From: Demequina sp. NBRC 110054
GTDB taxonomy: Bacteria; Actinomycetota; Actinomycetes; Actinomycetales; Demequinaceae
Length of the DNA stretch: 64,000 nucleotides
NCBI RefSeq assembly: GCF_002090115.1
Contig: NZ_BBRK01000004.1
Location: 806,001-870,000, forward strand
Direction of reading: 5' to 3'
The notes beneath the pieces were generated by a model. That model saw nothing but the letters and a program-made list of their open reading frames with translations. It was not told the DNA's origin and made no database searches. The translations under genes were made by a program, and so were the position numbers. Of this stretch, positions 1 to 64,000 are shown piece after piece. How positions within the stretch are numbered: position 1 is the first letter of the stretch; each line of letters opens with the position of its first letter.

Positions 1-1
1 C

Positions 2-427
2 GGTCTCGCGGCGGTGATCACGCCGATGCTCGGCGACCGCGTCTCGCGCGAGCGGTGGATCCTCATCTGCCTCGGCATCGGCGCGGTCGGGCAGATCGTG
101 CTCGCGACCGCGCCGACCGCGTGGGCGCTGCTCACCGCCGCGATCATCGTGAGCTTCGCGGTCCAGGGAGGGAAGATCGCGGTCGACACGATCGTCCAGC
201 GCGACACCGAGGACCATGTCCGCGGCCGGGCCTTCACGCTCTACGACATGGCCTACAACGTCGCCTTCATGTCCTCGGCCGTGGTCGGCGGGCTGATCCT
301 CCCCGACAGCGGCTGGTCGCGCCCGATCATGCTCGGCATCGCGGTGGTCTACGTGCTGGTCGCGATCGTGTTCGCGCGCACCCCGCACGAGGTGCGACCC
401 GTTCCCCCGCGACCCGTCGCGAACTGA
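2..427 (+). CDS. MFS transporter, C-terminal part (runs in from before the window)
   Basis: The reading frame is open from the first bases of the window and ends at TGA 425-427, so the N-terminal part lies outside. About 141 residues remain, with roughly four hydrophobic stretches: one near WILICLGIGAVGQIV, one near AWALLTAAIIVSFAV, one around VAFMSSAVVGGLIL and one around IMLGIAVVYVLVAIVFA. The spacing and the short charged loops fit the last helices of a major facilitator superfamily permease. The segment DTIVQRDTEDHVRGRAFTLYD resembles the MFS loop seen in drug or metabolite exporters. The substrate cannot be told from this fragment. A GC-rich 7-2-7 hairpin and two copies of a dispersed 12-mer follow the stop. 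Confidence 0.75.
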   Translation, partial: GLAAVITPMLGDRVSRERWILICLGIGAVGQIVLATAPTAWALLTAAIIVSFAVQGGKIAVDTIVQRDTEDHVRGRAFTLYDMAYNVAFMSSAVVGGLILPDSGWSRPIMLGIAVVYVLVAIVFARTPHEVRPVPPRPVAN

Positions 428-448
428 ACTCGCACACCCGACCACTGA

Positions 449-512
449 CGCATCGTCCCTGTCTCCCCTGCCGCGGGGAACCCCGCGCCCGCCGCTCAGA
501 CGCATCGTCCCT
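449..512. repeat. Two copies of the dispersed CGCATCGTCCCT element
   Basis: CGCATCGTCCCT occurs at 449-460 and again at 501-512, in the same orientation, between the MFS stop and the 3' end of the Lrp-type gene. The first copy sits in the 20-mer ACTGACGCATCGTCCCTGTC (444-463), which recurs exactly at 40819-40838. A small palindrome (CGCGGGG-AA-CCCCGCG, 472-487) lies between the copies and could end transcription. The role of the 12-mer is unknown. Confidence 0.7.
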
Positions 513-523
513 AAGGGAGCCTC

Positions 524-1057
524 CTACTCGAAGGGCTTGCGCATCGCCTGAATGCCGCCCGTCGTGCCGTGGTGCTCGGCGCCGATGAGGTGCTCGAACA
601 CGATGTTGGTCTCGGTCGACGCGACCACGGGATCCATCGAGATGTAGCTCGCGACGAAGTCGCGCAGCTGACCCGTGGACGTGCACACGACGTGGATGAG
701 GAAGTCGACCTGCCCTCCGACGAAGAACACCGACATCACGTTCGGCAGACGCACGACCTTGCGGGCGTAGGTCTTGATCTGCGGGCGTGCCTGCGCCTGG
801 AGCTTGACCGAGATGAGTCCCTGCACCGGCAGCCCGAGCGCCTCGAAGTCCATCTCGATGTGGGAGGACTTGATGACTCCGGCGTCGCGAAGCGACTTCA
901 CGCGCGCGTGAGTGGTCGACGGGGAGACGTGCACCTTCGCCGCGAGCGCGGTGTTGGACAGGCGCGCGTCCCGCGACAGCTCCCACAGGATGTGCTCGTC
1001 GAGCTCGTCGAGCCGAAGATTCGACGGCCGGGAGGCCCCTTCCACGCGTTCTGACAT
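524..1057 (-). CDS. Lrp/AsnC-family regulator, probable AldR
   Basis: This is a 177-residue protein with an AsnC-type winged helix-turn-helix (about residues 18-66, LDELDEHILWELSRDARLSN onward) followed by a RAM effector-binding domain. I start it at the ATG 1055-1057 because GGAGGAT lies about five bases upstream; longer open frame exists upstream but has no comparable ribosome site. It is divergent from alanine dehydrogenase, the arrangement of AldR in mycobacteria and other actinobacteria, where it activates or represses ald in response to alanine. The effector is inferred from context. A near-palindrome in the shared promoter region is a candidate binding site. Confidence 0.88.
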   Translation of the reverse strand: MSERVEGASRPSNLRLDELDEHILWELSRDARLSNTALAAKVHVSPSTTHARVKSLRDAGVIKSSHIEMDFEALGLPVQGLISVKLQAQARPQIKTYARKVVRLPNVMSVFFVGGQVDFLIHVVCTSTGQLRDFVASYISMDPVVASTETNIVFEHLIGAEHHGTTGGIQAMRKPFE

Positions 1058-1122
1058 AGATCCTCCGAGATTCACCGCCGTTTCGGCGATTGTATTCATG
1101 ATTCGTTGCGCTTGCCGGAGGA

Positions 1123-1139
1123 TCTTCGACAATTGAAGA
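1123..1139. promoter_or_regulatory. Candidate AldR operator
   Basis: TCTTCGACAATTGAAGA is a 7-3-7 inverted repeat with one mismatch, in the 163-bp gap between the divergent aldR-like gene and ald. Lrp-family proteins bind imperfect AT-containing palindromes of about this length. The assignment is by position and symmetry only. Confidence 0.5.
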
Positions 1140-1220
1140 AGGTCAGCGAAGTGACCGCGACAGGAGACCTGAATCCCCAGGCCTCCTGCCGCATCGGAGC
1201 GAAGGCGAAGGAGAGGGACC

Positions 1221-2315
1221 ATGCACGTCGGCATCCCCGCAGAGATCAAGAACAACGAGAAGCGCGTGGCGATCACGCCTGCCGGTGTGCACGAGTTCGT
1301 GAAGCACGGCCACACCGTCACGATCGAGGCCGGCGCCGGTCTCGGCAGCGCCTTCACCGACGAGGAGTACGTCGCCGCGGGTGCGACTCTCGGCACGGTC
1401 GAGGAGGCCTGGGCCCAGCCGATGGTCCTCAAGGTCAAGGAGCCCATCGCCTCCGAGTACAAGTACCTCCGCGACGACCTCCTGCTCTTCACCTACCTGC
1501 ACCTCGCCGCCGACGAGGCGCTCACCCAGGCGCTCGTCGCCGCGGGCACGACCGCGATCGCGTACGAGACCGTCGAGCTGCCGGACGGCTCGCTGCCGCT
1601 GCTCGCCCCGATGTCCGAGGTCGCGGGCCGCATGGCGACGATGGTCGGCGCGTTCAACCTCCAGTCCTCGGCCGGCGGCCGCGGCGTGCTGCTCGGCGGC
1701 GTCCCGGGCGTCCGTCCGGCGAAGGTCACCGTGCTCGGCGCCGGCATGTCCGGCCAGAACGCGATCTCGCAGGCCGTCGGCCTGGGTGCCGAGGTCACGG
1801 TGCTCGACCTGTCGATCCCGCGCCTGCGCCAGCTCGACGCGCTGTACGCCGGTCGCGTCAAGACCGTCGTCTCCTCGGCCTACGAGGTCGAGCAGGCGTG
1901 CCTCGAGGCCGACCTGGTCGTCGGAGCGGTGCTCGTCGCGGGCGACAAGGCGCCGAAGCTCGTCTCCCACGACCTCGTGTCGCGCATGAAGCCGGGCTCG
2001 GTGCTCGTCGACATCGCTATCGACCAGGGCGGCTGCTTCGAGGACTCGCACGCCACGACCCACGCCGAGCCGACCTTCCAGGTCGAGGGCTCGATCTTCT
2101 ACTGCGTCGCCAACATGCCGGGCGCGGTCGGCAACACCTCGACCCTCGCGCTGACCAACGCGACCCTGCCCTACGCGGTGCGCCTCGCGAACGACGGCTG
2201 GGAGGTCGCCACGGCCAAGGACCCGTCGCTCGCACGCGGCCTTGCCACCGTCGGCGGCAAGATCGTCCACGGCCCCGTGGCGGAGATCTTCCCGGAGCTC
2301 CCTGCGGCGGTCTGA
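1221..2315 (+). CDS. ald: Alanine dehydrogenase
   Basis: The 364-residue protein begins MHVGIPAEIKNNEKRVAITP, the signature N-terminus of alanine dehydrogenase, and has KVKEP (residues 71-75), the catalytic histidine in YLHLA (His94), a Rossmann glycine motif VLGAGMSGQNA and the DIAIDQGGC segment (Asp264, Asp268) of the active site. The enzyme interconverts L-alanine and pyruvate plus ammonia with NAD. It serves alanine catabolism and redox balance under low oxygen. The length is close to the usual 371 residues. AGGAGAGGG precedes the ATG. Control by the divergent Lrp-type gene is inferred. Confidence 0.97.
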   Translation: MHVGIPAEIKNNEKRVAITPAGVHEFVKHGHTVTIEAGAGLGSAFTDEEYVAAGATLGTVEEAWAQPMVLKVKEPIASEYKYLRDDLLLFTYLHLAADEALTQALVAAGTTAIAYETVELPDGSLPLLAPMSEVAGRMATMVGAFNLQSSAGGRGVLLGGVPGVRPAKVTVLGAGMSGQNAISQAVGLGAEVTVLDLSIPRLRQLDALYAGRVKTVVSSAYEVEQACLEADLVVGAVLVAGDKAPKLVSHDLVSRMKPGSVLVDIAIDQGGCFEDSHATTHAEPTFQVEGSIFYCVANMPGAVGNTSTLALTNATLPYAVRLANDGWEVATAKDPSLARGLATVGGKIVHGPVAEIFPELPAAV

Positions 2316-2440
2316 TCCGCGGGTCGGTCCACCGGTCTGATCCAGCACCAGGTCCGCCGGTCCGACCACCTGGCCCTCTCCATCGGTCCCCACCTACCGT
2401 TGGTCCCCACTGTGCGGCGCCTTGCGCGCCGCGCCCGCAC

Positions 2441-2486
2441 GAGGCCGACGCACCAGGCATCTTCTCCCGCCTGGGGCGTCGGCCTC
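2441..2486 (+). terminator. Stem-loop terminator after ald
   Basis: GAGGCCGACGC (2441-2451) pairs with GCGTCGGCCTC (2476-2486), and an inner CCAGGC/GCCTGG pair extends the stem. It lies in the 292-bp gap between two convergent genes, so it may serve both strands. There is no clear U-tract, as is common in high-GC actinobacteria. The rest of this gap shows no gene. Confidence 0.7.
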
Positions 2487-2547
2487 ATCGCGTTCAGACG
2501 GCTGCTCGCACCCTCGCGCGCTGCGCCTCGCCCGCTGCGCAGCGCGC

Positions 2548-2617
2548 GATGTCTCCTGTAGGAACGTCATGTCCCATTTCGGCGACCTGTGGTCTCGTGG
2601 GGGAACGCTATGTCCCC
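2548..2617 (+). repeat. Two copies of a 27-nt repeat downstream of the AbiEi-like gene
   Basis: The copies at 2548-2575 and 2591-2617 share the pattern GTCTC-N5-GGAACG-N-ATGTCCC. The second overlaps the last codons and the stop of the minus-strand gene at 2608-3525. Two further copies in the opposite orientation lie on the other side of that gene (3588-3655), so the gene is bracketed by inverted pairs. Confidence 0.6.
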
Positions 2618-3525
2618 TTGAGCCGCGAGCGAATCGTCGCCTCAGCACGCGCTCGACATACGTCCGGGTGGTCCCGCACGGCGGCATACCCGAACCGCAC
2701 GGTCTGAATGCCGATCGTCCCGAGCAGGCCGTCCCTGTCGCGGTCATTCGCCACCTGCGTCGGTGCTGTGTGGAACGCCTCTCCGTCGAACTCGAGCGCC
2801 GTGGCCGACTCCGCGTGGAAGGCGTCGATCCGGAACCGTCGGCCCTCAACTCGTACATCGTGCTGCCGGACGCACCGCTCGAGCAAAGGTCCACGCAGCA
2901 CGCGTCGCGCCGCGTCCATCTCCAGGAAGCTCTCGGAACCTTCCTCCGCGGCGCGCAGGCATCTCATCAGCAGCCTGCGATCCGGGACTCGCGAGACCCG
3001 TTGCGCCGCCGCGAGGATCCCCTCCGGCCTTGCGCCGCGACGGCATGCACCGAAGATCTTCTCTGGTCTCGTTCTTGAATCGGCCCACGCAAACGCTTCG
3101 ACAACCGCTCGATCCGGCACCATCACGCGCCTACCCATCGCGTGCCAACAGTTGAAGGAATCCCCCGTGGCACGCACACGGATCCAGCCGGGTCCGCGCC
3201 TCTGACGACCCGGGGACACGACGACATCGATGCGGAACGGCGGATCCCCGAGACCCGCCCAGGCTAGAGCGGCGTCTCCTGCGATCACGCCGCGGGACCA
3301 GTCGGCGGCAGCAAGGGAGCGGACACTCCACGACTCGGCGTGCACGCTCGAGACATACAGGTTCGGCACCAGCCTGACGATCTCGCCTCGGTCGATCGCG
3401 CCATTGATCCCGTTCCGTGACGCGTGCGCCCGGAGCTCAGCGAGGGTGAAGGGACCCATGCGAGTAAGCAGGAGGTGTCTGAGATCGGCCATCGACATAG
3501 ATCGAGCGTCGTGGACGAGGGGCAC
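2608..3525 (-). CDS. AbiEi-type winged-helix / DUF559 endonuclease-like protein
   Basis: This is a 305-residue protein if the GTG at 3523-3525 is used; ATG at 3496-3498 or 3490-3492 are alternatives and none has a strong ribosome site. The N-terminal part (FTLAELRAHASRNGINGAID..LVPNLYV) resembles the AbiEi antitoxin winged-helix domain. The C-terminal part (FRIDAFHAESATALEFDGEAFH..DRDRDGLLGTIGIQTVRFGY) matches the DUF559/Vsr-like nuclease fold with its D..E..D pattern. Such two-part proteins are common and solitary in actinobacteria; their role is not established and no AbiEii toxin gene is beside it. Flanking inverted repeats suggest it may have been mobilised. Confidence 0.7.
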   Translation of the reverse strand: MPLVHDARSMSMADLRHLLLTRMGPFTLAELRAHASRNGINGAIDRGEIVRLVPNLYVSSVHAESWSVRSLAAADWSRGVIAGDAALAWAGLGDPPFRIDVVVSPGRQRRGPGWIRVRATGDSFNCWHAMGRRVMVPDRAVVEAFAWADSRTRPEKIFGACRRGARPEGILAAAQRVSRVPDRRLLMRCLRAAEEGSESFLEMDAARRVLRGPLLERCVRQHDVRVEGRRFRIDAFHAESATALEFDGEAFHTAPTQVANDRDRDGLLGTIGIQTVRFGYAAVRDHPDVCRARAEATIRSRLKGT

Positions 3526-3587
3526 TCCCGTACTCGACGCGTGCCACCCTGGGGAGAGGTCCAGTCAGGCGGCGGGTTGGGGACGAG

Positions 3588-3655
3588 GGGTCATCACGTT
3601 CCTTCGGGAGACATCGCACGCTCCTCAGGGGACATGGCGTTCCTCCGGGAGACTC
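3588..3655 (-). repeat. Two inverted copies of the 27-nt repeat upstream of the AbiEi-like gene
   Basis: Read on the minus strand, 3588-3615 and 3628-3655 repeat the GTCTCCCGNAGGAACG-N-NATG pattern seen at 2548-2617, in opposite orientation. They fill the short gap between the cca stop and the AbiEi-like gene. They could be relics of insertion ends or part of a dispersed repeat family. Confidence 0.6.
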
Positions 3656-3678
3656 TGCCGCCCACCGACACCACCTAG

Positions 3679-5145
3679 CTACGAAGAGCGCTCCGCCCAC
3701 CACGCGCGCAGCTCGGCCTCCGCGCGCTCCGCGCCGAGCGGACCGTGCTCCATGCGCAAATCGAGCAGGTGCTTGTACGCCTGACCGACCTCGCGCCCGG
3801 GCCTGATCCCGAGGATCTCCATGATCTGCGTGCCGTCGAGGTCGGGGCGGATCGCGTCGATCTCCTCCTGCTCGCGCAGCTCGGCGATCCGGTGCTCGAG
3901 GTCGTCGTACGCGAAGGACAGGCGGTCGGCCTTGCGTCGGTTGCCGGTCGTGACGTCGGCGCGCGTGAGCCGGTGGAGGCGCTCGAGCTGGTCGCCCGCG
4001 TCCGTCACGTAGCGACGCACCGCCGAGTCCGACCAACGGGCGTCGGCATAGCCGTGGAATCGCAGGTGCAGCGACACGAGGAGGTTGACCGCCTTGGTGG
4101 TCTCCTTGTCGAAGCGCAGCGCCTTGAGCCGCTTGGTCGACATCTTCGCGCCCACGATCTCGTGGTGGTGGAAGGTGACGACCCCTCCTGCCTCCAGGCG
4201 CTTCGTGGGCGGCTTGCCGATATCGTGCAGAAGCGCGGCGAGGCGCAGGGTCAGGTCCGGACCAGGGACGGGCCCGTCCGCATCCGTCTCGAGGTCGATC
4301 GCCTGGTCGACCACCGTGAGGGTGTGCTCGTAGACGTCCTTGTGGTGATGGCTCGCGTCGACGGCCAGCCGCAGCGCGGGGAGCTCGGGCAGGATCACGT
4401 CGGCGATGCCGGAGTCGACCAGCGCGGTGAGGCCCGCGCGGACGTCGCCGCCGAGCAGCAGCTTGGTGAGCTCGTCTCGCACGCGCTCGGCGCTCACGAT
4501 CTCGATGCGGCCGGACATCTCGTGCATCGCGGAGAAGGTCGCGGGCTCGATCTCGAAGCCGAGCTGCGAGGCGAAACGCGCGGCGCGCATCATCCGCAGC
4601 GGATCGTCGCCAAAGGACACCGTCGGCTCGATCGGGGTCCGCAGCAGCCCTCCCGCGAGGTCCTCGAGGCCGCCGAACGGATCGATGAACTCGAGCGACG
4701 GCAGCGCCACCGCCATGGAGTTCACAGTGAAGTCACGGCGCGCGAGGTCGCCCTCGAGGCTGTCGCCGAAGGAGACTGTGGGCTTGCGGGTCGCGCCGTC
4801 GTACTCATCAGCGCGGTATGTCGTGATCTCGGCCACGACGTCGCCACGACGCCCACCGATGGTGCCGAAGTCGCGCCCCATGTCCCATGTCGCCGACGTC
4901 CAGCGCTTGAGGAGACGCTCGGTCTCCTCGGGACGCGCGCTCGTCGCGAAGTCCAGATCGGCCGACGAGCGCCCGAGGAACGCGTCGCGGACGGGACCGC
5001 CGACGAGCGCGAGCTCGTGGCCCGCGTCGGCGAACAGCGTGCCGAGCTCCGCGACCTCGGGGGGCAGCGCCGCCCACAGCCCCTCCGCACGACTCCTCAG
5101 CACGTCGAGGGGCACGCGGTCAGGCACGGTGGATCGACGGGTCAT
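3679..5145 (-). CDS. cca: CCA tRNA nucleotidyltransferase
   Basis: The 488-residue protein starts MTRRSTVPDRV; an ATG twelve bases upstream (5157) is also possible. It carries the class II nucleotidyltransferase head GGPVRDAFLGRSSADLDFAT with the DxD metal site, the RRDFTVNSMA motif, and an HD-domain segment (HHHKDVYEHT, LLHDIGKPPTKR, HHHE). It adds or repairs the 3'-terminal CCA of tRNAs. The C-terminal HD domain is typical of the actinobacterial form. It is divergent from the NUDIX gene and murJ group, its usual neighbours in this phylum. The gap to the NUDIX gene contains a 34-bp tandem repeat. Confidence 0.96.
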   Translation of the reverse strand: MTRRSTVPDRVPLDVLRSRAEGLWAALPPEVAELGTLFADAGHELALVGGPVRDAFLGRSSADLDFATSARPEETERLLKRWTSATWDMGRDFGTIGGRRGDVVAEITTYRADEYDGATRKPTVSFGDSLEGDLARRDFTVNSMAVALPSLEFIDPFGGLEDLAGGLLRTPIEPTVSFGDDPLRMMRAARFASQLGFEIEPATFSAMHEMSGRIEIVSAERVRDELTKLLLGGDVRAGLTALVDSGIADVILPELPALRLAVDASHHHKDVYEHTLTVVDQAIDLETDADGPVPGPDLTLRLAALLHDIGKPPTKRLEAGGVVTFHHHEIVGAKMSTKRLKALRFDKETTKAVNLLVSLHLRFHGYADARWSDSAVRRYVTDAGDQLERLHRLTRADVTTGNRRKADRLSFAYDDLEHRIAELREQEEIDAIRPDLDGTQIMEILGIRPGREVGQAYKHLLDLRMEHGPLGAERAEAELRAWWAERSS

Positions 5146-5180
5146 GGGGTCAAGCATCCCAGATGTGGCGCTTCGTCCCC

Positions 5181-5296
5181 GTGCGGGACGGAGGGACGAT
5201 GCGGGCCGCGCCTCGTGCGAGACGACGGGACGATGCGGGTCGCGCCTCGTGCGGGGAGACAGGACGATACGGGTCGCACCCCGTGCGGGAGATATG
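5181..5296. repeat. 34-bp tandem repeat, three units plus a partial
   Basis: Units start with GTGCG at 5181, 5215 and 5249, with a truncated fourth at 5283. Each contains a copy of GGGACGATGCGG or a one-base variant and the segment CGCGCCTC or similar. The array lies in the divergent promoter region between cca and the NUDIX gene. It is not a CRISPR: there are no spacers. Confidence 0.85.
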
Positions 5297-5328
5297 TCCA
5301 CGCAACACTCCCCGGATAGGATTTCGGC

Positions 5329-5868
5329 ATGCCCGTCCCGTCCAGCCCTCGACCCCGCCCGGCGCCGATGCCGCCGGCGGCGAGCTCGGTGCGGCGCAGA
5401 CGCGACGGCTCGCAGAGGGCGGCGCACCTGCCTGTGAGCAACGAGGTGTCCGCCGGTGGAGTGGCCATCAAGGTCGAGGACGGCATCGCGTACGCCGCCT
5501 GCATCGGGCGCCGCAATCGCGCCGGACGCCTCGAGTGGTGCCTGCCCAAGGGTCACATCGAGCAGGGCGAGACGCCTGAGATCGCGGCGGTGCGCGAGGT
5601 TGCCGAGGAGACGGGCATCACCTCGGAGATCATCCAGCCGATCGGGGTCATCGACTACTGGTTCACCGGGGACGACCGGCGCGTGCACAAGACCGTGCAC
5701 CACTATCTGCTCGAGGCGCGCGGCGGATTCATCACCACGGACAACGACCCGGACCACGAGGCAGAGGTGGCCGAGTGGATCCCGTTGTCCAACCTGGTGC
5801 AGCGGCTCGCGTTCCCGAACGAGCGGAAGATGGCCCAGATCGCCGTGACCCTGCTGGCTCCCACGTGA
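5329..5868 (+). CDS. NUDIX hydrolase
   Basis: This 179-residue protein has a complete NUDIX box, GHIEQGETPEIAAVREVAEE followed by TGI, at about residues 75-97. NUDIX enzymes hydrolyse nucleoside diphosphates linked to another moiety, using a metal held by the REVAEE glutamates. The N-terminal 38 residues are proline- and arginine-rich and probably disordered; a later start near MPPAASS or VSNEVSAGG is possible. Its stop overlaps the GTG start of the next gene by four bases, so the two are translationally coupled. This position upstream of DUF6049 and murJ is conserved in actinobacteria. The substrate is not known. Confidence 0.92.
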   Translation: MPVPSSPRPRPAPMPPAASSVRRRRDGSQRAAHLPVSNEVSAGGVAIKVEDGIAYAACIGRRNRAGRLEWCLPKGHIEQGETPEIAAVREVAEETGITSEIIQPIGVIDYWFTGDDRRVHKTVHHYLLEARGGFITTDNDPDHEAEVAEWIPLSNLVQRLAFPNERKMAQIAVTLLAPT

Positions 5869-7787
5869 TCCGTCGGCTTCGCCCGCTGCTCACGCTGGTG
5901 GTGGCGGGTGCGATCGCGGGCGCACCCCTGACCGCGCTCGGCGCTTCGGCGCCGGCGGCCGTCGACGAGGAGACCTCCACCGAGATCACCGGCGTCATCT
6001 CGGACGCGAGTCCCACCGTCGTCGAGAGCGACTCGACGCTCAGCATCACGACCACGCTCGACGCTGACTCGTCGGCCGCCTACGCGGGCCGTCAGGTCCA
6101 CCTGCGGATCACCGACAAGGCGCTGCGCTCGCACGCGAAGATCGCGGAGTTCCTCGACTCCCCCGAGAGCTTCGGTCGCCACACGGTCGCGGAGGAGATG
6201 CTCGCTGACCACACCTCCACAGATGCGGAGGAGGGCACGTCGGTGACGCTGTCCGCCGAGGCTGCTGACCTAGGGCTCCCCAAGCGCCGCGCCGGCGTGT
6301 ACGGCGTCACCGTGACGGTCATCGGCGCCGACGGCGCGGTCACGGTGGACTCGATGGTGATCACGTGGGCCCCCGTCGACCTTCCGGATCTTCAGATCGC
6401 GACCGTCGCGACCGTGACGGGAAGCGCCACGCGCGCGGCCGCGCTCATGGAGGCGGCCGACACGACGGGCGTGACGCTGCTCGTCGACCCCGCGCTCGAG
6501 ACGAACGTGCCGACCTCGGCGGCCGAGCTCTTCCGCATGCCGGCGGGCAACGCCGACCTGACCTCGCTCGCGCGGGCGGGCGACTCCTCCCTGATCGAGT
6601 ACGCCGTCGGGGACGCCAACAGCGACGCCTCAGCCGTGCTGCGGTACTCGTCCCTCCTCGCTCCGGTCGCGGTCGCTGACCGCCCCACGCTGCGCGCGGC
6701 GATGGCAGCTGGGGTCGAGGCCGTCATCCTCGAGCCACGCTTCGACGCCGACGGCGTCCGGGGCGGCGGTGACGCGGCCGTCGTCGACGTCACGCTGGGC
6801 GACGACAGCATCACCGTGGTCCGCCCTGACGAGGAGCTCAGCGAGATCCTGCGCGCGGGTTCCATGGACGTCGTGTCGGGGGCGTCGCGCATGGTCGCCG
6901 AGACGGCCGTGACCGCCCTGTACGGCGACGAGGACCTCGTCGTCGTCTCCCCCGGTCAATCCTGGACGCTGGGCGACGGCACCGAGTCCGCCCTCGACGC
7001 GATGCTCGAGGCGCCGTGGGTCGAGGCCGTGCCGCTGTCCACCGCCCTCGACGCCGAGGACCTGCCCACGGGCAAGCCCGCCTCGAAGAAGACGGACACG
7101 GGGGACGATCTCGACACCGAGTCCGTCTCCGAGCTCGCGGCGGCACTCGAGGGTGTCCAGGTGATCGCGTCGACCGCGACCGACCCGACCGCTACCTTGC
7201 AGTACTACGCACTCGACCTGCTGCGGGCCGTCTCCCTGCCGTCTCGAGCCGGTCTCGGTACCCGCGCCGCTCTGGTCTCGGGGGCGCTCACTACTGCAGA
7301 GGAAGCGATCGGCGGCGTCTCCGTCGCGACCTCCTCTGACATCAACTTCATCGCCGCCGAAGGTGAGCTCCCGGTGACGGTCCGCAACACCACCGCACAG
7401 GAGCTGACCGTCATCGTCGCCGCAGCCTCGAACTCGCCCGAGCTGCAGATCACGGGAAGGCCGGAGGTCACGATCCCCGCGGGTTCGGACGCGGTGGTGC
7501 AGATCCCGGTCAGCGCGGTCTCCTCTGCGAACGTCGTGGTCTACGTGACGATCCGCACCGTCGAGGGCGACATCATCTCGGAGCCCCAGAACCTCACCGT
7601 GCGCGTGCGCGCGGACTGGGGAAACGCGGCGACGGCGGTCTTCTCAGTGCTGCTCGTGCTGCTCCTCATCGCGGGCGTGATCCGCACCATCCGACGTGGA
7701 CGCCGGGACACCCGAGTGAAGCCCTCCGACCTCGACGCTCCTGTGGATGAGACGCCTTCCGACACCGAGACGCGCGACAATACCTGA
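5865..7787 (+). CDS. DUF6049 family secreted membrane-anchored protein
   Basis: The 640-residue protein starts at GTG 5865, overlapping the NUDIX stop. An N-terminal signal peptide (RRLRPLLTLVVAGAIAGAPLTALGA) is followed by a long extracellular region and a C-terminal helix (AVFSVLLVLLLIAGVIRTI) with a basic cytoplasmic tail. Proteins of this length and topology sit between a NUDIX gene and murJ across the actinobacteria and are classed as DUF6049; their function is unknown. Context suggests a part in envelope synthesis with MurJ. The last ~150 residues before the anchor look beta-rich and Ig-like. The downstream gene starts within or directly after its stop. Confidence 0.85.
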   Translation: MIRRLRPLLTLVVAGAIAGAPLTALGASAPAAVDEETSTEITGVISDASPTVVESDSTLSITTTLDADSSAAYAGRQVHLRITDKALRSHAKIAEFLDSPESFGRHTVAEEMLADHTSTDAEEGTSVTLSAEAADLGLPKRRAGVYGVTVTVIGADGAVTVDSMVITWAPVDLPDLQIATVATVTGSATRAAALMEAADTTGVTLLVDPALETNVPTSAAELFRMPAGNADLTSLARAGDSSLIEYAVGDANSDASAVLRYSSLLAPVAVADRPTLRAAMAAGVEAVILEPRFDADGVRGGGDAAVVDVTLGDDSITVVRPDEELSEILRAGSMDVVSGASRMVAETAVTALYGDEDLVVVSPGQSWTLGDGTESALDAMLEAPWVEAVPLSTALDAEDLPTGKPASKKTDTGDDLDTESVSELAAALEGVQVIASTATDPTATLQYYALDLLRAVSLPSRAGLGTRAALVSGALTTAEEAIGGVSVATSSDINFIAAEGELPVTVRNTTAQELTVIVAAASNSPELQITGRPEVTIPAGSDAVVQIPVSAVSSANVVVYVTIRTVEGDIISEPQNLTVRVRADWGNAATAVFSVLLVLLLIAGVIRTIRRGRRDTRVKPSDLDAPVDETPSDTETRDNT

Positions 7788-7788
7788 C

Positions 7789-9489
7789 GTGACCGCACCC
7801 GAGCAGGAGTCAGCGCCAGAGCCAGAGGCAGGCGGGACGGGCCAGCGCATGAGCGGCCGCCGGCTCGGGCGGTCGACGGCGATCATGGCTTCGGGCACGT
7901 TCGTCTCGCGAGCCACGGGCTGGCTCCGCAACTGGATGTTGCTGGCGGCGGTCGGTGCGACCACGGGCGCCGCGAACGCCTACGACGTCGCGAACAAGAT
8001 CCCCAACTCGCTCTACGCGCTGCTCGCCGCTGGCGTCCTCAACGCTGCCCTGGTGCCCCAGATCATCAAGGCCTTCCAGCAGCCCGACGGCAAGCGGATC
8101 GTCGATCGCATCCTCACGGTCGGCACTGTGATCTCGATCGCCGCAGGCCTCGTGTTCACTCTCGCCGCGCCGCTGATGGTGCGGCTCCTCGCGTCGGGAT
8201 GGAAGGAGGACCAGCTCGCGGTCGCCACGGGGCTCGCCTACTGGATCATCCCCCAAGTGACGTTCTACGGGATCTACACGCTGCTGGGGCAGGTGCTCAA
8301 CGCCCGCGAGCAGTTCGGGCCCTTCATGTGGGCCCCCGTCCTCAACAACATCGTCTCGATCGCGGGTCTTGCGGCCTACCTGGGCATCTACGGACGCATC
8401 GCCGTCGACGAGAGGGCAATCGATGCGTCCGAGTGGACCCCCGAGCGGATCGCGCTCCTGGGCGGGACCGCGACTCTCGGCATTGCCGCGCAGGCGCTCA
8501 TCCTGCTGATCCCGCTGATCCGCGGGGGCTACGGCCTGCGATGGCGTTGGTCCGGCGAGCCCGGCGAGATGGGCTCGCTCAAGCAGGTCGTGACCTGGGC
8601 GCTCGCCGCTGTCGCCGTGGAGCAGGTGGGCGGGTTGGCGGCGCTCCGCGTGGCGACGGCCGTCAACACCGACCAGGCGGAGGCGATCGCGGGAAACGCC
8701 GCCTACTTCCAGGCGATGACGATCTACATCGTCCCTCATTCGCTCGTCACGGTGTCGCTGCTGACCGCCCTGTTCACGTCGATGTCGCGCTTCCATACGT
8801 CCGGCAACACGCGGGGCCTCGTGGGCGAGATCTCCCGAGGCGCCCGCGTGATCGCCGTGTTCGGCGTGTGGGCATCCGCGACGATGATCGTGGCGGCAGG
8901 TCCGATCACTCGCGTGATGATGGCGCCGAGCCCCCCGGACGATGTTGCCGTCACCATCCCCGTCCTGCAGGCCCTCTCCCTGGGCCTCGTGCCGCTCGGC
9001 CTCATGGTCCTCGTGAAGCGCGTGCTGTTCGTCCTGGAGGACGCGCGGTCGATCTTCTACATCCAGATCCCGATGACGATCGTGTGGGTCGCTGTCGCCT
9101 ACGGCGTGCAGGCGGTCGCTCCCGCCCGGTGGTGGACCGTCGGCGTCGCGCTCGGCCTGGTCGCCTCGAACGTCATCGCGGTCATCCTGCGCACCCTCAC
9201 GCTGCGCAAGCGCTTCGGCTGGCTGGACGGCTCCCGCATCGTCCCCGTCTATGCGAAGTCCGTGCTCGCGATCATCCCTGCCGTGGGTGCGGGCGGCCTG
9301 ATCGTGTGGTGGGCACCGGAGGCGGCCACGCTGACCGGGGTGGACGGCGTCCTGACCGCCGGCGCGCTCGGCGTCGCGATCGCGGTCACGATGTTCCTGG
9401 TATACGGGATCATTCTGAAGCTGTTGGGCGTTGAGGAACTGGGGCAGATGCTGTCACCGGTGACTCGCCGTCTCCGCCGCGTACGATAA
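7789..9489 (+). CDS. murJ: Lipid II flippase MurJ
   Basis: The 566-residue protein has about 14 hydrophobic segments and the MurJ/MviN features LGRSTAIMASGTFVSRATGWLR near the start and LNAREQFGPFMWAPVLNNIV in the middle. It moves lipid II across the membrane for peptidoglycan assembly. I use GTG 7789, one base after the preceding stop; ATG 7747 would add 14 residues and overlap the upstream gene. In mycobacteria MurJ carries a cytoplasmic pseudokinase at its C-terminus; here that domain appears to be encoded by the next, separate gene. Confidence 0.94.
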   Translation: MTAPEQESAPEPEAGGTGQRMSGRRLGRSTAIMASGTFVSRATGWLRNWMLLAAVGATTGAANAYDVANKIPNSLYALLAAGVLNAALVPQIIKAFQQPDGKRIVDRILTVGTVISIAAGLVFTLAAPLMVRLLASGWKEDQLAVATGLAYWIIPQVTFYGIYTLLGQVLNAREQFGPFMWAPVLNNIVSIAGLAAYLGIYGRIAVDERAIDASEWTPERIALLGGTATLGIAAQALILLIPLIRGGYGLRWRWSGEPGEMGSLKQVVTWALAAVAVEQVGGLAALRVATAVNTDQAEAIAGNAAYFQAMTIYIVPHSLVTVSLLTALFTSMSRFHTSGNTRGLVGEISRGARVIAVFGVWASATMIVAAGPITRVMMAPSPPDDVAVTIPVLQALSLGLVPLGLMVLVKRVLFVLEDARSIFYIQIPMTIVWVAVAYGVQAVAPARWWTVGVALGLVASNVIAVILRTLTLRKRFGWLDGSRIVPVYAKSVLAIIPAVGAGGLIVWWAPEAATLTGVDGVLTAGALGVAIAVTMFLVYGIILKLLGVEELGQMLSPVTRRLRRVR

Positions 9490-9507
9490 TCAGACATCAG
9501 GGCACGA

Positions 9508-10911
9508 GTGGCCCAGAAGTTCTTTTTGGGGGTCAACAAGGTGCAGTCTGGTGTGACGTTGGCGCACCGCTTCACGCTCGCGTCCGAGGAGGCCTTCGAC
9601 CTCGACGGCGCCGCGCGCTGGCGGGCGAGGGACGACCGCCTGCGTCGGGACGTCAACGTGTACGTGCTCGCGAGCGAGCACGGCACCGAGGTCACCGCCG
9701 CGGTCGCGCGGACCTCCACGGTGCGCGACCCGCGGCTCGCACGGGTCATCGCGAGCGGCACGGATACCAGCACGGAGCCCGCGGTGCACTACGTCGTCGT
9801 TGATCGGCCACGCGGCACGGACCTCGGTGACGCTCTCAGCCGCCGCAGCCTTCCCCCTCGGCTCGCGGGGTCCATCGTGGGCTCGATCGCTCGGGCACTC
9901 GTGCCGCTGTCCGCGCGCGGCATCCACCACGGTGCGATCCGCAGCAGTGCGGTGACCGTCTCCGAGGCTGGCGTGCCGGTGCTCTCCGGCCTGGGCATCG
10001 ACGGGCATCTCCGCGGCGACCTCGCCTCCTCGACCGACGCGAGGTCTCGAGACGCGATCGACCTGGTCCACCTGTACATCGAGTGCGTCACCGGTCTGCG
10101 GGCCCCGGATACCGCCGTGTCGGATCTTCCCGACGAGATTCCCGCAGGGGCGAGAGCGCTCTGCGTCTCGGTCCTCGAGCAGTCCTCGGAGGCCGGCCTC
10201 AGCGACGTCGTCGATGCCTTCCCGCCCGACCATGGTGCGCTGCGCGGATTCGCGGGCGCGGTCAGGAGCCTTCCGCTCCGCGCAGAGGTCGCGCAGGCGG
10301 AGATGCACGAGACTTTCGGCAGGCCCGCCGCGGACATCGTCTCGGCGGACGTGCTCTCCGAGGCGAGCCGGATCGTGGCCGTCTCCGCCGCCGCCTCGCA
10401 CGCCGCCCCGGACCTGCGCTCGGACGTCGCGTCGGAGCGGCTCGAGGCCGTCGCCGCGGCCCTCCCCGTGGAGGAGCCCGAGGAGGAGCCGGTCGTGGAG
10501 GAGCCGGAGGTGGAGCCGCCTGCGCCGGCCCCCATCGCCGAGGTGCCGACCGACGAGCGCGACATGTTCGATGACCTGGCCGCGTTCGACGCGATGTCGG
10601 ACGAGCAGAATTCCGGACCGTCCCGCTCCGTATGGGAGGCGATGGTCGAGCCGTTCCACCGCCGGTGGCCCCGCTCAGAGGTGTTCGCGCGCGTCTACGA
10701 GTCGGCGCACGCCCGTGCGGGCCGTCCGGGGCCCATCCGGACGCGCCTGCTGCTCCTGCTCGTCGGTGCTGCCGCCGTCGTGGCCGCGTGGATGTTCGCT
10801 CTCGACCTGCTCGAGCAACCCTTCACGACGGACATGGACCGGCACAACCCGCCGCCTAACTCCTACCCCGCCTACACCTACGGCCCGACCGCCTCGGCCG
10901 ACGACGGCTGA
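9508..10911 (+). CDS. Pseudokinase-like protein following MurJ
   Basis: This 467-residue protein follows murJ by 18 bases. Residues about 10-240 resemble a degenerate protein-kinase lobe pair: VARTSTVRDPRLARVIASG, YVVVDRPRGTDLGDAL, LVPLSARGIHHGAIRSSAVTVSEAGVPVLSGLGIDG. The HRD and DFG motifs are replaced, so catalysis is not expected. A Glu/Pro-rich linker, then a single transmembrane helix (LLLLLVGAAAVVAAWMFAL) and a short outer tail end the protein. In mycobacteria the MurJ pseudokinase binds FhaA after PknB phosphorylation; a similar regulatory role is inferred. GTG 9541, preceded by AAGG, is an alternative start. Confidence 0.78.
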   Translation: MAQKFFLGVNKVQSGVTLAHRFTLASEEAFDLDGAARWRARDDRLRRDVNVYVLASEHGTEVTAAVARTSTVRDPRLARVIASGTDTSTEPAVHYVVVDRPRGTDLGDALSRRSLPPRLAGSIVGSIARALVPLSARGIHHGAIRSSAVTVSEAGVPVLSGLGIDGHLRGDLASSTDARSRDAIDLVHLYIECVTGLRAPDTAVSDLPDEIPAGARALCVSVLEQSSEAGLSDVVDAFPPDHGALRGFAGAVRSLPLRAEVAQAEMHETFGRPAADIVSADVLSEASRIVAVSAAASHAAPDLRSDVASERLEAVAAALPVEEPEEEPVVEEPEVEPPAPAPIAEVPTDERDMFDDLAAFDAMSDEQNSGPSRSVWEAMVEPFHRRWPRSEVFARVYESAHARAGRPGPIRTRLLLLLVGAAAVVAAWMFALDLLEQPFTTDMDRHNPPPNSYPAYTYGPTASADDG

Positions 10912-10927
10912 GCCCTCTGCCCGCTGA

Positions 10928-10955
10928 GGGAACATGCGGCGACTACGATCTGTTC
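10928..10955 (+). promoter_or_regulatory. SigR/SigH-like promoter of the trxB-trxA fusion
   Basis: GGGAAC (10928-10933) is followed after exactly 18 bases by GTTC (10952-10955). This matches the thiol-stress ECF sigma consensus GGAAT-N18-GTT of SigR/SigH, which controls thioredoxin genes in Streptomyces and mycobacteria. It lies 47 bases before the ATG. An overlapping inverted repeat, CTGTTC-N9-GAACAG (10950-10970), could bind a further regulator. Confidence 0.65.
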
Positions 10956-11001
10956 TGGAAATTGGAACAGGTCTCTCCCCGAACGCAATGCGAGGACTCC
11001 C

Positions 11002-12330
11002 ATGAGTGACATCCGCAACCTGATCATCGTCGGCTCCGGCCCCGCCGGGTACACCGCCGCCATCTACGCCGCGCGCGCGGGCTTCCAGCCCCTCGTGATC
11101 GCCGGCTCCATCACCGCCGGCGGCGCGCTGATGAACACGACGGAGGTCGAGAACTTCCCCGGCTTCGTCGAGGGCGTGCAGGGCCCGGAGCTCATGGAGA
11201 CGCTCCAGGCCCAGGCAGAGCGCTTCGGCGCCGAGGTGATCTTCGACGACGCGACCGAGCTCTCGCTCGAGGGTCCCGTCAAGACCGTGACGACCGGCAT
11301 GGGCACCACATACGAGTCCAAGGCGATCATCCTCGCGACCGGCTCCGCCTACCGCGAGCTGGGCCTCGACGACGAGAAGCGCCTGTCGGGCAAGGGTGTG
11401 TCGTGGTGCGCGACGTGCGATGGCTTCTTCTTCCGCGACCAGGACGTCGTCGTGGTCGGCGGCGGCGACTCCGCCGTCGAGGAGGCGACGTTCCTCACGC
11501 GCTTCGCCCGCAAGGTGTACCTGGTTCACCGCCGTGACGAGCTGCGTGCGTCCAAGATCATGGCAGACCGCGCCAAGAACGACCCGAAGATCGAGTTCGT
11601 GTGGGACTCGCAGGTCGTGGGCCTCGACGGCGGCGACAAGCTCGCCGGCGTGCGAGTGCAGAACGTGAAGACCGGCGAGGAGTCCACCTTGGATGCCACC
11701 GGCCTCTTCGTGGCGATCGGACATGTCCCGCGCTCGGAGCTCGTCAAGGGCGTCGTCGACACGGACGACGCGGGATACGTCCTGGTAGAGGGCCGCACGA
11801 CGGCGACGAACGTCGACGGCGTGTTCGCGTGTGGCGACCTGGTCGACAGCCGCTACCGCCAGGCGATCACCGCCGCCGGCATGGGCTGCTCGGCCGCGCT
11901 CGACGCCCAGCACTGGCTCGATGCGCACGGCGACGATGCGGCGGTCGCCGACGCTCCTGTGGCCGACGAGGACGAGGCGCCGGTGCACGACGCCCCGGTG
12001 GCTGCGACGGTGGACTCGTTCCAGGCTGAGGTCCTCGAGTCGAAGATCCCCGTCGTCGTGGACTTCTGGGCGACGTGGTGCGGTCCGTGCCGCGCGGTCG
12101 CTCCGATCCTCGACGAGCTCGCGCAGGACTACGCGGGCCGCATCAAGGTCGTGAAGGTCGACACCGACGCGAACGGCTCTCTTGCAGCGAGCTACGGCAT
12201 CACCTCGATCCCGACGATGATGTTCTTCTCCGGCGGTCAGGCGGTGAAGTCCGTCATCGGCGCCAAGCCCAAGCCTGCGCTGATCGAGCTGTTCGACGAG
12301 GTGCTCGAGGAGACGTCCGCGAACGCCTGA
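11002..12330 (+). CDS. trxB: Thioredoxin reductase-thioredoxin fusion protein
   Basis: A single 442-residue frame holds a thioredoxin reductase (residues 1-~310) joined by an acidic Ala/Asp/Glu linker to a complete thioredoxin (~335-442). The reductase has the FAD motif [15 protein letters not shown], the redox pair CATC (Cys136, Cys139), the NADPH motif [10 protein letters not shown] and the FAD motif [10 protein letters not shown]. The thioredoxin has WCGPC (Cys360, Cys363) and the cis-proline in TSIPTM. NADPH electrons should pass within the chain to protein disulfides. Such a fusion is known from Mycobacterium leprae; most relatives have two genes. It is preceded by a SigR-like promoter and ended by a strong hairpin. 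Confidence 0.97.
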
Positions 12331-12348
12331 CAGGCACCTCTACGCTTC

Positions 12349-12386
12349 CGAAGGCCCGGCTCTCCCGCAGGAGGGTCGGGCCTTCG
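12349..12386 (+). terminator. Terminator after trxB-trxA
   Basis: CGAAGGCCCGGC and GTCGGGCCTTCG form a stem with one G-U pair, with an inner CTCC/GGAG pair. It starts 18 bases after the stop. Confidence 0.85.
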
Positions 12387-12445
12387 TCGTTCGTCCGGGG
12401 GCGTGAGTGCACCGACGCTCGTCCGAACATGCGAGACTGGCGCGC

Positions 12446-13747
12446 ATGAGCACCTCGGAGAATGGCGGCACGCGGCTCGACCCCTGGTATGGGTCGTACG
12501 CCGCACGCGCCCACGAGATGCGAGCCTCGGAGATCCGCGCGCTGTTCGCGGTCGCGAGCCGGCCCGAGGTGGTCTCCCTCGCGGGTGGGATGCCCTACAT
12601 CGGCGGCCTGCCTCTCGAGGAGCTCGGCGAGATGATGAAGCGGCTCATCGTGGAGCAGGGCGAGATCGCGCTCCAGTACGGCTCGGGCCAGGGTGACGAG
12701 GGCCTCAGGGAGCGCATCCTCGACGTCATGGCCCTCGAGGGGATCTCGGCCCACGCGGACGATGTCGTGGTCACCACGGGCTCGCAGCAGGCGCTGGACC
12801 TGGTCACCAACATCTTCATCGATCCGGGCGACGTCATCGTCGCCGAGGCCCCGTCGTACGTGGGTGCGCTGGGCGTGTTCCGCGCGCGCGAGGCGGACGT
12901 CGTCCACGTGCCGATGGATGCGGACGGATTGATCCCCGAGCTGCTGGATGAGACGCTCACGCGGCTCAAGGCCGAGGGCCGTCGCGTGAAGTTCCTCTAC
13001 ACGGTGCCGAACTATCACAACCCCGCGGGCGTCACCCTGTCGCTCGAGCGTCGCCCCCGCGTGCTCGAGATCTGCCAGCGCCACGGGGTCCTGATCCTTG
13101 AGGACAACCCCTACGGCCTGCTCGGCTTCGATCGGGATCCGTATCCCGCGCTGCGGTCGATGGACCCCGATGGTGTCATCTACCTGGGGTCTTTCTCGAA
13201 GACCTTTGCCCCCGGGTTCCGCGTGGGCTGGGCCGTGGCTCCGCACGCGGTGCGCGAGAAGCTCGTGCTCGCGTCGGAGGCAGCGATCCTCTCCCCCTCG
13301 AACGCGAGCCAGCTCGCGATCCGCAGCTACCTGGACCACCAGGACTGGCAGGGGCAGATCAAGAGCTTCCGCGAGCAGTACCGGGAGCGCCGCGACGCCA
13401 CGATCTCCGCGCTCCAGGAGCACATCCCGGAGGCCTCGTGGAACGTGCCCGACGGCGGCTTCTACGTCTGGGTCAAGCTTCCCGAGGGCCTCGACGCCAA
13501 GTCGATGCTCCCCCGCGCCATCACCGCACGCGTCGCCTACGTCGCCGGCTCCGCGTTCTTCATCGACGGCTCGGGCACCGAGCACCTCAGGCTCTCCTAC
13601 TGCTACCCGACTCCTGATCGCATCCGTGAGGGCGTGCGCAGGCTCGCGACCGTCGTGGACGCGGAGCTTGAGACGGTGCGGATCTTCGGCACCTCAGGGT
13701 CCGGGCTCTCCGAGTCCGTGGACTTCCCTTCCCCCGACCTGAACTGA
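12446..13747 (+). CDS. PLP-dependent aminotransferase, class I/II (2-aminoadipate/LysN-like)
   Basis: The 433-residue protein has the fold-type I aminotransferase features SLAGGMP, YGSGQGDEGLRERI, TTGSQQALDLV, NPAGVT and the PLP-binding lysine in SFSKTFAPGFRVGW (Lys252). Overall pattern matches the MocR-catalytic-domain/LysN subgroup without a DNA-binding domain. It transfers an amino group between an amino acid and a 2-oxo acid; the substrate cannot be told. GTG 12407 is a possible earlier start with a GGGGG ribosome site. The gene stands between trxB and the D-Ala-D-Ala ligase gene, a common position near parAB in Micrococcales, which may hint at cell-wall amino-acid supply. Confidence 0.88.
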   Translation: MSTSENGGTRLDPWYGSYAARAHEMRASEIRALFAVASRPEVVSLAGGMPYIGGLPLEELGEMMKRLIVEQGEIALQYGSGQGDEGLRERILDVMALEGISAHADDVVVTTGSQQALDLVTNIFIDPGDVIVAEAPSYVGALGVFRAREADVVHVPMDADGLIPELLDETLTRLKAEGRRVKFLYTVPNYHNPAGVTLSLERRPRVLEICQRHGVLILEDNPYGLLGFDRDPYPALRSMDPDGVIYLGSFSKTFAPGFRVGWAVAPHAVREKLVLASEAAILSPSNASQLAIRSYLDHQDWQGQIKSFREQYRERRDATISALQEHIPEASWNVPDGGFYVWVKLPEGLDAKSMLPRAITARVAYVAGSAFFIDGSGTEHLRLSYCYPTPDRIREGVRRLATVVDAELETVRIFGTSGSGLSESVDFPSPDLN

Positions 13748-13795
13748 TCCCCTACCCACCCGTGACGCCCTGGCTCGTCAGAGAGGACCCACCCC

Positions 13796-14737
13796 ATGCA
13801 CGCGATGATCCTTGCCGGCGGACTGAGTCACGAGCGGGATGTGTCGATCCGCTCGGGGCGGCGCGTCCAGGAGGAGCTCCGCGACGCTGGTGTCGAGGTG
13901 ACCCTGCACGACGTCGACGCGGATCTGATCCCCGCACTGTCGGAAGGCTCTATCGACGTCGTGTGGCCGCTCCTGCACGGCTCGTCCGGTGAGGACGGCT
14001 CGCTCCAGGCCCTGCTCGAGGTCCTCGGCGTCCCCTACGTCGGCACGACGTCGCCCGCGGCCCGCGTCGCCTGGAACAAGTCGGTGGCGAAGGCGGTGCT
14101 CGGCCGGCACGGGATCCACACACCCGAGGCCGTCACCATGCCTCAGTCTCTCTTCCGCGAGGTCGGCGCAGAGCAGATGCTGGACGCGATCGCGGGCAAG
14201 CTCGGCTTCCCGCTCGTCGTGAAGCCGGTGCGCGGAGGCTCCGCGCTCGGCCTTTCCATCGTGAATACCAGGGATGACCTTGCCAAAGCGATGGTCCACT
14301 GCTTCGCCTATGGGGACATGGCGCTCATCGAGCGTTTCATAGAGGGCATCGAGGTCGCCATGAGCGTCATCGGCACCGGCGACGAGGCGCGTGCGCTTCC
14401 CGCGGTCGAGGTCTCCCCCGCCGACGGCAGCTACGACTACGACGCTCGATACAACCCCGGCCGCATCGAGTACTTCGCGCCCGCGCGACTGAGCGACGAG
14501 CAGGCTCAGCTCGTGCAGCAGACCGCGGTCGACGTGCACCGCAGCATGGATCTCAGGGACCTGTCCCGCGTCGACGTGATCCTGGACCGCGAGGGAGTCC
14601 CGCAGGTGATCGACATCAACATCTCGCCGGGGATGACCGAGACGTCGCTCATGCCCCAGGCGATCGGAGCGGCGGGCGTGCCGCTCCAGGATCTCTACTA
14701 CGCGATCATCGCCTCAGCCGCGGCGCGAGGAGTCTGA
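13796..14737 (+). CDS. D-alanine-D-alanine ligase family protein
   Basis: The 313-residue ATP-grasp protein starts MHAMILAGGLSHERDVSIRSG. It has the HGSSGEDGSLQALLE segment, the substrate-binding GTTSPAARVAWNKS, the ATP-grasp loop VKPVRGGSALGLSIV and the terminal DINISPGMTETSLMPQA, in which the usual Glu of the ExNxxPG motif is Asp. Ligases of this family join two D-alanines for peptidoglycan. It is shorter than the main Ddl of actinobacteria (about 360), so it could be a second ligase with altered specificity. A perfect hairpin follows. Confidence 0.87.
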   Translation: MHAMILAGGLSHERDVSIRSGRRVQEELRDAGVEVTLHDVDADLIPALSEGSIDVVWPLLHGSSGEDGSLQALLEVLGVPYVGTTSPAARVAWNKSVAKAVLGRHGIHTPEAVTMPQSLFREVGAEQMLDAIAGKLGFPLVVKPVRGGSALGLSIVNTRDDLAKAMVHCFAYGDMALIERFIEGIEVAMSVIGTGDEARALPAVEVSPADGSYDYDARYNPGRIEYFAPARLSDEQAQLVQQTAVDVHRSMDLRDLSRVDVILDREGVPQVIDINISPGMTETSLMPQAIGAAGVPLQDLYYAIIASAAARGV

Positions 14738-14758
14738 GCCAGCCGCAGCGAGACCAGG

Positions 14759-14787
14759 AAGGGCCCCCGCCGATGGCGGGGGCCCTT
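14759..14787. terminator. Terminator between ddl-like gene and parB
   Basis: AAGGGCCCCCGCC-GAT-GGCGGGGGCCCTT is a perfect 13-bp stem with a short loop between convergent genes, so it should act on both strands. Confidence 0.9.
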
Positions 14788-14815
14788 CCTGTATGTCGTG
14801 TCTGTCGTACCGGGG

Positions 14816-15826
14816 CTACTTGCCCATGACGCCAGGATCCTCCGGGTCGAGGATCGCGATGATGCGGTTGAGGTCGTCGACCGTCGCGAAGTCGATCGTC
14901 ACCTTGCCGCGGCTGCGACCGAGCTGGACCTTCACGCGCGTGTCCAGGCGGTCTCCAAGCCTTGAGGCCAGGTTGTCGAGCGCCTCGGTACGCCCGCCGG
15001 CGCGGACCCCACCCCGCTTGGCGGGCGCAGGCGCCTCGAGGCCAAGCGTGACGATCTCCTCGGTCGCGCGGACGGAGAGCCCCTCCGCCACGATGCGCTG
15101 TGCGAGGTGCTCCATGGCGGCAGGGTCGTCCAACCCGAGAAGGGCCCGCGCGTGTCCGGCACTCAGGACGCCGGCGGCGACCCTGCGCTGCACGAGCGGG
15201 GGCAGTCGCAGCAGGCGCAGCGTGTTCGAGATCTGGGGCCTCGAGCGGCTGATCTTGGTCGCGAGCTGATCATGCGTGATGCCGAAGTCGTCGAGAAGCT
15301 GCTGATACGCGGCCGCCTCTTCGAGCGGATTCAGCTGGCTGCGGTGGAGGTTCTCGACGAGGGCATCGCGAAGCAGGTCCACGTCCTCGGTCGATCGGAT
15401 GATCGCAGGGACCGCGTCGAGACCGGCCTCCTTCGAGGCGCGCAGGCGACGCTCACCCATGATGAGCTCGTAGCCCTCCCCCGCCGGGTTAGGTCGCACG
15501 ACGATGGGCTGGAGGACGCCGAGCTCCTTGATCGAGCCGACGAGCTCGGCCATCGCATCCTCGTCGAAGACCGCTCGCGGCTGCCTGGGGTTCGGCACGA
15601 CGCTCTGAGGATCGATGTGAGCGAAGCGGGCGCCCGGCACGGGTAGGAGTCCGTCGTCGTCGGCCGCGTCGTCCATCCTCGCAGCGACCTGCTCTGCCTG
15701 TACCTGCGGGATCGCTCCCGTGCCGAAGAAGACATCCGACGGCCGCTCGGCAGGAGGGGTCGAGGTCTCCTCGGTCGGGATCAGTGCGCCGAGACCTCGT
15801 CCCAGTCCTCGCTTGGGCTTGCTCAC
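14816..15826 (-). CDS. parB: Chromosome-partitioning protein ParB
   Basis: The 336-residue protein starts [17 protein letters not shown], the ParA-interacting head of ParB. It carries the CTPase/ParB-N motif [19 protein letters not shown], the helix-turn-helix [17 protein letters not shown] and a C-terminal dimerisation domain ([20 protein letters not shown]). ParB loads on parS sites and spreads as a CTP-dependent clamp to organise and segregate the origin. The GTG start overlaps the parA stop by four bases. Three canonical parS sites lie within 2.4 kb. Confidence 0.98.
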
Positions 15827-16896
15827 TGCTGTCCTCCGGTCTCGGCCACGGCCGCTCCAGTCGCGCCACGCATGGCGATCTCGCGCGCGATCGCGAGGTA
15901 CGCGACCGCTCCAGACGAGGTGGGGTCATAGGTCATCACGGTCTGGCCGAAGCTCGGCGCCTCGGACACACGCACCGAACGCGGAACGGTCTGCTCGAGC
16001 GTCTGGTGCGGGAAGTGTCCACGCACCTCCGCCGCGACCTCTCTCGCCAGATTCGTGCGACCGTCGAACATCGTGAGCACGATGGTCGACACATGGATCG
16101 CCGGGTTCAGGTGCTTCTTGACCATCTCCACGGTTTTCATCAGCTGAGTGAGCCCCTCAAGCGCGTAGTACTCGCACTGGATGGGGATGAGGACCTCGCT
16201 CGCCACGACCATCGCATTCAGGGTCAGCAGCCCTAGGCTCGGGGGGCAGTCGACGATGACGTAGTCGAGCTCCTTCCCCGGTCCCGCGAGCAGCTCGTTG
16301 ATCGCGTCATGGAGTCGGAACTCGCGTCGCACCATCGAGACCAGCTCGATGTCGGCACCCGCGAGATCGATGGTCGCGGGCACGCACCACAGCGTAGGGA
16401 TGTCAGGGCACTGCTGGACCACCTTCGCAAGGGGGGTCTCCTCGAGCAGCACCTCGTAGATCGACGGGGTTCCCGAGCGGTGCTCGACGCCCACGGCGGT
16501 CGAGGCGTTCCCCTGCGGGTCGGCATCGATGACGAGCACGTTGGCACCTCGCGAGGCCAGGGCCGCCGCAAGGTTCACCGAGGTCGTGGTCTTGCCCACG
16601 CCGCCCTTCTGATTCGACACGGTGATGACGCGGGTGCGCGGCGGACGCGGGAACTCCGAGTCCTCCAGACGCCGGCGCAGCTGCTCGGTCTCCCACAGCT
16701 CACGCCCCACAGGACTATCGTCGCCGGGCGCGAACTCGTCTACGTCGCTCGTTTCACGTGAAACATCGCCACCCTCGCGGGGAGCCTCCGACTCCTGGCG
16801 AGAGAACCACGTGGGAAGCGTCGGCTCGCCGTCGGTCGTGCCGTCGTCGATGTTCTGCGTTCCGTCGTTCGAGTTCGTCTCTCGAGCGTCCGTCAC
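15823..16896 (-). CDS. parA: Chromosome-partitioning ATPase ParA
   Basis: This 357-residue protein has the deviant Walker A motif [23 protein letters not shown] and [13 protein letters not shown], all diagnostic for ParA/Soj. An ~80-residue acidic N-terminal extension precedes the ATPase core. I choose GTG 16894-16896 (VTDARETN) because AAGGGGAG lies about six bases upstream; GTG 16900-16902 would abut that ribosome site. ParA moves ParB-parS complexes toward the cell poles, with DivIVA/Wag31 in actinobacteria. A parS site lies inside its own coding sequence, where it encodes the residues SRET. Confidence 0.97.
16751..16764. other. parS: parS site inside parA
   Basis: GTTTCACGTGAAAC is the exact 14-bp palindrome core of the bacterial parS sequence. 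It falls in the variable N-terminal extension of ParA. Confidence 0.95.
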
Positions 16897-17506
16897 GTGC
16901 ACTCCCCTTACTCCGCGCCGCTACAGCGAGGCGACCTGACTACCTCACGGGCTGACGCGTTGCGCGCCGCCATCTACGTTCTCATCGGGGCCGGACACTC
17001 GCGCGATGTTTCACGTGAAACCTGGCGAGCTCACTACCCCGGAGAAGTCAGACTACCCGCGCGGCGTGAGGGTTTCATCCTTAGATATGGCCGACTTCTG
17101 TGGACAACCGGGCGGCCGAAGCGCGTTCCCCGCACAAAGAACTGTGGACAGTCGGTGTGGAGAACTTTCTTGACTCGAGTGAACGGCATGCGCCCACCGC
17201 ACCGGCGACCCGTGGCATGCACGGACACGGGCACACTGCCGCACCTGTCGAGACAACGGGATGGCACGTGAAACGGTCACTCGTGCGGCGCACGAGACGA
17301 CACGAGAAGGGGACTCCTGACGATCACCGGTCCCAACCAGTCCGGTCCCAACCAGCCCCGTGCAAAGCCAGCCCCTACCCAGCCCGGCCTCCGTCATCCG
17401 TACGACCGCCACCCGCTCGAGCGGCCGCGTTCGCGTCGACGCCGAGAACGTCGCATGCCCCGCGGATCCCAGACGCCGCGCACCCACGGTGGGCGTGGCG
17501 AGATCC
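16897..17506. other. 610-bp intergenic region between parA and rsmG
   Basis: No convincing gene is seen here; open frames on both strands have random-looking composition and no ribosome site. It holds a parS site (17008-17021), a degenerate parS-like ATGGCACGTGAAAC (17261-17274), and three DnaA-box-like sequences: TGTGGACAA (17099-17107), TGTGGACAG (17143-17151) and TGTGGAGAA (17157-17165). The promoter of parAB should lie near its left end. Confidence 0.6.
17008..17021. other. parS: parS site upstream of parA
   Basis: Exact GTTTCACGTGAAAC, flanked as TGTTTCACGTGAAACC, about 110 bases upstream of the parA start. Confidence 0.95.
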
Positions 17507-18190
17507 TCAGCGACTCCCCTGCCGAGTGAGCCGCACGACGCGGGTCGGCTCGAGCCCGTCAAGGGTGCCGGCCTCGAGCACCTCTCCGGCCAAGCGATGC
17601 TTGCGCAGCGCGTACTTGGCGCGGTCGAGTTCGTCCTGGGCCGACCTTCCCTTCAGCAGCACCATCTGGCCCGTCGGGCTCAGGAGCGGCATGCACCACT
17701 TCACCAGCTTGTCGATGCTCGCCACGGCGCGCGCCGTGATGATGTCAGCCTCGACGCTCTCGACGACCTCCTCGGCCCGGCCGCGCACCACGGTGACGTT
17801 CTCGATGCCAGCGGCCCGCGACGCCTCGAGCAGCCACTGGACTCGCCGCTCCATCGGTTCCACGAGGACGATCCTGCGCTCGGGCTGCATCGCCGCGACG
17901 ACCATGCCCGGCAGGCCCGCACCCGATCCGACATCCACGAGGACGCCCTCGCCCAGGAAGGGGACGACCGCCGCCGAGTTGAGGATGTGGCGTTCCCACA
18001 CCCGCTCGAGCTCGCGCGGGCCGATCAGCCCGCGCAGCACTCCCTGGTCGGCGAGGAGCTCCGCGAATGCGCGCACCGTCGCATAACGGTCGCCGAAGAA
18101 CTCCTCGACCGCCGGCGCACCCTCGAGGGGGTCATCCTGCAGTCCACGGGGAACGTCATCCGCGGCATGCTGCGGAGTCACGTCAGTCAT
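17507..18190 (-). CDS. rsmG: 16S rRNA (guanine(527)-N7)-methyltransferase RsmG
   Basis: The 227-residue protein has the SAM-binding motif LVDVGSGAGLPGM, RELERVWERHILNSAA near the start, VRGRAEEVV and SPTGQMVLLKGRS, all typical of RsmG/GidB. It methylates G527 of 16S rRNA; loss gives low-level streptomycin resistance in other species. It belongs to the conserved yidC-jag-rsmG-parAB block next to the origin. The length is normal. A parS site lies 13 bases upstream of its start. Confidence 0.97.
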   Translation of the reverse strand: MTDVTPQHAADDVPRGLQDDPLEGAPAVEEFFGDRYATVRAFAELLADQGVLRGLIGPRELERVWERHILNSAAVVPFLGEGVLVDVGSGAGLPGMVVAAMQPERRIVLVEPMERRVQWLLEASRAAGIENVTVVRGRAEEVVESVEADIITARAVASIDKLVKWCMPLLSPTGQMVLLKGRSAQDELDRAKYALRKHRLAGEVLEAGTLDGLEPTRVVRLTRQGSR

Positions 18191-18202
18191 CTGTCTCCCT
18201 TG

Positions 18203-18216
18203 GTTTCACGTGAAAC
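18203..18216. other. parS: parS site between rsmG and jag
   Basis: Exact GTTTCACGTGAAAC with a trailing A, in the short gap between rsmG and jag. Confidence 0.95.
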
Positions 18217-18272
18217 ACTAGCGCGCCGCCACGCTCCCCTGCGGGGCATGGCGGCGCGCGACGAGTGTCGGA

Positions 18273-18764
18273 TCAGGAGGCGGGAAGCACCACCACGTAG
18301 CGGTTCGGGTCCTCACCCTCGGACTCCGACCCGAGACCGGCCTCGAGCACGACGTCGTGGACGACCTTGCGCTCGAAGGCGTTCATCGCCGGCAGCGAGA
18401 CGCGCGCACCGGACTCGCGCACCTTGGCGACAGCCTCCCTTGCCTGCTCGGCGAGACGCTCACGACGACCCGCGCGGAAGTCCGCGATGTCGAGCATGAG
18501 CCGGCTGATCTCACCGGTGTCCGCCTGCACGGCGAGACGGGCGAGGTCCTGCAGCGCGTCGAGCACCTCGCCGTCCGGTCCGACCAGACGCTTGAGGTCC
18601 TGGCTCGGGCCCTCGGCGACGACAGCCACCTTGGCGCGGCCGGCCTCCACCGAGATGTCGATGTCGCCGTCCATGTCGAGGATGTCGAGCAGCTCCTCGA
18701 GGAAGTCCGCAGCGGCGTCGCCCTCGGCCTCAAGCCGAGAGGTGTCCTTGGAGTCAGTCATCAT
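18273..18764 (-). CDS. jag: Jag/KhpB family R3H-domain RNA-binding protein
   Basis: This 163-residue acidic protein has a KH-like domain (about residues 15-95, VGPDGEVLDALQDLARL) and a C-terminal R3H domain (SLPAMNAFERKVVHDVVLE, ending DPNRYVVVLPAS). It lacks the Jag-N domain of Firmicutes, as usual in actinobacteria. KhpB-type proteins bind RNA and influence cell division and elongation. It follows yidC in the conserved origin-proximal block. Two adjacent ATG codons make the start uncertain by one residue. Confidence 0.93.
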   Translation of the reverse strand: MMTDSKDTSRLEAEGDAAADFLEELLDILDMDGDIDISVEAGRAKVAVVAEGPSQDLKRLVGPDGEVLDALQDLARLAVQADTGEISRLMLDIADFRAGRRERLAEQAREAVAKVRESGARVSLPAMNAFERKVVHDVVLEAGLGSESEGEDPNRYVVVLPAS

Positions 18765-18809
18765 TCCTGCCGTTTCTGTGGGAACGCGCGAGGCGTCCGG
18801 ATGGTCTTG

Positions 18810-19772
18810 TCAGCGCTTCTTGCGGTTCTTGCGCTTGGGCTGCTGGCGCTGCCCGCTAGGGCGCTCGATGGTCGTGTCACCTGCGTCGGTCACGTCCACA
18901 CCGTCGCCGTCGACGGTGATGCCCTTGCGCTTGGCCTTCTCCGCCTGGCGCTCGAGCATGATGCGGTGCGCCTCCGAGCCAGGCGTCGGGTTCCTGCGGA
19001 TCACGTAGAATTGCTGGCCCATGGTCCACAGGTTCGTCGTGGTCCAGTAGATGAGGACACCGACCGGGAAGTTGGGGCCCGACAGCACGAAGATGAACGG
19101 CAGCACGTACAGCAGGATCTTCTGCTGCTGCGCCATCGGACCCTCGAGGGCCGAGGCCGGCATGTTCTTCTGCGTGAGCTGGCGCTGGGTGAGGAACGTC
19201 GTCGCGACCATCGTGACGATGAGGACCGCGGAGAGGATCTTCGCCTCGAGGCTTGCTCCCTGCAGGAACGTCTCCGAGAGCTGCGCGCCGAAGAGGGTGG
19301 CGGAGGAGGCCTGGTCGATCAGCTCCTGGCTGAGCAGTCCGATCGTGTGGTCCAGGCCATCGGAAGCCTCGAGCCGACCGTTGAGGACACGGAAGAGCGC
19401 GAAGAAGACAGGCATCTGGATCAGGATCGGCAGGCACGAGGCGAAGGGGTTCGTCTTGTGCTTGGCGTACAGCTCCATGGTCTCGCGGCTCATCGCCTCA
19501 CGAGACGCCTGGTCCTTCTTGCCCTTGTACTTGTCTTGCACCGCACGCAGCTCGGGAGCGATCACCTGCATGGCTCGTGACGCGTTGATCTGCTTGACGA
19601 ACAGCGGAATGAGCGCGACGCGGATCGTGACCACGAGGCCCACGATCGACAGCGCCCACGTGATGCCCGCGGCGGGATCCATGCCGATGAACTCGAGGAT
19701 CTGGTGCCAGATCACCATGATGTTGGCGACAAGCCACTCGAGTGGCCACAGGATCGTGTTCAGGAAGTCCAT
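18810..19772 (-). CDS. yidC: Membrane protein insertase YidC
   Basis: The 320-residue protein has five to six membrane helices starting at MDFLNTILWPLEWLVANIMV. It has the YidC core features: the conserved Arg in VTIRVALIPLFVKQINASRAM, LPILIQMPVFFALFRVL, and the late helices around ILLYVLPFIFVLSGPNFPVGVLIYW. It inserts and folds inner-membrane proteins with or without SecYEG. The tail is Lys/Arg-rich (RQQPKRKNRKKR), which binds ribosomes in related proteins. yidD lies ten bases upstream. Confidence 0.97.
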   Translation of the reverse strand: MDFLNTILWPLEWLVANIMVIWHQILEFIGMDPAAGITWALSIVGLVVTIRVALIPLFVKQINASRAMQVIAPELRAVQDKYKGKKDQASREAMSRETMELYAKHKTNPFASCLPILIQMPVFFALFRVLNGRLEASDGLDHTIGLLSQELIDQASSATLFGAQLSETFLQGASLEAKILSAVLIVTMVATTFLTQRQLTQKNMPASALEGPMAQQQKILLYVLPFIFVLSGPNFPVGVLIYWTTTNLWTMGQQFYVIRRNPTPGSEAHRIMLERQAEKAKRKGITVDGDGVDVTDAGDTTIERPSGQRQQPKRKNRKKR

Positions 19773-19782
19773 GAAGGGGTGC

Positions 19783-20124
19783 CTATTCGTTCAGTTCGAC
19801 TGGCGTCGAGGGTACAGCCTCAGCGGGTGCCCCCGACGAGGAAAGATCTCGCTTGCGGAACAGGGGCTCACCGACAGCAGGCACGTCGTCCACTCCCCCG
19901 TAGCTCCAGGGGTTGCACCGGAGCACGCGCCAGGTCGCGAGGGCGGTGCCCTTGATCGCGCCGTGACGTCGGAGCGCCTCGAGTCCATAGTGGGAGCACG
20001 AGGGGTAGTACTTGCAGCGCGGCCCGAGCAGCGGGGACACGATCAGTTGGTAAAGCCGGACCAGGCCCATGAGGAGCACACGGGGGACGGCAGCGATACC
20101 GGTGCCGACCTGAGCCCACGTCAC
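19783..20124 (-). CDS. yidD: Membrane protein insertion efficiency factor YidD
   Basis: The 113-residue protein contains the YidD core [25 protein letters not shown] with its conserved cysteines and ends the domain at [17 protein letters not shown]. It is a small amphipathic protein that assists YidC. Its GTG start overlaps the rnpA stop (GTGA). The C-terminal ~30 residues are variable. Confidence 0.95.
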
Positions 20125-20465
20125 AGCGAAGCCTTTCGCACCGCGGCGGCGGTCGCGTCTCTCAGATCCCGGCGAAGGGTCTCGAAGGGAGCAGCCGCAG
20201 AGGCCGGCAGTGCGCGCACCACCAGGCGTGTACCAGGGGGAAGGGTGGGAAGCAGCTCGGCCGCGATCGCGCGCAGGCGCCGCTTCACTCGGTTCCGCAC
20301 CACTGCGATCCCCACCGCCCTAGAAACGGCGAAACCGGCCATGCTCGAGGCATCGCCGGTCCGCTCCACATAGACCACCATGGTCTTGCGACCGCTCCGG
20401 GAGCCTCGGCGCATGGCGGACCGGAAGTCCGCCGATGCCCGGAGCCGGGAGTCGGCCTTCAGCAC
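20121..20465 (-). CDS. rnpA: Ribonuclease P protein component
   Basis: The 114-residue basic protein has the RnpA signature [17 protein letters not shown] and the N-terminal [20 protein letters not shown]. It assists the RNase P RNA in tRNA 5' maturation. The GTG start directly abuts the rpmH stop, and its end overlaps yidD, so rpmH-rnpA-yidD-yidC read as one operon. Confidence 0.96.
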
Positions 20466-20609
20466 TTAGGCCGAGAGGTTGCCACGACCCTTGCGGCGAC
20501 GCGACGCGAGGATCGATCGGCCCGCACGGGTGCGCATACGCAGGCGGAAGCCGTGCGTCTTGGCGCGCTTGCGGTTGTTCGGCTGGAAGGTCCGCTTGCT
20601 CACGGTCAT
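20466..20609 (-). CDS. rpmH: 50S ribosomal protein L34
   Basis: This 47-residue protein reads [20 protein letters not shown], then [20 protein letters not shown] and GRGNLSA, which is ribosomal protein L34. It is short and very basic, as in all bacteria. It leads the rpmH-rnpA-yidD-yidC operon and is divergent from dnaA, the classic bacterial origin arrangement. Confidence 0.98.
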
Positions 20610-20650
20610 GCTCCAAAGATTCAGGGGGACGAGGTCACATCAGCGCACCA

Positions 20651-20679
20651 ACGTTACGCGCTCGCGCGTGCACGGTCAA
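20651..20679 (-). promoter_or_regulatory. Sigma-A-type promoter of rpmH
   Basis: On the minus strand, TTGACC (20679-20674) and TAACGT (20656-20651) are separated by 17 bases, an excellent housekeeping promoter about 40 bases upstream of the rpmH ATG. Confidence 0.7.
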
Positions 20680-20800
20680 ATCACGCGGGTCTCTGAGCAC
20701 ACGACACCCGAAACGTATAGAGTCCATCATCGCAGGATGCTTGTCCGGCAGCGACACGCCGCTTCTCAAGTAACGACCATATGACGTAGTCTCAACGGCC

Positions 20801-20821
20801 TGTGCACAACTCTGTGGATGG
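20801..20821. promoter_or_regulatory. DnaA-box-like pair upstream of dnaA
   Basis: TGTGCACAA (20801-20809) and TGTGGATGG (20813-20821) resemble the DnaA box (TTGTCCACA or TTATCCACA reversed), each with one or two mismatches. They lie 20-40 bases before the dnaA GTG and may serve autoregulation. Confidence 0.55.
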
Positions 20822-20840
20822 CTGACGAAAAGGGGGTCGG

Positions 20841-22250
20841 GTGAGCGAGCAGACGAGCGCCGCGGACATCGAGGATGTGTGGCGCAAGGCGCTGGATCAC
20901 CTGGTCCACCACCACGGCATCGGGACGCAGCAGCGTTCCTTCCTCCGACTCGTCAAGCCGCTCGCCGTCGTCGAGGACAACGTCTTCCTCGCCGTGGCCG
21001 AGGACTTCACCAAGACCTTCATCGAGTCGACGATGCGCGGCGACGTGACGAGCTCGCTGTCGCAGGTGCTCGGTCGCGAGGTCCGCATCGCCGTCACGGT
21101 CGATGCCTCGGTGACCCCGTCGGAGATCGACGTGCCGGAGCCGCAGGCCGACGTGGCTCCCGAGCCCCGTCCCGTGATGCCGTCCGCACCGACGCCCACG
21201 GTGGCCGAGACAGTGCCCGACCCGCACCTCAACCCTCGGTACACCTTCGACACGTTCGTCATCGGCTCGTCCAACCGATTCGCCCACGCCGCCGCCCTCG
21301 CCGTCGCCGAGTCGCCAGGCAAGACGTACAACCCGCTGTTCATCTACGGCGGTTCTGGGCTGGGAAAGACGCACCTCCTCCACGCGATCGGTCACTACAC
21401 ACGGCAGATCAAGCCCCAGACCCGCGTGCGGTACGTGAACTCCGAGGAGTTCACCAACGACTTCATCAACTCGATCCGCGACGACCGTTCGCTCACCTTC
21501 AAGCGCACGTACCGCGAGGTCGACGTGCTGCTCATCGACGACATCCAGTTCCTGCAGGGCAAGGAGCAGACGCTCGAGGAGTTCTTCCACACGTTCAACG
21601 CGCTGCACAACGCAGGCAAGCACGTCGTGATCACCTCCGATGTCAGCCCTCGCCACCTCGACGGGATCGAGGAGCGCATGAGGACCCGCTTCGAGTGGGG
21701 GCTCATGACGGACGTGCAGCCGCCGGACCTCGAGACCCGCATCGCGATCCTTCGCAAGAAGGCCCAGGCGGACGACGTCGCCGCGCCGGGTGACGTGCTC
21801 GAGTACATCGCCTCCAACATCACGAGCAACATCCGCGAGCTCGAGGGCGCGCTCATCCGCGTCACCGCGTTCGCCGCGCTCAACAAGCAGAACGTGGATC
21901 TGTCGCTCGCGCAGGTGGTCCTCAAGGACCTCATCAGCGACAACGACTCCGAGATCACGGCCTCCTCGATCATCGGCACGACCGCCGACTACTTCGGCAT
22001 CACGATGGACGAGCTCACGGGAACCTCACGCTCCCGGGTCTTCGTGACCGCGCGCCAGATCGCGATGTACCTGTGCCGCGAGCTCACCGACCTGTCCCTG
22101 CCGAAGATCGGCGAGCACTTCGGCGGCAAGGACCACACCACGGTCATGTACTCGGTCAAGAAGGTCGAGGACCAGATCGCGCAGCGCCGGCAGATGTACA
22201 ACCAGGTCAACGAGATCCACGCGCGCGTCAAGCAGCAGACGCGCGACTGA
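20841..22250 (+). CDS. dnaA: Chromosomal replication initiator DnaA
   Basis: This 469-residue protein has all four DnaA domains. They are an N-terminal DnaB-interaction domain (IEDVWRKALDHL), a Pro-rich linker, the AAA+ core with Walker A GGSGLGKTHLLHAIG and Walker B LLIDDIQFL, and the DNA-binding signature KIGEHFGGKDHTTVMYSVKK at the C-terminus. It melts oriC and starts replication. The GTG start follows AAAAGGGGGTC. The domain II linker is short for an actinobacterium (Streptomyces DnaA exceeds 600 residues). A convergent acetyltransferase gene ends two bases after its stop. Confidence 0.98.
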   Translation: MSEQTSAADIEDVWRKALDHLVHHHGIGTQQRSFLRLVKPLAVVEDNVFLAVAEDFTKTFIESTMRGDVTSSLSQVLGREVRIAVTVDASVTPSEIDVPEPQADVAPEPRPVMPSAPTPTVAETVPDPHLNPRYTFDTFVIGSSNRFAHAAALAVAESPGKTYNPLFIYGGSGLGKTHLLHAIGHYTRQIKPQTRVRYVNSEEFTNDFINSIRDDRSLTFKRTYREVDVLLIDDIQFLQGKEQTLEEFFHTFNALHNAGKHVVITSDVSPRHLDGIEERMRTRFEWGLMTDVQPPDLETRIAILRKKAQADDVAAPGDVLEYIASNITSNIRELEGALIRVTAFAALNKQNVDLSLAQVVLKDLISDNDSEITASSIIGTTADYFGITMDELTGTSRSRVFVTARQIAMYLCRELTDLSLPKIGEHFGGKDHTTVMYSVKKVEDQIAQRRQMYNQVNEIHARVKQQTRD

Positions 22251-22252
22251 CC

Positions 22253-22849
22253 TCAGCTCATCGCCGCCTCACGCTGACGTTCTGTCAGCGCTCGATCCGC
22301 ATACACGAGCCTCACCGCGTCCCGATCCGGGTTGCCCGCATCGCCTCCCCTGGCGACGAGCGTCAGCCCGACCGCGCGCGCGACCCCCACGGATGCGTGA
22401 TTGTGCTCGAGCATCACGGCCACGCTCGGGAGCGTCGGACGCACCTCGCTTGCCCGGGCGATCGCGGCTGCTGCGGCCTCGACCGCGAAACCCTGTCCCT
22501 GCGCGCTCGGCGACAACCGATGTCCCAGGTTCCAGAGCGCATCGTCCCTGACCGAGCAGCCGACGTAGCCCAGCATCTCAGCGGAGCCGCGCCTGCGGAC
22601 CACGCTCACTCCGAGGCCGTACGTGTCCCACCCCAGCAGCCATGCGCACACGAGCTGCTCGGTCTGAGCGCGATCCCCGTGACGTCCCGACGGCAGGTGG
22701 GTCCACCCCGACGGGTCGCACATCAGGGCGTGAACCTGGTCGACGTCGGTCCACGAGGGTCGCGACAGGGTCAGTCGCTCGGTTCGCACCACGTTCTCGT
22801 TCAGCACCTCGGCAAGCATGGCGACGAAGGTAGCGAAGGGCTCTGACAT
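22253..22849 (-). CDS. GNAT-family N-acetyltransferase
   Basis: This protein of about 198 residues (from ATG 22847-22849, MSEPFATFVAMLAEV) has RTERLTLSRPSWTDVDQVHAL, LGYVGCSVRD, and LGHRLSPSAQGQGFAVEAAAAAIARA with the acetyl-CoA loop QGQG. These match the RimJ/RimL-like GNAT group that acetylates protein or small-molecule amines. The substrate is unknown. ATG 22819 is an alternative start. It lies on the minus strand inside the dnaA-dnaN interval, where most actinobacteria have only oriC, so it looks like a local insertion. It carries one exact copy of the dispersed 12-mer (22538-22549). Confidence 0.85.
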   Translation of the reverse strand: MSEPFATFVAMLAEVLNENVVRTERLTLSRPSWTDVDQVHALMCDPSGWTHLPSGRHGDRAQTEQLVCAWLLGWDTYGLGVSVVRRRGSAEMLGYVGCSVRDDALWNLGHRLSPSAQGQGFAVEAAAAAIARASEVRPTLPSVAVMLEHNHASVGVARAVGLTLVARGGDAGNPDRDAVRLVYADRALTERQREAAMS

Positions 22850-22894
22850 CACAGGATCCGCTCGCCCAGTAGCACACATCAGTCCGGTCTGCAC

Positions 22895-23225
22895 ACCTGG
22901 GGAAAATCCTGTGAGTTCATGTGAATGACATGTACGAGCGTCTGGGGACGATCTGTGAACGACACGAAAGTCGCTGTGAGTCTGTGATTCGTCTCCACCG
23001 GCTCACACGAGTACTCCGCATCGACGTCCACGGATCGTCCACATCCGAGAACTTGTGATTACCAGCCAGAATCACAGGTTTCCCCAGAATCCACGTCCCC
23101 TATGACTACTTCCCCATCCTTCTTGTCATTCATCCCCACCCGACCTTCATGACGCTCCGCGCCGTGCCGCGCCGACTCCCCTCGACTCGGGCCTCATCTG
23201 GCGTAGTCTGTGCCGCAGACCGAAG
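22895..23225. other. oriC: Presumed replication origin oriC
   Basis: This 387-bp gene-free stretch before dnaN is the usual site of oriC in actinobacteria. It has many TGTGA or TCACA words, e.g. TGTGAATGA (22920-22928), TGTGAACGA (22954-22962) and TGTGATTCG (22983-22991), plus TCGTCCACA (23036-23044), one mismatch from the TTGTCCACA box. No perfect DnaA box is seen. It is less GC-rich than its surroundings around 22905-23130. The divergence of gene direction at dnaA supports an origin near here. Confidence 0.65.
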
Positions 23226-23236
23226 GAGAAGACCTC

Positions 23237-24364
23237 ATGAAGTTTTCCGTCGATCGCGACGTTCTCACCGACGCCGTCGCGTGGACGTCGCGCGCCGTGC
23301 CCGCGCGCCCGCCCGTGCCCGTGCTCGCGGGAGTGCACCTGGTCGCCGACGCCTCCGGCGTCGTCACGCTGTCGAGCTTCGACTACGAGGTCTCCGCGCG
23401 TGGCGAGTTCCCGGCCGACGTCGAGACCGCCGGTGAGGTGCTCGTCTCGGGTCGACTCCTCCGCGACATCGCCAACGCGCTGCCGCACAAGCCCGTGCAG
23501 TTCGAGCTCGACGGCACCAAGGTCTCCGTCACCTGCGGCGCGTCGCGCTTCACGCTCGCGACGATGCCTGTCGACCAGTACCCCGACCTTCCGCAGCTGC
23601 CCGAGCAGTCCGGCACCATCGACGGTTCCGAGTTCCAGCAGGCGGTCGCGCAGGTGAGCGTCGCGGCCTCGCGCGACGAGACCCTTCCGATCCTCACGGG
23701 CATCCGCATCGAGATCGAGGGCAGCGACGTGTCGCTGCTCGCGACAGACCGCTACCGTCTCGCGCTGCGCGAGCTGTCGTGGAAGCCCTCCTCCTCCGAC
23801 GCGTCGGCCGTGTCTCTCGTGCGCGCGAAGACCCTCACCGATACCGCCAAGGCGCTCGGCGCAGGCGACGTCACCGTGTCGCTGAGCTCGGGTCAGGGCG
23901 TCGACCTCGTCGGCTTCTCTGCCGGTGGCCTCGTCACCACCTCCCTGCTGATGGACGGCGACTACCCGCAGGTGCGTCGTCTCTTCCCAGAGGAGAGCCC
24001 CATCACCGCGGTCGTCCGCACCCAGGATCTGATCGACGCGACGCGACGCGTCTCGCTCGTCGCCGAGCGCAACTCGTCGGTGCGGCTCGCGTTCTCCGAG
24101 GGTGAGGTCACGCTCGACGCTGGTCAGAGCGAGGATGCGCAGGCGTCCGAAGCGCTCGAGGCGACCGTCGACGGCGGCGCCATCACCGTGGCGTTCAACC
24201 CCCAGTACCTTCTGGACGGCCTCGGCGCGCTCGGCACCGACTACGTGCGCTTCGGCTTCACGCAGGACTCCAAGCCCGTCGAGTTCGTGGGGCTCACCGA
24301 GCCCGGCGGTGACCTCAAGTCCGACTTCCGCTACCTGCTCGTCCCCATCCGCATCGCCTCCTGA
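23237..24364 (+). CDS. dnaN: DNA polymerase III beta sliding clamp
   Basis: The 375-residue protein has the three-domain clamp pattern: MKFSVDRDVLTDAVAWTSRA, ASRDETLPILTGIRIEIEG, LLATDRYRLALREL and the C-terminal YLLVPIRIA. It encircles DNA and tethers polymerase III. I start at ATG 23237, preceded by AAGGAGA at a good distance. recF follows within nine bases. Confidence 0.98.
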   Translation: MKFSVDRDVLTDAVAWTSRAVPARPPVPVLAGVHLVADASGVVTLSSFDYEVSARGEFPADVETAGEVLVSGRLLRDIANALPHKPVQFELDGTKVSVTCGASRFTLATMPVDQYPDLPQLPEQSGTIDGSEFQQAVAQVSVAASRDETLPILTGIRIEIEGSDVSLLATDRYRLALRELSWKPSSSDASAVSLVRAKTLTDTAKALGAGDVTVSLSSGQGVDLVGFSAGGLVTTSLLMDGDYPQVRRLFPEESPITAVVRTQDLIDATRRVSLVAERNSSVRLAFSEGEVTLDAGQSEDAQASEALEATVDGGAITVAFNPQYLLDGLGALGTDYVRFGFTQDSKPVEFVGLTEPGGDLKSDFRYLLVPIRIAS

Positions 24365-24372
24365 CCCTTCGG

Positions 24373-25566
24373 ATGCGCGTCACCCATCTTCAGCTGTCTG
24401 ACTTCCGCTCCTACGGAAGTCTGGACCTGGAGCTCGGCCCGGGCGTCACGACCTTCGTCGGCCGCAACGGCCAGGGAAAGACCAACCTGGTCGAGGCGGT
24501 CAGATACTTGTCGACGCTCTCGTCTCATCGCGTCGCGTCGGACGCGCCTCTGCTCCGCTTCGGGGCCGAACGTGCCGTCATCGGCGCACGGCTTGAGAAG
24601 AACGGCCGCGCGCTGTCGCTCGAGGTCACGCTGCAGCAGGGCCGGCAGAACACGGCCCGCCTCAACCGTGGTCAGGCGCGGCCGCGGGACCTGGTCGGCA
24701 TCCTCCGCACGGTCGTGTTCGCGCCCGAGGACCTCGCCCTCGTCAAGGGTGACCCGGCCGGACGGCGTCAGCTCATGGATGAGCTTGTCGTCGCGCTGCA
24801 CCCCGCTCTCGCGGGAGACCTGAGCGACTACGACCGCGTGCTCAGGCAGCGCGGATCCATGCTGAAGACCGCGCGCAACGCTCGCGGCGATATGACCATG
24901 CTCGACATCTGGGACGAGAAGCTGGCCCACCTGGGCGGGCGGATCGTTGCCGCAAGAAGGCAGGCGGTCGCAGCCCTCGCCCCGTACGTCCTCGAGGCGT
25001 ATGCGGACGTGGCGCCCGAAGGAGGCAGCTGCGTGCTGTCGTATTCCACAGCCTTGGATAAGCCTGTGAACAGGGACGATGCGGAGGTCGAGCCGCTTTC
25101 TCCACAGGCCGCTCCGGACGAGATCGAGAACCGCCTGCTGGAGCGCCTGCGCGCTCTCAGGAGCCAGGAGATCGACCGCGGGGTCAATTTGGCGGGTCCG
25201 CATAGGGACGACCTCGACATCACGCTCGGAGACATGCCGGCGAAGGGCTATGCGAGCCACGGCGAGAGCTGGTCATGCGCGCTCGCGCTGCGGCTCGGTG
25301 CATACGCCCTGCTCACCGCGGAGGGCGGGCCCGACGGTGATCCGGATGGGGAGCCCGTGCTGATCCTGGACGATGTGTTCGCCGAGCTCGACTCGGGTCG
25401 GAGGGCGGCGCTGGCGCGCCGCCTCACGTCGGCACGCCAGGTGCTGATCACCGCGGCCGTCGGCGAGGACGTCCCCGAGGAGCTCGCCGCCCATCCCGCG
25501 GGTTCGGCCACGGTGAAGGTGCGGCGCGACGACGACCGGCTGACGCTGGCGGTGCGCGATGCATGA
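24373..25566 (+). CDS. recF: DNA replication and repair protein RecF
   Basis: The 397-residue ATPase has Walker A GRNGQGKTNLVEAVRYLS, the SMC-like LAGPHRDDLDI signature region and Walker B LILDDVFAELD. It loads RecA at single-strand gaps with RecOR. The start lies nine bases after dnaN, and its end overlaps the dciA ATG by eight bases, so dnaN-recF-dciA form an operon. The coding sequence has one exact AGGGACGATGCG word (25072-25083), probably from codon use. Confidence 0.97.
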   Translation: MRVTHLQLSDFRSYGSLDLELGPGVTTFVGRNGQGKTNLVEAVRYLSTLSSHRVASDAPLLRFGAERAVIGARLEKNGRALSLEVTLQQGRQNTARLNRGQARPRDLVGILRTVVFAPEDLALVKGDPAGRRQLMDELVVALHPALAGDLSDYDRVLRQRGSMLKTARNARGDMTMLDIWDEKLAHLGGRIVAARRQAVAALAPYVLEAYADVAPEGGSCVLSYSTALDKPVNRDDAEVEPLSPQAAPDEIENRLLERLRALRSQEIDRGVNLAGPHRDDLDITLGDMPAKGYASHGESWSCALALRLGAYALLTAEGGPDGDPDGEPVLILDDVFAELDSGRRAALARRLTSARQVLITAAVGEDVPEELAAHPAGSATVKVRRDDDRLTLAVRDA

Positions 25567-26146
25567 GGACCACGGGACGCCTGAGCACTCCCCCGAGGAG
25601 GCCGAGGGAGGGGCGACAGCGTCCGGCGTTCCAGTGAAGTCCGCTCAGGACATCGCTCGGGAGGCGATGGAACGCGCACGGCAGTCGGCCCGCCAGCGCG
25701 GTGCGCGGGTCAGCGGTCCCCGCTCGGCCCGCGCGGACAGGCAGCGCAAGCAGGAGCGCACCGATCGTGAGGCCCTTCCGTACGGCTCGGGACGTGACCC
25801 CGTGCTCATGTCCGACACCGTCGCGGCCCTCATGCGACGCATGGGCTGGACCGAGCAGATCGAGGTCACGTCGGTCACGGCACGTTGGCGCGAGGTCGTA
25901 GGCGACCAGATCGCCGATCGCTGCAAGCCGCTCGGGTTCGAGGACGGGATCCTCACCGTCAAGGCGAGCACGACCGCGTGGGCCACCCAGCTCACTCTCA
26001 TGAAGGGCCAGCTCACGCACAAGCTCAACGAGGAGCTCGGGCGCGACATCGTCAAGGAGCTGCGCGTGCTCGGACCCACGGCAAGGTCGTGGACGAAGGG
26101 CCCGCGAACGGTGAAGGGTCGCGGTCCTCGCGACACGTATGGGTAG
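25559..26146 (+). CDS. DUF721 / DciA-like protein
   Basis: This 195-residue protein has a basic low-complexity N-terminal half and a C-terminal DUF721 domain (VTARWREVVGDQIADRCKPLGF, ILTVKASTTAWATQLTLMKGQL). DciA is the ancestral helicase loader or operator that works with DnaB in bacteria without DnaC. The position between recF and gyrB is the conserved one in actinobacteria. The overlap with recF suggests coupled translation. Confidence 0.9.
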   Translation: MHEDHGTPEHSPEEAEGGATASGVPVKSAQDIAREAMERARQSARQRGARVSGPRSARADRQRKQERTDREALPYGSGRDPVLMSDTVAALMRRMGWTEQIEVTSVTARWREVVGDQIADRCKPLGFEDGILTVKASTTAWATQLTLMKGQLTHKLNEELGRDIVKELRVLGPTARSWTKGPRTVKGRGPRDTYG

Positions 26147-26272
26147 TCGCACGGCGTCGCCTGAGGCGCCTCCCACAGGGGTGCTCGCGGGCGCTTGACA
26201 GCGCTCTCAGGATGTGTCCTCGGCGAAAGCCTTTCGATAGCGGGGTGCGGAACTCCCCAATGCGGCCTGTAT

Positions 26273-26289
26273 CGGCCCGAAACGGGCCG
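26273..26289 (+). terminator. Small hairpin before gyrB
   Basis: CGGCCCG-AAA-CGGGCCG is a perfect 7-bp stem in the 217-bp gap between dciA and gyrB. It lacks a U-tract. It may end dciA transcripts or lie in the gyrB leader, since gyr genes are often supercoiling-regulated from this gap. Confidence 0.4.
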
Positions 26290-26351
26290 CTGAGCCACTA
26301 GAATGATCCAAGATGTGTCGCGTGCCGTCTCGGGCCGCGACAGGGGCTTGA

Positions 26352-31005
<4,654 letters not shown>

Positions 31006-31029
31006 ATCCGAGGGCGCCAGCGCCTCACG

Positions 31030-31082
31030 AGAGCCCGAGCAGCGCCGACTCGACCCCCGTGGTCGTCGGCCGCTCGGGCTCT
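31030..31082 (+). terminator. Terminator after gyrA
   Basis: AGAGCCCGAGC (31030-31040) and GCTCGGGCTCT (31072-31082) are a perfect 11-bp inverted repeat with a 31-nt GC-rich loop, 24 bases after the gyrA stop. Confidence 0.75.
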
Positions 31083-31171
31083 TGCCTTCTTGGCACGGGT
31101 GGATCGGAGACGCGGGTGCTACCGAGCACCTGCAACCCCGGATAGGGTGAGGCGAGACCGGAGGACTGTGA

Positions 31172-31333
31172 ATGAACGAGCGCGCTGAGAAGGACGAGCC
31201 GCGCCACGTCCTGCCCCCGGAGGAGCGCACCGCGCCGCCCCGCGCGGCGAAGGCGGCGATCTCGGCCAAGGCATCTGCCCTCGCTGCGGCCGCTCAGGCG
31301 GCCGCCACCCGCAAGGGCCGCAAGGAGAGGTGA
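31172..31333 (+). CDS. Small Ala/Lys-rich hypothetical protein
   Basis: A 53-residue frame begins MNERAEKDEPRHVLPPEERT and continues with an Ala-rich helix (ISAKASALAAAAQAAA) and a basic end, RKGRKER. GGAGG lies eight bases before the ATG, and the gyrA terminator precedes it, so it may have its own promoter. I do not recognise it. The composition (acidic-proline head, alanine helix, basic tail) resembles small nucleic-acid-binding or disordered proteins, but that is only an impression. It marks the left edge of the accessory block between gyrA and DUF3566. Confidence 0.5.
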   Translation: MNERAEKDEPRHVLPPEERTAPPRAAKAAISAKASALAAAAQAAATRKGRKER

Positions 31334-31503
31334 GCTGGGACCTTCCCTGATTGCTCGATCGCGGCGACGGGTGAGTTCCCACGCACTGCTCTGGACGCCG
31401 GCGTCGGACCGGACGCGAGACGGAGCTGCTGTGGTCCCCGGATCTCGTCACGTGAGCGGTGCCGTCGCACCCCCCCTCGTGACACGATGGACGCGCCATT
31501 CGT

Positions 31504-31516
31504 TGTAACGTTTCGA
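31504..31516. promoter_or_regulatory. LacI-type operator-like sequence upstream of the GH3 gene
   Basis: TGTAACGTTTCGA is centred on the AACGTT core found in many LacI/GalR operators of actinobacterial glycosidase genes, 65 bases before the ATG. A related GTTGTAA occurs again at 31523-31529. No LacI-family gene lies nearby. The 247-bp gap shows nothing else. Confidence 0.45.
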
Positions 31517-31580
31517 TCGACAGTTGTAAAGCGGGTTCGCTCGTCCTCGGGGCGTGCCGCACCGTGACGAAGGAGTAGAG

Positions 31581-33809
31581 ATGACGGACATCAGCCAGCT
31601 GACCCTCGAGGAGAAGGCGCGGCTCGTCTTCGGCGCGGACTTCTGGACCACGGTCGGGATCGAGGACAAGGGAATCCCGTCCGCGATGCTGACCGACGGT
31701 CCGCACGGGCTTCGCAAGCAGGTCGGCGGTTCCGATCACCTTGGCATCAACGCGTCGGTGCCCGCGACGGCCTTCCCCACCGCAGCCGCGACAGGGTCGA
31801 CCTGGAACCCCGCGATCCTCGCAAGGATGGGAGCCGCCCTCGCGGTCGAGTGCCGCGTCGAGGACGTGGACGTCCTCCTGGGCCCTGGCGTCAACATGAA
31901 GCGATCCCCCCTCGGCGGGCGCAACTTCGAGTACTTCTCCGAGGACCCGCTTCTCGCGGGCGAGCTCGGTGCGGCCTGGATCAACGGTCTCCAGGCTCTG
32001 GGCGTGGGCGCCTCGGTCAAGCACTTCGCCGCGAACAACCAGGAGACCGACCGCATGCGCGTGAGCGCCGAGGTCGACGAGCGCACGCTGCGCGAGATCT
32101 ACCTCCCGGCATTCGAGCGCGTCGTCACGAAGTCGCAGCCCGCCACCGTCATGTGCTCCTACAACCGGATCAACGGGGTGCGTGCCTCGGAGAACCACTG
32201 GCTGCTCACCGAGGTCCTCCGCGACGAGTGGGGCTACGAGGGCTACGTGGTCTCCGACTGGGGTGCCACCTGGGATCCCGCCACGGCGATCGCGGCAGGG
32301 CTCGACCTCACGATGCCCAGCACCGGTGAGGCGGGCCCCGCCTCCGTGGTCGAGGCGGTCAAGGAGGGAAGGCTCGACGAGGCCGACCTCGACAAGGCGG
32401 TCGCACGTATCCTCACGGTTCACGACCGACTGCGCGCGGACCGCACCGCGGACGTCGAGTTCGACGTCGAGGCCCACCACGCCCTGGCGCGCGAGGTCGC
32501 GACCGAGTCCGCCGTCCTGCTCGCCAACGAGGGCGGGCTTCTCCCGCTCTCGCCCGAGGGCGGCACGGTCGCCGTGCTCGGACCCTTCGCCACCGCTCCC
32601 CGCTATCAGGGCGCCGGTTCCTCGCACGTCGTTCCCACCCGGCTCGACGAGCCTCTCGCCGCGATCGCGGACGCGACGGGACGCGACGTCGTCCACGCCC
32701 CTGCCTTCCGCCTCGATGGCGAGCCGGATGCCGACCTGCTCGGCGTCGCGGTCGACGCCGCGGCGCAGGCGGAGGTCGTGGTCCTCATGCTGGGGCTGCC
32801 CGACGCCGTGGAGTCCGAGGGCTGGGACCGCGAGCACATGGACCTTCCGCAGGTGCAGCTCGACGCGCTCGCCGCGGTGCACGCAGCTAACCCGCGCGTC
32901 GTGGTCGTGCTGTCCCACGGCTCGGTCGTGTCCCTCGAGGAGGTCGTCGGCAAGGCGCCCGCGATCCTCGACATGTGGCTCGCCGGCCAGGCGGGAGGCT
33001 CCGCGCTTGCGCAGATCCTGTTCGGTCAGGCCGAGCCCGGTGGCCGTCTCGCGGAGACGGTGCCGTGGAGGCTTGCGCACACCCCGGCCTTCGTGAACTG
33101 GCCCGGCGGCGACAAGATCGTTCGCCACGGCGAGCGCATCTACATCGGATACCGCTGGTACGACGCGACCGACCGCGACGTGGCCTTCCCGTTCGGGCAT
33201 GGCCTGTCGTACACGACGTTCGCGCACGAGCTGCTCGGTGTCGAGGTGCCCGACGCGAGCGTCGCCGCTGCGACCGTGCGGGTGAGGGTGACCAACACCG
33301 GCGACCGCGCCGGGTCCGACGTGGTCCAGGTCTACGTGGGCGACCCCGAGTCGACTGTCGACCGGCCGGTGCGCGAGCTCAAGGCGTTCCAGAAGGTGAG
33401 CCTCGCGGCAGGCGAGTCGACGGTGGTCGAGCTCGCGCTCGACGACAGGGCGTTCGCGTATTGGGGCACCCAGGGGTGGACCGTCGAGCCGGGCGACTTC
33501 GTCGTCGAGTTGGGCCGCTCGTCGCGCGACATCGTCGCGTCCCAGACCCTCGAGCTCGAGGTGCCGCCGGTGGTCGTGCCTCTCGACATCGACTCCAACT
33601 TCGAGGACTGGCTGCACCACCCCGTCGGCTCGAAGGTCCTCGAGAGGTTCACCGAGGCGGGCGCGGGGACCGGGGGCACGGACCTGTTCGCCGACGAGGA
33701 GATGGCGGGCATGATGCTCCAGATGCCGATGGTGAAGATCGCCGACTTCACGGCACCCGGCACGGGCGTGGAGACGGTCGAGGGCATGCTCGCCGAGCTC
33801 GAGCAGTAG
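31581..33809 (+). CDS. Glycoside hydrolase family 3 (beta-glucosidase-like)
   Basis: The 742-residue protein has the GH3 barrel features LTDGPHGLRKQ, SVKHFAANNQET and the nucleophile motif YVVSDWGA (Asp226). A GH3 C-terminal domain and a fibronectin type III-like domain (TNTGDRAGSDVVQVYVGD) follow. It should release terminal beta-linked glucose or a similar sugar. No signal peptide is seen, so it acts inside the cell. GAAGGAG precedes the ATG at 31581. The last ~60 residues (DSNFEDWLHHPVGSKVLERF..MAGMMLQMPMVKIADF) resemble the tail common in actinobacterial cytosolic GH3 enzymes. Substrate uncertain. Confidence 0.92.
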   Translation: MTDISQLTLEEKARLVFGADFWTTVGIEDKGIPSAMLTDGPHGLRKQVGGSDHLGINASVPATAFPTAAATGSTWNPAILARMGAALAVECRVEDVDVLLGPGVNMKRSPLGGRNFEYFSEDPLLAGELGAAWINGLQALGVGASVKHFAANNQETDRMRVSAEVDERTLREIYLPAFERVVTKSQPATVMCSYNRINGVRASENHWLLTEVLRDEWGYEGYVVSDWGATWDPATAIAAGLDLTMPSTGEAGPASVVEAVKEGRLDEADLDKAVARILTVHDRLRADRTADVEFDVEAHHALAREVATESAVLLANEGGLLPLSPEGGTVAVLGPFATAPRYQGAGSSHVVPTRLDEPLAAIADATGRDVVHAPAFRLDGEPDADLLGVAVDAAAQAEVVVLMLGLPDAVESEGWDREHMDLPQVQLDALAAVHAANPRVVVVLSHGSVVSLEEVVGKAPAILDMWLAGQAGGSALAQILFGQAEPGGRLAETVPWRLAHTPAFVNWPGGDKIVRHGERIYIGYRWYDATDRDVAFPFGHGLSYTTFAHELLGVEVPDASVAAATVRVRVTNTGDRAGSDVVQVYVGDPESTVDRPVRELKAFQKVSLAAGESTVVELALDDRAFAYWGTQGWTVEPGDFVVELGRSSRDIVASQTLELEVPPVVVPLDIDSNFEDWLHHPVGSKVLERFTEAGAGTGGTDLFADEEMAGMMLQMPMVKIADFTAPGTGVETVEGMLAELEQ

Positions 33810-33872
33810 GGCTGACGCGGGCAAGGCGAACTCGGGAGGAAGTGGGCGTCACGCCCCGCATCTGACAGACGA

Positions 33873-33904
33873 CGAGGGCCCCGGGGATCACCCCGGGGCC
33901 CTCG
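33873..33904. terminator. Bidirectional terminator between the GH3 and CoADR-fusion genes
   Basis: CGAGGGCCCCGGGG-ATCA-CCCCGGGGCCCTCG is a perfect 14-bp stem with a 4-nt loop between convergent genes. Confidence 0.9.
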
Positions 33905-33924
33905 CCTCGTCTCGCCCCTACGCA

Positions 33925-34011
33925 CTCCGCACGGATCCACCTCCGACACCCCGGCGACACGCCGTGGTAGGGCGCGACACGCTCGCGCGTCGCGCCGAGA
34001 TCCGTGCGGAG
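33925..34011. repeat. 13-bp inverted repeat with a 61-nt loop
   Basis: CTCCGCACGGATC (33925-33937) is repeated inverted as GATCCGTGCGGAG (33999-34011), just before the 3' end of the fusion gene. The loop is itself able to fold (GACACG words). It may be a second terminator or an RNA element in the 3' untranslated region. Confidence 0.5.
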
Positions 34012-34025
34012 CGCATGGAAGGGGG

Positions 34026-36524
34026 TCAGATGAACAGCGTCGTGCCCGACTCCTGGGCCTCGCCCAGGAAGGTGGCCACACCGGCGAGCTCGACGCCCTC
34101 GATGAGGTCCGACTGCGCCATGCCGAGCAGGTCCATCGTCATCGTGCAGCCGAGCAGGCGGGCGCCGCCGGCCTGCGCGTTCTTGATGAGCTCCGGAAGC
34201 GACTGGACGTCGTGCTGCTTCATGACGTTCTTGATCATCGCGGTGCCGGCGCCGGCCATGTGCATCTGCGAGAGCGTCAGCTTCTCGGCGCCCTTGGGCA
34301 TCATCATCCCGAACATCTTGTCCATGGTGCTCTTCTCGCGGGCCGGCGGATCCGTCCGGCGCAGCGCGTTGAGTCCCCAGAACGTGAAGAACAGCGACAC
34401 CTCCTGGCCCATGGCCAGGGCGCCGTTGGCGATGATGAACGCCGCGAGCTGCTTGTCGAGGTCGCCAGAGAAGACGACCATCGACAGCTTGTTGCCGCCC
34501 GCGCCGCCGCCGGTCTGCACCGGCGCCACGCCGCCCTTGCGGAACGTCGCGACGAAGCCGGGACCCTTGGGGTCCATCGACACGAGGGTGTGGCCGTTCT
34601 TCGAGGCCCACGCGGGACCGTCGAGCGCGAAGCCCGGGTCGGAGACGGTCACGCGGATCTCGTCGCCCGCGTTCGCCTTCTTCATGGCGTCGGACAGGCG
34701 CATGATCGGGCCGGGGCACGCGAGACCGGTGCAGTCGAGGTCGCTGACCTGGCCGGTGGCCGCCGCGACGGCCGACGCGACCGACACCTTCTCCGCGTAG
34801 TTCTCCATGGGCGGCTGAGCGTTGTACTCCTCGGCCGGGTTGTCGTGCACGTGGCCGTAGGTGGTCGATCCGCCCGAGAGCGTCTTCACGTCGGTGAAGC
34901 CGTTCTGGATGAGGATGCGGTGCGCGAGGTAGGAGCGGAAGCCGACCGCGCAGTAGACGCGGATCGGCTGGTCCTTGTCGGTCCAGCCCTTGACGGCCTC
35001 GCGGAAGTCGGCGAGCGGCACGTTCTCCGCTCCCGGCAGGTGGTGGATCCCGTACTCCTCGGGAGTGCGGACGTCGATGAGCCGCGTGCCGTCGGCGAGC
35101 GGCCACTCCTCGGCGTACCAGAGGGCGAAGTCTCCGCGGATGGTGTTCGCGGCGACGAAGCCGGCCATGTTCACGGGGTCCTTCGCCGAGCCGAACGGCG
35201 GGGCGTAGGCGAGCTCCTGCTCCTCGAGGTCGAAGACCGTGAGGCCCGCGCGGATCGCCATCGCGAACACGTCGATGCGCTTGTCGACGCCGTCGAAGCC
35301 GCACACCTGGGCGCCGTAGATCGTCCCGTCCTTCGGCGAGAAGAGCAGCTTGATGTGCATCATCGCGGTGCCGGGGTAGTAGCCGGCGTGGCCCGACGGG
35401 TGCACGTGGACGACGCGGTAGTCGAGTCCCGCGGCCTCGAGCTGGCGCTTGGTCGCGCCGGTGCCGCCCGCGACCATGTCGAACACCTTGACGATCGAGG
35501 TGCCCTGCGTGGACTTGTACTCGGTGTCGCGGCCGCAGATGTTCTCGGCGGCGACGCGGGCCTGGCGGTTCGCCGGGCCGGCGAGCGGCGCGAGGTACGC
35601 GCCCGGCAGCACGGGGTGAGGGGTCTCGACGGCGTCGCCCGCGGCATAGACGTCGGGGTCGGACGTCTGCATGTGCGTGTCGACCTTGATGCCGCCACGC
35701 TCGCCGAGCTCGATGCCAGCGTCCTTCACGAGCTGGACGGCGGGCTTCACGCCGGCCGCGAGGATCACGAGGTCGGCCTTGAGGGTCGTGCCCGAGTTGA
35801 GCTCGACGCTCACGCGGTCCGAGCCGTCCGAGTCGGACAGCGACTGGAACGCCGCCGCGGCGGTGGACAGGTGCACGTTGATGCCGCGCATGCGCAGGTG
35901 GCGCTCGACCGGCGCGGCGATGTCCGCGTCGACCGGGGGCAGGATCTGCGGGGCGAGCTCGACGACGTCGACCTTCACGCCGCGGTGGTGGAGGTTCTCG
36001 GCCATCTCGAGGCCGATGTAGCCGGCGCCGACGACGACCGCGGACACGGTGCCCCGCTTGCCGGCCTTCTGCGCGGCGATTGCGGCGTCGAGGCGGGTCT
36101 TGATCTTGTCCATATCGCCGATGCGGCGCAGGACCTCGACCGCGGGGTGGTCGATCCCGGGCAGCGGCGGGCGCACGGCGTCGGCGCCCATGCAGAGCGC
36201 GAGCTTGTCGTACGACTCGGTGTACTCCTTGCCGGTGTCGACCTCCTTCACGGAGACCGTCTTGGCCTCGCGGTCGATCGACACGACCTCCGTCGCGATG
36301 CGGACATCGATGTTGAGCGACTCGCGCAGGCTCTCGGGCGTCTGCAGCAGCAGCCTCGAGCGCTCCTGGATGACCTCGCCCACGTGGTACGGCAGGCCGC
36401 AGTTCGCGAACGAGACGTGGTGACCGCGCTCGAAGACGACGATCTCGGCCTCTTCATCGAGCCTGCGGGCCCTGGCTGCGGTGGATGCTCCGGCGGCGAC
36501 TCCGCCGACGACGACCAGCTTCAT
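34026..36524 (-). CDS. CoA-disulfide reductase-rhodanese-TusA-DsrE four-domain fusion
   Basis: The 832-residue protein joins four sulfur-transfer domains. Residues 1-~450 are a pyridine-nucleotide disulfide oxidoreductase of the CoA-disulfide reductase type: VVVGGVAAGASTAARARRL, redox Cys42 in SFANCGLPY, and a GAGYIGLEMAENL NAD(P)H motif. Next come a rhodanese with active Cys525 (CAVGFRS), a TusA domain (Cys598, Cys603 in CTGLACPGP) and a DsrE/DsrF-like domain with Cys793 (LLGCTMTMDLLG). It probably reduces CoA or glutathione persulfides and relays sulfane sulfur. I start at the second ATG (36522-36524), ten bases after GGGAGG; ATG 36533 is too close to that site. Two CstR-type operators precede it. 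Confidence 0.92.
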   Translation of the reverse strand: MKLVVVGGVAAGASTAARARRLDEEAEIVVFERGHHVSFANCGLPYHVGEVIQERSRLLLQTPESLRESLNIDVRIATEVVSIDREAKTVSVKEVDTGKEYTESYDKLALCMGADAVRPPLPGIDHPAVEVLRRIGDMDKIKTRLDAAIAAQKAGKRGTVSAVVVGAGYIGLEMAENLHHRGVKVDVVELAPQILPPVDADIAAPVERHLRMRGINVHLSTAAAAFQSLSDSDGSDRVSVELNSGTTLKADLVILAAGVKPAVQLVKDAGIELGERGGIKVDTHMQTSDPDVYAAGDAVETPHPVLPGAYLAPLAGPANRQARVAAENICGRDTEYKSTQGTSIVKVFDMVAGGTGATKRQLEAAGLDYRVVHVHPSGHAGYYPGTAMMHIKLLFSPKDGTIYGAQVCGFDGVDKRIDVFAMAIRAGLTVFDLEEQELAYAPPFGSAKDPVNMAGFVAANTIRGDFALWYAEEWPLADGTRLIDVRTPEEYGIHHLPGAENVPLADFREAVKGWTDKDQPIRVYCAVGFRSYLAHRILIQNGFTDVKTLSGGSTTYGHVHDNPAEEYNAQPPMENYAEKVSVASAVAAATGQVSDLDCTGLACPGPIMRLSDAMKKANAGDEIRVTVSDPGFALDGPAWASKNGHTLVSMDPKGPGFVATFRKGGVAPVQTGGGAGGNKLSMVVFSGDLDKQLAAFIIANGALAMGQEVSLFFTFWGLNALRRTDPPAREKSTMDKMFGMMMPKGAEKLTLSQMHMAGAGTAMIKNVMKQHDVQSLPELIKNAQAGGARLLGCTMTMDLLGMAQSDLIEGVELAGVATFLGEAQESGTTLFI

Positions 36525-36531
36525 GATGTTC

Positions 36532-36547
36532 ATACCTCCCGGGGTAT
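36532..36547. promoter_or_regulatory. CsoR/CstR-type operator 1
   Basis: ATACCTCCCGGGGTAT matches the ATACCC-N-GGGTAT pattern of the CsoR/CstR repressor family, with one mismatch in symmetry. It overlaps the ribosome-binding site of the fusion gene. CstR senses persulfides in Staphylococcus and controls coA-disulfide-reductase/rhodanese genes. No CsoR/CstR gene is in the window. Confidence 0.65.
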
Positions 36548-36570
36548 TTGTCCTGCTGCAAGGCTAGGCC

Positions 36571-36586
36571 ATGCCCCCTGGGGCAT
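36571..36586. promoter_or_regulatory. CsoR/CstR-type operator 2
   Basis: ATGCCCC-CT-GGGGCAT is a perfect 7-2-7 palindrome 23 bases upstream of operator 1. Paired sites of this type are usual for CstR-controlled promoters. Confidence 0.65.
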
Positions 36587-36702
36587 TCGTAGGCCCTTGG
36601 TCACCGCATCGTGCCGGGGTCTGAGCGCGTTCTTCCAGCATGCCGCGACGAGCCCGGCTCTGCACGGCGAGTGGAGGCGGCTGGCGCCTCGTCCCTATCC
36701 TT

Positions 36703-36714
36703 AATTGATCAATT
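36703..36714. promoter_or_regulatory. Fur-family operator upstream of the fur-catalase pair
   Basis: AATTGATCAATT is a perfect palindrome in a strikingly AT-rich stretch (36700-36722) within GC-rich DNA, 27 bases before the regulator ATG. FurA/CatR-type proteins bind such sites and repress their own gene with the catalase. Confidence 0.65.
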
Positions 36715-36740
36715 CAAATAAACCCTGTAGCCTGTCCTGC

Positions 36741-37178
36741 ATGATGACCGACGCGCGAACTATGCTGGCTGACGCCGGCTTGCGCATCACGGCTCCCCGT
36801 GTGGCGGTCATCGATGTGCTGTCCGAGAACCCGCACGCCGCCGCGGACGCGGTCTTCGCCAAGGTCGCCGAGACCCTGCCCCGCACGTCTCTCCAGGCCG
36901 TCTACAACGTCCTGGGAGACCTCACCGCGCAAGGACTTGCGCGACGCATCGAACCTGCAGGCTCTCCCGCTCGTTATGAACTGCGAGTGGGTGACAACCA
37001 CCACCACGTCGTGTGCACCGCATGCGGCAAGGTCGAGGACATCGACTGCGTGGTCGGACACGCTCCCTGCCTCGTCCCCGACGATGACCACGGCTTCGCG
37101 ATCGCGGAGGCCGAGGTCACGTTCTGGGGCATCTGCACCGACTGCCGCGAGGCAGCCGTCGACGCTCCCGCTCTTTGA
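36741..37178 (+). CDS. Fur-family regulator (PerR/CatR/FurA-like)
   Basis: The 145-residue protein has a winged helix ([29 protein letters not shown]), the metal-binding DNHHHVVC and two CxxC pairs (CTAC and CTDC) of the structural zinc site. This pattern and the following catalase gene fit the peroxide-sensing CatR/FurA type rather than an iron Fur. It should repress katA until peroxide oxidises the sensing site. Two successive ATG codons (36741, 36744) are possible starts. The 62-bp gap to katA suggests one transcript. Confidence 0.9.
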
Positions 37179-37240
37179 CGCTGCCCCGGCAGCAGTTCCC
37201 TCGTCAGGTCCCCACGATCCCCGAAGGAGGTCCGCCCACC

Positions 37241-38710
37241 ATGACGGACAAGTTCACGACCACCAACTCCGGCGCCCCCGTCGCGTCGGACGCGCACTCG
37301 CTCACGATCGGCGCCGACGGTCCCACGTCGCTCACCGACCACTACCTTGTGGAGAAGCTCGCGCAGTTCAACCGTGAGCGCGTGCCTGAGCGCGTGGTCC
37401 ACGCCAAGGGCGGAGGCGCGTACGGCACCTTCACGACCACGAACCCCGAGATCGCGAAGTACACCCGCGCGGCGCTCTTCCAGCCGGGTGTCGAGACCGA
37501 GATGCTCGCCCGCTTCTCGACCGTCGCCGGCGAGTCCGGCTCGCCCGACACGTGGCGCGACCCGCGCGGCTTCGCGCTGAAGTTCTACACGACCGAGGGC
37601 AACTACGACCTGGTCGGCAACAACACCCCCACGTTCTTCATCCGCGACGGCATCAAGTTCCCCGACTTCATCCGCTCGCAGAAGCGCCTGCCCGGCTCGC
37701 ACCTGCGCGACAACGACATGCAGTGGGACTTCTGGACTCTGTCCCCCGAGTCGGCCCACCAGGTCACCTGGCTCATGGGCGAGCGCGGCATCCCGAACTC
37801 GTGGCGCGAGATGAACGGCTACGGCTCGCACACCTACCAGTGGATGAACGCCGAGGGTGAGCGCTTCTGGGTGAAGTACCACTTCATCTCCGAGCAGGGC
37901 GTGCACACCATGAGCGCCGAGAAGGCCGATGAGCTCGCTGGCACGGACGCCGACGTGCACATCCGCGACCTCTACACGCACATCGAGGACGGCGACTTCC
38001 CGCGCTGGACCCTCAAGGTGCAGGTCATGCCGTACGAGGACGCGAAGACCTACCGCTTCAACCCGTTCGACCTCACGAAGATCTGGCCGCACGCCGACTA
38101 CCCGCTCATCGAGGTCGGCACCATGGAGCTCAACCGCAACCCCGCGAACTACTTCGCGGAGATCGAGCAGGCCACGTTCGCGCCGTCGAACTTCGTGCCC
38201 GGCATCGGCACCTCACCCGACAAGATGCTGATGGCCCGCATCTTCTCCTACGCGGACGCCCACCGCTACCGCGTCGGCACCAACCACGCCGACCTGCCGG
38301 TGAACCAGCCCAAGAACGCCTCCGCCGACGGCCACTCCTACTCCAAGGACGGCTCGATGCGCTACTCGTTCTCTGCGCCCGAGACCCCGGTCTACGCGCC
38401 CAACAGCAAGGGTGGCGCCCACGCCGACCCCGAGCGCGCGGGCGAGACCGGCAACTGGGAGTCGGACGGCGCGATGGTGCGCGCCGCCGCGACGCTGCAC
38501 CCCGAGGACGACGACTTCGGCCAGGCCGGCACCCTCTACCGCGAGGTGTTCTCGGACGAGCAGAAGGCGACCTTCCTGAACGTGATCTCCGGTCACGTCG
38601 GCGCCGTGAAGAGCGATGACATCCGTGAGCGCGCGATCCAGTACTGGACCAACGTGGACGCCGAGCTCGGCGCCGCGCTGCGCGCCAACCTCGCGCCGGT
38701 GGCCGTCTAA
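37241..38710 (+). CDS. katA: Monofunctional heme catalase
   Basis: The 489-residue protein is a small-subunit (clade 3) catalase: distal His in [14 protein letters not shown], the Asn in [12 protein letters not shown], and the heme-ligand Tyr in [14 protein letters not shown]. It splits hydrogen peroxide to water and oxygen in the cytosol. ATG 37241 is preceded by GAAGGAGG at ten bases. Regulation by the upstream Fur-family gene is inferred. A perfect hairpin ends the unit. Confidence 0.97.
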
Positions 38711-38724
38711 GAAGTCCGCTCGGG

Positions 38725-38736
38725 AGCATCGTCCCT
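38725..38736 (+). repeat. Dispersed 12-mer variant AGCATCGTCCCT
   Basis: One base differs from CGCATCGTCCCT. It lies between the katA stop and its terminator. Confidence 0.6.
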
Positions 38737-38754
38737 CGGTTCTCCCCCGGCACG

Positions 38755-38790
38755 AAGGCCGGACCTCCAGTCCCCAGGAGGTCCGGCCTT
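38755..38790 (+). terminator. Terminator after katA
   Basis: AAGGCCGGACCTCC and GGAGGTCCGGCCTT form a perfect 14-bp stem around an 8-nt loop. Confidence 0.92.
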
Positions 38791-38852
38791 CGTCATGCCC
38801 GGGCAAAGAACTCCTCCTGCGGATGCCATGGCACCTTGCTACGGTGAAACCC

Positions 38853-40607
38853 ATGTCGCAGCAGGACCACCATGTGGAACCGTCGACAGAGACGGTGACC
38901 GAGCCAGGCACGACCCCACCGACCCGCAGCATCACCCCCTGGGTGTTCTTCCCCTCCGCCGTCATCATCGTCGGCTTCGCGGCCTTCGCGATCGGTTGGC
39001 CAGACACCGCGAGCCAGGTGTTCAGCGACATCAACGGCTCGATCGTGGGAGCCCTGGGCTGGTACTACATCCTCGCCGTCGCGATCTTCGTCGCGTTCTC
39101 CTTCTACATGGGGCTGAGCCGCTTCGGCCGCATCCGCCTGGGCAAGGAGTCCGACAGACCTGAGTTCTCGACCGGGTCCTGGTTCTCGATGCTGTTCGCG
39201 GCGGGAATGGGCATCGGCCTGGTGTTCTGGGGCGTGGCCGAGCCTCTCAACCACTTCGCCAACCCGCGACCCTCCGTGGCGGGCGGCTCGACCGAGGACA
39301 TCGCGGAGCTCGCGATCAACCAGTCGTACATGCACTGGGGCATCCATGCGTGGGCGATCTACGCGGTCATCGGCGCCGCGATCGCGTACACGGTCCATCG
39401 GCTGGGCAAGCCGATGTCGATCCGCTGGTCCCTGCAGCCCGTGCTGGGCAATCGCGTGAAGGGTGGCCTCGGGCACGCGATCGACGTCGCCGCGGTGGTT
39501 GGCACCCTCTTCGGTGTCGCGACCTCGCTGGGGCTGGGCGTCAGCCAGATCGCGTCGGGCCTCGAGGCCGTCGAGCTGCTGTCGAGCCCCGGCAACGTCG
39601 CCAAGGTCGTGCTGATCGGCCTCATCACCGCGGTCTCCGTGATGTCGCTCCTGTCGGGGGTCGGCAAGGGCATCAAGTGGCTGTCCAACGCGAACCTCGT
39701 GCTCGCGGGCGCGCTGCTCGTGTTCGTGCTCATCGCGGGACCGACCCTGTTCCTCGCGCGCGAGTTCGTGCAGTCCCTGGGCACGTACATGCAGAACTTC
39801 ATCGGGCTCACCTTCGACGTCTCCGCGTATCAGGGCGAGGCCGGGCAGACGTGGCAGGCCGGTTGGACCACCTTCTACTGGGGGTGGTGGATCGCGTGGG
39901 CCCCGTTCGTCGGGATCTTCATCGCGCGCATCTCCAAGGGCCGCACGGTCGCCGAGTTCGTGGCCGGCGTGCTCGCCGTGCCTACGGTCATCACGTTCCT
40001 GTGGTTCTCGATCATGGGCGGGACCGCGCTCTATCAGGAGATGAACGGCGACGGCGGGCTCATCGCCGCCGACGGCTCGGTGGACTCGACGATGTCGCTG
40101 TTCACGCTGCTCGCCGATCTCCCCGGCGGCTACCTGGTGTCCATCGGCGCGATCATCCTCATCGCGCTGTTCTTCATCACGTCGTCCGACTCGGGCTCGC
40201 TCGTGGTGTCCATGCTCACCGCGGACGGCACCGATGATCCGCCGACCTGGGTGCGCCTGTTCTGGGGCATCACCGAGGGCGTGCTCGCCGCCGCGCTGCT
40301 TCTCGCGGGTGGCCTCGGCGCGCTCCAGACGGCGTCGATCATCGCGGCGCTGCCCTTCTCGATCGTGATGCTCCTCATGGTCGTGTCGCTGTGGAAGATG
40401 TTCCATGCGGAGCACATGAGGTACGAGTTCGAGGACCGACAGGAGCTGCTGTCGGAGATCGGCGACCACTACGGCCTCGAGCCCTCTCCCCCTGCCGTGC
40501 AGTCCGCGACGCGCTCCCCCCTGTCGAGGCTCCGCGGCCTCCGGCTGAAGCAGAGGCCCGCGAAGGCGGAGCCGAGCACGCCGGAACCGACCACGCCCGA
40601 GGAGTGA
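38853..40607 (+). CDS. BCCT-family transporter (betaine/choline/carnitine)
   Basis: The 584-residue protein has about 12 helices and the BCCT signature FYWGWWIAWAPFVGIFIARISKGRT, plus GMGIGLVFWGVAEPL with the glycine-rich first substrate helix of the sodium-coupled type. It should import glycine betaine, choline or a related trimethylammonium compound for osmoprotection. Charged N- and C-terminal tails (the latter with Arg clusters and Pro/Glu repeats) resemble the osmosensing tails of BetP. It lies alone between katA and the SulP gene. Confidence 0.95.
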   Translation: MSQQDHHVEPSTETVTEPGTTPPTRSITPWVFFPSAVIIVGFAAFAIGWPDTASQVFSDINGSIVGALGWYYILAVAIFVAFSFYMGLSRFGRIRLGKESDRPEFSTGSWFSMLFAAGMGIGLVFWGVAEPLNHFANPRPSVAGGSTEDIAELAINQSYMHWGIHAWAIYAVIGAAIAYTVHRLGKPMSIRWSLQPVLGNRVKGGLGHAIDVAAVVGTLFGVATSLGLGVSQIASGLEAVELLSSPGNVAKVVLIGLITAVSVMSLLSGVGKGIKWLSNANLVLAGALLVFVLIAGPTLFLAREFVQSLGTYMQNFIGLTFDVSAYQGEAGQTWQAGWTTFYWGWWIAWAPFVGIFIARISKGRTVAEFVAGVLAVPTVITFLWFSIMGGTALYQEMNGDGGLIAADGSVDSTMSLFTLLADLPGGYLVSIGAIILIALFFITSSDSGSLVVSMLTADGTDDPPTWVRLFWGITEGVLAAALLLAGGLGALQTASIIAALPFSIVMLLMVVSLWKMFHAEHMRYEFEDRQELLSEIGDHYGLEPSPPAVQSATRSPLSRLRGLRLKQRPAKAEPSTPEPTTPEE

Positions 40608-40650
40608 CCGCGCTGCCCGAGCAGCGGTGCGGGGCGCGGACGTCCCCATG

Positions 40651-40835
40651 GACGATGCGGCATGGGCCAGGGACGGGGCGAGCGCGCCCTGGCGCCCGGA
40701 CGATGTGGCGTGCGGCACGCTCCAGGGGGCCCGCCGGGCGCATCGGGTAGCCTGGACGACGGCCATCGCAGGCCTCCCCTCTCGATGACGCGCTCAGGCG
40801 CGCGTTCGCGCCTGCCCGACTGACGCATCGTCCCT
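40651..40835. repeat. Dispersed 12-mer cluster upstream of the SulP gene
   Basis: GGACGATGCG (40651-40660), GGACGATGTG (40698-40707) and CGCATCGTCCCT (40824-40835) lie in one intergenic gap. The last is within the 20-mer also found at 444-463. No gene is seen in this 246-bp gap. Confidence 0.65.
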
Positions 40836-40853
40836 GTCCCCGTTGGAGACCTC

Positions 40854-42401
40854 ATGAGCACTCCCGCCGCCAGCCCGCGCACGTCCACCGGCGTACCCGA
40901 GGTGACGAACCGCTTCGGCACCCCCTGGGACCCACGTTCGTGGCGCCGTCCCGAGTGGCTGAGCCCCAAGGTGATGCGCACCGAGCTGCTCGCCGGCCTC
41001 GTCGTCGCGCTCGCGCTGATCCCCGAGGCGATCTCGTTCTCGATCATCGCGGGAGTCGACCCGCGCGTGGGTCTGTTCGCGTCGTTCACGATGGCGGTCG
41101 CGATCGCCTTCCTCGGCGGCCGCCCCGCGATGATCTCGGCCGCCACCGCCGCGGTCGCCCTCGTGGTGGCGCCGCTCGCGCGCGACTACGGGCTCGACTA
41201 CCTCATCGCGGCCGTCATCCTCGGCGGCATCTTCCAGGTGGTGCTCGCGCTGCTCGGCGTCGCGAAGCTCATGCGCTTCATCCCGCGCTCGGTCATGATC
41301 GGCTTCGTCAACTCGCTCGCGATCCTCATCTTCATGGCGCAGCTGCCGCACCTCACCGACGTGTCGTGGGTCGTGTACGTGCTCGTCGCCGTGGGACTCG
41401 CGATCATCGCGCTGCTCCCCCGGCTCACGACCGTCGTGCCCGCGCCGCTTGTCGCGATCGTCCTGCTCACCATCGTGACCGTCGCGTTCAGCATGGCTGT
41501 GCCGACCGTCGGCGACGAGGGCGCGCTGCCCGAGGGCCTGCCCACGCTGTTCTTCCCGAACGTGCCGTTCAGCCTCGAGACGCTTGAGATCGTCGCGCCC
41601 TACGCGCTCGGCATCGCTCTCGTCGGCCTGCTCGAGTCGCTCATGACCGCGAAGCTCGTCGACGACGTCACGGACACCCACTCCGACAAGACGCGCGAGG
41701 CCTGGGGCCAGGGCGCTGCGAACATCATCACCGGCTTCTTCGGCGGCATGGGCGGCTGCGCGATGATCGGCCAGACCATGATCAACGTCAAGGTCGGCCG
41801 TGCGCGCACGCGCCTCTCGACGTTCGCCGCGGGAATCTTCCTGCTGATCCTCATCCTCGCGCTCGGCGACCTGGTCGCGATGATCCCGATGGCCGCGCTC
41901 GTCGCGGTGATGATCTTCGTGTCGTGGGCCACGTTCGACTGGCACTCGATCCGCCCGTCGACGCTGCGTCGCATGCCTCGCTCGGAGACCTCGGTCATGC
42001 TCGTGACCGTCGCGATCGTGGTCGCGACCCACAACCTGGCGTACGGCGTCGTCGCTGGCGTCGTGCTGGCCTCCGTGCTGTTCGCGCGCAGGGTCGCGCA
42101 CATCGCCGAGGTCGAGGGGGGCGAGGTCGTGGACGGCGTGCGCCGGTACACGGTGTCCGGCGAGCTGTTCTTCGCGTCGTCCAACGATCTCTACAGCCAG
42201 TTCGACTACGCGGGCGACCCCGACAAGGTGATCATCGACATGACGCACTCGCACGTGTGGGACGCCTCGACGGTCGCCGCGCTCGACTCGATCGAGTACA
42301 AGTACGAGAATCATGGGAAGAGCGTCGAGATCGTGGGTCTCAACGACGCGTCGCAGGAGTTCCACGGCCGGATCTCGGGCCACCTGGGAAGCGGCCACTA
42401 G
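40854..42401 (+). CDS. SulP-family anion transporter with STAS domain
   Basis: The 515-residue protein has 10-12 helices with the SulP features LVVALALIPEAISFSIIAGVDP, GRPAMISAATAAVALVVAPL and GMGGCAMIGQTMINV. A C-terminal STAS domain follows (VIIDMTHSHVWDASTVAAL). Family members carry sulfate, bicarbonate or dicarboxylates; the substrate is not clear. There is no carbonic anhydrase gene beside it. GGAG precedes the ATG. The 246-bp gap upstream holds three copies or variants of the dispersed 12-mer and a possible promoter. Confidence 0.93.
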   Translation: MSTPAASPRTSTGVPEVTNRFGTPWDPRSWRRPEWLSPKVMRTELLAGLVVALALIPEAISFSIIAGVDPRVGLFASFTMAVAIAFLGGRPAMISAATAAVALVVAPLARDYGLDYLIAAVILGGIFQVVLALLGVAKLMRFIPRSVMIGFVNSLAILIFMAQLPHLTDVSWVVYVLVAVGLAIIALLPRLTTVVPAPLVAIVLLTIVTVAFSMAVPTVGDEGALPEGLPTLFFPNVPFSLETLEIVAPYALGIALVGLLESLMTAKLVDDVTDTHSDKTREAWGQGAANIITGFFGGMGGCAMIGQTMINVKVGRARTRLSTFAAGIFLLILILALGDLVAMIPMAALVAVMIFVSWATFDWHSIRPSTLRRMPRSETSVMLVTVAIVVATHNLAYGVVAGVVLASVLFARRVAHIAEVEGGEVVDGVRRYTVSGELFFASSNDLYSQFDYAGDPDKVIIDMTHSHVWDASTVAALDSIEYKYENHGKSVEIVGLNDASQEFHGRISGHLGSGH

Positions 42402-42486
42402 TCCACACGCGCGCGTGGGGCTTGTGCCCCTCAAGTACCCTTGGACGAAGGCATCGGCGCGCTGTGCGCCACCAGGAGGAGAGTTC

Positions 42487-43353
42487 ATGAACGCGGAAGA
42501 TCGCGGCACGAAGCCCGTCACCGGTGAGAACGCGTGGGCGCCTGCGTCCGCGACGAAGCCGCCGTCGGTGACGCCCGCCTCGGGCAGCAACCCGCAGCGC
42601 ACCTCGCTGCGCTCGGGACAGATCCCCACGCGCCCCGTCACCGGTGAGACGCCGACGCGTCCGACCACGGGTCAGAGCCCGATGCGCCCGACGACCGGTC
42701 AGAGCGCGACCCGTCCCGTCTCCGGACAGGCCCCGACTGCTCCCCGCAGCGCGACCAACGTCTTCGCCCCCGGTGCGGCGACCGCTCCCGTGCGTCCCGC
42801 GGGCAGCCAGACCCAGTCCGTGAGCACCGCGCCCGCGCAGCCGGCGAGCCCCGCGGCGCCGAAGCCCGCGACCAAGGCGCCCGCGTCCGACGAGACCGAG
42901 ACGGCCTTCGGCAAGATCAAGGCCTCCGCGACCCGCGCCAAGAACGAGGTCCGCTCGGCCGACCCGATCGCGGCGTCCGCGCACAAGGGCGGACCGCGCA
43001 AGGTCCGCGTCCTGGTGTCGCGCGTCGACCCGTGGTCGGCCCTCAAGATCGGCTTCCTGCTGTCGATCGCAGTGGGCATCATGCTCGTCGTCGCGGTCTA
43101 CGTGCTGTGGAACGTGCTCAACACCATGGGCATCTTCACGACGATCAACGACTGGATCCTCACGCTGTTCCCGGAGGACAGCGAGCTGGACCTCATGCAG
43201 TTCTTCGATCTCAACAAGATCATGGCGGCGACCACGCTGATCGCCGTGGTCGACGTGGTCCTGCTCACCGCGCTCGCGACGATCTCCGCGTTCCTCTACA
43301 ACGTGATCTCCGCGGTCGTGGGCGGCTTCTACGTCACCCTCACCGACGACTGA
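42487..43353 (+). CDS. DUF3566 membrane protein
   Basis: The 288-residue protein has a ~175-residue disordered N-terminal region with TxRPVTG-like repeats (RPVTGETPTRPTTGQSPMRP), then a DUF3566 domain with two helices (GFLLSIAVGIMLVVAVYVLW and TTLIAVVDVVLLTALATISAF). In actinobacteria this gene normally follows gyrA directly and precedes tRNA-Ile and tRNA-Ala; here it keeps the tRNAs but is 11.5 kb from gyrA. Function unknown. AGGAGGAG precedes the ATG. Confidence 0.93.
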   Translation: MNAEDRGTKPVTGENAWAPASATKPPSVTPASGSNPQRTSLRSGQIPTRPVTGETPTRPTTGQSPMRPTTGQSATRPVSGQAPTAPRSATNVFAPGAATAPVRPAGSQTQSVSTAPAQPASPAAPKPATKAPASDETETAFGKIKASATRAKNEVRSADPIAASAHKGGPRKVRVLVSRVDPWSALKIGFLLSIAVGIMLVVAVYVLWNVLNTMGIFTTINDWILTLFPEDSELDLMQFFDLNKIMAATTLIAVVDVVLLTALATISAFLYNVISAVVGGFYVTLTDD

Positions 43354-43453
43354 TCCTCGTCACCGACCGTCCCGATGCCGGGGCCGGGGGCCGATTTGGT
43401 TCCCGCCCCGCGCGTTTGGTATGGTTTATCGCCGCGGCCAAGCCGCGGTGAAC

Positions 43454-43527
43454 GGGCCCATAGCTCAGGCGGTTAGAGCGCTTCGCTGATAACGAAGAGG
43501 TCGGAGGTTCAAGTCCTCCTGGGCCCA
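43454..43527 (+). tRNA. tRNA-Ile (GAT)
   Basis: A 74-nt cloverleaf: acceptor GGGCCCA/TGGGCCC, D-loop AGCTCAGGCGGTTAGAGC, anticodon GAT at 43488-43490 in CTGATAA, T-arm GGAGGTTCAAGTCCTCC. CCA is not encoded. Confidence 0.98.
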
Positions 43528-43627
43528 CGGAAGACGACCGGACGGTCGTGCCGGACTTCAGGTCGATGCGGCGCAGCCGCTCCCTACCGGTCCTCCAGAT
43601 CCCGTGGGAGACTGGAATCTCCCACAC

Positions 43628-43700
43628 GGGGCCTTGGCGCAATTGGTAGCGCACCTGCTTTGCAAGCAGGGGGTTAGGGGTTCGAGTCCCCTAGGCTCCA
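43628..43700 (+). tRNA. tRNA-Ala (TGC)
   Basis: A 73-nt cloverleaf: acceptor GGGGCCT/AGGCTCC with a G-U pair, anticodon TGC at 43661-43663 in the loop TTTGCAA, T-arm AGGGGTTCGAGTCCCCT. CCA is not encoded. It follows tRNA-Ile by 100 bases, the usual pair after DUF3566. Confidence 0.98.
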
Positions 43701-43705
43701 CGAGA

Positions 43706-43734
43706 AATGCCCGATGCGGATCGCATCGGGCATT
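43706..43734. terminator. Terminator after the tRNA pair
   Basis: AATGCCCGATGCG-GAT-CGCATCGGGCATT is a perfect 13-bp stem with a 3-nt loop, between the tRNAs and a convergent gene. Confidence 0.9.
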
Positions 43735-43760
43735 CGTCGTGTGTGGCGGGCTGGGGCCCG

Positions 43761-44063
43761 TCACACACCCGTGCCGCCGAAAGCGCGGTGCGCGTTGTCG
43801 AACCTCACGCGCGCGTTCGGGTCGTCGACCACGAAAGGCGTGTCGCCTCCGCCGCACAGCTGGCAATCGCGAGGCATGCGGCCGGTCCTCCCCCGAGGTG
43901 AGTCCTGCCACGAGTGGCCGCACGTCTCAGACGACCACCACACCCTGCGGAACGACCTCGCGGACACGTCCGCGGCGGTGAGCGGAGCGTTGCGCTCCAC
44001 GTCGAACTCCTTGGCCAGCTCGGGCCAGCGCTCCGCGAGTGAGCGCGTTCCCGGGATCTTCAT
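43761..44063 (-). CDS. Zinc-ribbon domain protein (DUF4379-like)
   Basis: The 100-residue protein starts MKIPGTRSLAERWPELAKEF, with GGGGGAAG before the ATG. The pattern LAERWPELAKEFDVERN..LTAADVSARSFRRVWW..CGHSW..CQLCGG matches the probable zinc-ribbon domain DUF4379, which often recurs as tandem units in larger actinobacterial proteins. Here a single unit is present with two Cys pairs (Cys/His in ETCGHSW and CQLC). Function unknown. It is divergent from the DUF2510 gene. Confidence 0.75.
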   Translation of the reverse strand: MKIPGTRSLAERWPELAKEFDVERNAPLTAADVSARSFRRVWWSSETCGHSWQDSPRGRTGRMPRDCQLCGGGDTPFVVDDPNARVRFDNAHRAFGGTGV

Positions 44064-44157
44064 GCTTCCCCCATGTGTGATCTTCCCCTTTCTGAGCGTA
44101 CAGGCACCGAGGGACGTACAGTCATGAGGAGACATCCGTTCGGCTGAGGGGGTCGCG

Positions 44158-45009
44158 ATGAGCACCACGCCCGACTGGCACGAGGATCCGACGGCGCCAG
44201 GATCCGGCAGGCAGCGCTACTGGGATGGCGCGCAGTGGACCGACTGGGTCATGGACCCGGGCGCGACCGAGGCGAGGGCCCTCCCCGTCGCCGACGCGCA
44301 GGCCGAGGCGGCCGCGGCGCCGACGCAGCAGATGCCTGCCGCTGAGCCGAGCCCCACGACGACTTCGATGCCGACCTCCGACGCGAGAGAATCTGCCGGA
44401 GCGGCGCCTCAGTCCGGCGCGCAGTACGCCGCGGCGCCAGGCCAGGCGCCCGTGGGTCAGCAGCCCGCCGAGAAGAGCAAGGCCCCGATGATCATCGGCA
44501 TCGTGGTCGGCGTGATCCTGCTGATCGGCGTCGGTGGCGTGATCCTCGCGGGACTGCTGCTGAACAAGGCGAGCGACACCGTCTCCGACGCGCTCGATGA
44601 TCTGGCCGCGTCCGCATCGTCCGGGCTCGACGACTGGGAGTCCTGGGCGGCCGAGATCACCGAGGACGCTGAGGATCTCGAGGAGGCCTTCGGCGACCTG
44701 ACCGCCGACCCGTCGGTCACGGCGTCGTGGGACGCGTGGCCCGACGGCGACGATCCCGAGGAGACCTACCTGTGGGTGCTCGACCTGTGGGACACGGGGC
44801 TGGACGAGGACACTCAGCTCGAGGCCGGCTACTGGGTGTGCGAGCAGTTCGAGGGCGGTGCGACCGACTCGTACGAGGACATCAGCCAGCTGCTCACGGA
44901 CACCTCCGACCGGTACGGCGTCGACGAGTGGGTCGCCGCCGGCGTGATGAGCGCGGCCATCGAGCTGTGCCCGGACTGGACGGACGCGCTCAACGAGGCG
45001 TGGGGCTGA
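44158..45009 (+). CDS. DUF2510 membrane protein
   Basis: The 283-residue protein has an N-terminal DUF2510 domain (DWHEDPTAPGSGRQRYWDGAQW). A low-complexity Ala/Pro/Gln linker, one membrane helix (MIIGIVVGVILLIGVGGVIL) and an acidic extracellular region (SYEDISQLLTDTSDRYGVDE, ELCPDWTDALNEAWG) follow. DUF2510 proteins are actinobacterial and of unknown role. The outer part resembles DUF732-like domains with two cysteines. GAGGGGG lies upstream of the ATG. Confidence 0.85.
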   Translation: MSTTPDWHEDPTAPGSGRQRYWDGAQWTDWVMDPGATEARALPVADAQAEAAAAPTQQMPAAEPSPTTTSMPTSDARESAGAAPQSGAQYAAAPGQAPVGQQPAEKSKAPMIIGIVVGVILLIGVGGVILAGLLLNKASDTVSDALDDLAASASSGLDDWESWAAEITEDAEDLEEAFGDLTADPSVTASWDAWPDGDDPEETYLWVLDLWDTGLDEDTQLEAGYWVCEQFEGGATDSYEDISQLLTDTSDRYGVDEWVAAGVMSAAIELCPDWTDALNEAWG

Positions 45010-45073
45010 GCCTCCTGCGGACCGCGCTCCGGCGCCTCGCGGACGGCCTTCCGTCCGGCGGGTAGGTGACTTT

Positions 45074-45101
45074 CCCAACCTTTCACGATCCGGCTACGTT
45101 C
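45074..45101 (+). promoter_or_regulatory. ECF-sigma-like promoter of secreted repeat gene 1
   Basis: CCCAACC (45074-45080) and CGTTC (45097-45101) are separated by 16 bases, the spacing and motif type (AAC ... CGT) of ECF sigma promoters. The same arrangement precedes the second copy of the gene. Confidence 0.6.
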
Positions 45102-45163
45102 TCTGTGTGAGTCTGGTCGCACGCGAACCAAGCTGTGCGCGCTCCGAAGGGGAAGGTAGTGCC

Positions 45164-46099
45164 GTGATCGAGAGAATGGTCGCTGAGGGTCCGTCGTCAT
45201 CGCGCATGCGCGCGGGTGTGGTGGGTGCGCTCCTAGGTCTGGTGGTGATGGCCGCGTCGGTGCTGGTGAGCGTGCCGGCGTCCGCAGACGAGAGCCTGGA
45301 GTTCTCGTCGACGCCGCAGGGCACGATCACGGGGGTGGCGAAGAAGGATCGGGTGCTGACGGCCGAGGTGGGCGAGTGGGTGCCGACTCCGGATTCGTAC
45401 GCGTTCCAGTGGTATCGGGACGGTGTCGCGATCGAGGGTGCGACGGAGCAGACGTACACCGTGACCAAGGAGGACCGGGGCACCTATCTGACGGTCGACG
45501 TGACGGCCTCGAAGTCGGGCTACGCGGACGCGACGGTGCTCAGCCAGGAGCGCCGCGTCAAGAACATCTTCACGAAGGCCGGTACGCCTCGGGTCCCGTG
45601 GGTGACCAAGGTGGGACGGACGCTCAGGGCGAGCACCGGCTACTGGTACCCCACGCCGAAGTCGCTCACCTACCAGTGGCTGCGTGATGGCGAGCCGATC
45701 GAGGGCGCGACCAATGAGACCTACACGACCACCAAGGCCGACCGTGGCCACTACCTCAAGGTCACCGTCACCGCGAAGCGCCCGGGCTTCAACACGGCGT
45801 CGCGCACGAGCGAGGCGAAGTACGTGCAGAAGGCGTTCCACTATGCGCCCGATGCGAGGATCGTGGGAACGCCGGAGGTCGGCGAGACCCTGACCGCGAT
45901 TCACGGTCAGTGGGAGCCCCAGCCCGACAGCTTCACCTTCTACTGGAAGCGCAACGGCAAGAAGATCGAGGGTGCGACAGGCAAGACGTACACGTTGACC
46001 GAGGCCGACCGCGGCACCAACATCAAGGTGAAGATCGTCGGGCACAAGGCCCGCTACTTCTCCAAGGACAAGATCAGCGACATCGTCACCGTCCAGTAG
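45164..46099 (+). CDS. Secreted repeat protein, copy 1
   Basis: The 311-residue protein has a signal peptide (MRAGVVGALLGLVVMAASVLV to VPASADE) and three ~85-residue repeats. Each follows the pattern V-x-R-x-L-TA-x-x-G-x-W-x-P-x-P-x-S-Y-x-F-Q-W-x-R-D-G-x-x-I-E-GAT-x-x-TYT-x-T-x-x-DRG. This is the bacterial Ig-like repeat found in actinobacterial surface proteins. There is no anchor, so it is probably released or wall-associated. GTG 45164 is chosen because GGGGAAGG precedes it and because it gives exactly the length of copy 2. Function unknown. Confidence 0.87.
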   Translation: MIERMVAEGPSSSRMRAGVVGALLGLVVMAASVLVSVPASADESLEFSSTPQGTITGVAKKDRVLTAEVGEWVPTPDSYAFQWYRDGVAIEGATEQTYTVTKEDRGTYLTVDVTASKSGYADATVLSQERRVKNIFTKAGTPRVPWVTKVGRTLRASTGYWYPTPKSLTYQWLRDGEPIEGATNETYTTTKADRGHYLKVTVTAKRPGFNTASRTSEAKYVQKAFHYAPDARIVGTPEVGETLTAIHGQWEPQPDSFTFYWKRNGKKIEGATGKTYTLTEADRGTNIKVKIVGHKARYFSKDKISDIVTVQ

Positions 46100-46123
46100 C
46101 GACGGGATGCGGGAGAGGGTCGC

Positions 46124-46151
46124 CCCAACCTTTCGTGTGCGGGCCTCGTCC
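46124..46151 (+). promoter_or_regulatory. ECF-sigma-like promoter of secreted repeat gene 2
   Basis: CCCAACC (46124-46130) and CGTCC (46147-46151), again 16 bases apart. The sequence between and around is not otherwise conserved with copy 1, which argues that the two motifs are kept by selection. Confidence 0.6.
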
Positions 46152-46229
46152 TGACTGTGACATCAACGGTGCGATGGTCGCCCGGGTGAGCCCGCGCGAC
46201 CATCGTGACCAGAAGCAGGGGGAACCAAC

Positions 46230-47165
46230 GTGACTGAATCGCATGGGCTGATGGAGCCAAGGACGACGCGTATCCGCGCGGGTGTGGTGGGTGCGCTCCT
46301 CGGTCTGGTGGTGATGGCCGCGTCGGTGCTGGTGAGCGTGCCGGCGTCCGCAGACGAGAGCCTGGAGTTCTCGTCGACGCCGCAGGGCACGATCACGGGG
46401 GTGGCGAAGAAGGATCGGGTGCTGACGGCCGAGGTGGGCGAGTGGGTGCCGACTCCGGATTCGTACGCGTTCCAGTGGTATCGGGACGGCGTGGCGATCG
46501 AGGGTGCGACGGAGCAGACGTACACGGTGACCAAGGAGGACCGGGGCACCTATCTGACGGTCGACGTCACGGCCTCGAAGTCGGGCTACGCGGACGCGAC
46601 GGTGCTCAGCCAGGAGCGCCGCGTCAAGAACATCTTCACGACGGCCTCCACACCGTGGGTCCCGTGGGTGACCAAGGTGGGACGGACCCTCAAGGCGGGC
46701 ACCGGCTACTGGTACCCGATTCCGAAGTCGCTCACCTACCAGTGGCTGCGCGACGGCGAGCCGATCGAGGGCGCGACGAATGAGACCTACACGGTGGCCA
46801 AGGCCGACCGTGGCCACCACCTCAAGGTCACCGTCACCGCGAAGCGCCCCGGTTTCAACACGGCGTCGCGCACGAGCGAGGCGAAGTACGTGAAGAAGGG
46901 CTTCCACTATGCGCCCGATGCGAGGATCGTGGGAACGCCGGAGGTCGGCGAGACCCTGACCGCGATTCACGGTCAGTGGGACCCCCAGCCCGACACCTAC
47001 TCCATCTACTGGAGGCGCAACGGCGCGGTGATCGACGGCGCGACGGGCAGGTACTACACGCTGACCGAGGCCGACCGCGGCAAGGAGATCAAGGCCGTGA
47101 TCGTCGGTTACAAGGCCGGCTACTTCTCCAAGAAGAAGGTCAGCGACACAGTCACGGTCGAGTAG
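46230..47165 (+). CDS. Secreted repeat protein, copy 2
   Basis: This 311-residue protein is a tandem paralogue of the gene at 45164-46099, with the same signal peptide and three Ig-like repeats. The first ~130 residues are nearly identical in protein and DNA; the third repeat differs most (IYWRRNGAVIDGATGRYYTL against FYWKRNGKKIEGATGKTYTL). GTG 46230 follows AGGGGGAAC. Its 3' end overlaps the convergent benE gene by 14 bases. Function unknown; secretion and surface display are inferred. Confidence 0.87.
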   Translation: MTESHGLMEPRTTRIRAGVVGALLGLVVMAASVLVSVPASADESLEFSSTPQGTITGVAKKDRVLTAEVGEWVPTPDSYAFQWYRDGVAIEGATEQTYTVTKEDRGTYLTVDVTASKSGYADATVLSQERRVKNIFTTASTPWVPWVTKVGRTLKAGTGYWYPIPKSLTYQWLRDGEPIEGATNETYTVAKADRGHHLKVTVTAKRPGFNTASRTSEAKYVKKGFHYAPDARIVGTPEVGETLTAIHGQWDPQPDTYSIYWRRNGAVIDGATGRYYTLTEADRGKEIKAVIVGYKAGYFSKKKVSDTVTVE

Positions 47166-48354
47166 CGACGGACTCCGCTGCTTCCTTCCCGGAGGTAGAG
47201 GGCTCGCGGCGAGTCATCATCCAGCGCAGCCCGAGCCCGACCAGCAGCGCCCAGAAGGCCGACCCGATGCCCGCGAGGGCGACTCCTGACGCGCCGAGAA
47301 GCAGGGTGATCGCTGCGGGGATCCGGTCGTCGGGGACGGCGAACGCGCCCGAGACCGAGGAGGCGAAGGTGCCGAGCAGCGCGAGGCCCGCCACGGCCTC
47401 GAGCAGCCCTGCCGGGGCGGCCTCGACGAGCGCGGTGAGCGTTGCCGCGATCGCGGCGATGCCCAGGTAGGCCCAGCCCGCCGTCGCGGTCGCGATCCAG
47501 CGACGCCGCGGGTCAGGATGAGACTCGGGGGAGGCGGGAAGGGCCGCGGTGATCGCCGCGAGGTTGATCGCGTGGCCGCCGAATCCTGCCCCGGCGATCG
47601 TGCCGACACCCGTGACGACCATCGTCTCCTTCCAGGGGGCCTCGTAGCCGGCCGCCTTGAGCACGGCGGCGCCGGGGACGTTCTGGGATGCCATCGTCAC
47701 GACGTACAGCGGGAGCGCGATGCCGAGGATCGCCCCCCAGGTGAGCGAGGGGCTGGTCCACGTCAGCACGGGTGCCGCGACCGGCACGCCCCCGTCGGTC
47801 GCCGTGGAGGTGATCATGATCGCCACCGCGAGGCCGAACGCGAGCGGTGTGGCCCAGCGCGGCGCGAACCGCTGCATGACCACCCATACGACGATGAGCG
47901 CGCCCACGAGCCATGGCTGCCCGGTGAGCGCGGTGAAGGGTGCGAGGCACAGCGGGAGCAGGATGCCGGCGAGCATCGCCTGAGCGATCGAGGTGGGGAT
48001 GCGCCCGATGAGGCGGCCGAGCGGGCGGATGAGCCCAGTGGCGACGATGAGCGCGCCGACGAGGAGGAAAGCGCCGATCGCGGCGGGCCAGCCGCCATCG
48101 GCCGCGCCCTGGCTCGCGAGCAGGGCCGCACCCGGAGTGGACCACGCGAGCGTGAGGGGGGTGCGATGCCGCCAGGTGAGCCACAGCATCCCGAGCGCCT
48201 GGACGATGCAGAGGGCGGCCAGTCCCGACGCGGCCTGGTCCGGGGTCGCGCCCGCATTGCGCAGACCCGCGAGGACGACCGCGAACGAGCTGGCGAAGCC
48301 GACGAGGGCCGTCACGAGCCCCATCGCGATGGTGTGCCGACGCGCGTGTTCCAT
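47152..48354 (-). CDS. benE: BenE-family benzoate/H+ symporter-like transporter
   Basis: The 400-residue protein has about 12 helices and the BenE features GFASSFAVVLAGLRNAGAT, LAWSTPGAALLAS, VTMASQNVPGAAVLKAAGY and GAGFGGHAINLAAITAA. The family imports benzoate or related compounds in Pseudomonas and Acinetobacter; here no benzoate genes are nearby, so the substrate is open. It is divergent from an XRE-cupin regulator and probably controlled by it. No ribosome site is visible before the ATG, so the mRNA may be leaderless. Confidence 0.9.
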   Translation of the reverse strand: MEHARRHTIAMGLVTALVGFASSFAVVLAGLRNAGATPDQAASGLAALCIVQALGMLWLTWRHRTPLTLAWSTPGAALLASQGAADGGWPAAIGAFLLVGALIVATGLIRPLGRLIGRIPTSIAQAMLAGILLPLCLAPFTALTGQPWLVGALIVVWVVMQRFAPRWATPLAFGLAVAIMITSTATDGGVPVAAPVLTWTSPSLTWGAILGIALPLYVVTMASQNVPGAAVLKAAGYEAPWKETMVVTGVGTIAGAGFGGHAINLAAITAALPASPESHPDPRRRWIATATAGWAYLGIAAIAATLTALVEAAPAGLLEAVAGLALLGTFASSVSGAFAVPDDRIPAAITLLLGASGVALAGIGSAFWALLVGLGLRWMMTRREPSTSGKEAAESVATRP

Positions 48355-48357
48355 AAA

Positions 48358-48396
48358 CAGAACGGTACCCCTACTGTTCTGAGTATGGAACGGTTC
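48358..48396. promoter_or_regulatory. Candidate operators between benE and the XRE-cupin gene
   Basis: CAGAAC-N12-GTTCTG (48358-48381) and GAAC-G-GTTC (48388-48396) share the GAAC/GTTC half-site in a 56-bp divergent promoter region. They are plausible sites for the XRE-cupin protein. Confidence 0.5.
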
Positions 48397-48410
48397 GGTA
48401 GCCTGAATCC

Positions 48411-48938
48411 ATGACCTCCGACGATGTGGCGCCAGTCGTCGGCGACCGGCTCCGTGCGATCAGGGCCTCGAGGGGGCTCTCGCTCGGGGCGCTCGCCGCA
48501 GCGGCCGGCATCGGCAAGGGCTCGCTGTCGGAGATCGAGCGAGGGAGTCGCAATCCCAACCTGTCGACCCTGTACTCGCTCGCGAACGCCCTGGACCTGC
48601 CGCTCGCGTGGCTGCTCGCCGAGCGCCCCGGCGCCGAGCTCGGGGCGCCCGGAATCGACACCACGCTGCTCGGCACCACCGGTACGGAGGACGATTCCGT
48701 CGAGGTCTACACGCTGCGCCTCACCCCGGGGACGGTCCACCGCTCATCCGCGCATGGGTCGCATGTGGTCGAGCACCTGGTCGTGACCCGGGGCGTGGCG
48801 CGCGTCGGCCGAGTTGGCGAGGAGGCCGAGGTGCCGGCGGGGGAGCACTACGCGTGGACGTCCGACACCGAGCACACCTACGAGGCCGTGGGCGCCCCAG
48901 CCGAGGCCGTGCTCGTGATCAGGCGCGTTCCCGACTGA
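48411..48938 (+). CDS. XRE-family regulator with cupin domain
   Basis: The 175-residue protein has an N-terminal helix-turn-helix (VGDRLRAIRASRGLSLGALAAAAGIGKGSLSEIERGSRNPN) and a C-terminal cupin (VEHLVVTRGVARVGRVGEEAEVPAGEHYAW). Such regulators bind a small ligand in the cupin and often control a divergent transporter, here benE. Short upstream region with GAAC/GTTC repeats. Confidence 0.93.
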   Translation: MTSDDVAPVVGDRLRAIRASRGLSLGALAAAAGIGKGSLSEIERGSRNPNLSTLYSLANALDLPLAWLLAERPGAELGAPGIDTTLLGTTGTEDDSVEVYTLRLTPGTVHRSSAHGSHVVEHLVVTRGVARVGRVGEEAEVPAGEHYAWTSDTEHTYEAVGAPAEAVLVIRRVPD

Positions 48939-48943
48939 ACCGC

Positions 48944-49006
48944 CGCATCGTCCCTGAACGTCCGCATCGTCCTGGGACCCGCAACCCACTGGCCGCCGCA
49001 TCGTCC
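48944..49006 (+). repeat. Three clustered copies of the dispersed 12-mer
   Basis: CGCATCGTCCCT (48944-48955), CGCATCGTCCTG (48963-48974) and CGCATCGTCCGT (48997-49008) follow each other in the same orientation in the 101-bp gap between the XRE gene and potC. Confidence 0.75.
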
Positions 49007-49039
49007 GTGGGCCGATCACGGCCCGATGCGGCCGTCGGA

Positions 49040-49846
49040 CTACCTCGACACTGTCGCGGCGTCCTTCGCTGTGAGCCGCTGCGCGATCGCGATCGGCACC
49101 ACCGACACGACGACGAGGATCACGGCGATCACCGCGACCACGGGCGCCTGCGACGGGCGGAACATGTTCTGCAGGATCCACAGCGGCAGCGTGGTGACCC
49201 CGTTGCCCGCGGTGAACGTCGTCACGATGATCTCGTCGAAGCTGAGCGCGAAGGCGAGCAGCCCGCCAGCGACGAGCGCCGACTTGAGCCGGGGGAAGGT
49301 CACGAGGCGGAACGTCGTGAACAGGCCCGCGCCGAGGTCCATCGAGGCGTCCTCGAGCCGAGTGCCGGCGGCGTTCAGTCGGGCGAACGCGTTGTTGTAG
49401 ACCGTGACGATGCAGAACGTCGCGTGCGCGATGATCAGCGTCCACACGGACAGTTGGACTCCCATCATCGTGCGGAACGCGTTGTTGAGCGCGATGCCTG
49501 TGACGATGCCGGGAAGTGCGATCGGCAGCACGATGAGGAGGTTCACGGCCTCCTTGCCGAAGAACTCGTAGCGGGACAGCGCCATCGCCGCGAGCGTGCC
49601 GAGCACGAGCGCGATCGCCGACGCGGCGAGGGCGACCGCGACCGAGGTGCCGAGCGCCTCGAGCGCGCCCGTGCTCTGCAGCGCGCGACCCCACCACTCC
49701 AGGGTGAAGCCCGGCGGCGGCCACGACAGGCTCTCCGACGTGCTGAACGAGTTGAGCAGCACCACGAACAGCGGAAGGTAGATGAGCGCGAGCGTCACCG
49801 TCGTGACGATGCCGAGCACTGCGCGAGTGGCGGGTCCGAGCTGCAT
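49040..49846 (-). CDS. Polyamine-type ABC transporter permease (PotC-like)
   Basis: The 268-residue protein has six helices and the permease EAA loop DASMDLGAGLFTTFRLVTFP. It pairs with the upstream PotB-like permease to form the channel. Start MQLGPATRAVLG overlaps the upstream stop (TGATG). It ends the potA-potD-potB-potC unit. ATPase, binding protein and both permeases are all in one minus-strand cluster. Confidence 0.93.
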   Translation of the reverse strand: MQLGPATRAVLGIVTTVTLALIYLPLFVVLLNSFSTSESLSWPPPGFTLEWWGRALQSTGALEALGTSVAVALAASAIALVLGTLAAMALSRYEFFGKEAVNLLIVLPIALPGIVTGIALNNAFRTMMGVQLSVWTLIIAHATFCIVTVYNNAFARLNAAGTRLEDASMDLGAGLFTTFRLVTFPRLKSALVAGGLLAFALSFDEIIVTTFTAGNGVTTLPLWILQNMFRPSQAPVVAVIAVILVVVSVVPIAIAQRLTAKDAATVSR

Positions 49847-50712
49847 CACAGGCTCCTGAGCGCCCCGGTCCGGCGGACCGCGGCAAGGTAGACGAAGATG
49901 ATCCCGATCGGGATGAGGGAGATCGCGGCGGCGAGCGGCAGGTTGTTCGCCGCACCGACGTTCGTGTAGACGAGGTTGCCGAGCATCTGGGTCGTGCCGC
50001 CGACGATCCCGACGGTGATGTAGTCGCCGAGGCTCAGGCAGAAGGCGAAGATCGAACCGGCGATGATGGCGGGCCTGATCATGGGCAGTACGACGGCCAT
50101 GAGGGTGATGCCGCCACGCGCGCCCAGGTCCGCCGACGCCTCGAGCAGGCGGTCGGGGACGCGGTCGAAGCCCGCGTAGATCGGCATGATCACGTACGGC
50201 AGCCACAGATACGACAGCGTGAGGATGACGCCGGTGATGCCGTAGCCGGGGGTGTCCAGGCCGAACGGGGCGCCCGCCCAGCCGATGAGACCGTCGGCCG
50301 ACAGCAGCGCGCGCCACGCGTAGACCTTGACCAGGTACGACGCCCACAGCGGGGCGAGCACCGCGATCACCAGCAGATGCCGCGCGCGAGGTCCGGCGAC
50401 CTTCGCCATGAAGAACGCGACGGGGATCGCGATGAGCACATCGATGACGGTGACCGCAGCGGCGATGCCGAGCGTGCGGAGCGTCACGGTCCGGTACAGC
50501 GCCTCGGTGAAGACCTCGACGACGTTGTCCGTCGTCCATTGGATCTGGACCTGACCCGTGAGCCCGTCGACCGTCCAGAAGGCGGTGATGAGCAGCGCGG
50601 CGAGCGCGACCACGTAGACGAGCCCGAGCCACGCCACCGGGGCGGTGAGCAGCCCGGCCACCTGGAGGCGGCGGCGGGGGGCGAGAAACGCTGAGGCGCG
50701 GTGGGTGGTCAT
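49846..50712 (-). CDS. Polyamine-type ABC transporter permease (PotB-like)
   Basis: The 288-residue protein has six helices and the EAA loop EASADLGARGGITLMAVVLP. It begins MTTHRASAFLAPRRRLQVAG. The gene is separated from the binding-protein gene upstream by a long perfect hairpin. It couples to potC by a one-base stop-start overlap. Confidence 0.93.
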   Translation of the reverse strand: MTTHRASAFLAPRRRLQVAGLLTAPVAWLGLVYVVALAALLITAFWTVDGLTGQVQIQWTTDNVVEVFTEALYRTVTLRTLGIAAAVTVIDVLIAIPVAFFMAKVAGPRARHLLVIAVLAPLWASYLVKVYAWRALLSADGLIGWAGAPFGLDTPGYGITGVILTLSYLWLPYVIMPIYAGFDRVPDRLLEASADLGARGGITLMAVVLPMIRPAIIAGSIFAFCLSLGDYITVGIVGGTTQMLGNLVYTNVGAANNLPLAAAISLIPIGIIFVYLAAVRRTGALRSL

Positions 50713-50749
50713 GGGGTCCTCGGGGTTCGATGCGGATGAGTGCCGGGCG

Positions 50750-50784
50750 AGGGCGTGGGGGCGGACCGTCCGCCCCCACGCCCT
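50750..50784 (-). terminator. Intercistronic hairpin between binding-protein and permease genes
   Basis: AGGGCGTGGGGGCGGA and TCCGCCCCCACGCCCT form a perfect 16-bp stem with a 3-nt loop, five bases after the potD-like stop. In ABC operons such hairpins protect or partly terminate the mRNA, so the binding protein is made in excess. Confidence 0.8.
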
Positions 50785-50788
50785 TCAC

Positions 50789-51952
50789 TCAGCCCTTGAT
50801 CTCCTGCCAGGCCTTGGTCCACTCGGCGTAGTCGACGCACTCGACGTCCTCGCGGCCGTCGACGCACTCGGCCACGGGGGTGGTCCAGTACCAGATCTGC
50901 GACGCGTACTCCTCGTCACCCGCGTGGTACGCCTCGCAGTCGTCGCGGAAATCGCACGCCGCCTCGGAGGACGGGGCCTCGCCGAAGTAGGCGGTCGCCG
51001 TGGCGTTGGCCTCGGGGCTCGCGATGTAGTCGAGCCACATGTACGCGCAGTTGGGGCTCTCTGCCTCGGACGCGATCATCCACGTGTCGGACCAGCCGGT
51101 CGCGCCCTCCTCGGGCAGGACGACCTCGGTGTTGCCGGTCGAGATCGAGTTCTGGATGACCTGCCACGTGGTGCCGACCACGGAGTCGCCGGACTCGAAG
51201 GCCTGGATCTCCTTGAGGTAGTCGGACCAGTACTCGCCGACGCTCTCCTTCTGCAGCTTGAGCAGGTCCACGGCCGCGGCGAACTGGTCCTCGTCGAGCG
51301 CGTAGGGGTTCGTGATGCCGAGGTCCGGCTCGTGGGTCATGAGGTAGACGGCCGCGTCGGCGATGTAGATCGGCGAGTCGTAGGCGGTGACGGCGCCCGC
51401 GTAGTCGGAGGCGCTGTCGAACACGACGTCCCACGACGTCGGCGCGGGGTCCACGACCTCCGTGTTGTACATCAGCAGGTTGGCGCCGTAGCCGTGGGGG
51501 ACTCCGTACGAGACGCCGTCGACCGAGTTCCACTCCTTGTCCTTGAGGAAGTCGAAGATGCCCTCGTAGTTCTCGAGCAGGTCGGTGTTGACCGCGGAGA
51601 CCAGGTCGGCGGCGATGAGGCGCAGCGTGAGGTCGCCCGACGCGGCGACGACGTCGTAGCCGCCGCTCTGCATGAGCTGGTAGGCCTCATCGGAGGTGCC
51701 GTAGGTCTTCGAGACGACCTCGCAGCTCGTGGCCTCCTCGAAGTCGGAGACCCAGTCGACCGTCGGGTCGTTGGAGCCGTCCTCGACGTAGCCGGGCCAC
51801 GCGAGGATGGAGACGGTGCCCTCGGCGTCACCGATCTCGGTGGCGGCCTCGGTGTCGGATCCGGAGCTCGCGGTGCCGCACGCCGCCAGGGAGGCGACTG
51901 CGACCGACGCGACGCCGGCTCGAAGGGACATGCGGGCGGTTGGCTTCAACAC
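50789..51952 (-). CDS. Polyamine-type ABC transporter substrate-binding lipoprotein (PotD-like)
   Basis: The 387-residue protein has a lipoprotein signal (MSLRAGVASVAVASLAAC, lipobox LAAC) and the PotD/F fold features VSILAWPGYVEDG, YDVVAASGDLTLRLIAADLV and SYGVPHGYGANLLMYNTEVV. It should bind putrescine, spermidine or a related cation outside the membrane. Five further cysteines occur in the C-terminal third (CEAYHAG, CVDGREDVECVD), unusual for this family. GTG start with GAGAGGAAG upstream. Confidence 0.93.
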   Translation of the reverse strand: MLKPTARMSLRAGVASVAVASLAACGTASSGSDTEAATEIGDAEGTVSILAWPGYVEDGSNDPTVDWVSDFEEATSCEVVSKTYGTSDEAYQLMQSGGYDVVAASGDLTLRLIAADLVSAVNTDLLENYEGIFDFLKDKEWNSVDGVSYGVPHGYGANLLMYNTEVVDPAPTSWDVVFDSASDYAGAVTAYDSPIYIADAAVYLMTHEPDLGITNPYALDEDQFAAAVDLLKLQKESVGEYWSDYLKEIQAFESGDSVVGTTWQVIQNSISTGNTEVVLPEEGATGWSDTWMIASEAESPNCAYMWLDYIASPEANATATAYFGEAPSSEAACDFRDDCEAYHAGDEEYASQIWYWTTPVAECVDGREDVECVDYAEWTKAWQEIKG

Positions 51953-52017
51953 GGGACTTCCTCTCGGTACGGGGTTCCTTCGGGTGGTGCGTGTTCACTG
52001 CGGTCGTGCGGTGGAGC

Positions 52018-52063
52018 AGGGACGATGCTGGTGTCAGGACAGCCTGAGCCTCAGGACGATGCG
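52018..52063. repeat. Dispersed 12-mer variants before and at the potA stop
   Basis: AGGGACGATGCT (52018-52029) and GGACGATGCG (52054-52063). The second forms the last codons of the potA-like gene. Confidence 0.5.
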
Positions 52064-53058
52064 GAGGTCTCGAGGGAGGTCGCGTCGGCAGGGGCGATCG
52101 AGACGGTGACGCGGTCGCCGCGCGCACGCGCGCCTCGGGCCCCGACGTTCGGCTCGAGCGCGGTGATCCGTGTGCCCAGGCCCTCGAGATCGACCACGAT
52201 GCGGTGCTCGGGGCCCGTGTAGATCACCTCGGCGATCGTGCCGGGGACGCCGTCGGCGCCGCCGAGCGCCACTCGCTCCGGCCGCACCGCCATGAGCTGG
52301 GCCTCGAGGCCGAAGGCCTCGGCGACGCGGGGCTCGAGCAGGGTCGACGACCCCACGAACGAGGCGACGAAGCTGCTCGCGGGACGGTCGTAGACCTCGC
52401 GCGGGGTGCCGAGCTGCACGACGCGACCCGCGTCGAACACGGCGACGCGGTCGCTCAGGGTCAGCGCCTCGTCCTGATCGTGGGTGACGAAGACGAAGGT
52501 GATCCCGAGCGAGCGCTGGAGCTGTTTGAGCTCGACCTGCATCTGCTCGCGGAGCTTGAGGTCGAGCGCGCCGAGCGGCTCGTCGAGGAGCAGCGCGTCG
52601 GGCCGCAGCACGATCGCGCGGGCGAGCGCGACGCGCTGGCGCTGGCCGCCCGACAGCTCGTGGGGCTGGCGGTCCTCGAGTCCTGCGAGCTGGACCGCTG
52701 CGAGGGCCTCCTCGGCACGCGAGCGGCGCGCGCCTCGGGGCATGCCGGCCACGCGCAGCCCGTACTCGACGTTCGCGATCACGCTCATGTGGGGGAACAG
52801 GGCGTAGTCCTGGAAGACCGTGTTCACCGGTCGGGAGAAGGGCGGAAGGGCGGTGACGTCCTTGCCGAAGAGCTCGACGGTGCCGCTCGTCGGCTGCTCG
52901 AAGCCCGCGATCGCCCTCAGCACGGTGGTCTTGCCCGATCCCGAGGGGCCAAGCATCGAGAAGAACTCGCCGGCCTCGATGTCGAGATCCAGGTCCGCGA
53001 CGGCGATGGTGTCGCCGAACCTCTTGTGAAGTCCGCGCAATCGGATAGCAGTGGGCAT
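52051..53058 (-). CDS. Polyamine-type ABC transporter ATPase (PotA-like)
   Basis: The 335-residue ATPase has Walker A GPSGSGKTTVLRAIAGFE, the Q-loop FQDYALFPHMSV, signature LSGGQRQRVALARAI, Walker B ALLLDEPLGALD, the H-loop VFVTHDQDEAL and a C-terminal TOBE domain. It energises the transport of the PotBC/PotD-like system. It leads the cluster and is divergent from the GntR gene. There is no ribosome site before the ATG, and a GntR-type operator lies 13 bases upstream. Confidence 0.94.
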   Translation of the reverse strand: MPTAIRLRGLHKRFGDTIAVADLDLDIEAGEFFSMLGPSGSGKTTVLRAIAGFEQPTSGTVELFGKDVTALPPFSRPVNTVFQDYALFPHMSVIANVEYGLRVAGMPRGARRSRAEEALAAVQLAGLEDRQPHELSGGQRQRVALARAIVLRPDALLLDEPLGALDLKLREQMQVELKQLQRSLGITFVFVTHDQDEALTLSDRVAVFDAGRVVQLGTPREVYDRPASSFVASFVGSSTLLEPRVAEAFGLEAQLMAVRPERVALGGADGVPGTIAEVIYTGPEHRIVVDLEGLGTRITALEPNVGARGARARGDRVTVSIAPADATSLETSASS

Positions 53059-53070
53059 GCCGCTAATTCA

Positions 53071-53134
53071 TCTAGAACCAGATTTCATCTGCGCGGCTCG
53101 CGTGTAAACAGCCCGTTAATTCTCTGGGACCAGA
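53071..53134. promoter_or_regulatory. Two GntR-type operators in the pot/gntR divergent promoter
   Basis: TCTAGAACCAGA (53071-53082) and TCTGGGACCAGA (53123-53134) are 52 bases apart. The second is a perfect 5-2-5 palindrome, the first has one mismatch. Both are preceded by TAATTC. They fit repeated binding by the adjacent GntR regulator. Confidence 0.65.
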
Positions 53135-53189
53135 CCTTTCCTGCGACGCGCGTCGTCGGGAGAATGTGAGCGGGAAGGGAAGGTGCGAG

Positions 53190-53942
53190 ATGGCGAGCAT
53201 GGGTGCGGGCGCGGCGCGGGAGGCGACGCGCGCCGCGATCTTCGCGCCGCTCGACACGGCTGGCCGCGCCGAGGTCGTTGCGCAGCGCCTCGCCGATGCG
53301 ATCCAGCTCGGGCTGCTCGAGCGGGGTGAGCGCCTTCCCACCGAGCAGGAGCTCGGGCGCCGCTTCGGGGTCGCCACGGTGACCGCGCGCGAGGCCCTCG
53401 AGTCGCTCAGGACTGACCGCCTCATCGAGACGCGTCGAGGGCGTTCGGGCGGCAGCTTCGTCACGGGGACCGGGGACGATGCGCGGGCGGCTCTGGTCGC
53501 TCGCCTCGCCGAGATCTCTCGCGTCGAGCTGCGTGACATGGGACTGCACTACTCGCTCATCGCGAGCGGCGCCGCCGAGAGGGCCGCGATGTTCGCGACG
53601 CCGGGCGACGTCGACACGCTCGCCCTGCTGGTCGAGGACGGTGCTTCTGCCAGCGGCGTCGCCGCGCGTCGGGCGGAGAATGGGATCCGGCTCGAGGTCG
53701 CCGCGCTGTCGCGATCGGCGCGCCTGGTGTCCGAGCAGGTGCGGCTCCAGTCGGAGTTCGGCCCGCTCCTGTGGATCGCGCTTCAGGAGGGTGACGTCGT
53801 GCGCGGCAACGCTGAGCGCCACCGCCGGCTGGTCCAGGCGCTCGGCGAGGGAGAGGCTGCCCAGGCAAGAGCGATCGTGCTCGAGCAGGTCGATTGGCTC
53901 GTCACTCGACTGCTCGCCGTGCGCGAGGAGGTCGAGCGGTGA
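53190..53942 (+). CDS. GntR/FadR-family regulator
   Basis: The 250-residue protein has a GntR winged helix (VVAQRLADAIQLGLLERGERLPTEQELGRRFGVATVTAREAL) and an all-helical FCD ligand domain (LRDMGLHYSLIASGAAERAAM to RLVQALGEGEAAQARAIVLEQVDWLVTRLL). ATG 53190 is chosen for the GGAAGG site eight bases upstream. It is divergent from the polyamine transporter and probably regulates it through the two TCTNG-N2-CNAGA sites. Its stop overlaps the start of the Cache-domain gene. Confidence 0.92.
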   Translation: MASMGAGAAREATRAAIFAPLDTAGRAEVVAQRLADAIQLGLLERGERLPTEQELGRRFGVATVTAREALESLRTDRLIETRRGRSGGSFVTGTGDDARAALVARLAEISRVELRDMGLHYSLIASGAAERAAMFATPGDVDTLALLVEDGASASGVAARRAENGIRLEVAALSRSARLVSEQVRLQSEFGPLLWIALQEGDVVRGNAERHRRLVQALGEGEAAQARAIVLEQVDWLVTRLLAVREEVER

Positions 53943-54655
53943 TCGCGGCGGGAATCCGCGAGATCGCGGCGGTGCTCGGCACCTCCCTCGCCCCGGTCTT
54001 CGCGCAGGTGAACGACTGGCGCCTGCGCCTCGAGGCGGCCTTCGCAGAAGGCGTGGGATCCTCCGGCGAGATCGACGAGATCGTGCAGTGGCTCGTGGCC
54101 GCCGCGCTCGCGGAGTCGGGCCCCACGCTCGGCGCGGGATTCGTCGCGGCCCCGGGCTTCCTTGAGGAGACCCCCTGGCACATGGCTTGGTGGCTCAGCG
54201 CGGCGAACGGTGCGGGCCTCGCAGGGAGACCAGGCACGCTGCGGCGGCTCGAGGCCGTCGAGAACCCGGCAGACGAGGCATTCCTCGACTACACCAGACT
54301 CGAATGGTGGCGCGGCGCCGTCAAGCTCCGCGACGCGTACCTGACGGGCCCCTACATCGACTATCTGTGCACCGACGAGCTCACGCTCACGCTCACCGTG
54401 CCCGTCAAGGTGGACGGCGCGATCGCGGGAGTCGTCGGCGCCGACCTCTCGGTCGCGCGGCTCGAGCGGCTGACCGACGGCGTCCTCAGCCGGTCCTCGG
54501 TGCCCGCCGTGCTCGGTACCGCCGCCGGCCGCGTCGTCGCCGCGACAGACATGGCGCTCGAGCCCGGCATGCCCGCGAGCCGGTATGGGAGGGTCGGCGG
54601 CTGGCATCCGGTTCCTGGCTGCGGCGGAACCCTCTCGGTGGCGCGCGCGTCCTGA
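53939..54655 (+). CDS. Soluble Cache-domain protein coupled to the GntR regulator
   Basis: The 238-residue protein starts at a GTG overlapping the gntR stop. No signal peptide or helix is seen, so it is cytosolic. The C-terminal ~130 residues match a Cache-type ligand domain: DAYLTGPYIDYLCTDELTLTLTVPVKVDGAIAGVVGADLSVARLERL. Cache domains usually sense amino acids or amines outside the cell, as sensor parts of receptors. A free cytosolic version beside a GntR gene and a polyamine transporter suggests it binds the same ligand and modulates the regulator. The mechanism is unknown. Confidence 0.82.
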   Translation: MIAAGIREIAAVLGTSLAPVFAQVNDWRLRLEAAFAEGVGSSGEIDEIVQWLVAAALAESGPTLGAGFVAAPGFLEETPWHMAWWLSAANGAGLAGRPGTLRRLEAVENPADEAFLDYTRLEWWRGAVKLRDAYLTGPYIDYLCTDELTLTLTVPVKVDGAIAGVVGADLSVARLERLTDGVLSRSSVPAVLGTAAGRVVAATDMALEPGMPASRYGRVGGWHPVPGCGGTLSVARAS

Positions 54656-54698
54656 CCGGTCGGCGTGGCCGGCGCCCGGATCTGCCGGGCGTGAGGGG

Positions 54699-55451
54699 TC
54701 AGCGTCCTCTTCGCTTCAGCGGGTCTCCCTCGAGGCAGCATGCGTGGAGCCAGGCCGCGTCCCGCACGCGGGGCGAGGGGTCGTGCGCGAGCAGCGCCTG
54801 ATCCGCTTCGGACGTGTGTGCGTGGAGCGCCACCGCCCTGCGCACCTCGGGGTCGGGGTGCTCGGCGAGGACGCTCAGCTCGAGCGCGGTGGCGTCGGCC
54901 CGCGTCGCGGCGCGGAGGCCCTCGATGAACGCCCACGAGCGGATCTCATCGGCGATGTCCTCCAGGCCGTGCGCGGCGGCCGCAGCCGCAGCCGCGTTCG
55001 CATCGTCCACCTCCTCGACGGCGCGCGCCTGCCGTCGATACAGATCCATGTCCAGCAGGGTGACCGCGGGCGTCGCCTGCGGGCGGCCCGCGACACCGAT
55101 GACGACGAGCTGGCGCGGGAGGTCCTCGACGCAGGCCTCGACCACCTGGAGCGTTGCCTCGTCGATCGGCATGCTCGACCTGCGCGCATAGGCTTCGAGG
55201 GAGTCGGCGGCGCGGGCGAAGCCAGCCCGCGACAGCCTCTCCGCATCGATGAGCGCCGCCAGTGCCGACGCGGCATTCGGTGCGGCGTGACCCGGTGTCA
55301 GCCCCGCCATCCTGATGACGCTCACGCCGAGCCCCGCGACCGCGACACCGCCGCGGGTCACGCAGACGTGCGGGGCGAGCGTGTCGGCGGACGGGAGGGC
55401 AAGCGCTGGATCGTGCGTGGCGCTCGTGGCGATGCGACTGTCGGTGCTCAT
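54699..55451 (-). CDS. Hypothetical protein with a HEAT-like C-terminal segment
   Basis: The 250-residue protein starts MSTDSRIATSATHDPALALP. I do not recognise the family. It is alanine-rich and mostly helical, without signal peptide or membrane segments. The last ~50 residues (LSVLAEHPDPEVRRAVALHAHTSEADQALLAHDPSPRVRDAAWLH) look like two HEAT-type or leucine-rich-variant repeats. The middle contains VTLLDMDLYRRQARAVEEVDDANAA. It is divergent from the manganese riboswitch/mntP unit. Confidence 0.7.
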   Translation of the reverse strand: MSTDSRIATSATHDPALALPSADTLAPHVCVTRGGVAVAGLGVSVIRMAGLTPGHAAPNAASALAALIDAERLSRAGFARAADSLEAYARRSSMPIDEATLQVVEACVEDLPRQLVVIGVAGRPQATPAVTLLDMDLYRRQARAVEEVDDANAAAAAAAAHGLEDIADEIRSWAFIEGLRAATRADATALELSVLAEHPDPEVRRAVALHAHTSEADQALLAHDPSPRVRDAAWLHACCLEGDPLKRRGR

Positions 55452-55649
55452 GGCGGTTCTCGGATCTGTCGTGGGGCCTCGATGCTGTGCGAGATGCTGG
55501 CCCCCGGTTCGTGCGCGAGCCGGGGTTGACCTCCCCATCGGACGCCAGGGACGTCCTGCGAGCGGAAGAGAGTAAGTCCACCTCGCGCATACCCAGGGCG
55601 GCTCTGCCAGGCACGGCGCTGGCCCGGAGGCGACGCCCTGTGCCACAAT

Positions 55650-55830
55650 GGCGCCGACGAAGGGGAGTAGCTCCCAGCGATCCGCAAGGATCCGAACCCG
55701 TGTCGACATACTGGCGCTCCGGCGCCCGGTGCGGGTTCCCGGTCAGACCGGGTGAGCAAGACCTTCGGCACGCGCTCAGCGTGCCGAGGCACCCCTATGC
55801 ACCTCCTCGGCACGGCAGATCCGAACCCGA
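55650..55830 (+). ncRNA. yybP-ykoY (manganese) riboswitch
   Basis: The leader of mntP has the yybP-ykoY core: AAGGGGAGTAGCTCCCA near 55660, the paired GCAAGG segment, and GGTGAGCAAGACCTTCGGCAC with the second conserved loop. The predicted fold ends in a hairpin before the ribosome site. These RNAs bind Mn2+ and turn on manganese export genes. The gap 55452-55840 (389 bp) holds nothing else apart from the promoter. Confidence 0.9.
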
Positions 55831-55840
55831 GAGGGCTCCG

Positions 55841-56425
55841 TTGTCACTGCTCACCCTTCTGCTCACCGCCCTCGGTGTCTCCGCCGACGCCTTCGCCGTC
55901 TCCGTCGGCAAGGGCCTGCACCTGCGTCGACTCGTCTGGAAGCCCGCGCTCCAGCTCGCGATCACCTTCGGTGCGTTCCAGGCGCTCATGCCCGTGCTCG
56001 GGTGGCTGCTCGCGTCATCGTTCGCGTCCGAGGTCGAGGCCTTCGATCATTGGATCGCCTTCGGCCTGCTGGTCGCGATCGGCGCGAAGATGGTGTGGGA
56101 GTCGCGATCCGCAGACGACGACGAGGACGGCGACGAGGTTCCCGACGCTGACGTGAGCATCGGAACCCGGGAGCTGCTGGTACTCGGCATCGCGACGAGC
56201 ATCGACGCCCTGGCGGTCGGCGTCTCGTTCGCCTTCCTGCAGGTCGACATCGTCCTCGCGGTCGTGGTGATCGGCGTGGTGACCTTCGCCGCATCGCTGC
56301 TGGGCTATCGGCTGGGCCATCACGCGGGCGAGCACCTGCGCTCATGGGCGGAGCTCGCCGGCGGCCTGGTGCTGATCGGCATCGGCACCAAGATCCTCAT
56401 CGAGCACCTCGCCGCCGCGGCCTGA
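55841..56425 (+). CDS. mntP: Manganese efflux pump MntP
   Basis: The 194-residue protein has six helices and the twin MntP motifs [15 protein letters not shown] and [15 protein letters not shown], whose aspartates bind Mn2+. It exports manganese. The TTG start at 55841 is chosen because GAGAGGG precedes it and the length matches the family (about 190). The riboswitch upstream should switch it on when manganese is high. An acidic cytosolic loop ([15 protein letters not shown]) is typical. Confidence 0.95.
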
Positions 56426-56447
56426 GATCCCGCGCGCCTCGCGGAGA

Positions 56448-56485
56448 CGACGAAGGCCCGGACCGTGAGGTCCGGGCCTTCGTCG
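56448..56485. terminator. Terminator after mntP
   Basis: CGACGAAGGCCCGGACC-GTGA-GGTCCGGGCCTTCGTCG is a perfect 17-bp stem with a 4-nt loop between convergent genes. Confidence 0.93.
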
Positions 56486-56532
56486 CGTTCCACCTCGCGC
56501 GCCTCTCGGCGGCTCGGCGGAGCCAGATCAGA

Positions 56533-57675
56533 TCAGCTCGCCTCCTCGGCGGGCTTGTCCTCCTTGGGGGCGGCCTTCGCCGCGGGCTTCTTCGCGGGAG
56601 CGCGCTTGGCGGGTGCCTTCTTGGGCGCCATCGCCTCGTCCTTGCGCTCCTCGGGCGTGAGGCCGTCCTCGCCGGTGCCGCCCTCGTCCTCCCAGACGCC
56701 CTCGGCATCGTCGATCGTGTCGGCCAGGCCGACCGCGGCGTTGTGGCGCGCCTCGTCGACCGACTCGGCGAACTTCTTCGCCTCGGCGGTCGCGGTCTCC
56801 TTCACACGCTCGATCGCGGGACCGGCCTGCTCGGAGATCTTCTTCGCCTCCTCGAGCGCGGTGTCCTTCACCCGCTCATAAGCAGGGCCTGCGGCCTCCT
56901 TCGCCTTGGCGTAGGTCGGGCCGAGCTGCGCGACGGCCTTGTCCCACGCGGGTCCGGCGGCGTCGACGACCTGCTTCGAGGTGGTCTGCGCGGCGTCGCT
57001 CACGGTCGCGAAGGCCTTCTTCATGGTCGACGTGGTCATGTCAGCGGCCTTGTTGACGTCGTGGCGGAGCTTCGCGGGAAGATCGCCGTCGGGACTCTCG
57101 AGCTCCCACTTGTCGTCGCCTGCCCAGGCGTCGCGACCGGGGTCGCGGCGCGCCCACGCGACGAGCGCGGCGCCCGCGGCGGCTGCGATCGCGACGGGGA
57201 TCAGCACCTTGGCGGCCGAGCCGCCCTTCTTCTCGACCGGCTCCTCGCCGGCCGAGTCGACCGCGGCGACGACCGCGGGGATGGCGGCGCCGATGATCGC
57301 GGCCTGCGCGATGTCTACCCACTCGGACGTCTTGTCTCCGGCCTTGTGGACGTAGGGGGACGCCTTGCGCGCACCCTTGCGGTAGGCCTTCTCGGCGCGC
57401 GGCTTGGCCCAGGCGACGGCCTCGTCGACCTTGGGACCCGCCCATTCGATGGCCTGCTCGTAACGAGGTCCAGCCCACGCCTTGGCGTCGTCGACCTTGG
57501 GGCCAGCCCACTCGACGGCCTCTCCCACCTTGGGGCCAGCCCACTCGGCGGCGCGCTTGGCGGCCTCGGTCGCCGCCGCCGCAGCCTTGTCAGCGGCCTC
57601 CTTCGCCGCGGCCGCAGCATCCTCGGCCTGCTTGCGATACTTCTCGGCGTCGATGTCCACCTTGGGCCTTCCCAT
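56533..57675 (-). CDS. Repeat-rich single-span protein with WAGPKV repeats and a histone-like tail
   Basis: The 380-residue protein starts [20 protein letters not shown] with AGGAGG before the ATG. An Ala-rich coiled-coil head leads into four imperfect units of the form E-W-A-G-P-K-V-x-x-A ([20 protein letters not shown] and on). A membrane helix ([20 protein letters not shown]) follows, then amphipathic helices with [18 protein letters not shown]-type repeats, and a tail of [20 protein letters not shown] do not recognise a named family; the repeats resemble apolipoprotein/LEA helices and the tail resembles histone H1. A role at the membrane, possibly in contact with DNA, is only an inference. 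Confidence 0.75.
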
Positions 57676-57756
57676 GGCGAGCCTCCTGTCCCCTGTTGGT
57701 GTGCCTTTTACCCATCGTGCCACCTACAACGCCCTGAGGCGAGGCCTTATGCCACA

Positions 57757-58305
57757 ATGACGAACATGATTGCAACGCTCCAGACCACGGCCGGTGACAT
57801 CCGCATCGAGCTGTTCCCGAACCACGCCCCGAACACGGTGGCGAACTTCGTCGGCCTCGCGACCGGCGAGAAGGAGTGGAAGGACCCCAAGACGGGTCAG
57901 GCCAGCAACGAGCCCTTCTACGACGGCCTCATCTTCCACCGCGTGATCGACGGCTTCATGATCCAGGGTGGCTGCCCGCTCGGCACCGGCACCGGCGGCC
58001 CGGGCTACACCTTCGATGACGAGCCGCACCCCGAGCTCACGTTCTCCGAGCCCTACCTGCTCGCGATGGCGAACGCCGGCAAGCGCGTCAACCCCATCAC
58101 CGGCAAGCCCGCGGGCACCAACGGCTCGCAGTTCTTCATCACGGTGACGAACCCCGACTGGCTCAACGGCAAGCACACCATCTTCGGCAAGGTCGTCGAC
58201 GACGAGTCGAAGGCCATCGTGGACAAGATCGCCACCACGGCGACCGGCCCCGGCGACCGTCCGGTCGAGGACGTGACGATCACGTCCGTCTCCATCTCCG
58301 AGTAG
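57757..58305 (+). CDS. ppiA: Peptidyl-prolyl cis-trans isomerase, cyclophilin type
   Basis: The 182-residue protein (179 if ATG 57766 is used) has the cyclophilin core [45 protein letters not shown] and HTIFGKVV. It catalyses proline isomerisation during folding, in the cytosol. The place upstream of rhomboid and crgA is conserved in actinobacteria. Confidence 0.96.
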
Positions 58306-58315
58306 TCAGCAGTAC

Positions 58316-59134
58316 ATGACCGCGTCGGGTGGCGGGACCGCCATGGAACCCGTGTGCCCCCGCCACCCCGACCGCGTCTCCTACGTCTCCTGCCAACGCT
58401 GCGGGAGGCCCACCTGCCCCGAGTGCCAGACCCCGGCCCCGGTCGGCATCATCTGCGTGGACTGCGCGCGCGAGGCGCAGCGCCAGTCCCGCTCGGTCGT
58501 GAACCGCCTCGGCTTCACGAGCGCGTTCGGCAAGCCCTATGTCACGTTCACGATCATCGGGCTCAACATCGTGGCCTACCTGTACGGCACCCTGATCCTC
58601 GGGGGTGGACTGTCCGACCTCATCTACGGGGTCAACGGCGGTGACCCTTGGCCGGTTCGATGGGGTCTCTGGCCCGAGATCGACGGTCAGCTCGGCGGGT
58701 TGGGCGAGGAGTGGTACCGATGGATCACCTCGGGGTTCCTTCACTTCAGCCTTCTCCACATCGGCATGAACATGCTGGTGCTGTTCCAGTTCGGCACGCA
58801 GCTCGAACCGATCATGGGGCGCGCCCGATTCGCGGCGCTGTATGTCATCTCCCTGCTCGGCGGCTCGCTCGCCGTGGAGCTGCTCGCGAGCTCGGGTGTC
58901 CACGGCGGAGCCTCGGGGGCCATCTTCGGGCTGTTCGCCGCGTATGCCGTCGTCCTGTACAAGCTCAGGATGAACTACCAGTCGGTGGTCACCACGGGTG
59001 GCCTGTGGCTCGTGCTGGGCTTCATCGTCCCTGGTCTGTCATGGCAGGCGCACCTCGGCGGCGCGATCGCCGGCGCTTTGACGATGCTCGCGATGCTGCA
59101 CTGGGTGAAGAGCCCGCAGCGCGCCCGACGCTGA
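58316..59134 (+). CDS. Rhomboid family intramembrane serine protease
   Basis: The 272-residue protein has an N-terminal zinc-binding B-box-like segment (CPRHPDRVSYVSCQRCGRPTCPECQ, IICVDCARE) and a six-helix rhomboid domain. The catalytic serine is in GGASGAIFGLF, the histidine in WQAHLGG and the asparagine in HIGMNMLVLFQF. It cuts membrane proteins. ATG 58343 is an alternative start. It is eleven bases after ppiA. Confidence 0.94.
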   Translation: MTASGGGTAMEPVCPRHPDRVSYVSCQRCGRPTCPECQTPAPVGIICVDCAREAQRQSRSVVNRLGFTSAFGKPYVTFTIIGLNIVAYLYGTLILGGGLSDLIYGVNGGDPWPVRWGLWPEIDGQLGGLGEEWYRWITSGFLHFSLLHIGMNMLVLFQFGTQLEPIMGRARFAALYVISLLGGSLAVELLASSGVHGGASGAIFGLFAAYAVVLYKLRMNYQSVVTTGGLWLVLGFIVPGLSWQAHLGGAIAGALTMLAMLHWVKSPQRARR

Positions 59135-59190
59135 CTCCCTTCAGCCGCGTCGCGCTCCCCCCGCTCGTTACTCACACCGGTGTAATTCCC

Positions 59191-59282
59191 TGTGAATAAC
59201 ACGGGTGTAGTTATCCCAAAGTGTGGAGAGCAATGTGGATAACTACACCCGTGTCATTCACATTCCCCCAGCGTTATCCACA
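59191..59282. repeat. 26-bp inverted repeat with a cluster of DnaA boxes
   Basis: Arms 59191-59216 and 59237-59262 are inverted copies with one mismatch, around a 20-nt loop. Perfect DnaA boxes are TGTGGATAA (59234-59242) and TTATCCACA (59274-59282); one-mismatch boxes are TGTGAATAA (59191-59199) and TGTGGATAT (59314-59322). An ACAC-S-GGTGTA palindrome occurs three times (59174, 59199 and inverted at 59244). The region lies between the 3' ends of two convergent genes, so it is not a promoter. Confidence 0.85.
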
Positions 59283-59300
59283 GAACCGTAGGTGTGAGAA

Positions 59301-59340
59301 AGCCCCCGCACGCTGTGGATATGTCACGCGCACGGGGGCT
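59301..59340. terminator. Hairpin before the crgA 3' end
   Basis: AGCCCCCG (59301-59308) and CGGGGGCT (59333-59340) pair around a 24-nt loop that contains a DnaA-box-like sequence. Convergent genes flank it. Confidence 0.6.
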
Positions 59341-59381
59341 CGGGGCTGGGGAGAACCGGTGGTCTCCCGCGGAGGGGCTGG

Positions 59382-59627
59382 CTACTTCCAGCGCGTCAGC
59401 AGGCCCATCGCGACCGCGAAGAAGCTGAAGCCCACCAGCACGTTCCAGTTGTAGATCGGCACCGGGTACGCACCCTGGGTGATGTAGTGCACCGTGATCC
59501 ACGCGAGCCCGATGACCAGCAGCGTGATGATCGTCGGGATCAGCCACTTGGGGTTCTCGGACTGCGCCTTGCCCAGGTTGCGAGGGGCCTTGAAGGTCTC
59601 GCGGTCGTTCTTCTTGGCTCGTGCCAC
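59382..59627 (-). CDS. crgA: Cell division protein CrgA
   Basis: The 81-residue protein has the CrgA pattern ENPKWLIPTIITLLVIGLAWI and PIYNWNVLVGFSFFAVAMGLL, two membrane helices. CrgA recruits divisome and cell-wall proteins to the septum in actinobacteria. It is convergent with the rhomboid gene and divergent from the sortase gene. Confidence 0.96.
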   Translation of the reverse strand: MARAKKNDRETFKAPRNLGKAQSENPKWLIPTIITLLVIGLAWITVHYITQGAYPVPIYNWNVLVGFSFFAVAMGLLTRWK

Positions 59628-59762
59628 GTGTCTGCTCCTGTGAATGGCGCGTGACTCACGCGCGCGGTGGGCGGGATGCTGCCCCCAAGGCTACCGGCGA
59701 CCCCCCGCCCACGGCGAAACGGGCTGTTCGGCGCCGCGGCGCTCCCGTAGGCTTGGCCCATC

Positions 59763-60587
59763 ATGTCGCAGCACCCCACTGCCACGGCCACCCCGCCGCA
59801 CGGCACCGAGTCCCCACGCCACGGTCGTCGAGGCATGCGCGTGTTCGACCGGGTCCTGGGGATCACGGGCGAGCTGCTGATCGCGGCGGGAGTGCTGCTG
59901 GGCCTCTTCGTCGTCTGGCAGCTGTTCTATACGGACGTGCAGGCGGACCGCGTCCAGGACGCGATCATCGAGGAGTTCGTCGACGAGGTCGGCTCGGTGA
60001 CCGCGAGCGGAGGGGAGGCCGAGGACGGCGTCGGGCTCGACGTCACCGAGACGATCCCCGAGGAGTACCAGTTCACGGACGATCCTCCCGAGATGGAGGA
60101 GCCCGCGCATGCCGAGGTGTTCGGCCTCATGTACGTGCCGCGCTGGGGCGAGGACTACGTCAAGCCGATCGCGCAGGGCACCGACAAGCCGACCGTGCTC
60201 AACGTGATCGGCATCGGCCACTACGAGGGCACCGCGATGCCGGGCGGGTGGGGCAACTTCTCCGTCGCCGCGCACCGCACCACGTACGGCAAGCCCTTCA
60301 GCGACATCGACCAGCTCGAGATCGGGGACGCGGTCGTCATCGAGACCGAGGATGCCTGGTTCGTCTACGAGGTCACGGACCACGAGATCGTGCTGCCGAC
60401 CGCGGTCGAGGTGATCGCGCCCGTGCCTGACCAGCCCGGCATGGAGGCCGACGGCCGGTACCTCACGATGACGACGTGTCACCCGAGGTTCTCCGCAGCC
60501 CAGCGCTGGGTCGTGCACGGCGAGCTGCTGTACTGGGCGCCCACGGGGCACGGCGTGCCCGCCGAGCTCGTCGAGGAGGTCTCATGA
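59763..60587 (+). CDS. Class E sortase
   Basis: The 274-residue protein has one membrane helix near the N-terminus (GELLIAAGVLLGLFVVWQLF) and a sortase domain with catalytic His in SVAAHRTTYG, Cys in LTMTTCHPRF and Arg in SAAQRWVVHG. Class E sortases attach LAxTG proteins to peptidoglycan in high-GC actinobacteria. It is coupled by ATGA to the next small gene and then to pabA. No sortase substrate is nearby. Confidence 0.95.
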   Translation: MSQHPTATATPPHGTESPRHGRRGMRVFDRVLGITGELLIAAGVLLGLFVVWQLFYTDVQADRVQDAIIEEFVDEVGSVTASGGEAEDGVGLDVTETIPEEYQFTDDPPEMEEPAHAEVFGLMYVPRWGEDYVKPIAQGTDKPTVLNVIGIGHYEGTAMPGGWGNFSVAAHRTTYGKPFSDIDQLEIGDAVVIETEDAWFVYEVTDHEIVLPTAVEVIAPVPDQPGMEADGRYLTMTTCHPRFSAAQRWVVHGELLYWAPTGHGVPAELVEEVS

Positions 60588-60748
60588 TCTCGACATGGAT
60601 CTGGTCGCGGCTGCCGGGCAACGCCTGGATCAAGGCGCTGATCGTCGCCATCGCGTTCGTGGCCCTGGTCGCACTGCTGTTCGAGGTGGTGTTCCCGTGG
60701 CTCGAGCCCTATCTGCCCATTCAGGACCAGACCGTCGAGGGAGGCTGA
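60584..60748 (+). CDS. Small single-span membrane protein
   Basis: The 54-residue protein starts MISTWIWSRLPGNAWIKALI, overlapping the sortase stop (ATGA), and has one helix (LIVAIAFVALVALLFEVVF). Short proteins of this form lie between sortase E and pabA in many Micrococcales. Function unknown. GAGGAGG precedes the ATG. Confidence 0.8.
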   Translation: MISTWIWSRLPGNAWIKALIVAIAFVALVALLFEVVFPWLEPYLPIQDQTVEGG

Positions 60749-60749
60749 C

Positions 60750-61376
60750 ATGACGAGGATCCTCGTCGTCGACAACTACGACTCATTCGTCTACACGATC
60801 GTCGGCTACCTGCGCCAGATGGGCGCGGAGACCGTCGTCGTGCGCAACGACGCCGTCCACGAGGCCGGCGACGTCACCGACTACGACGGCGTGCTCATCT
60901 CGCCCGGCCCCGGAGCGCCCGCGGAGGCCGGGGCGTCGATGGACGTGATCCGTCGCTGCGCCGAGACCGGGACCCCGATGCTCGGCATCTGCCTGGGGCA
61001 CCAGGCGCTCGCGGAGGTCTACGGGGGAGTGGTCAGCCACGCGCCCGAGCTCATGCACGGAAAGACCTCGCAGGTGAGCCATGCGCAGGACTCGGTCCTC
61101 GCGGGACTGCCGTCGCCCTTCACCGCGACGCGCTACCACTCGCTGGCGGTGGAGAACCCGACCGTCCCCAAGGACCTCGAGGTCACCTGCTCGACCGCCA
61201 ACGGCATCATCATGGGCCTCAAGCACAAGGAGCTGCCGCTGCACGGCGTGCAGTTCCACCCCGAGTCCGTGCTGACCGAGGGCGGCCACCGCCTGCTCGC
61301 GAACTGGCTCGAGGTGTGCGGGATGCCCGACGCCGAGTCCCGCTCGGCCGGGCTGGGCCCGCTGGTCCGCAAGTAG
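60750..61376 (+). CDS. pabA: Aminodeoxychorismate/anthranilate synthase glutamine amidotransferase component
   Basis: The 208-residue protein has DNYDSFVYTIVGYLRQMG, the catalytic cysteine in LGICLGHQALAEVYGG and the His/Glu pair in VQFHPESVLTEGG. It supplies ammonia from glutamine to a PabB or TrpE partner for folate or tryptophan synthesis. In mycobacteria it is followed by pknB; here it ends the run, and a carotenoid gene lies convergent to it. Confidence 0.94.
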   Translation: MTRILVVDNYDSFVYTIVGYLRQMGAETVVVRNDAVHEAGDVTDYDGVLISPGPGAPAEAGASMDVIRRCAETGTPMLGICLGHQALAEVYGGVVSHAPELMHGKTSQVSHAQDSVLAGLPSPFTATRYHSLAVENPTVPKDLEVTCSTANGIIMGLKHKELPLHGVQFHPESVLTEGGHRLLANWLEVCGMPDAESRSAGLGPLVRK

Positions 61377-61396
61377 CGGCTGGCGCGGTTGAAGGG

Positions 61397-62275
61397 CTAG
61401 AGCCAGCCCTTCCACACCGCGATCACGAGCATCGTCACGAGGAAGCCGACCGGCTGGTTCAGCCACAGGAACGTGCGCCACCCCCGGTTGGCGTCCTCGC
61501 ACGTCTGGTCCGTGACCCTCAGGAAGCGCGCGACCGAGGCGACGTAGGGAAGCGGCAGCACCGCAGCGAGCGTCCCGGGCCACGGCTCGAGCAGCAGCAG
61601 CGCGCTCGAGAGCAGGTACAGCGCCATCGAGACCACCACGGTCGCGCGGGCCCCGAGCACGGTCGCGATCGAGCCGATGCCGCCCTCGCGGTCGGCCTTC
61701 ACGTCCTGGACGGCGCCGAACGCGTGGCTCGCCATGCCCCACGCGAGGAAGGCGACCCAGATCGGCCACACCGCCCTGTCGGTGAGCGTGATCCCCGCCA
61801 GCACCAGGGCGTACATGAGTGGGCCCGCGAAGTGCACCGCGGAGGTGAACGAGTCGAGGAACGACCGCTCCTTGAAGCGCAGTCCGGGCGCCGAGTAGGC
61901 GACCACCGCGAAGAGGACGACCACCAGCATCGTCCCGGCGGCGGCCGAGCCCTGCGCGAGCAGCCAGATCGCAAGCGGCACCACGGTGATCGCCGAGGCC
62001 CACAGGATCGCGCGATGGACGCGGCGCGCCTCGTCGCGATCGCGGATGACGTCGCCCTCGATCCCGCCCTTGCGGGGGTTCGCGAGGTCGGACTCGTAGT
62101 CGAAGACGTCGTTCACCCCGTACATCAGCAGGTTGTACGGGATGAGGAAGAACAGCGTCCCGACGATGAGCACCGCGTCGATCTCGCGCGCGGCGAGCAG
62201 GTAGCCGGCCGCGAAAGGGAAGGCCGTGTTGATCCAGGAGACGGGCCTTGAGGCCCGGACGATGCGCGCGATCAC
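61397..62275 (-). CDS. crtEb: Lycopene elongase / prenyltransferase (CrtEb type)
   Basis: The 292-residue UbiA-family protein has eight to nine helices and the Asp-rich motifs NDVFDYESDLANPRKGG and DVKADREGG. In C50 carotenoid clusters this enzyme adds two isoprenyl units to lycopene to give flavuxanthin. The GTG start overlaps the crtYf stop. Only the UbiA fold is certain; the specific role comes from the neighbours. Conversion to a decaprenoxanthin-type or related cyclic C50 pigment would follow. Confidence 0.9.
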   Translation of the reverse strand: MIARIVRASRPVSWINTAFPFAAGYLLAAREIDAVLIVGTLFFLIPYNLLMYGVNDVFDYESDLANPRKGGIEGDVIRDRDEARRVHRAILWASAITVVPLAIWLLAQGSAAAGTMLVVVLFAVVAYSAPGLRFKERSFLDSFTSAVHFAGPLMYALVLAGITLTDRAVWPIWVAFLAWGMASHAFGAVQDVKADREGGIGSIATVLGARATVVVSMALYLLSSALLLLEPWPGTLAAVLPLPYVASVARFLRVTDQTCEDANRGWRTFLWLNQPVGFLVTMLVIAVWKGWL

Positions 62276-62673
62276 TCGACGTCCTCGCTCGGGGTGGAGG
62301 GAGCATCGTCCCTGGCAGGGGAAGTCGGCGCCGTGGAGGACGTCGCCGTGGAGGACCCGGACGATGCGGTGGTCGCCTCGCGCGGCGCGAGCCGCCAGTT
62401 CCACCGCCACAGCGCGGGGACCAGCAGGACGGCGGCGATCGCGTAGCCGAAGTCCTCGATCGGGGCGATGGGGACGCGGATCCCGAGGATCAGCTCGTCG
62501 TCGTAGCCGACGATCCCGGCCCCGACGATGAGGTTGTCGAAGATCGCGGTGAGCGCGAGGAGCACGAGGCCGGTCCACACGAGCGGGAGCTTGGGCGACC
62601 TGCGCAGCAGCGCGATCGCGGGGATCAGCGCGACCACGAGCAGGAGGCCCATCATCGTCACGTAGTTCGTCAT
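62272..62673 (-). CDS. crtYf: C50 carotenoid cyclase subunit (CrtYf type)
   Basis: The 133-residue protein has three helices and the lycopene-cyclase-domain features DNLIVGAGIVGYDDELILGIRVPIAPIEDFGYAI. It is one half of a heterodimeric C50 epsilon or gamma cyclase. The C-terminal 25 residues (TASSGSSTATSSTAPTSPAR) are low-complexity and hold two copies of the dispersed 12-mer in the DNA. Start and stop overlap both neighbours by four bases. Confidence 0.9.
   Translation of the reverse strand: MTNYVTMMGLLLVVALIPAIALLRRSPKLPLVWTGLVLLALTAIFDNLIVGAGIVGYDDELILGIRVPIAPIEDFGYAIAAVLLVPALWRWNWRLAPREATTASSGSSTATSSTAPTSPARDDAPSTPSEDVE
62302..62368. repeat. Dispersed 12-mer variants inside the crtYf 3' end
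   Basis: AGCATCGTCCCT (62302-62313) and GGACGATGCG (62359-62368) lie in the low-complexity C-terminal coding part of crtYf; GGACGATGCG recurs at 62257-62266 in crtEb. Confidence 0.5.
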
Positions 62674-62987
62674 GACCGCGCCGCCTGACGACGCGAGAAC
62701 CACAGCCACAGGAGCAGCGTCTGATACGTGAGCAGCGTGAGGAAGAAGACCTCCTCGATCGGGATCTCCGGCGCGAGCAGGATGCCGGACTGGTACGGGC
62801 CGTCGCCGACGAAGAAGATCCCACGCTCGACCCCGAGGACGTCCCAGAACAGGAAGAACGCCACGGCGATGGCGAGGGTGAGCACGGTGCGCACCGGCTG
62901 CACGAACAGCGCGAGGCCGAGCCGGCGGTCGAGCGCGGCGAGGCCGACGAGGCTCACGAGCAGGGCCCCGAGGTAGACGAGTCCCAT
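62670..62987 (-). CDS. crtYe: C50 carotenoid cyclase subunit (CrtYe type)
   Basis: The 105-residue protein has three helices and the motif FFVGDGPYQSGILLAPEIPIEEVFFLTLLTYQTLLLW of the lycopene cyclase domain (LycC family). It pairs with CrtYf. The ATG overlaps the crtI stop, and its stop overlaps the crtYf ATG. Confidence 0.9.
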   Translation of the reverse strand: MGLVYLGALLVSLVGLAALDRRLGLALFVQPVRTVLTLAIAVAFFLFWDVLGVERGIFFVGDGPYQSGILLAPEIPIEEVFFLTLLTYQTLLLWLWFSRRQAARS

Positions 62988-64000
62988 CAGGCGCCACCGG
63001 GCCTTCGCGAGCCGCGGGCGAGCTCGCCGAGCACATCGCTGCGGCGGGACGAGGCGAGGAAGCCGGACGCGATCGGAGTGGCAGAGGGTGCGGCGGAGGT
63101 GTCGCCGAGCAGTCGCTTGGCGACGAGCTCGGCGGAGATCAGGCAGATCGGCATGCCGATCCCGGGCACGGTGGACGATCCCGCGTAGAGCAGGTTGCGC
63201 ACCTTGGGGCTCGCGTTGCCGGGCCGGAAGATCGCGGACTGGGCGAGCGTGTGCTCGAGGCCGAGCGCGGAGCCCCTCCAGGCGGACAGCTCCGTGGCGA
63301 AGTCGGCGGGGGTGGTGATCGCGTGGATCGTGGTGCGCTCGCGCAGGTCGGGCACTCCCGCCCACGCGGCGACCTGGTCCAGGTAGCGCCACGCGAGAGC
63401 GTCGAGGTCGTCGCGTGAGGCCTCGTCCGCGCCCAGCTCGGGGTCGGCGGGGAAGGGGACCAGCATGAAGAGGTTCTCGTAGCCGGCGGGCGCCGCTGAC
63501 GGGTTCGTCGCGGTCACGCGGGAGACGTAGAGCGAGCCGGGCACCGGTGCCGACAGCTCGCCGTCCCCGACGATCTGCGCGAAGTTCGCATCCCAGTCGC
63601 GTGTGAAGAACAGCGAGTGGTGCGCGAGCTCGGGGAGGTCACCCTTGACGCCCGCGAACACGAGCAGCGAGCTGATCCCGGGAGACCGCTTCTCCCAGCG
63701 CGGCTCGTCCTGCCACTGGTGCGCCGGCTCGAGCAGCTCCGTCTCCGTGTGATGCATGTCGGCGCCCGAGACCACGACGTCCGCGGGGAGCCGCTCGCCG
63801 TCGGCCAGCACCACTCCCGTCGCGAGACCGTCGTCCCCGACCTCGATGCGCGCGACGTCGCATCCGGTGCGCAGCACCGCACCCTCCTCGCGGGCGATCC
63901 TCGCGAGGGACTCGATCACCTCGTACAGGCCGCCACGCGGGTAGCGGACGCCGTCGGTGAGGTCCAGGTGGCTCATGAGCGAGTAGAGCGAAGGCGCGCG
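62987..64000 (-). CDS. crtI: Phytoene desaturase (C-terminal part, runs off the window)
   Basis: The frame is open to the window end; 337 residues are seen, beginning RAPSLYSLMSHLDLTDGVRYPRGGLYE. SGADMHHTETELL, GISSLLVFAGVKGDLPELAHHSLFF and LLYAGSSTVPGIGMPICLISAELVAKRLL match the CrtI family, the last being the FAD-binding end. It converts phytoene to lycopene. The N-terminal FAD motif and probably crtE and crtB lie outside the window. Confidence 0.95.
   Translation of the reverse strand, partial: RAPSLYSLMSHLDLTDGVRYPRGGLYEVIESLARIAREEGAVLRTGCDVARIEVGDDGLATGVVLADGERLPADVVVSGADMHHTETELLEPAHQWQDEPRWEKRSPGISSLLVFAGVKGDLPELAHHSLFFTRDWDANFAQIVGDGELSAPVPGSLYVSRVTATNPSAAPAGYENLFMLVPFPADPELGADEASRDDLDALAWRYLDQVAAWAGVPDLRERTTIHAITTPADFATELSAWRGSALGLEHTLAQSAIFRPGNASPKVRNLLYAGSSTVPGIGMPICLISAELVAKRLLGDTSAAPSATPIASGFLASSRRSDVLGELARGSRRPGGA

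What the first reader, a model, noticed from the sequence alone, without database searches (positions are those of the whole stretch)
59174..59322. A cluster of perfect DnaA boxes inside a 26-bp inverted repeat, 36 kb from dnaA
Between the convergent rhomboid and crgA genes, two perfect DnaA boxes and two one-mismatch boxes lie within 131 bp, partly inside inverted arms (59191-59216 / 59237-59262, one mismatch). Three ACAC-S-GGTGTA palindromes lie there too. Convergent 3' ends rule out a promoter. The presumed oriC beside dnaN has no perfect box. This could be a DnaA-titration or reactivation site (datA/DARS-like) or even a second origin element. The palindromes suggest another DNA-binding protein acts here.
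Basis: partly seen in the sequence, partly recalled or inferred. Interest (0 to 1): 0.72.

Follow-up and report, generated by a model that had tools for sequence, protein, structure and literature searches.

The report
Conserved DnaA-binding site beside crgA
A short stretch of DNA near the replication origin carries tightly spaced docking sites for DnaA, the protein that starts chromosome copying, and the same arrangement recurs beside the same cell-division gene in many actinobacteria, so it probably helps control when they copy their DNA.

Summary
Window 59135-59381, between convergent rhomboid and crgA genes of a Demequina, holds 2 perfect and 2 one-mismatch DnaA boxes (0.04 expected). Its 54-bp core is a fixed module: inward-facing DnaA boxes A and C, a middle box B, and an ACA-N4-TGT palindrome P against C. 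A profile trained without the family being scored finds it in 30/30 Demequina loci, 41/65 crgA loci (one per genus) of the order, and 24/32 crgA loci of other orders. In other classes it lies at crgA's 3' end in at least 10 of 20 places examined. A published mycobacterial study mapped DnaA to this junction (Rv0010c-Rv0011c; Rv0011c is crgA), in vitro and by ChIP-seq, without known counterpart elsewhere. P also sits in the promoter of a whiB-type septation gene in Demequina (14 of 18 other strict copies, and the own genome), so an unidentified regulator probably binds it. Best reading: an ancient extra-origin DnaA-control locus, working like datA or DARS, that may link replication to division. 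A second origin is unlikely: the dnaA-dnaN gap keeps a conserved DnaA-trio-like block. Binding in Demequina, P's protein and the direction of control are inferred.

The parts
59190..59243 (-). 54-bp core module (boxes A, B, C and palindrome P) in the orientation of the family profile
   Evidence: best profile match of the window, score 62.0; R2 match at 59194-59240 (-), E 2.5e-8; all R2 matches of the own genome below E 0.2 lie at this locus
59234..59242 (-). DnaA box A, perfect TTATCCACA
   Evidence: one of 4 perfect boxes in the genome
59222..59229 (-). middle DnaA box B (TCTCCACA)
   Evidence: sequence; alignment A2
59211..59219 (+). DnaA box C (TTATCCCAA), facing box A
   Evidence: sequence; alignments A1 and A2
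59199..59208 (.). palindrome P of the core (ACACGGGTGT), flush against box C; same motif as in the whiB promoter of this genome
   Evidence: consensus of 32 units; whiB promoter copy
59191..59199 (-). one-mismatch DnaA box TTATTCACA on the far side of P
59245..59254 (.). second palindrome (ACACCCGTGT), which makes the Demequina version nearly two-fold symmetric
   Evidence: partial R2 match at 59231-59259 (+), E 7.4e-5
59254..59262 (+). DnaA-like box TCATTCACA, outer end of the second arm
   Evidence: sequence
59191..59216 (+). left arm of the 26-bp inverted repeat
59237..59262 (-). right arm of the 26-bp inverted repeat, one mismatch
59172..59189 (.). third, outlying palindrome (ACACCGGTGT)
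   Evidence: weak R2 match E 0.09
59274..59282 (+). accessory perfect DnaA box TTATCCACA
59314..59322 (-). accessory one-mismatch DnaA box ATATCCACA
58316..59134 (+). rhomboid-family protease gene, convergent neighbour
   Evidence: PF01694 E 2.4e-29
59382..59627 (-). crgA, cell-division protein gene, convergent neighbour
   Evidence: PF06781 E 3.2e-19
22895..23209 (+). presumed oriC: weak DnaA boxes and a DnaA-trio-like block (CCCTATGACTAC at 23098-23109) upstream of dnaN
20841..22250 (+). dnaA, the presumed ligand of the site
   Evidence: PF00308/PF08299; C-terminal domain aligns with PDB chain 3pvp_A (DnaA), E 2.6e-28

Best explanation
This is an extra-origin DnaA-control locus. Three close DnaA boxes (A and C facing each other, B between) plus a palindrome P abutting box C hold a compact DnaA assembly beside crgA, about 36 kb from oriC. 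Because oriC here has only weak boxes, this site should outcompete it for DnaA, and it doubles soon after replication starts. That would lower free or active DnaA (titration or datA-like inactivation) or, if it acts like DARS, recycle ADP-DnaA. P is probably bound by a regulator that also controls a whiB-type septation gene, so the site may tie DnaA control to division, somewhat as IHF and Fis act at datA and DARS2. SHOWN HERE: sequence, fixed architecture, conservation, position near crgA and oriC, P in the whiB promoter of 15 Demequina genomes. SHOWN BY OTHERS for the mycobacterial counterpart: DnaA binding in vitro and in vivo, and altered cell length when the site is mutated. INFERRED: binding in Demequina, the protein on P, and the direction of the effect.
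For: Box excess over chance. Leave-one-family-out profile: 30/30 Demequina, 41/65 crgA loci of the order (one per genus), 24/32 crgA loci of other orders, 14/16 rhomboid loci of genomes without the usual adjacency or picked as exceptions; best score 16.7 in 485 shuffled 3-kb loci and 3.9 in 300 kb of own control DNA. Phylum-wide R2 matches in 278 of 396 genomes at E<=0.1, where about 40 would be expected by chance; 10 of 10 proteins tested at their flanks are CrgA (9 over Pfam's cut-off, one 0.3 bits below). DnaA binds Rv0010c-Rv0011c in vitro (IDAP-seq, EMSA), and its homologue in M. smegmatis by ChIP-seq, among only five top regions (PMC7738170); crgA is rv0011c (PMC3989709). Locus L241 shows our module 35-88 bp upstream of a bPH_6 gene and just after crgA, matching the published palindrome 65 bp upstream of Rv0010c. 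In Demequina the crgA gaps hold 104 boxes (<=1 mismatch) in 11,053 bp (30 gaps, one of them without any) against 38 in 20,316 bp of 29 dnaA-dnaN gaps. crgA lies 15-64 kb from dnaN in the 35 of 43 crgA-bearing Demequina genomes that have both on one contig. P recurs, exactly 16 bases after TTGAC, in the promoter of a whiB-type gene.
Against: No binding or phenotype was measured in Demequina. The study of the mycobacterial site reports an unchanged initiation rate in the mutants (Discussion passage), which does not fit simple titration. 16 of the 65 order genera show no match above threshold at crgA or at the rhomboid loci searched. Family f37 (large genomes, possibly Streptomycetaceae, not verified) fails the profile in 2 of 2 loci, although each gap carries 3 exact TTRTCCACA boxes. 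No control search in another phylum could be run (one search failed). The protein on P is unknown.
Confidence: 0.72

Rival explanations
1. The site belongs mainly to the regulator that binds P (and the whiB promoter), and the DnaA boxes are secondary or make DnaA compete with it.
For: ACA-N4-TGT is present in 62 of 66 aligned members; three P copies in the window; P in the whiB promoter of 14 of 18 other strict-copy places and of the own genome.
Against: DnaA boxes are as constant (A in 61 of 66, C in 50 of 66 by strict patterns), and the whiB promoter copies have no DnaA-box module (best profile scores at most 4.4), so the boxes are specific to this locus. DnaA itself binds the mycobacterial counterpart (PMC7738170).
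Confidence: 0.13
2. It is a transcription terminator or RNA hairpin between two convergent genes.
For: Inverted repeats between convergent genes; arms could pair as RNA. The number of pairs with changes on both sides is 7 against 5.0 in shuffles (16 of 500 reach it).
Against: No T run. Overall pairing across 66 members is no better than after shuffling partners (82.0% against 81.5%; 106 of 500 shuffles reach it), and at columns 8-28 33 of 66 members break the pair, as expected if each arm is read separately as a box. In the mycobacteria-like locus L241 the neighbours are co-directional.
Confidence: 0.06
3. It is a replication origin, or half of a bipartite one.
For: Clustered boxes near dnaA; the dnaA-dnaN gap has no near-perfect box and contains a GNAT gene. 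AT content does not separate the two: best 30-bp AT fraction 0.60 here, 0.63 at dnaA-dnaN.
Against: The whole gap is 105 bp in L031 (best 30-bp AT 0.53), 55 bp in L130 and 56 bp in L242. The dnaA-dnaN gap keeps a box-GC-trio-like block 146-181 bp before dnaN in 29 of 29 gaps, like the basal unwinding system described elsewhere (PMC6669920, PMC8287927; abstracts seen in the listing). GC skew could not decide.
Confidence: 0.04
4. DnaA at this site regulates transcription of crgA or the neighbouring gene.
For: DnaA is a transcription factor elsewhere; in mycobacteria the site lies upstream of Rv0010c; related copies sit upstream of dnaE-like genes in three loci.
Against: Both genes end at the site in 30 of 30 Demequina loci and 51 of 65 order loci. 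The neighbour changes (rhomboid, PH protein, others) while the site stays. Neither Rv0010c nor Rv0011c expression changed in dnaA mutants (PMC7738170, passage).
Confidence: 0.05

Closest known systems
DnaA site in the Rv0010c-Rv0011c intergenic region of M. tuberculosis and its M. smegmatis homologue (PMC7738170)
   Same: Beside crgA (Rv0011c), cluster of DnaA boxes with a palindrome, among the strongest DnaA sites of the genome; our module falls at the matching position in a mycobacteria-like locus (L241).
   Different: Different second neighbour (PH protein, co-directional). The authors saw no correspondence in other species; the parts I read do not describe the A-B-C-P plan.
DnaA-box clusters H69, H24 and D78 of Streptomyces coelicolor (Smulczyk-Krawczyszyn 2006, J Bacteriol 188:6184; paper not held, content recalled; cited as datA-like in PMC5742627)
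   Same: Extra-origin DnaA-box clusters near oriC. Cosmid H69 carries SCO3857 (PMC3878966), close by number to crgA (SCO3854, recalled); a Streptomyces and a Kitasatospora gap between rhomboid and crgA hold 5 strong boxes each.
   Different: That H69 is this gap was not verified. The exact spacing and P were not found there. The functional work, as recalled, was on D78.
E. coli datA
   Same: Extra-origin cluster of boxes that would draw DnaA from the origin.
   Different: Sequences not compared; larger, with an IHF site; needs DnaA-ATP hydrolysis, untested here.
E. coli DARS1/DARS2
   Same: Core of three boxes with one opposed to the other two (PMC5742627, passage); in 42 of 66 members here A and B point one way and C the other.
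   Different: B is reversed in 16 of 66 members; P is not known to me from DARS; nucleotide exchange untested.
BldM group I sites of Streptomyces (PMC4125116, passages), for palindrome P only
   Same: A palindrome in the whiB promoter, read by a dimer that activates whiB.
   Different: BldM consensus TCAC-N8-GTGA has two bases more between its half sites than P and does not occur in the window gap. No BldM relative was looked for in Demequina.
Bacillus subtilis chromosomal DnaA-box clusters (Okumura 2012, cited in PMC5742627)
   Same: Outside-origin clusters that hold back initiation.
   Different: No shared position or module tested.

Membership tests
Actinobacterial crgA-linked DnaA site (type: Rv0010c-Rv0011c) | Lies at the 3' end of crgA, within tens of kb of oriC | tested here: met
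   59.2 kb, 36.1 kb from dnaN; 30 of 30 Demequina loci
Actinobacterial crgA-linked DnaA site (type: Rv0010c-Rv0011c) | A-B-C-P module above a null threshold by a profile trained on other families | tested here: met
   all 30 Demequina loci, own genome included, score above 16.7 with family f1 left out
Actinobacterial crgA-linked DnaA site (type: Rv0010c-Rv0011c) | DnaA binds it | not testable with these tools
   shown by others in mycobacteria only (PMC7738170)
E. coli datA | DnaA-box cluster outside oriC | tested here: met
E. coli datA | IHF site and IHF-dependent DnaA-ATP hydrolysis | not testable with these tools
   biochemical; no IHF-type motif was searched
E. coli DARS | Three boxes, box I opposed to II and III | tested here: inconclusive
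   A and C opposed; B along A in 42 of 66, reversed in 16, both in 5, neither in 3; in the window B is on A's strand
E. coli DARS | Same box spacing as DARS1/2 and ADP release from DnaA | not tested
   DARS sequences were not compared; exchange needs an assay
S. coelicolor H69 cluster | Same rhomboid-crgA gap | tested here: inconclusive
   Streptomyces gap has 5 boxes; link to H69 rests on a cosmid name and recall
Chromosomal origin (oriC) | Unwinding region or DnaA-trio next to the boxes | tested here: inconclusive
   none seen by reading the gaps, some only 55-105 bp; AT content does not separate this gap from dnaA-dnaN; a trio-like block is at 23098-23109 beside dnaN
BldM group I operator (for P) | TCAC-N8-GTGA | tested here: not met
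   no match in 59135-59381; P is ACA-N4-TGT

The most novel reading that the evidence does not exclude
Actinomycetota inherited from their common ancestor one dedicated DnaA-control locus, a DnaA-box triad fused to palindrome P and kept beside crgA. It takes the place of datA/DARS-type regulation in this phylum. The protein on P, which also controls whiB, is an undiscovered regulator that couples septation to initiation. The mycobacterial Rv0010c-Rv0011c site, the Streptomyces H69 cluster and this window would be one homologous element.
Probability: 0.42. Interest if true: 0.88.

Novelty: new variant of a known kind. Interest (0 to 1): 0.77.

Why it matters
How actinobacteria limit initiation is poorly known. 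A mycobacterial DnaA site of unknown meaning, reported as without correspondence elsewhere, turns out to be one member of a widespread module with a fixed layout. That moves the question into harmless hosts. Palindrome P, shared with a whiB promoter, points to one regulator acting on both septation and DnaA. Natural variants (reversed B, doubled P, displaced from crgA) give a ready set for testing how DnaA sites outside oriC work.

Tried and rejected
Second origin: judged unlikely from gap size and the trio-like block at dnaA-dnaN. GC skew: 364 kb of own sequence in 16 pieces with a 6-kb hole; the cumulative minimum fell at 922 kb, skew is near zero and follows gene strand, so it gives no verdict. 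RNA hairpin: pair counts gave little support. A first reading that P has no second conserved place was wrong; fetching the 18 other strict copies showed 14 to be one whiB promoter, and the report was changed (rival 1 and the novel case up slightly, transcription rival down). Rfam: only two tRNAs in the window. A tie to rhomboid alone was considered, because the module follows rhomboid in genomes where crgA is elsewhere, but the mycobacteria-like locus and the other-class loci have it at crgA with no rhomboid found. Papers: ten text searches gave none that, from its listing, describes the element across actinobacteria; subscription papers are mostly not held.

Limits. E-values of R1 and R2 are rough and E<=0.1 per genome allows about one chance hit in ten genomes. 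R1 was built from 24 Demequina sequences and R2 from 66 sequences already seen, so their hits in those genomes are not independent; the leave-one-family-out test is the independent one, although the places used for training were found with all families. The 66 rows of A2 were chosen for profile score above 30. One of 30 dnaA-dnaN loci (L069) was dropped because the dnaA end was not found. The 65 order loci are one per genus among the CrgA matches printed, whose list was cut at its weaker end; 29 of 94 genera (Demequina itself and those with weaker CrgA scores) were not sampled. The 16 rhomboid loci come from 14 genomes without the usual adjacency plus 4 picked as exceptions, of which 2 gave no rhomboid; in three of them (L192, L193, L203) crgA is in fact in the locus. 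The 20 other-class places were picked by me from the better R2 hits, so they show where good hits lie, not how common they are. The whiB result concerns strict TACACNNGTGTA copies and the own genome only; weaker copies in other Demequina and other genera were not searched.

Full report
WHAT IS THERE. The window is part of a Demequina genome (Micrococcales): of 16 named loci retrieved with its rhomboid gene, 8 are Demequina, and these are the 8 most similar. The gap has 4 boxes at <=1 mismatch; shuffles give 0.038 and none of 2000 reaches 4. The whole 3.35-Mb assembly has only 4 perfect boxes, two of them here.

THE SAME ELEMENT IN THE GENUS. CrgA was found in 43 of 44 Demequina genomes. I read 30 of these loci: all 30 have rhomboid beside crgA and all 30 gaps hold the same core, although gap length runs from 105 to 712 bp. 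Substitutions gather outside the boxes and the ACA-N4-TGT palindrome (A1). A profile of the core (R1) hits 43 of 44 genomes; matches with E below 0.008 lie at this locus, a few weaker ones elsewhere; 24 of those sequences built it. In 35 genomes with crgA and dnaN on one contig they lie 15.4-63.7 kb apart, median 31.6.

BEYOND THE GENUS. R1 reaches 250 of 297 genomes and 77 of 94 genera of the order at E<=0.1, where about 30 genomes would be expected by chance. To avoid choosing loci by the element, I took one crgA locus per genus from the CrgA list (65 genera). In 51 the script found rhomboid convergent and adjacent; 43 of these 51 gaps have at least one box at <=1 mismatch, 115 boxes in all against 2.0 in shuffles, and 37 perfect against 0.1. 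In the other 14 the crgA flank has 6 boxes in 3 loci. I then looked for the rhomboid genes of these 14 genomes and of 4 others picked as exceptions: 16 of 18 gave a locus, and 12 of the 16 have boxes downstream of rhomboid. So the element can stay with the rhomboid gene when crgA is elsewhere.

ARCHITECTURE. Thirty-two palindrome units (of 56 scored; those with score 17 or more) give GAATT-ACAC-SS-GTGT-AGTT[ACT]TCC[AC]CAG: a 20-bp palindrome (P) whose arm runs into a DnaA box. Loci from other orders then showed the full plan: GTTATCCACA (A), a spacer with a second box (B), TG[GT]GGA on the other strand (C), and P flush against C. Of 66 aligned members (A2; selected for score) A fits TCC[AC]CA in 61, C fits TG[GT]GGA in 50, P fits ACA-N4-TGT in 62, and the A-C distance has no insertion in 63; B follows A in 42, is reversed in 16, fits both in 5 and neither in 3. 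The window holds this core at 59190-59243 on the minus strand, doubled by a mirror P at 59245-59254. In L242 the 56 bp between the two genes consist of little but the element.

CONTROLLED TEST. A 54-bp weight matrix was trained each time without the family being scored. The threshold was the best null score, 16.7 over 485 shuffled 3-kb loci; 300 kb of own control DNA reached 3.9. Above it: 30/30 Demequina, 41/65 order genera at crgA, 14/16 of the rhomboid loci, 24/32 crgA loci from other orders, 19 of 23 families. Eight of the 24 order genera that fail at crgA pass at their rhomboid locus, which makes 49 of 65. Failures are listed; some, such as L116, show the plan by eye with a 1-bp shift, others, such as L127 and L169, show nothing.

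OTHER CLASSES. R2, a sequence profile from A2, hits 278 of 396 genomes drawn across the phylum at E<=0.1. I fetched 20 places among the better hits outside the class. Ten flanking proteins tested are CrgA by Pfam, nine above the curated cut-off and one at 24.5 against 24.8, with their 3' ends 2-134 bp from the element. Four more places look the same by sequence (L252, L261, L262, L265) but were not tested with Pfam. L260, L263 and L264 were left unresolved. L258, L266 and L267 lie upstream of a gene that begins like DnaE (motif recalled).

WHAT BINDS THE BOXES. The strongest evidence is published. Hicks and colleagues mapped DnaA on the M. tuberculosis genome in vitro and on M. smegmatis in vivo and found the same five top regions, among them oriC and Rv0010c-Rv0011c; [quoted passage not shown]). 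crgA is rv0011c (PMC3989709, passages). That is the same junction; that G581 is a mycobacterium is inferred from this gene order. Window DnaA aligns over its DNA-binding domain with PDB chain 3pvp_A, E 2.6e-28 (that 3pvp is the M. tuberculosis domain on a DnaA box is recalled).

WHAT BINDS P. The strict palindrome TACACNNGTGTA occurs 0-3 times per Demequina genome, in 18 of 44 genomes. I fetched all 18 listed copies outside the crgA gap. Fourteen are one orthologous region: P starts exactly 16 bases after the start of a TTGAC motif and 47-81 bases before a whiB-type gene (PF02467 E 1.8e-27 in L288, flanked there by a LytR-CpsA-Psr gene and a glycosyltransferase); the own genome has the same at contig C4 near 132.7 kb with one base changed. 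The other four (G012b, G018, G033b, G037) have no WhiB nearby. These promoters carry no DnaA-box module (best profile score 4.4). A palindrome placed there looks like an operator, so P is probably the site of a transcription factor that also acts on whiB. In Streptomyces BldM activates whiB through another palindrome, TCACcCgnncGgGTGA (PMC4125116, passages); its half-site spacing differs from P and it is absent from the window gap, so BldM is a lead by analogy only. That this whiB is the whiB2/whmD septation type is recalled from its neighbours.

HOW IT PROBABLY WORKS. In Demequina the better boxes are here, not at oriC: 104 boxes (<=1 mismatch) in 11,053 bp of 30 crgA gaps (29 gaps with at least one) against 38 in 20,316 bp of 29 dnaA-dnaN gaps; in the window 4 against 0. 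A site that binds DnaA better than oriC and is copied soon after it can act as a brake (titration, or datA-like inactivation). A triad with one opposed box also recalls the DARS core, which has three boxes with box I opposed to II and III (PMC5742627, passage). I favour a brake at about 55 to 45 over reactivation. Against plain titration, the mycobacterial study reports unchanged initiation rate with longer cells. The shared P suggests that a septation-linked regulator sets the strength of the complex; this step is inference.

WHAT IT IS NOT. Probably not a terminator: pairing is no better than shuffled, and at one column pair 33 of 66 members mispair, though double changes are slightly more than shuffled (7 against 5.0). 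Probably not a second origin: some gaps are too short, and the dnaA-dnaN gap keeps a box-GC-trio-like block 146-181 bp before dnaN in 29 of 29 gaps. The 24-base probe for that block was written from these same gaps, with 1-9 mismatches, so it shows conservation and not an independent detection. AT content does not separate the two regions and GC skew was useless.

NOVELTY. Extra-origin DnaA-control sites are a known kind; DnaA binding at the mycobacterial member is known; Streptomyces clusters are known (recalled, cited in PMC5742627). New here, as far as ten literature searches show (mostly listings only, and most subscription papers are not in that library), are the shared A-B-C-P plan, the link of P to whiB, and the wide link to crgA.

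Noticed in passing
window 22253-22894 (-): A GNAT-type acetyltransferase gene (PF13302, E 3e-18) sits between dnaA and dnaN, so the presumed oriC is squeezed into about 320 bp; several other Demequina gaps there are also long (up to 1345 bp), contents not examined.
   Followed up: partly
L293 near 2000 (G000:C4 near 132.7 kb) and 14 orthologous regions in L275-L292: The palindrome of the finding stands in the promoter of a whiB-type gene, always 16 bases after TTGAC; it looks like an operator for an unknown regulator.
   Followed up: yes
L258, L266, L267 (element starts near 2555, 2561, 2613): In three loci of other actinobacterial classes a copy of the DnaA-box plus palindrome motif lies upstream of a gene that begins like dnaE (DNA polymerase III alpha), not at crgA.
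   Followed up: partly
L228, L243 (family f37), L041, L043 (Kitasatospora, Streptomyces): These gaps between rhomboid and crgA keep several strong DnaA boxes (3 exact TTRTCCACA in each f37 gap; 5 strong boxes in L041 and L043) but lack the A-B-C-P spacing and a clear palindrome, as if the element was rebuilt there.
   Followed up: partly
window 17099-17107 and 17156-17164: Two one-mismatch DnaA boxes (TTGTCCACA, TTCTCCACA), same strand, 57 bp apart, on the other side of dnaA.
   Followed up: no
G000:C4:640001-1010000 around the window: GC skew is very weak near the origin and third-position skew tends to follow gene strand, so skew-based origin calls are unreliable in this genome.
   Followed up: yes
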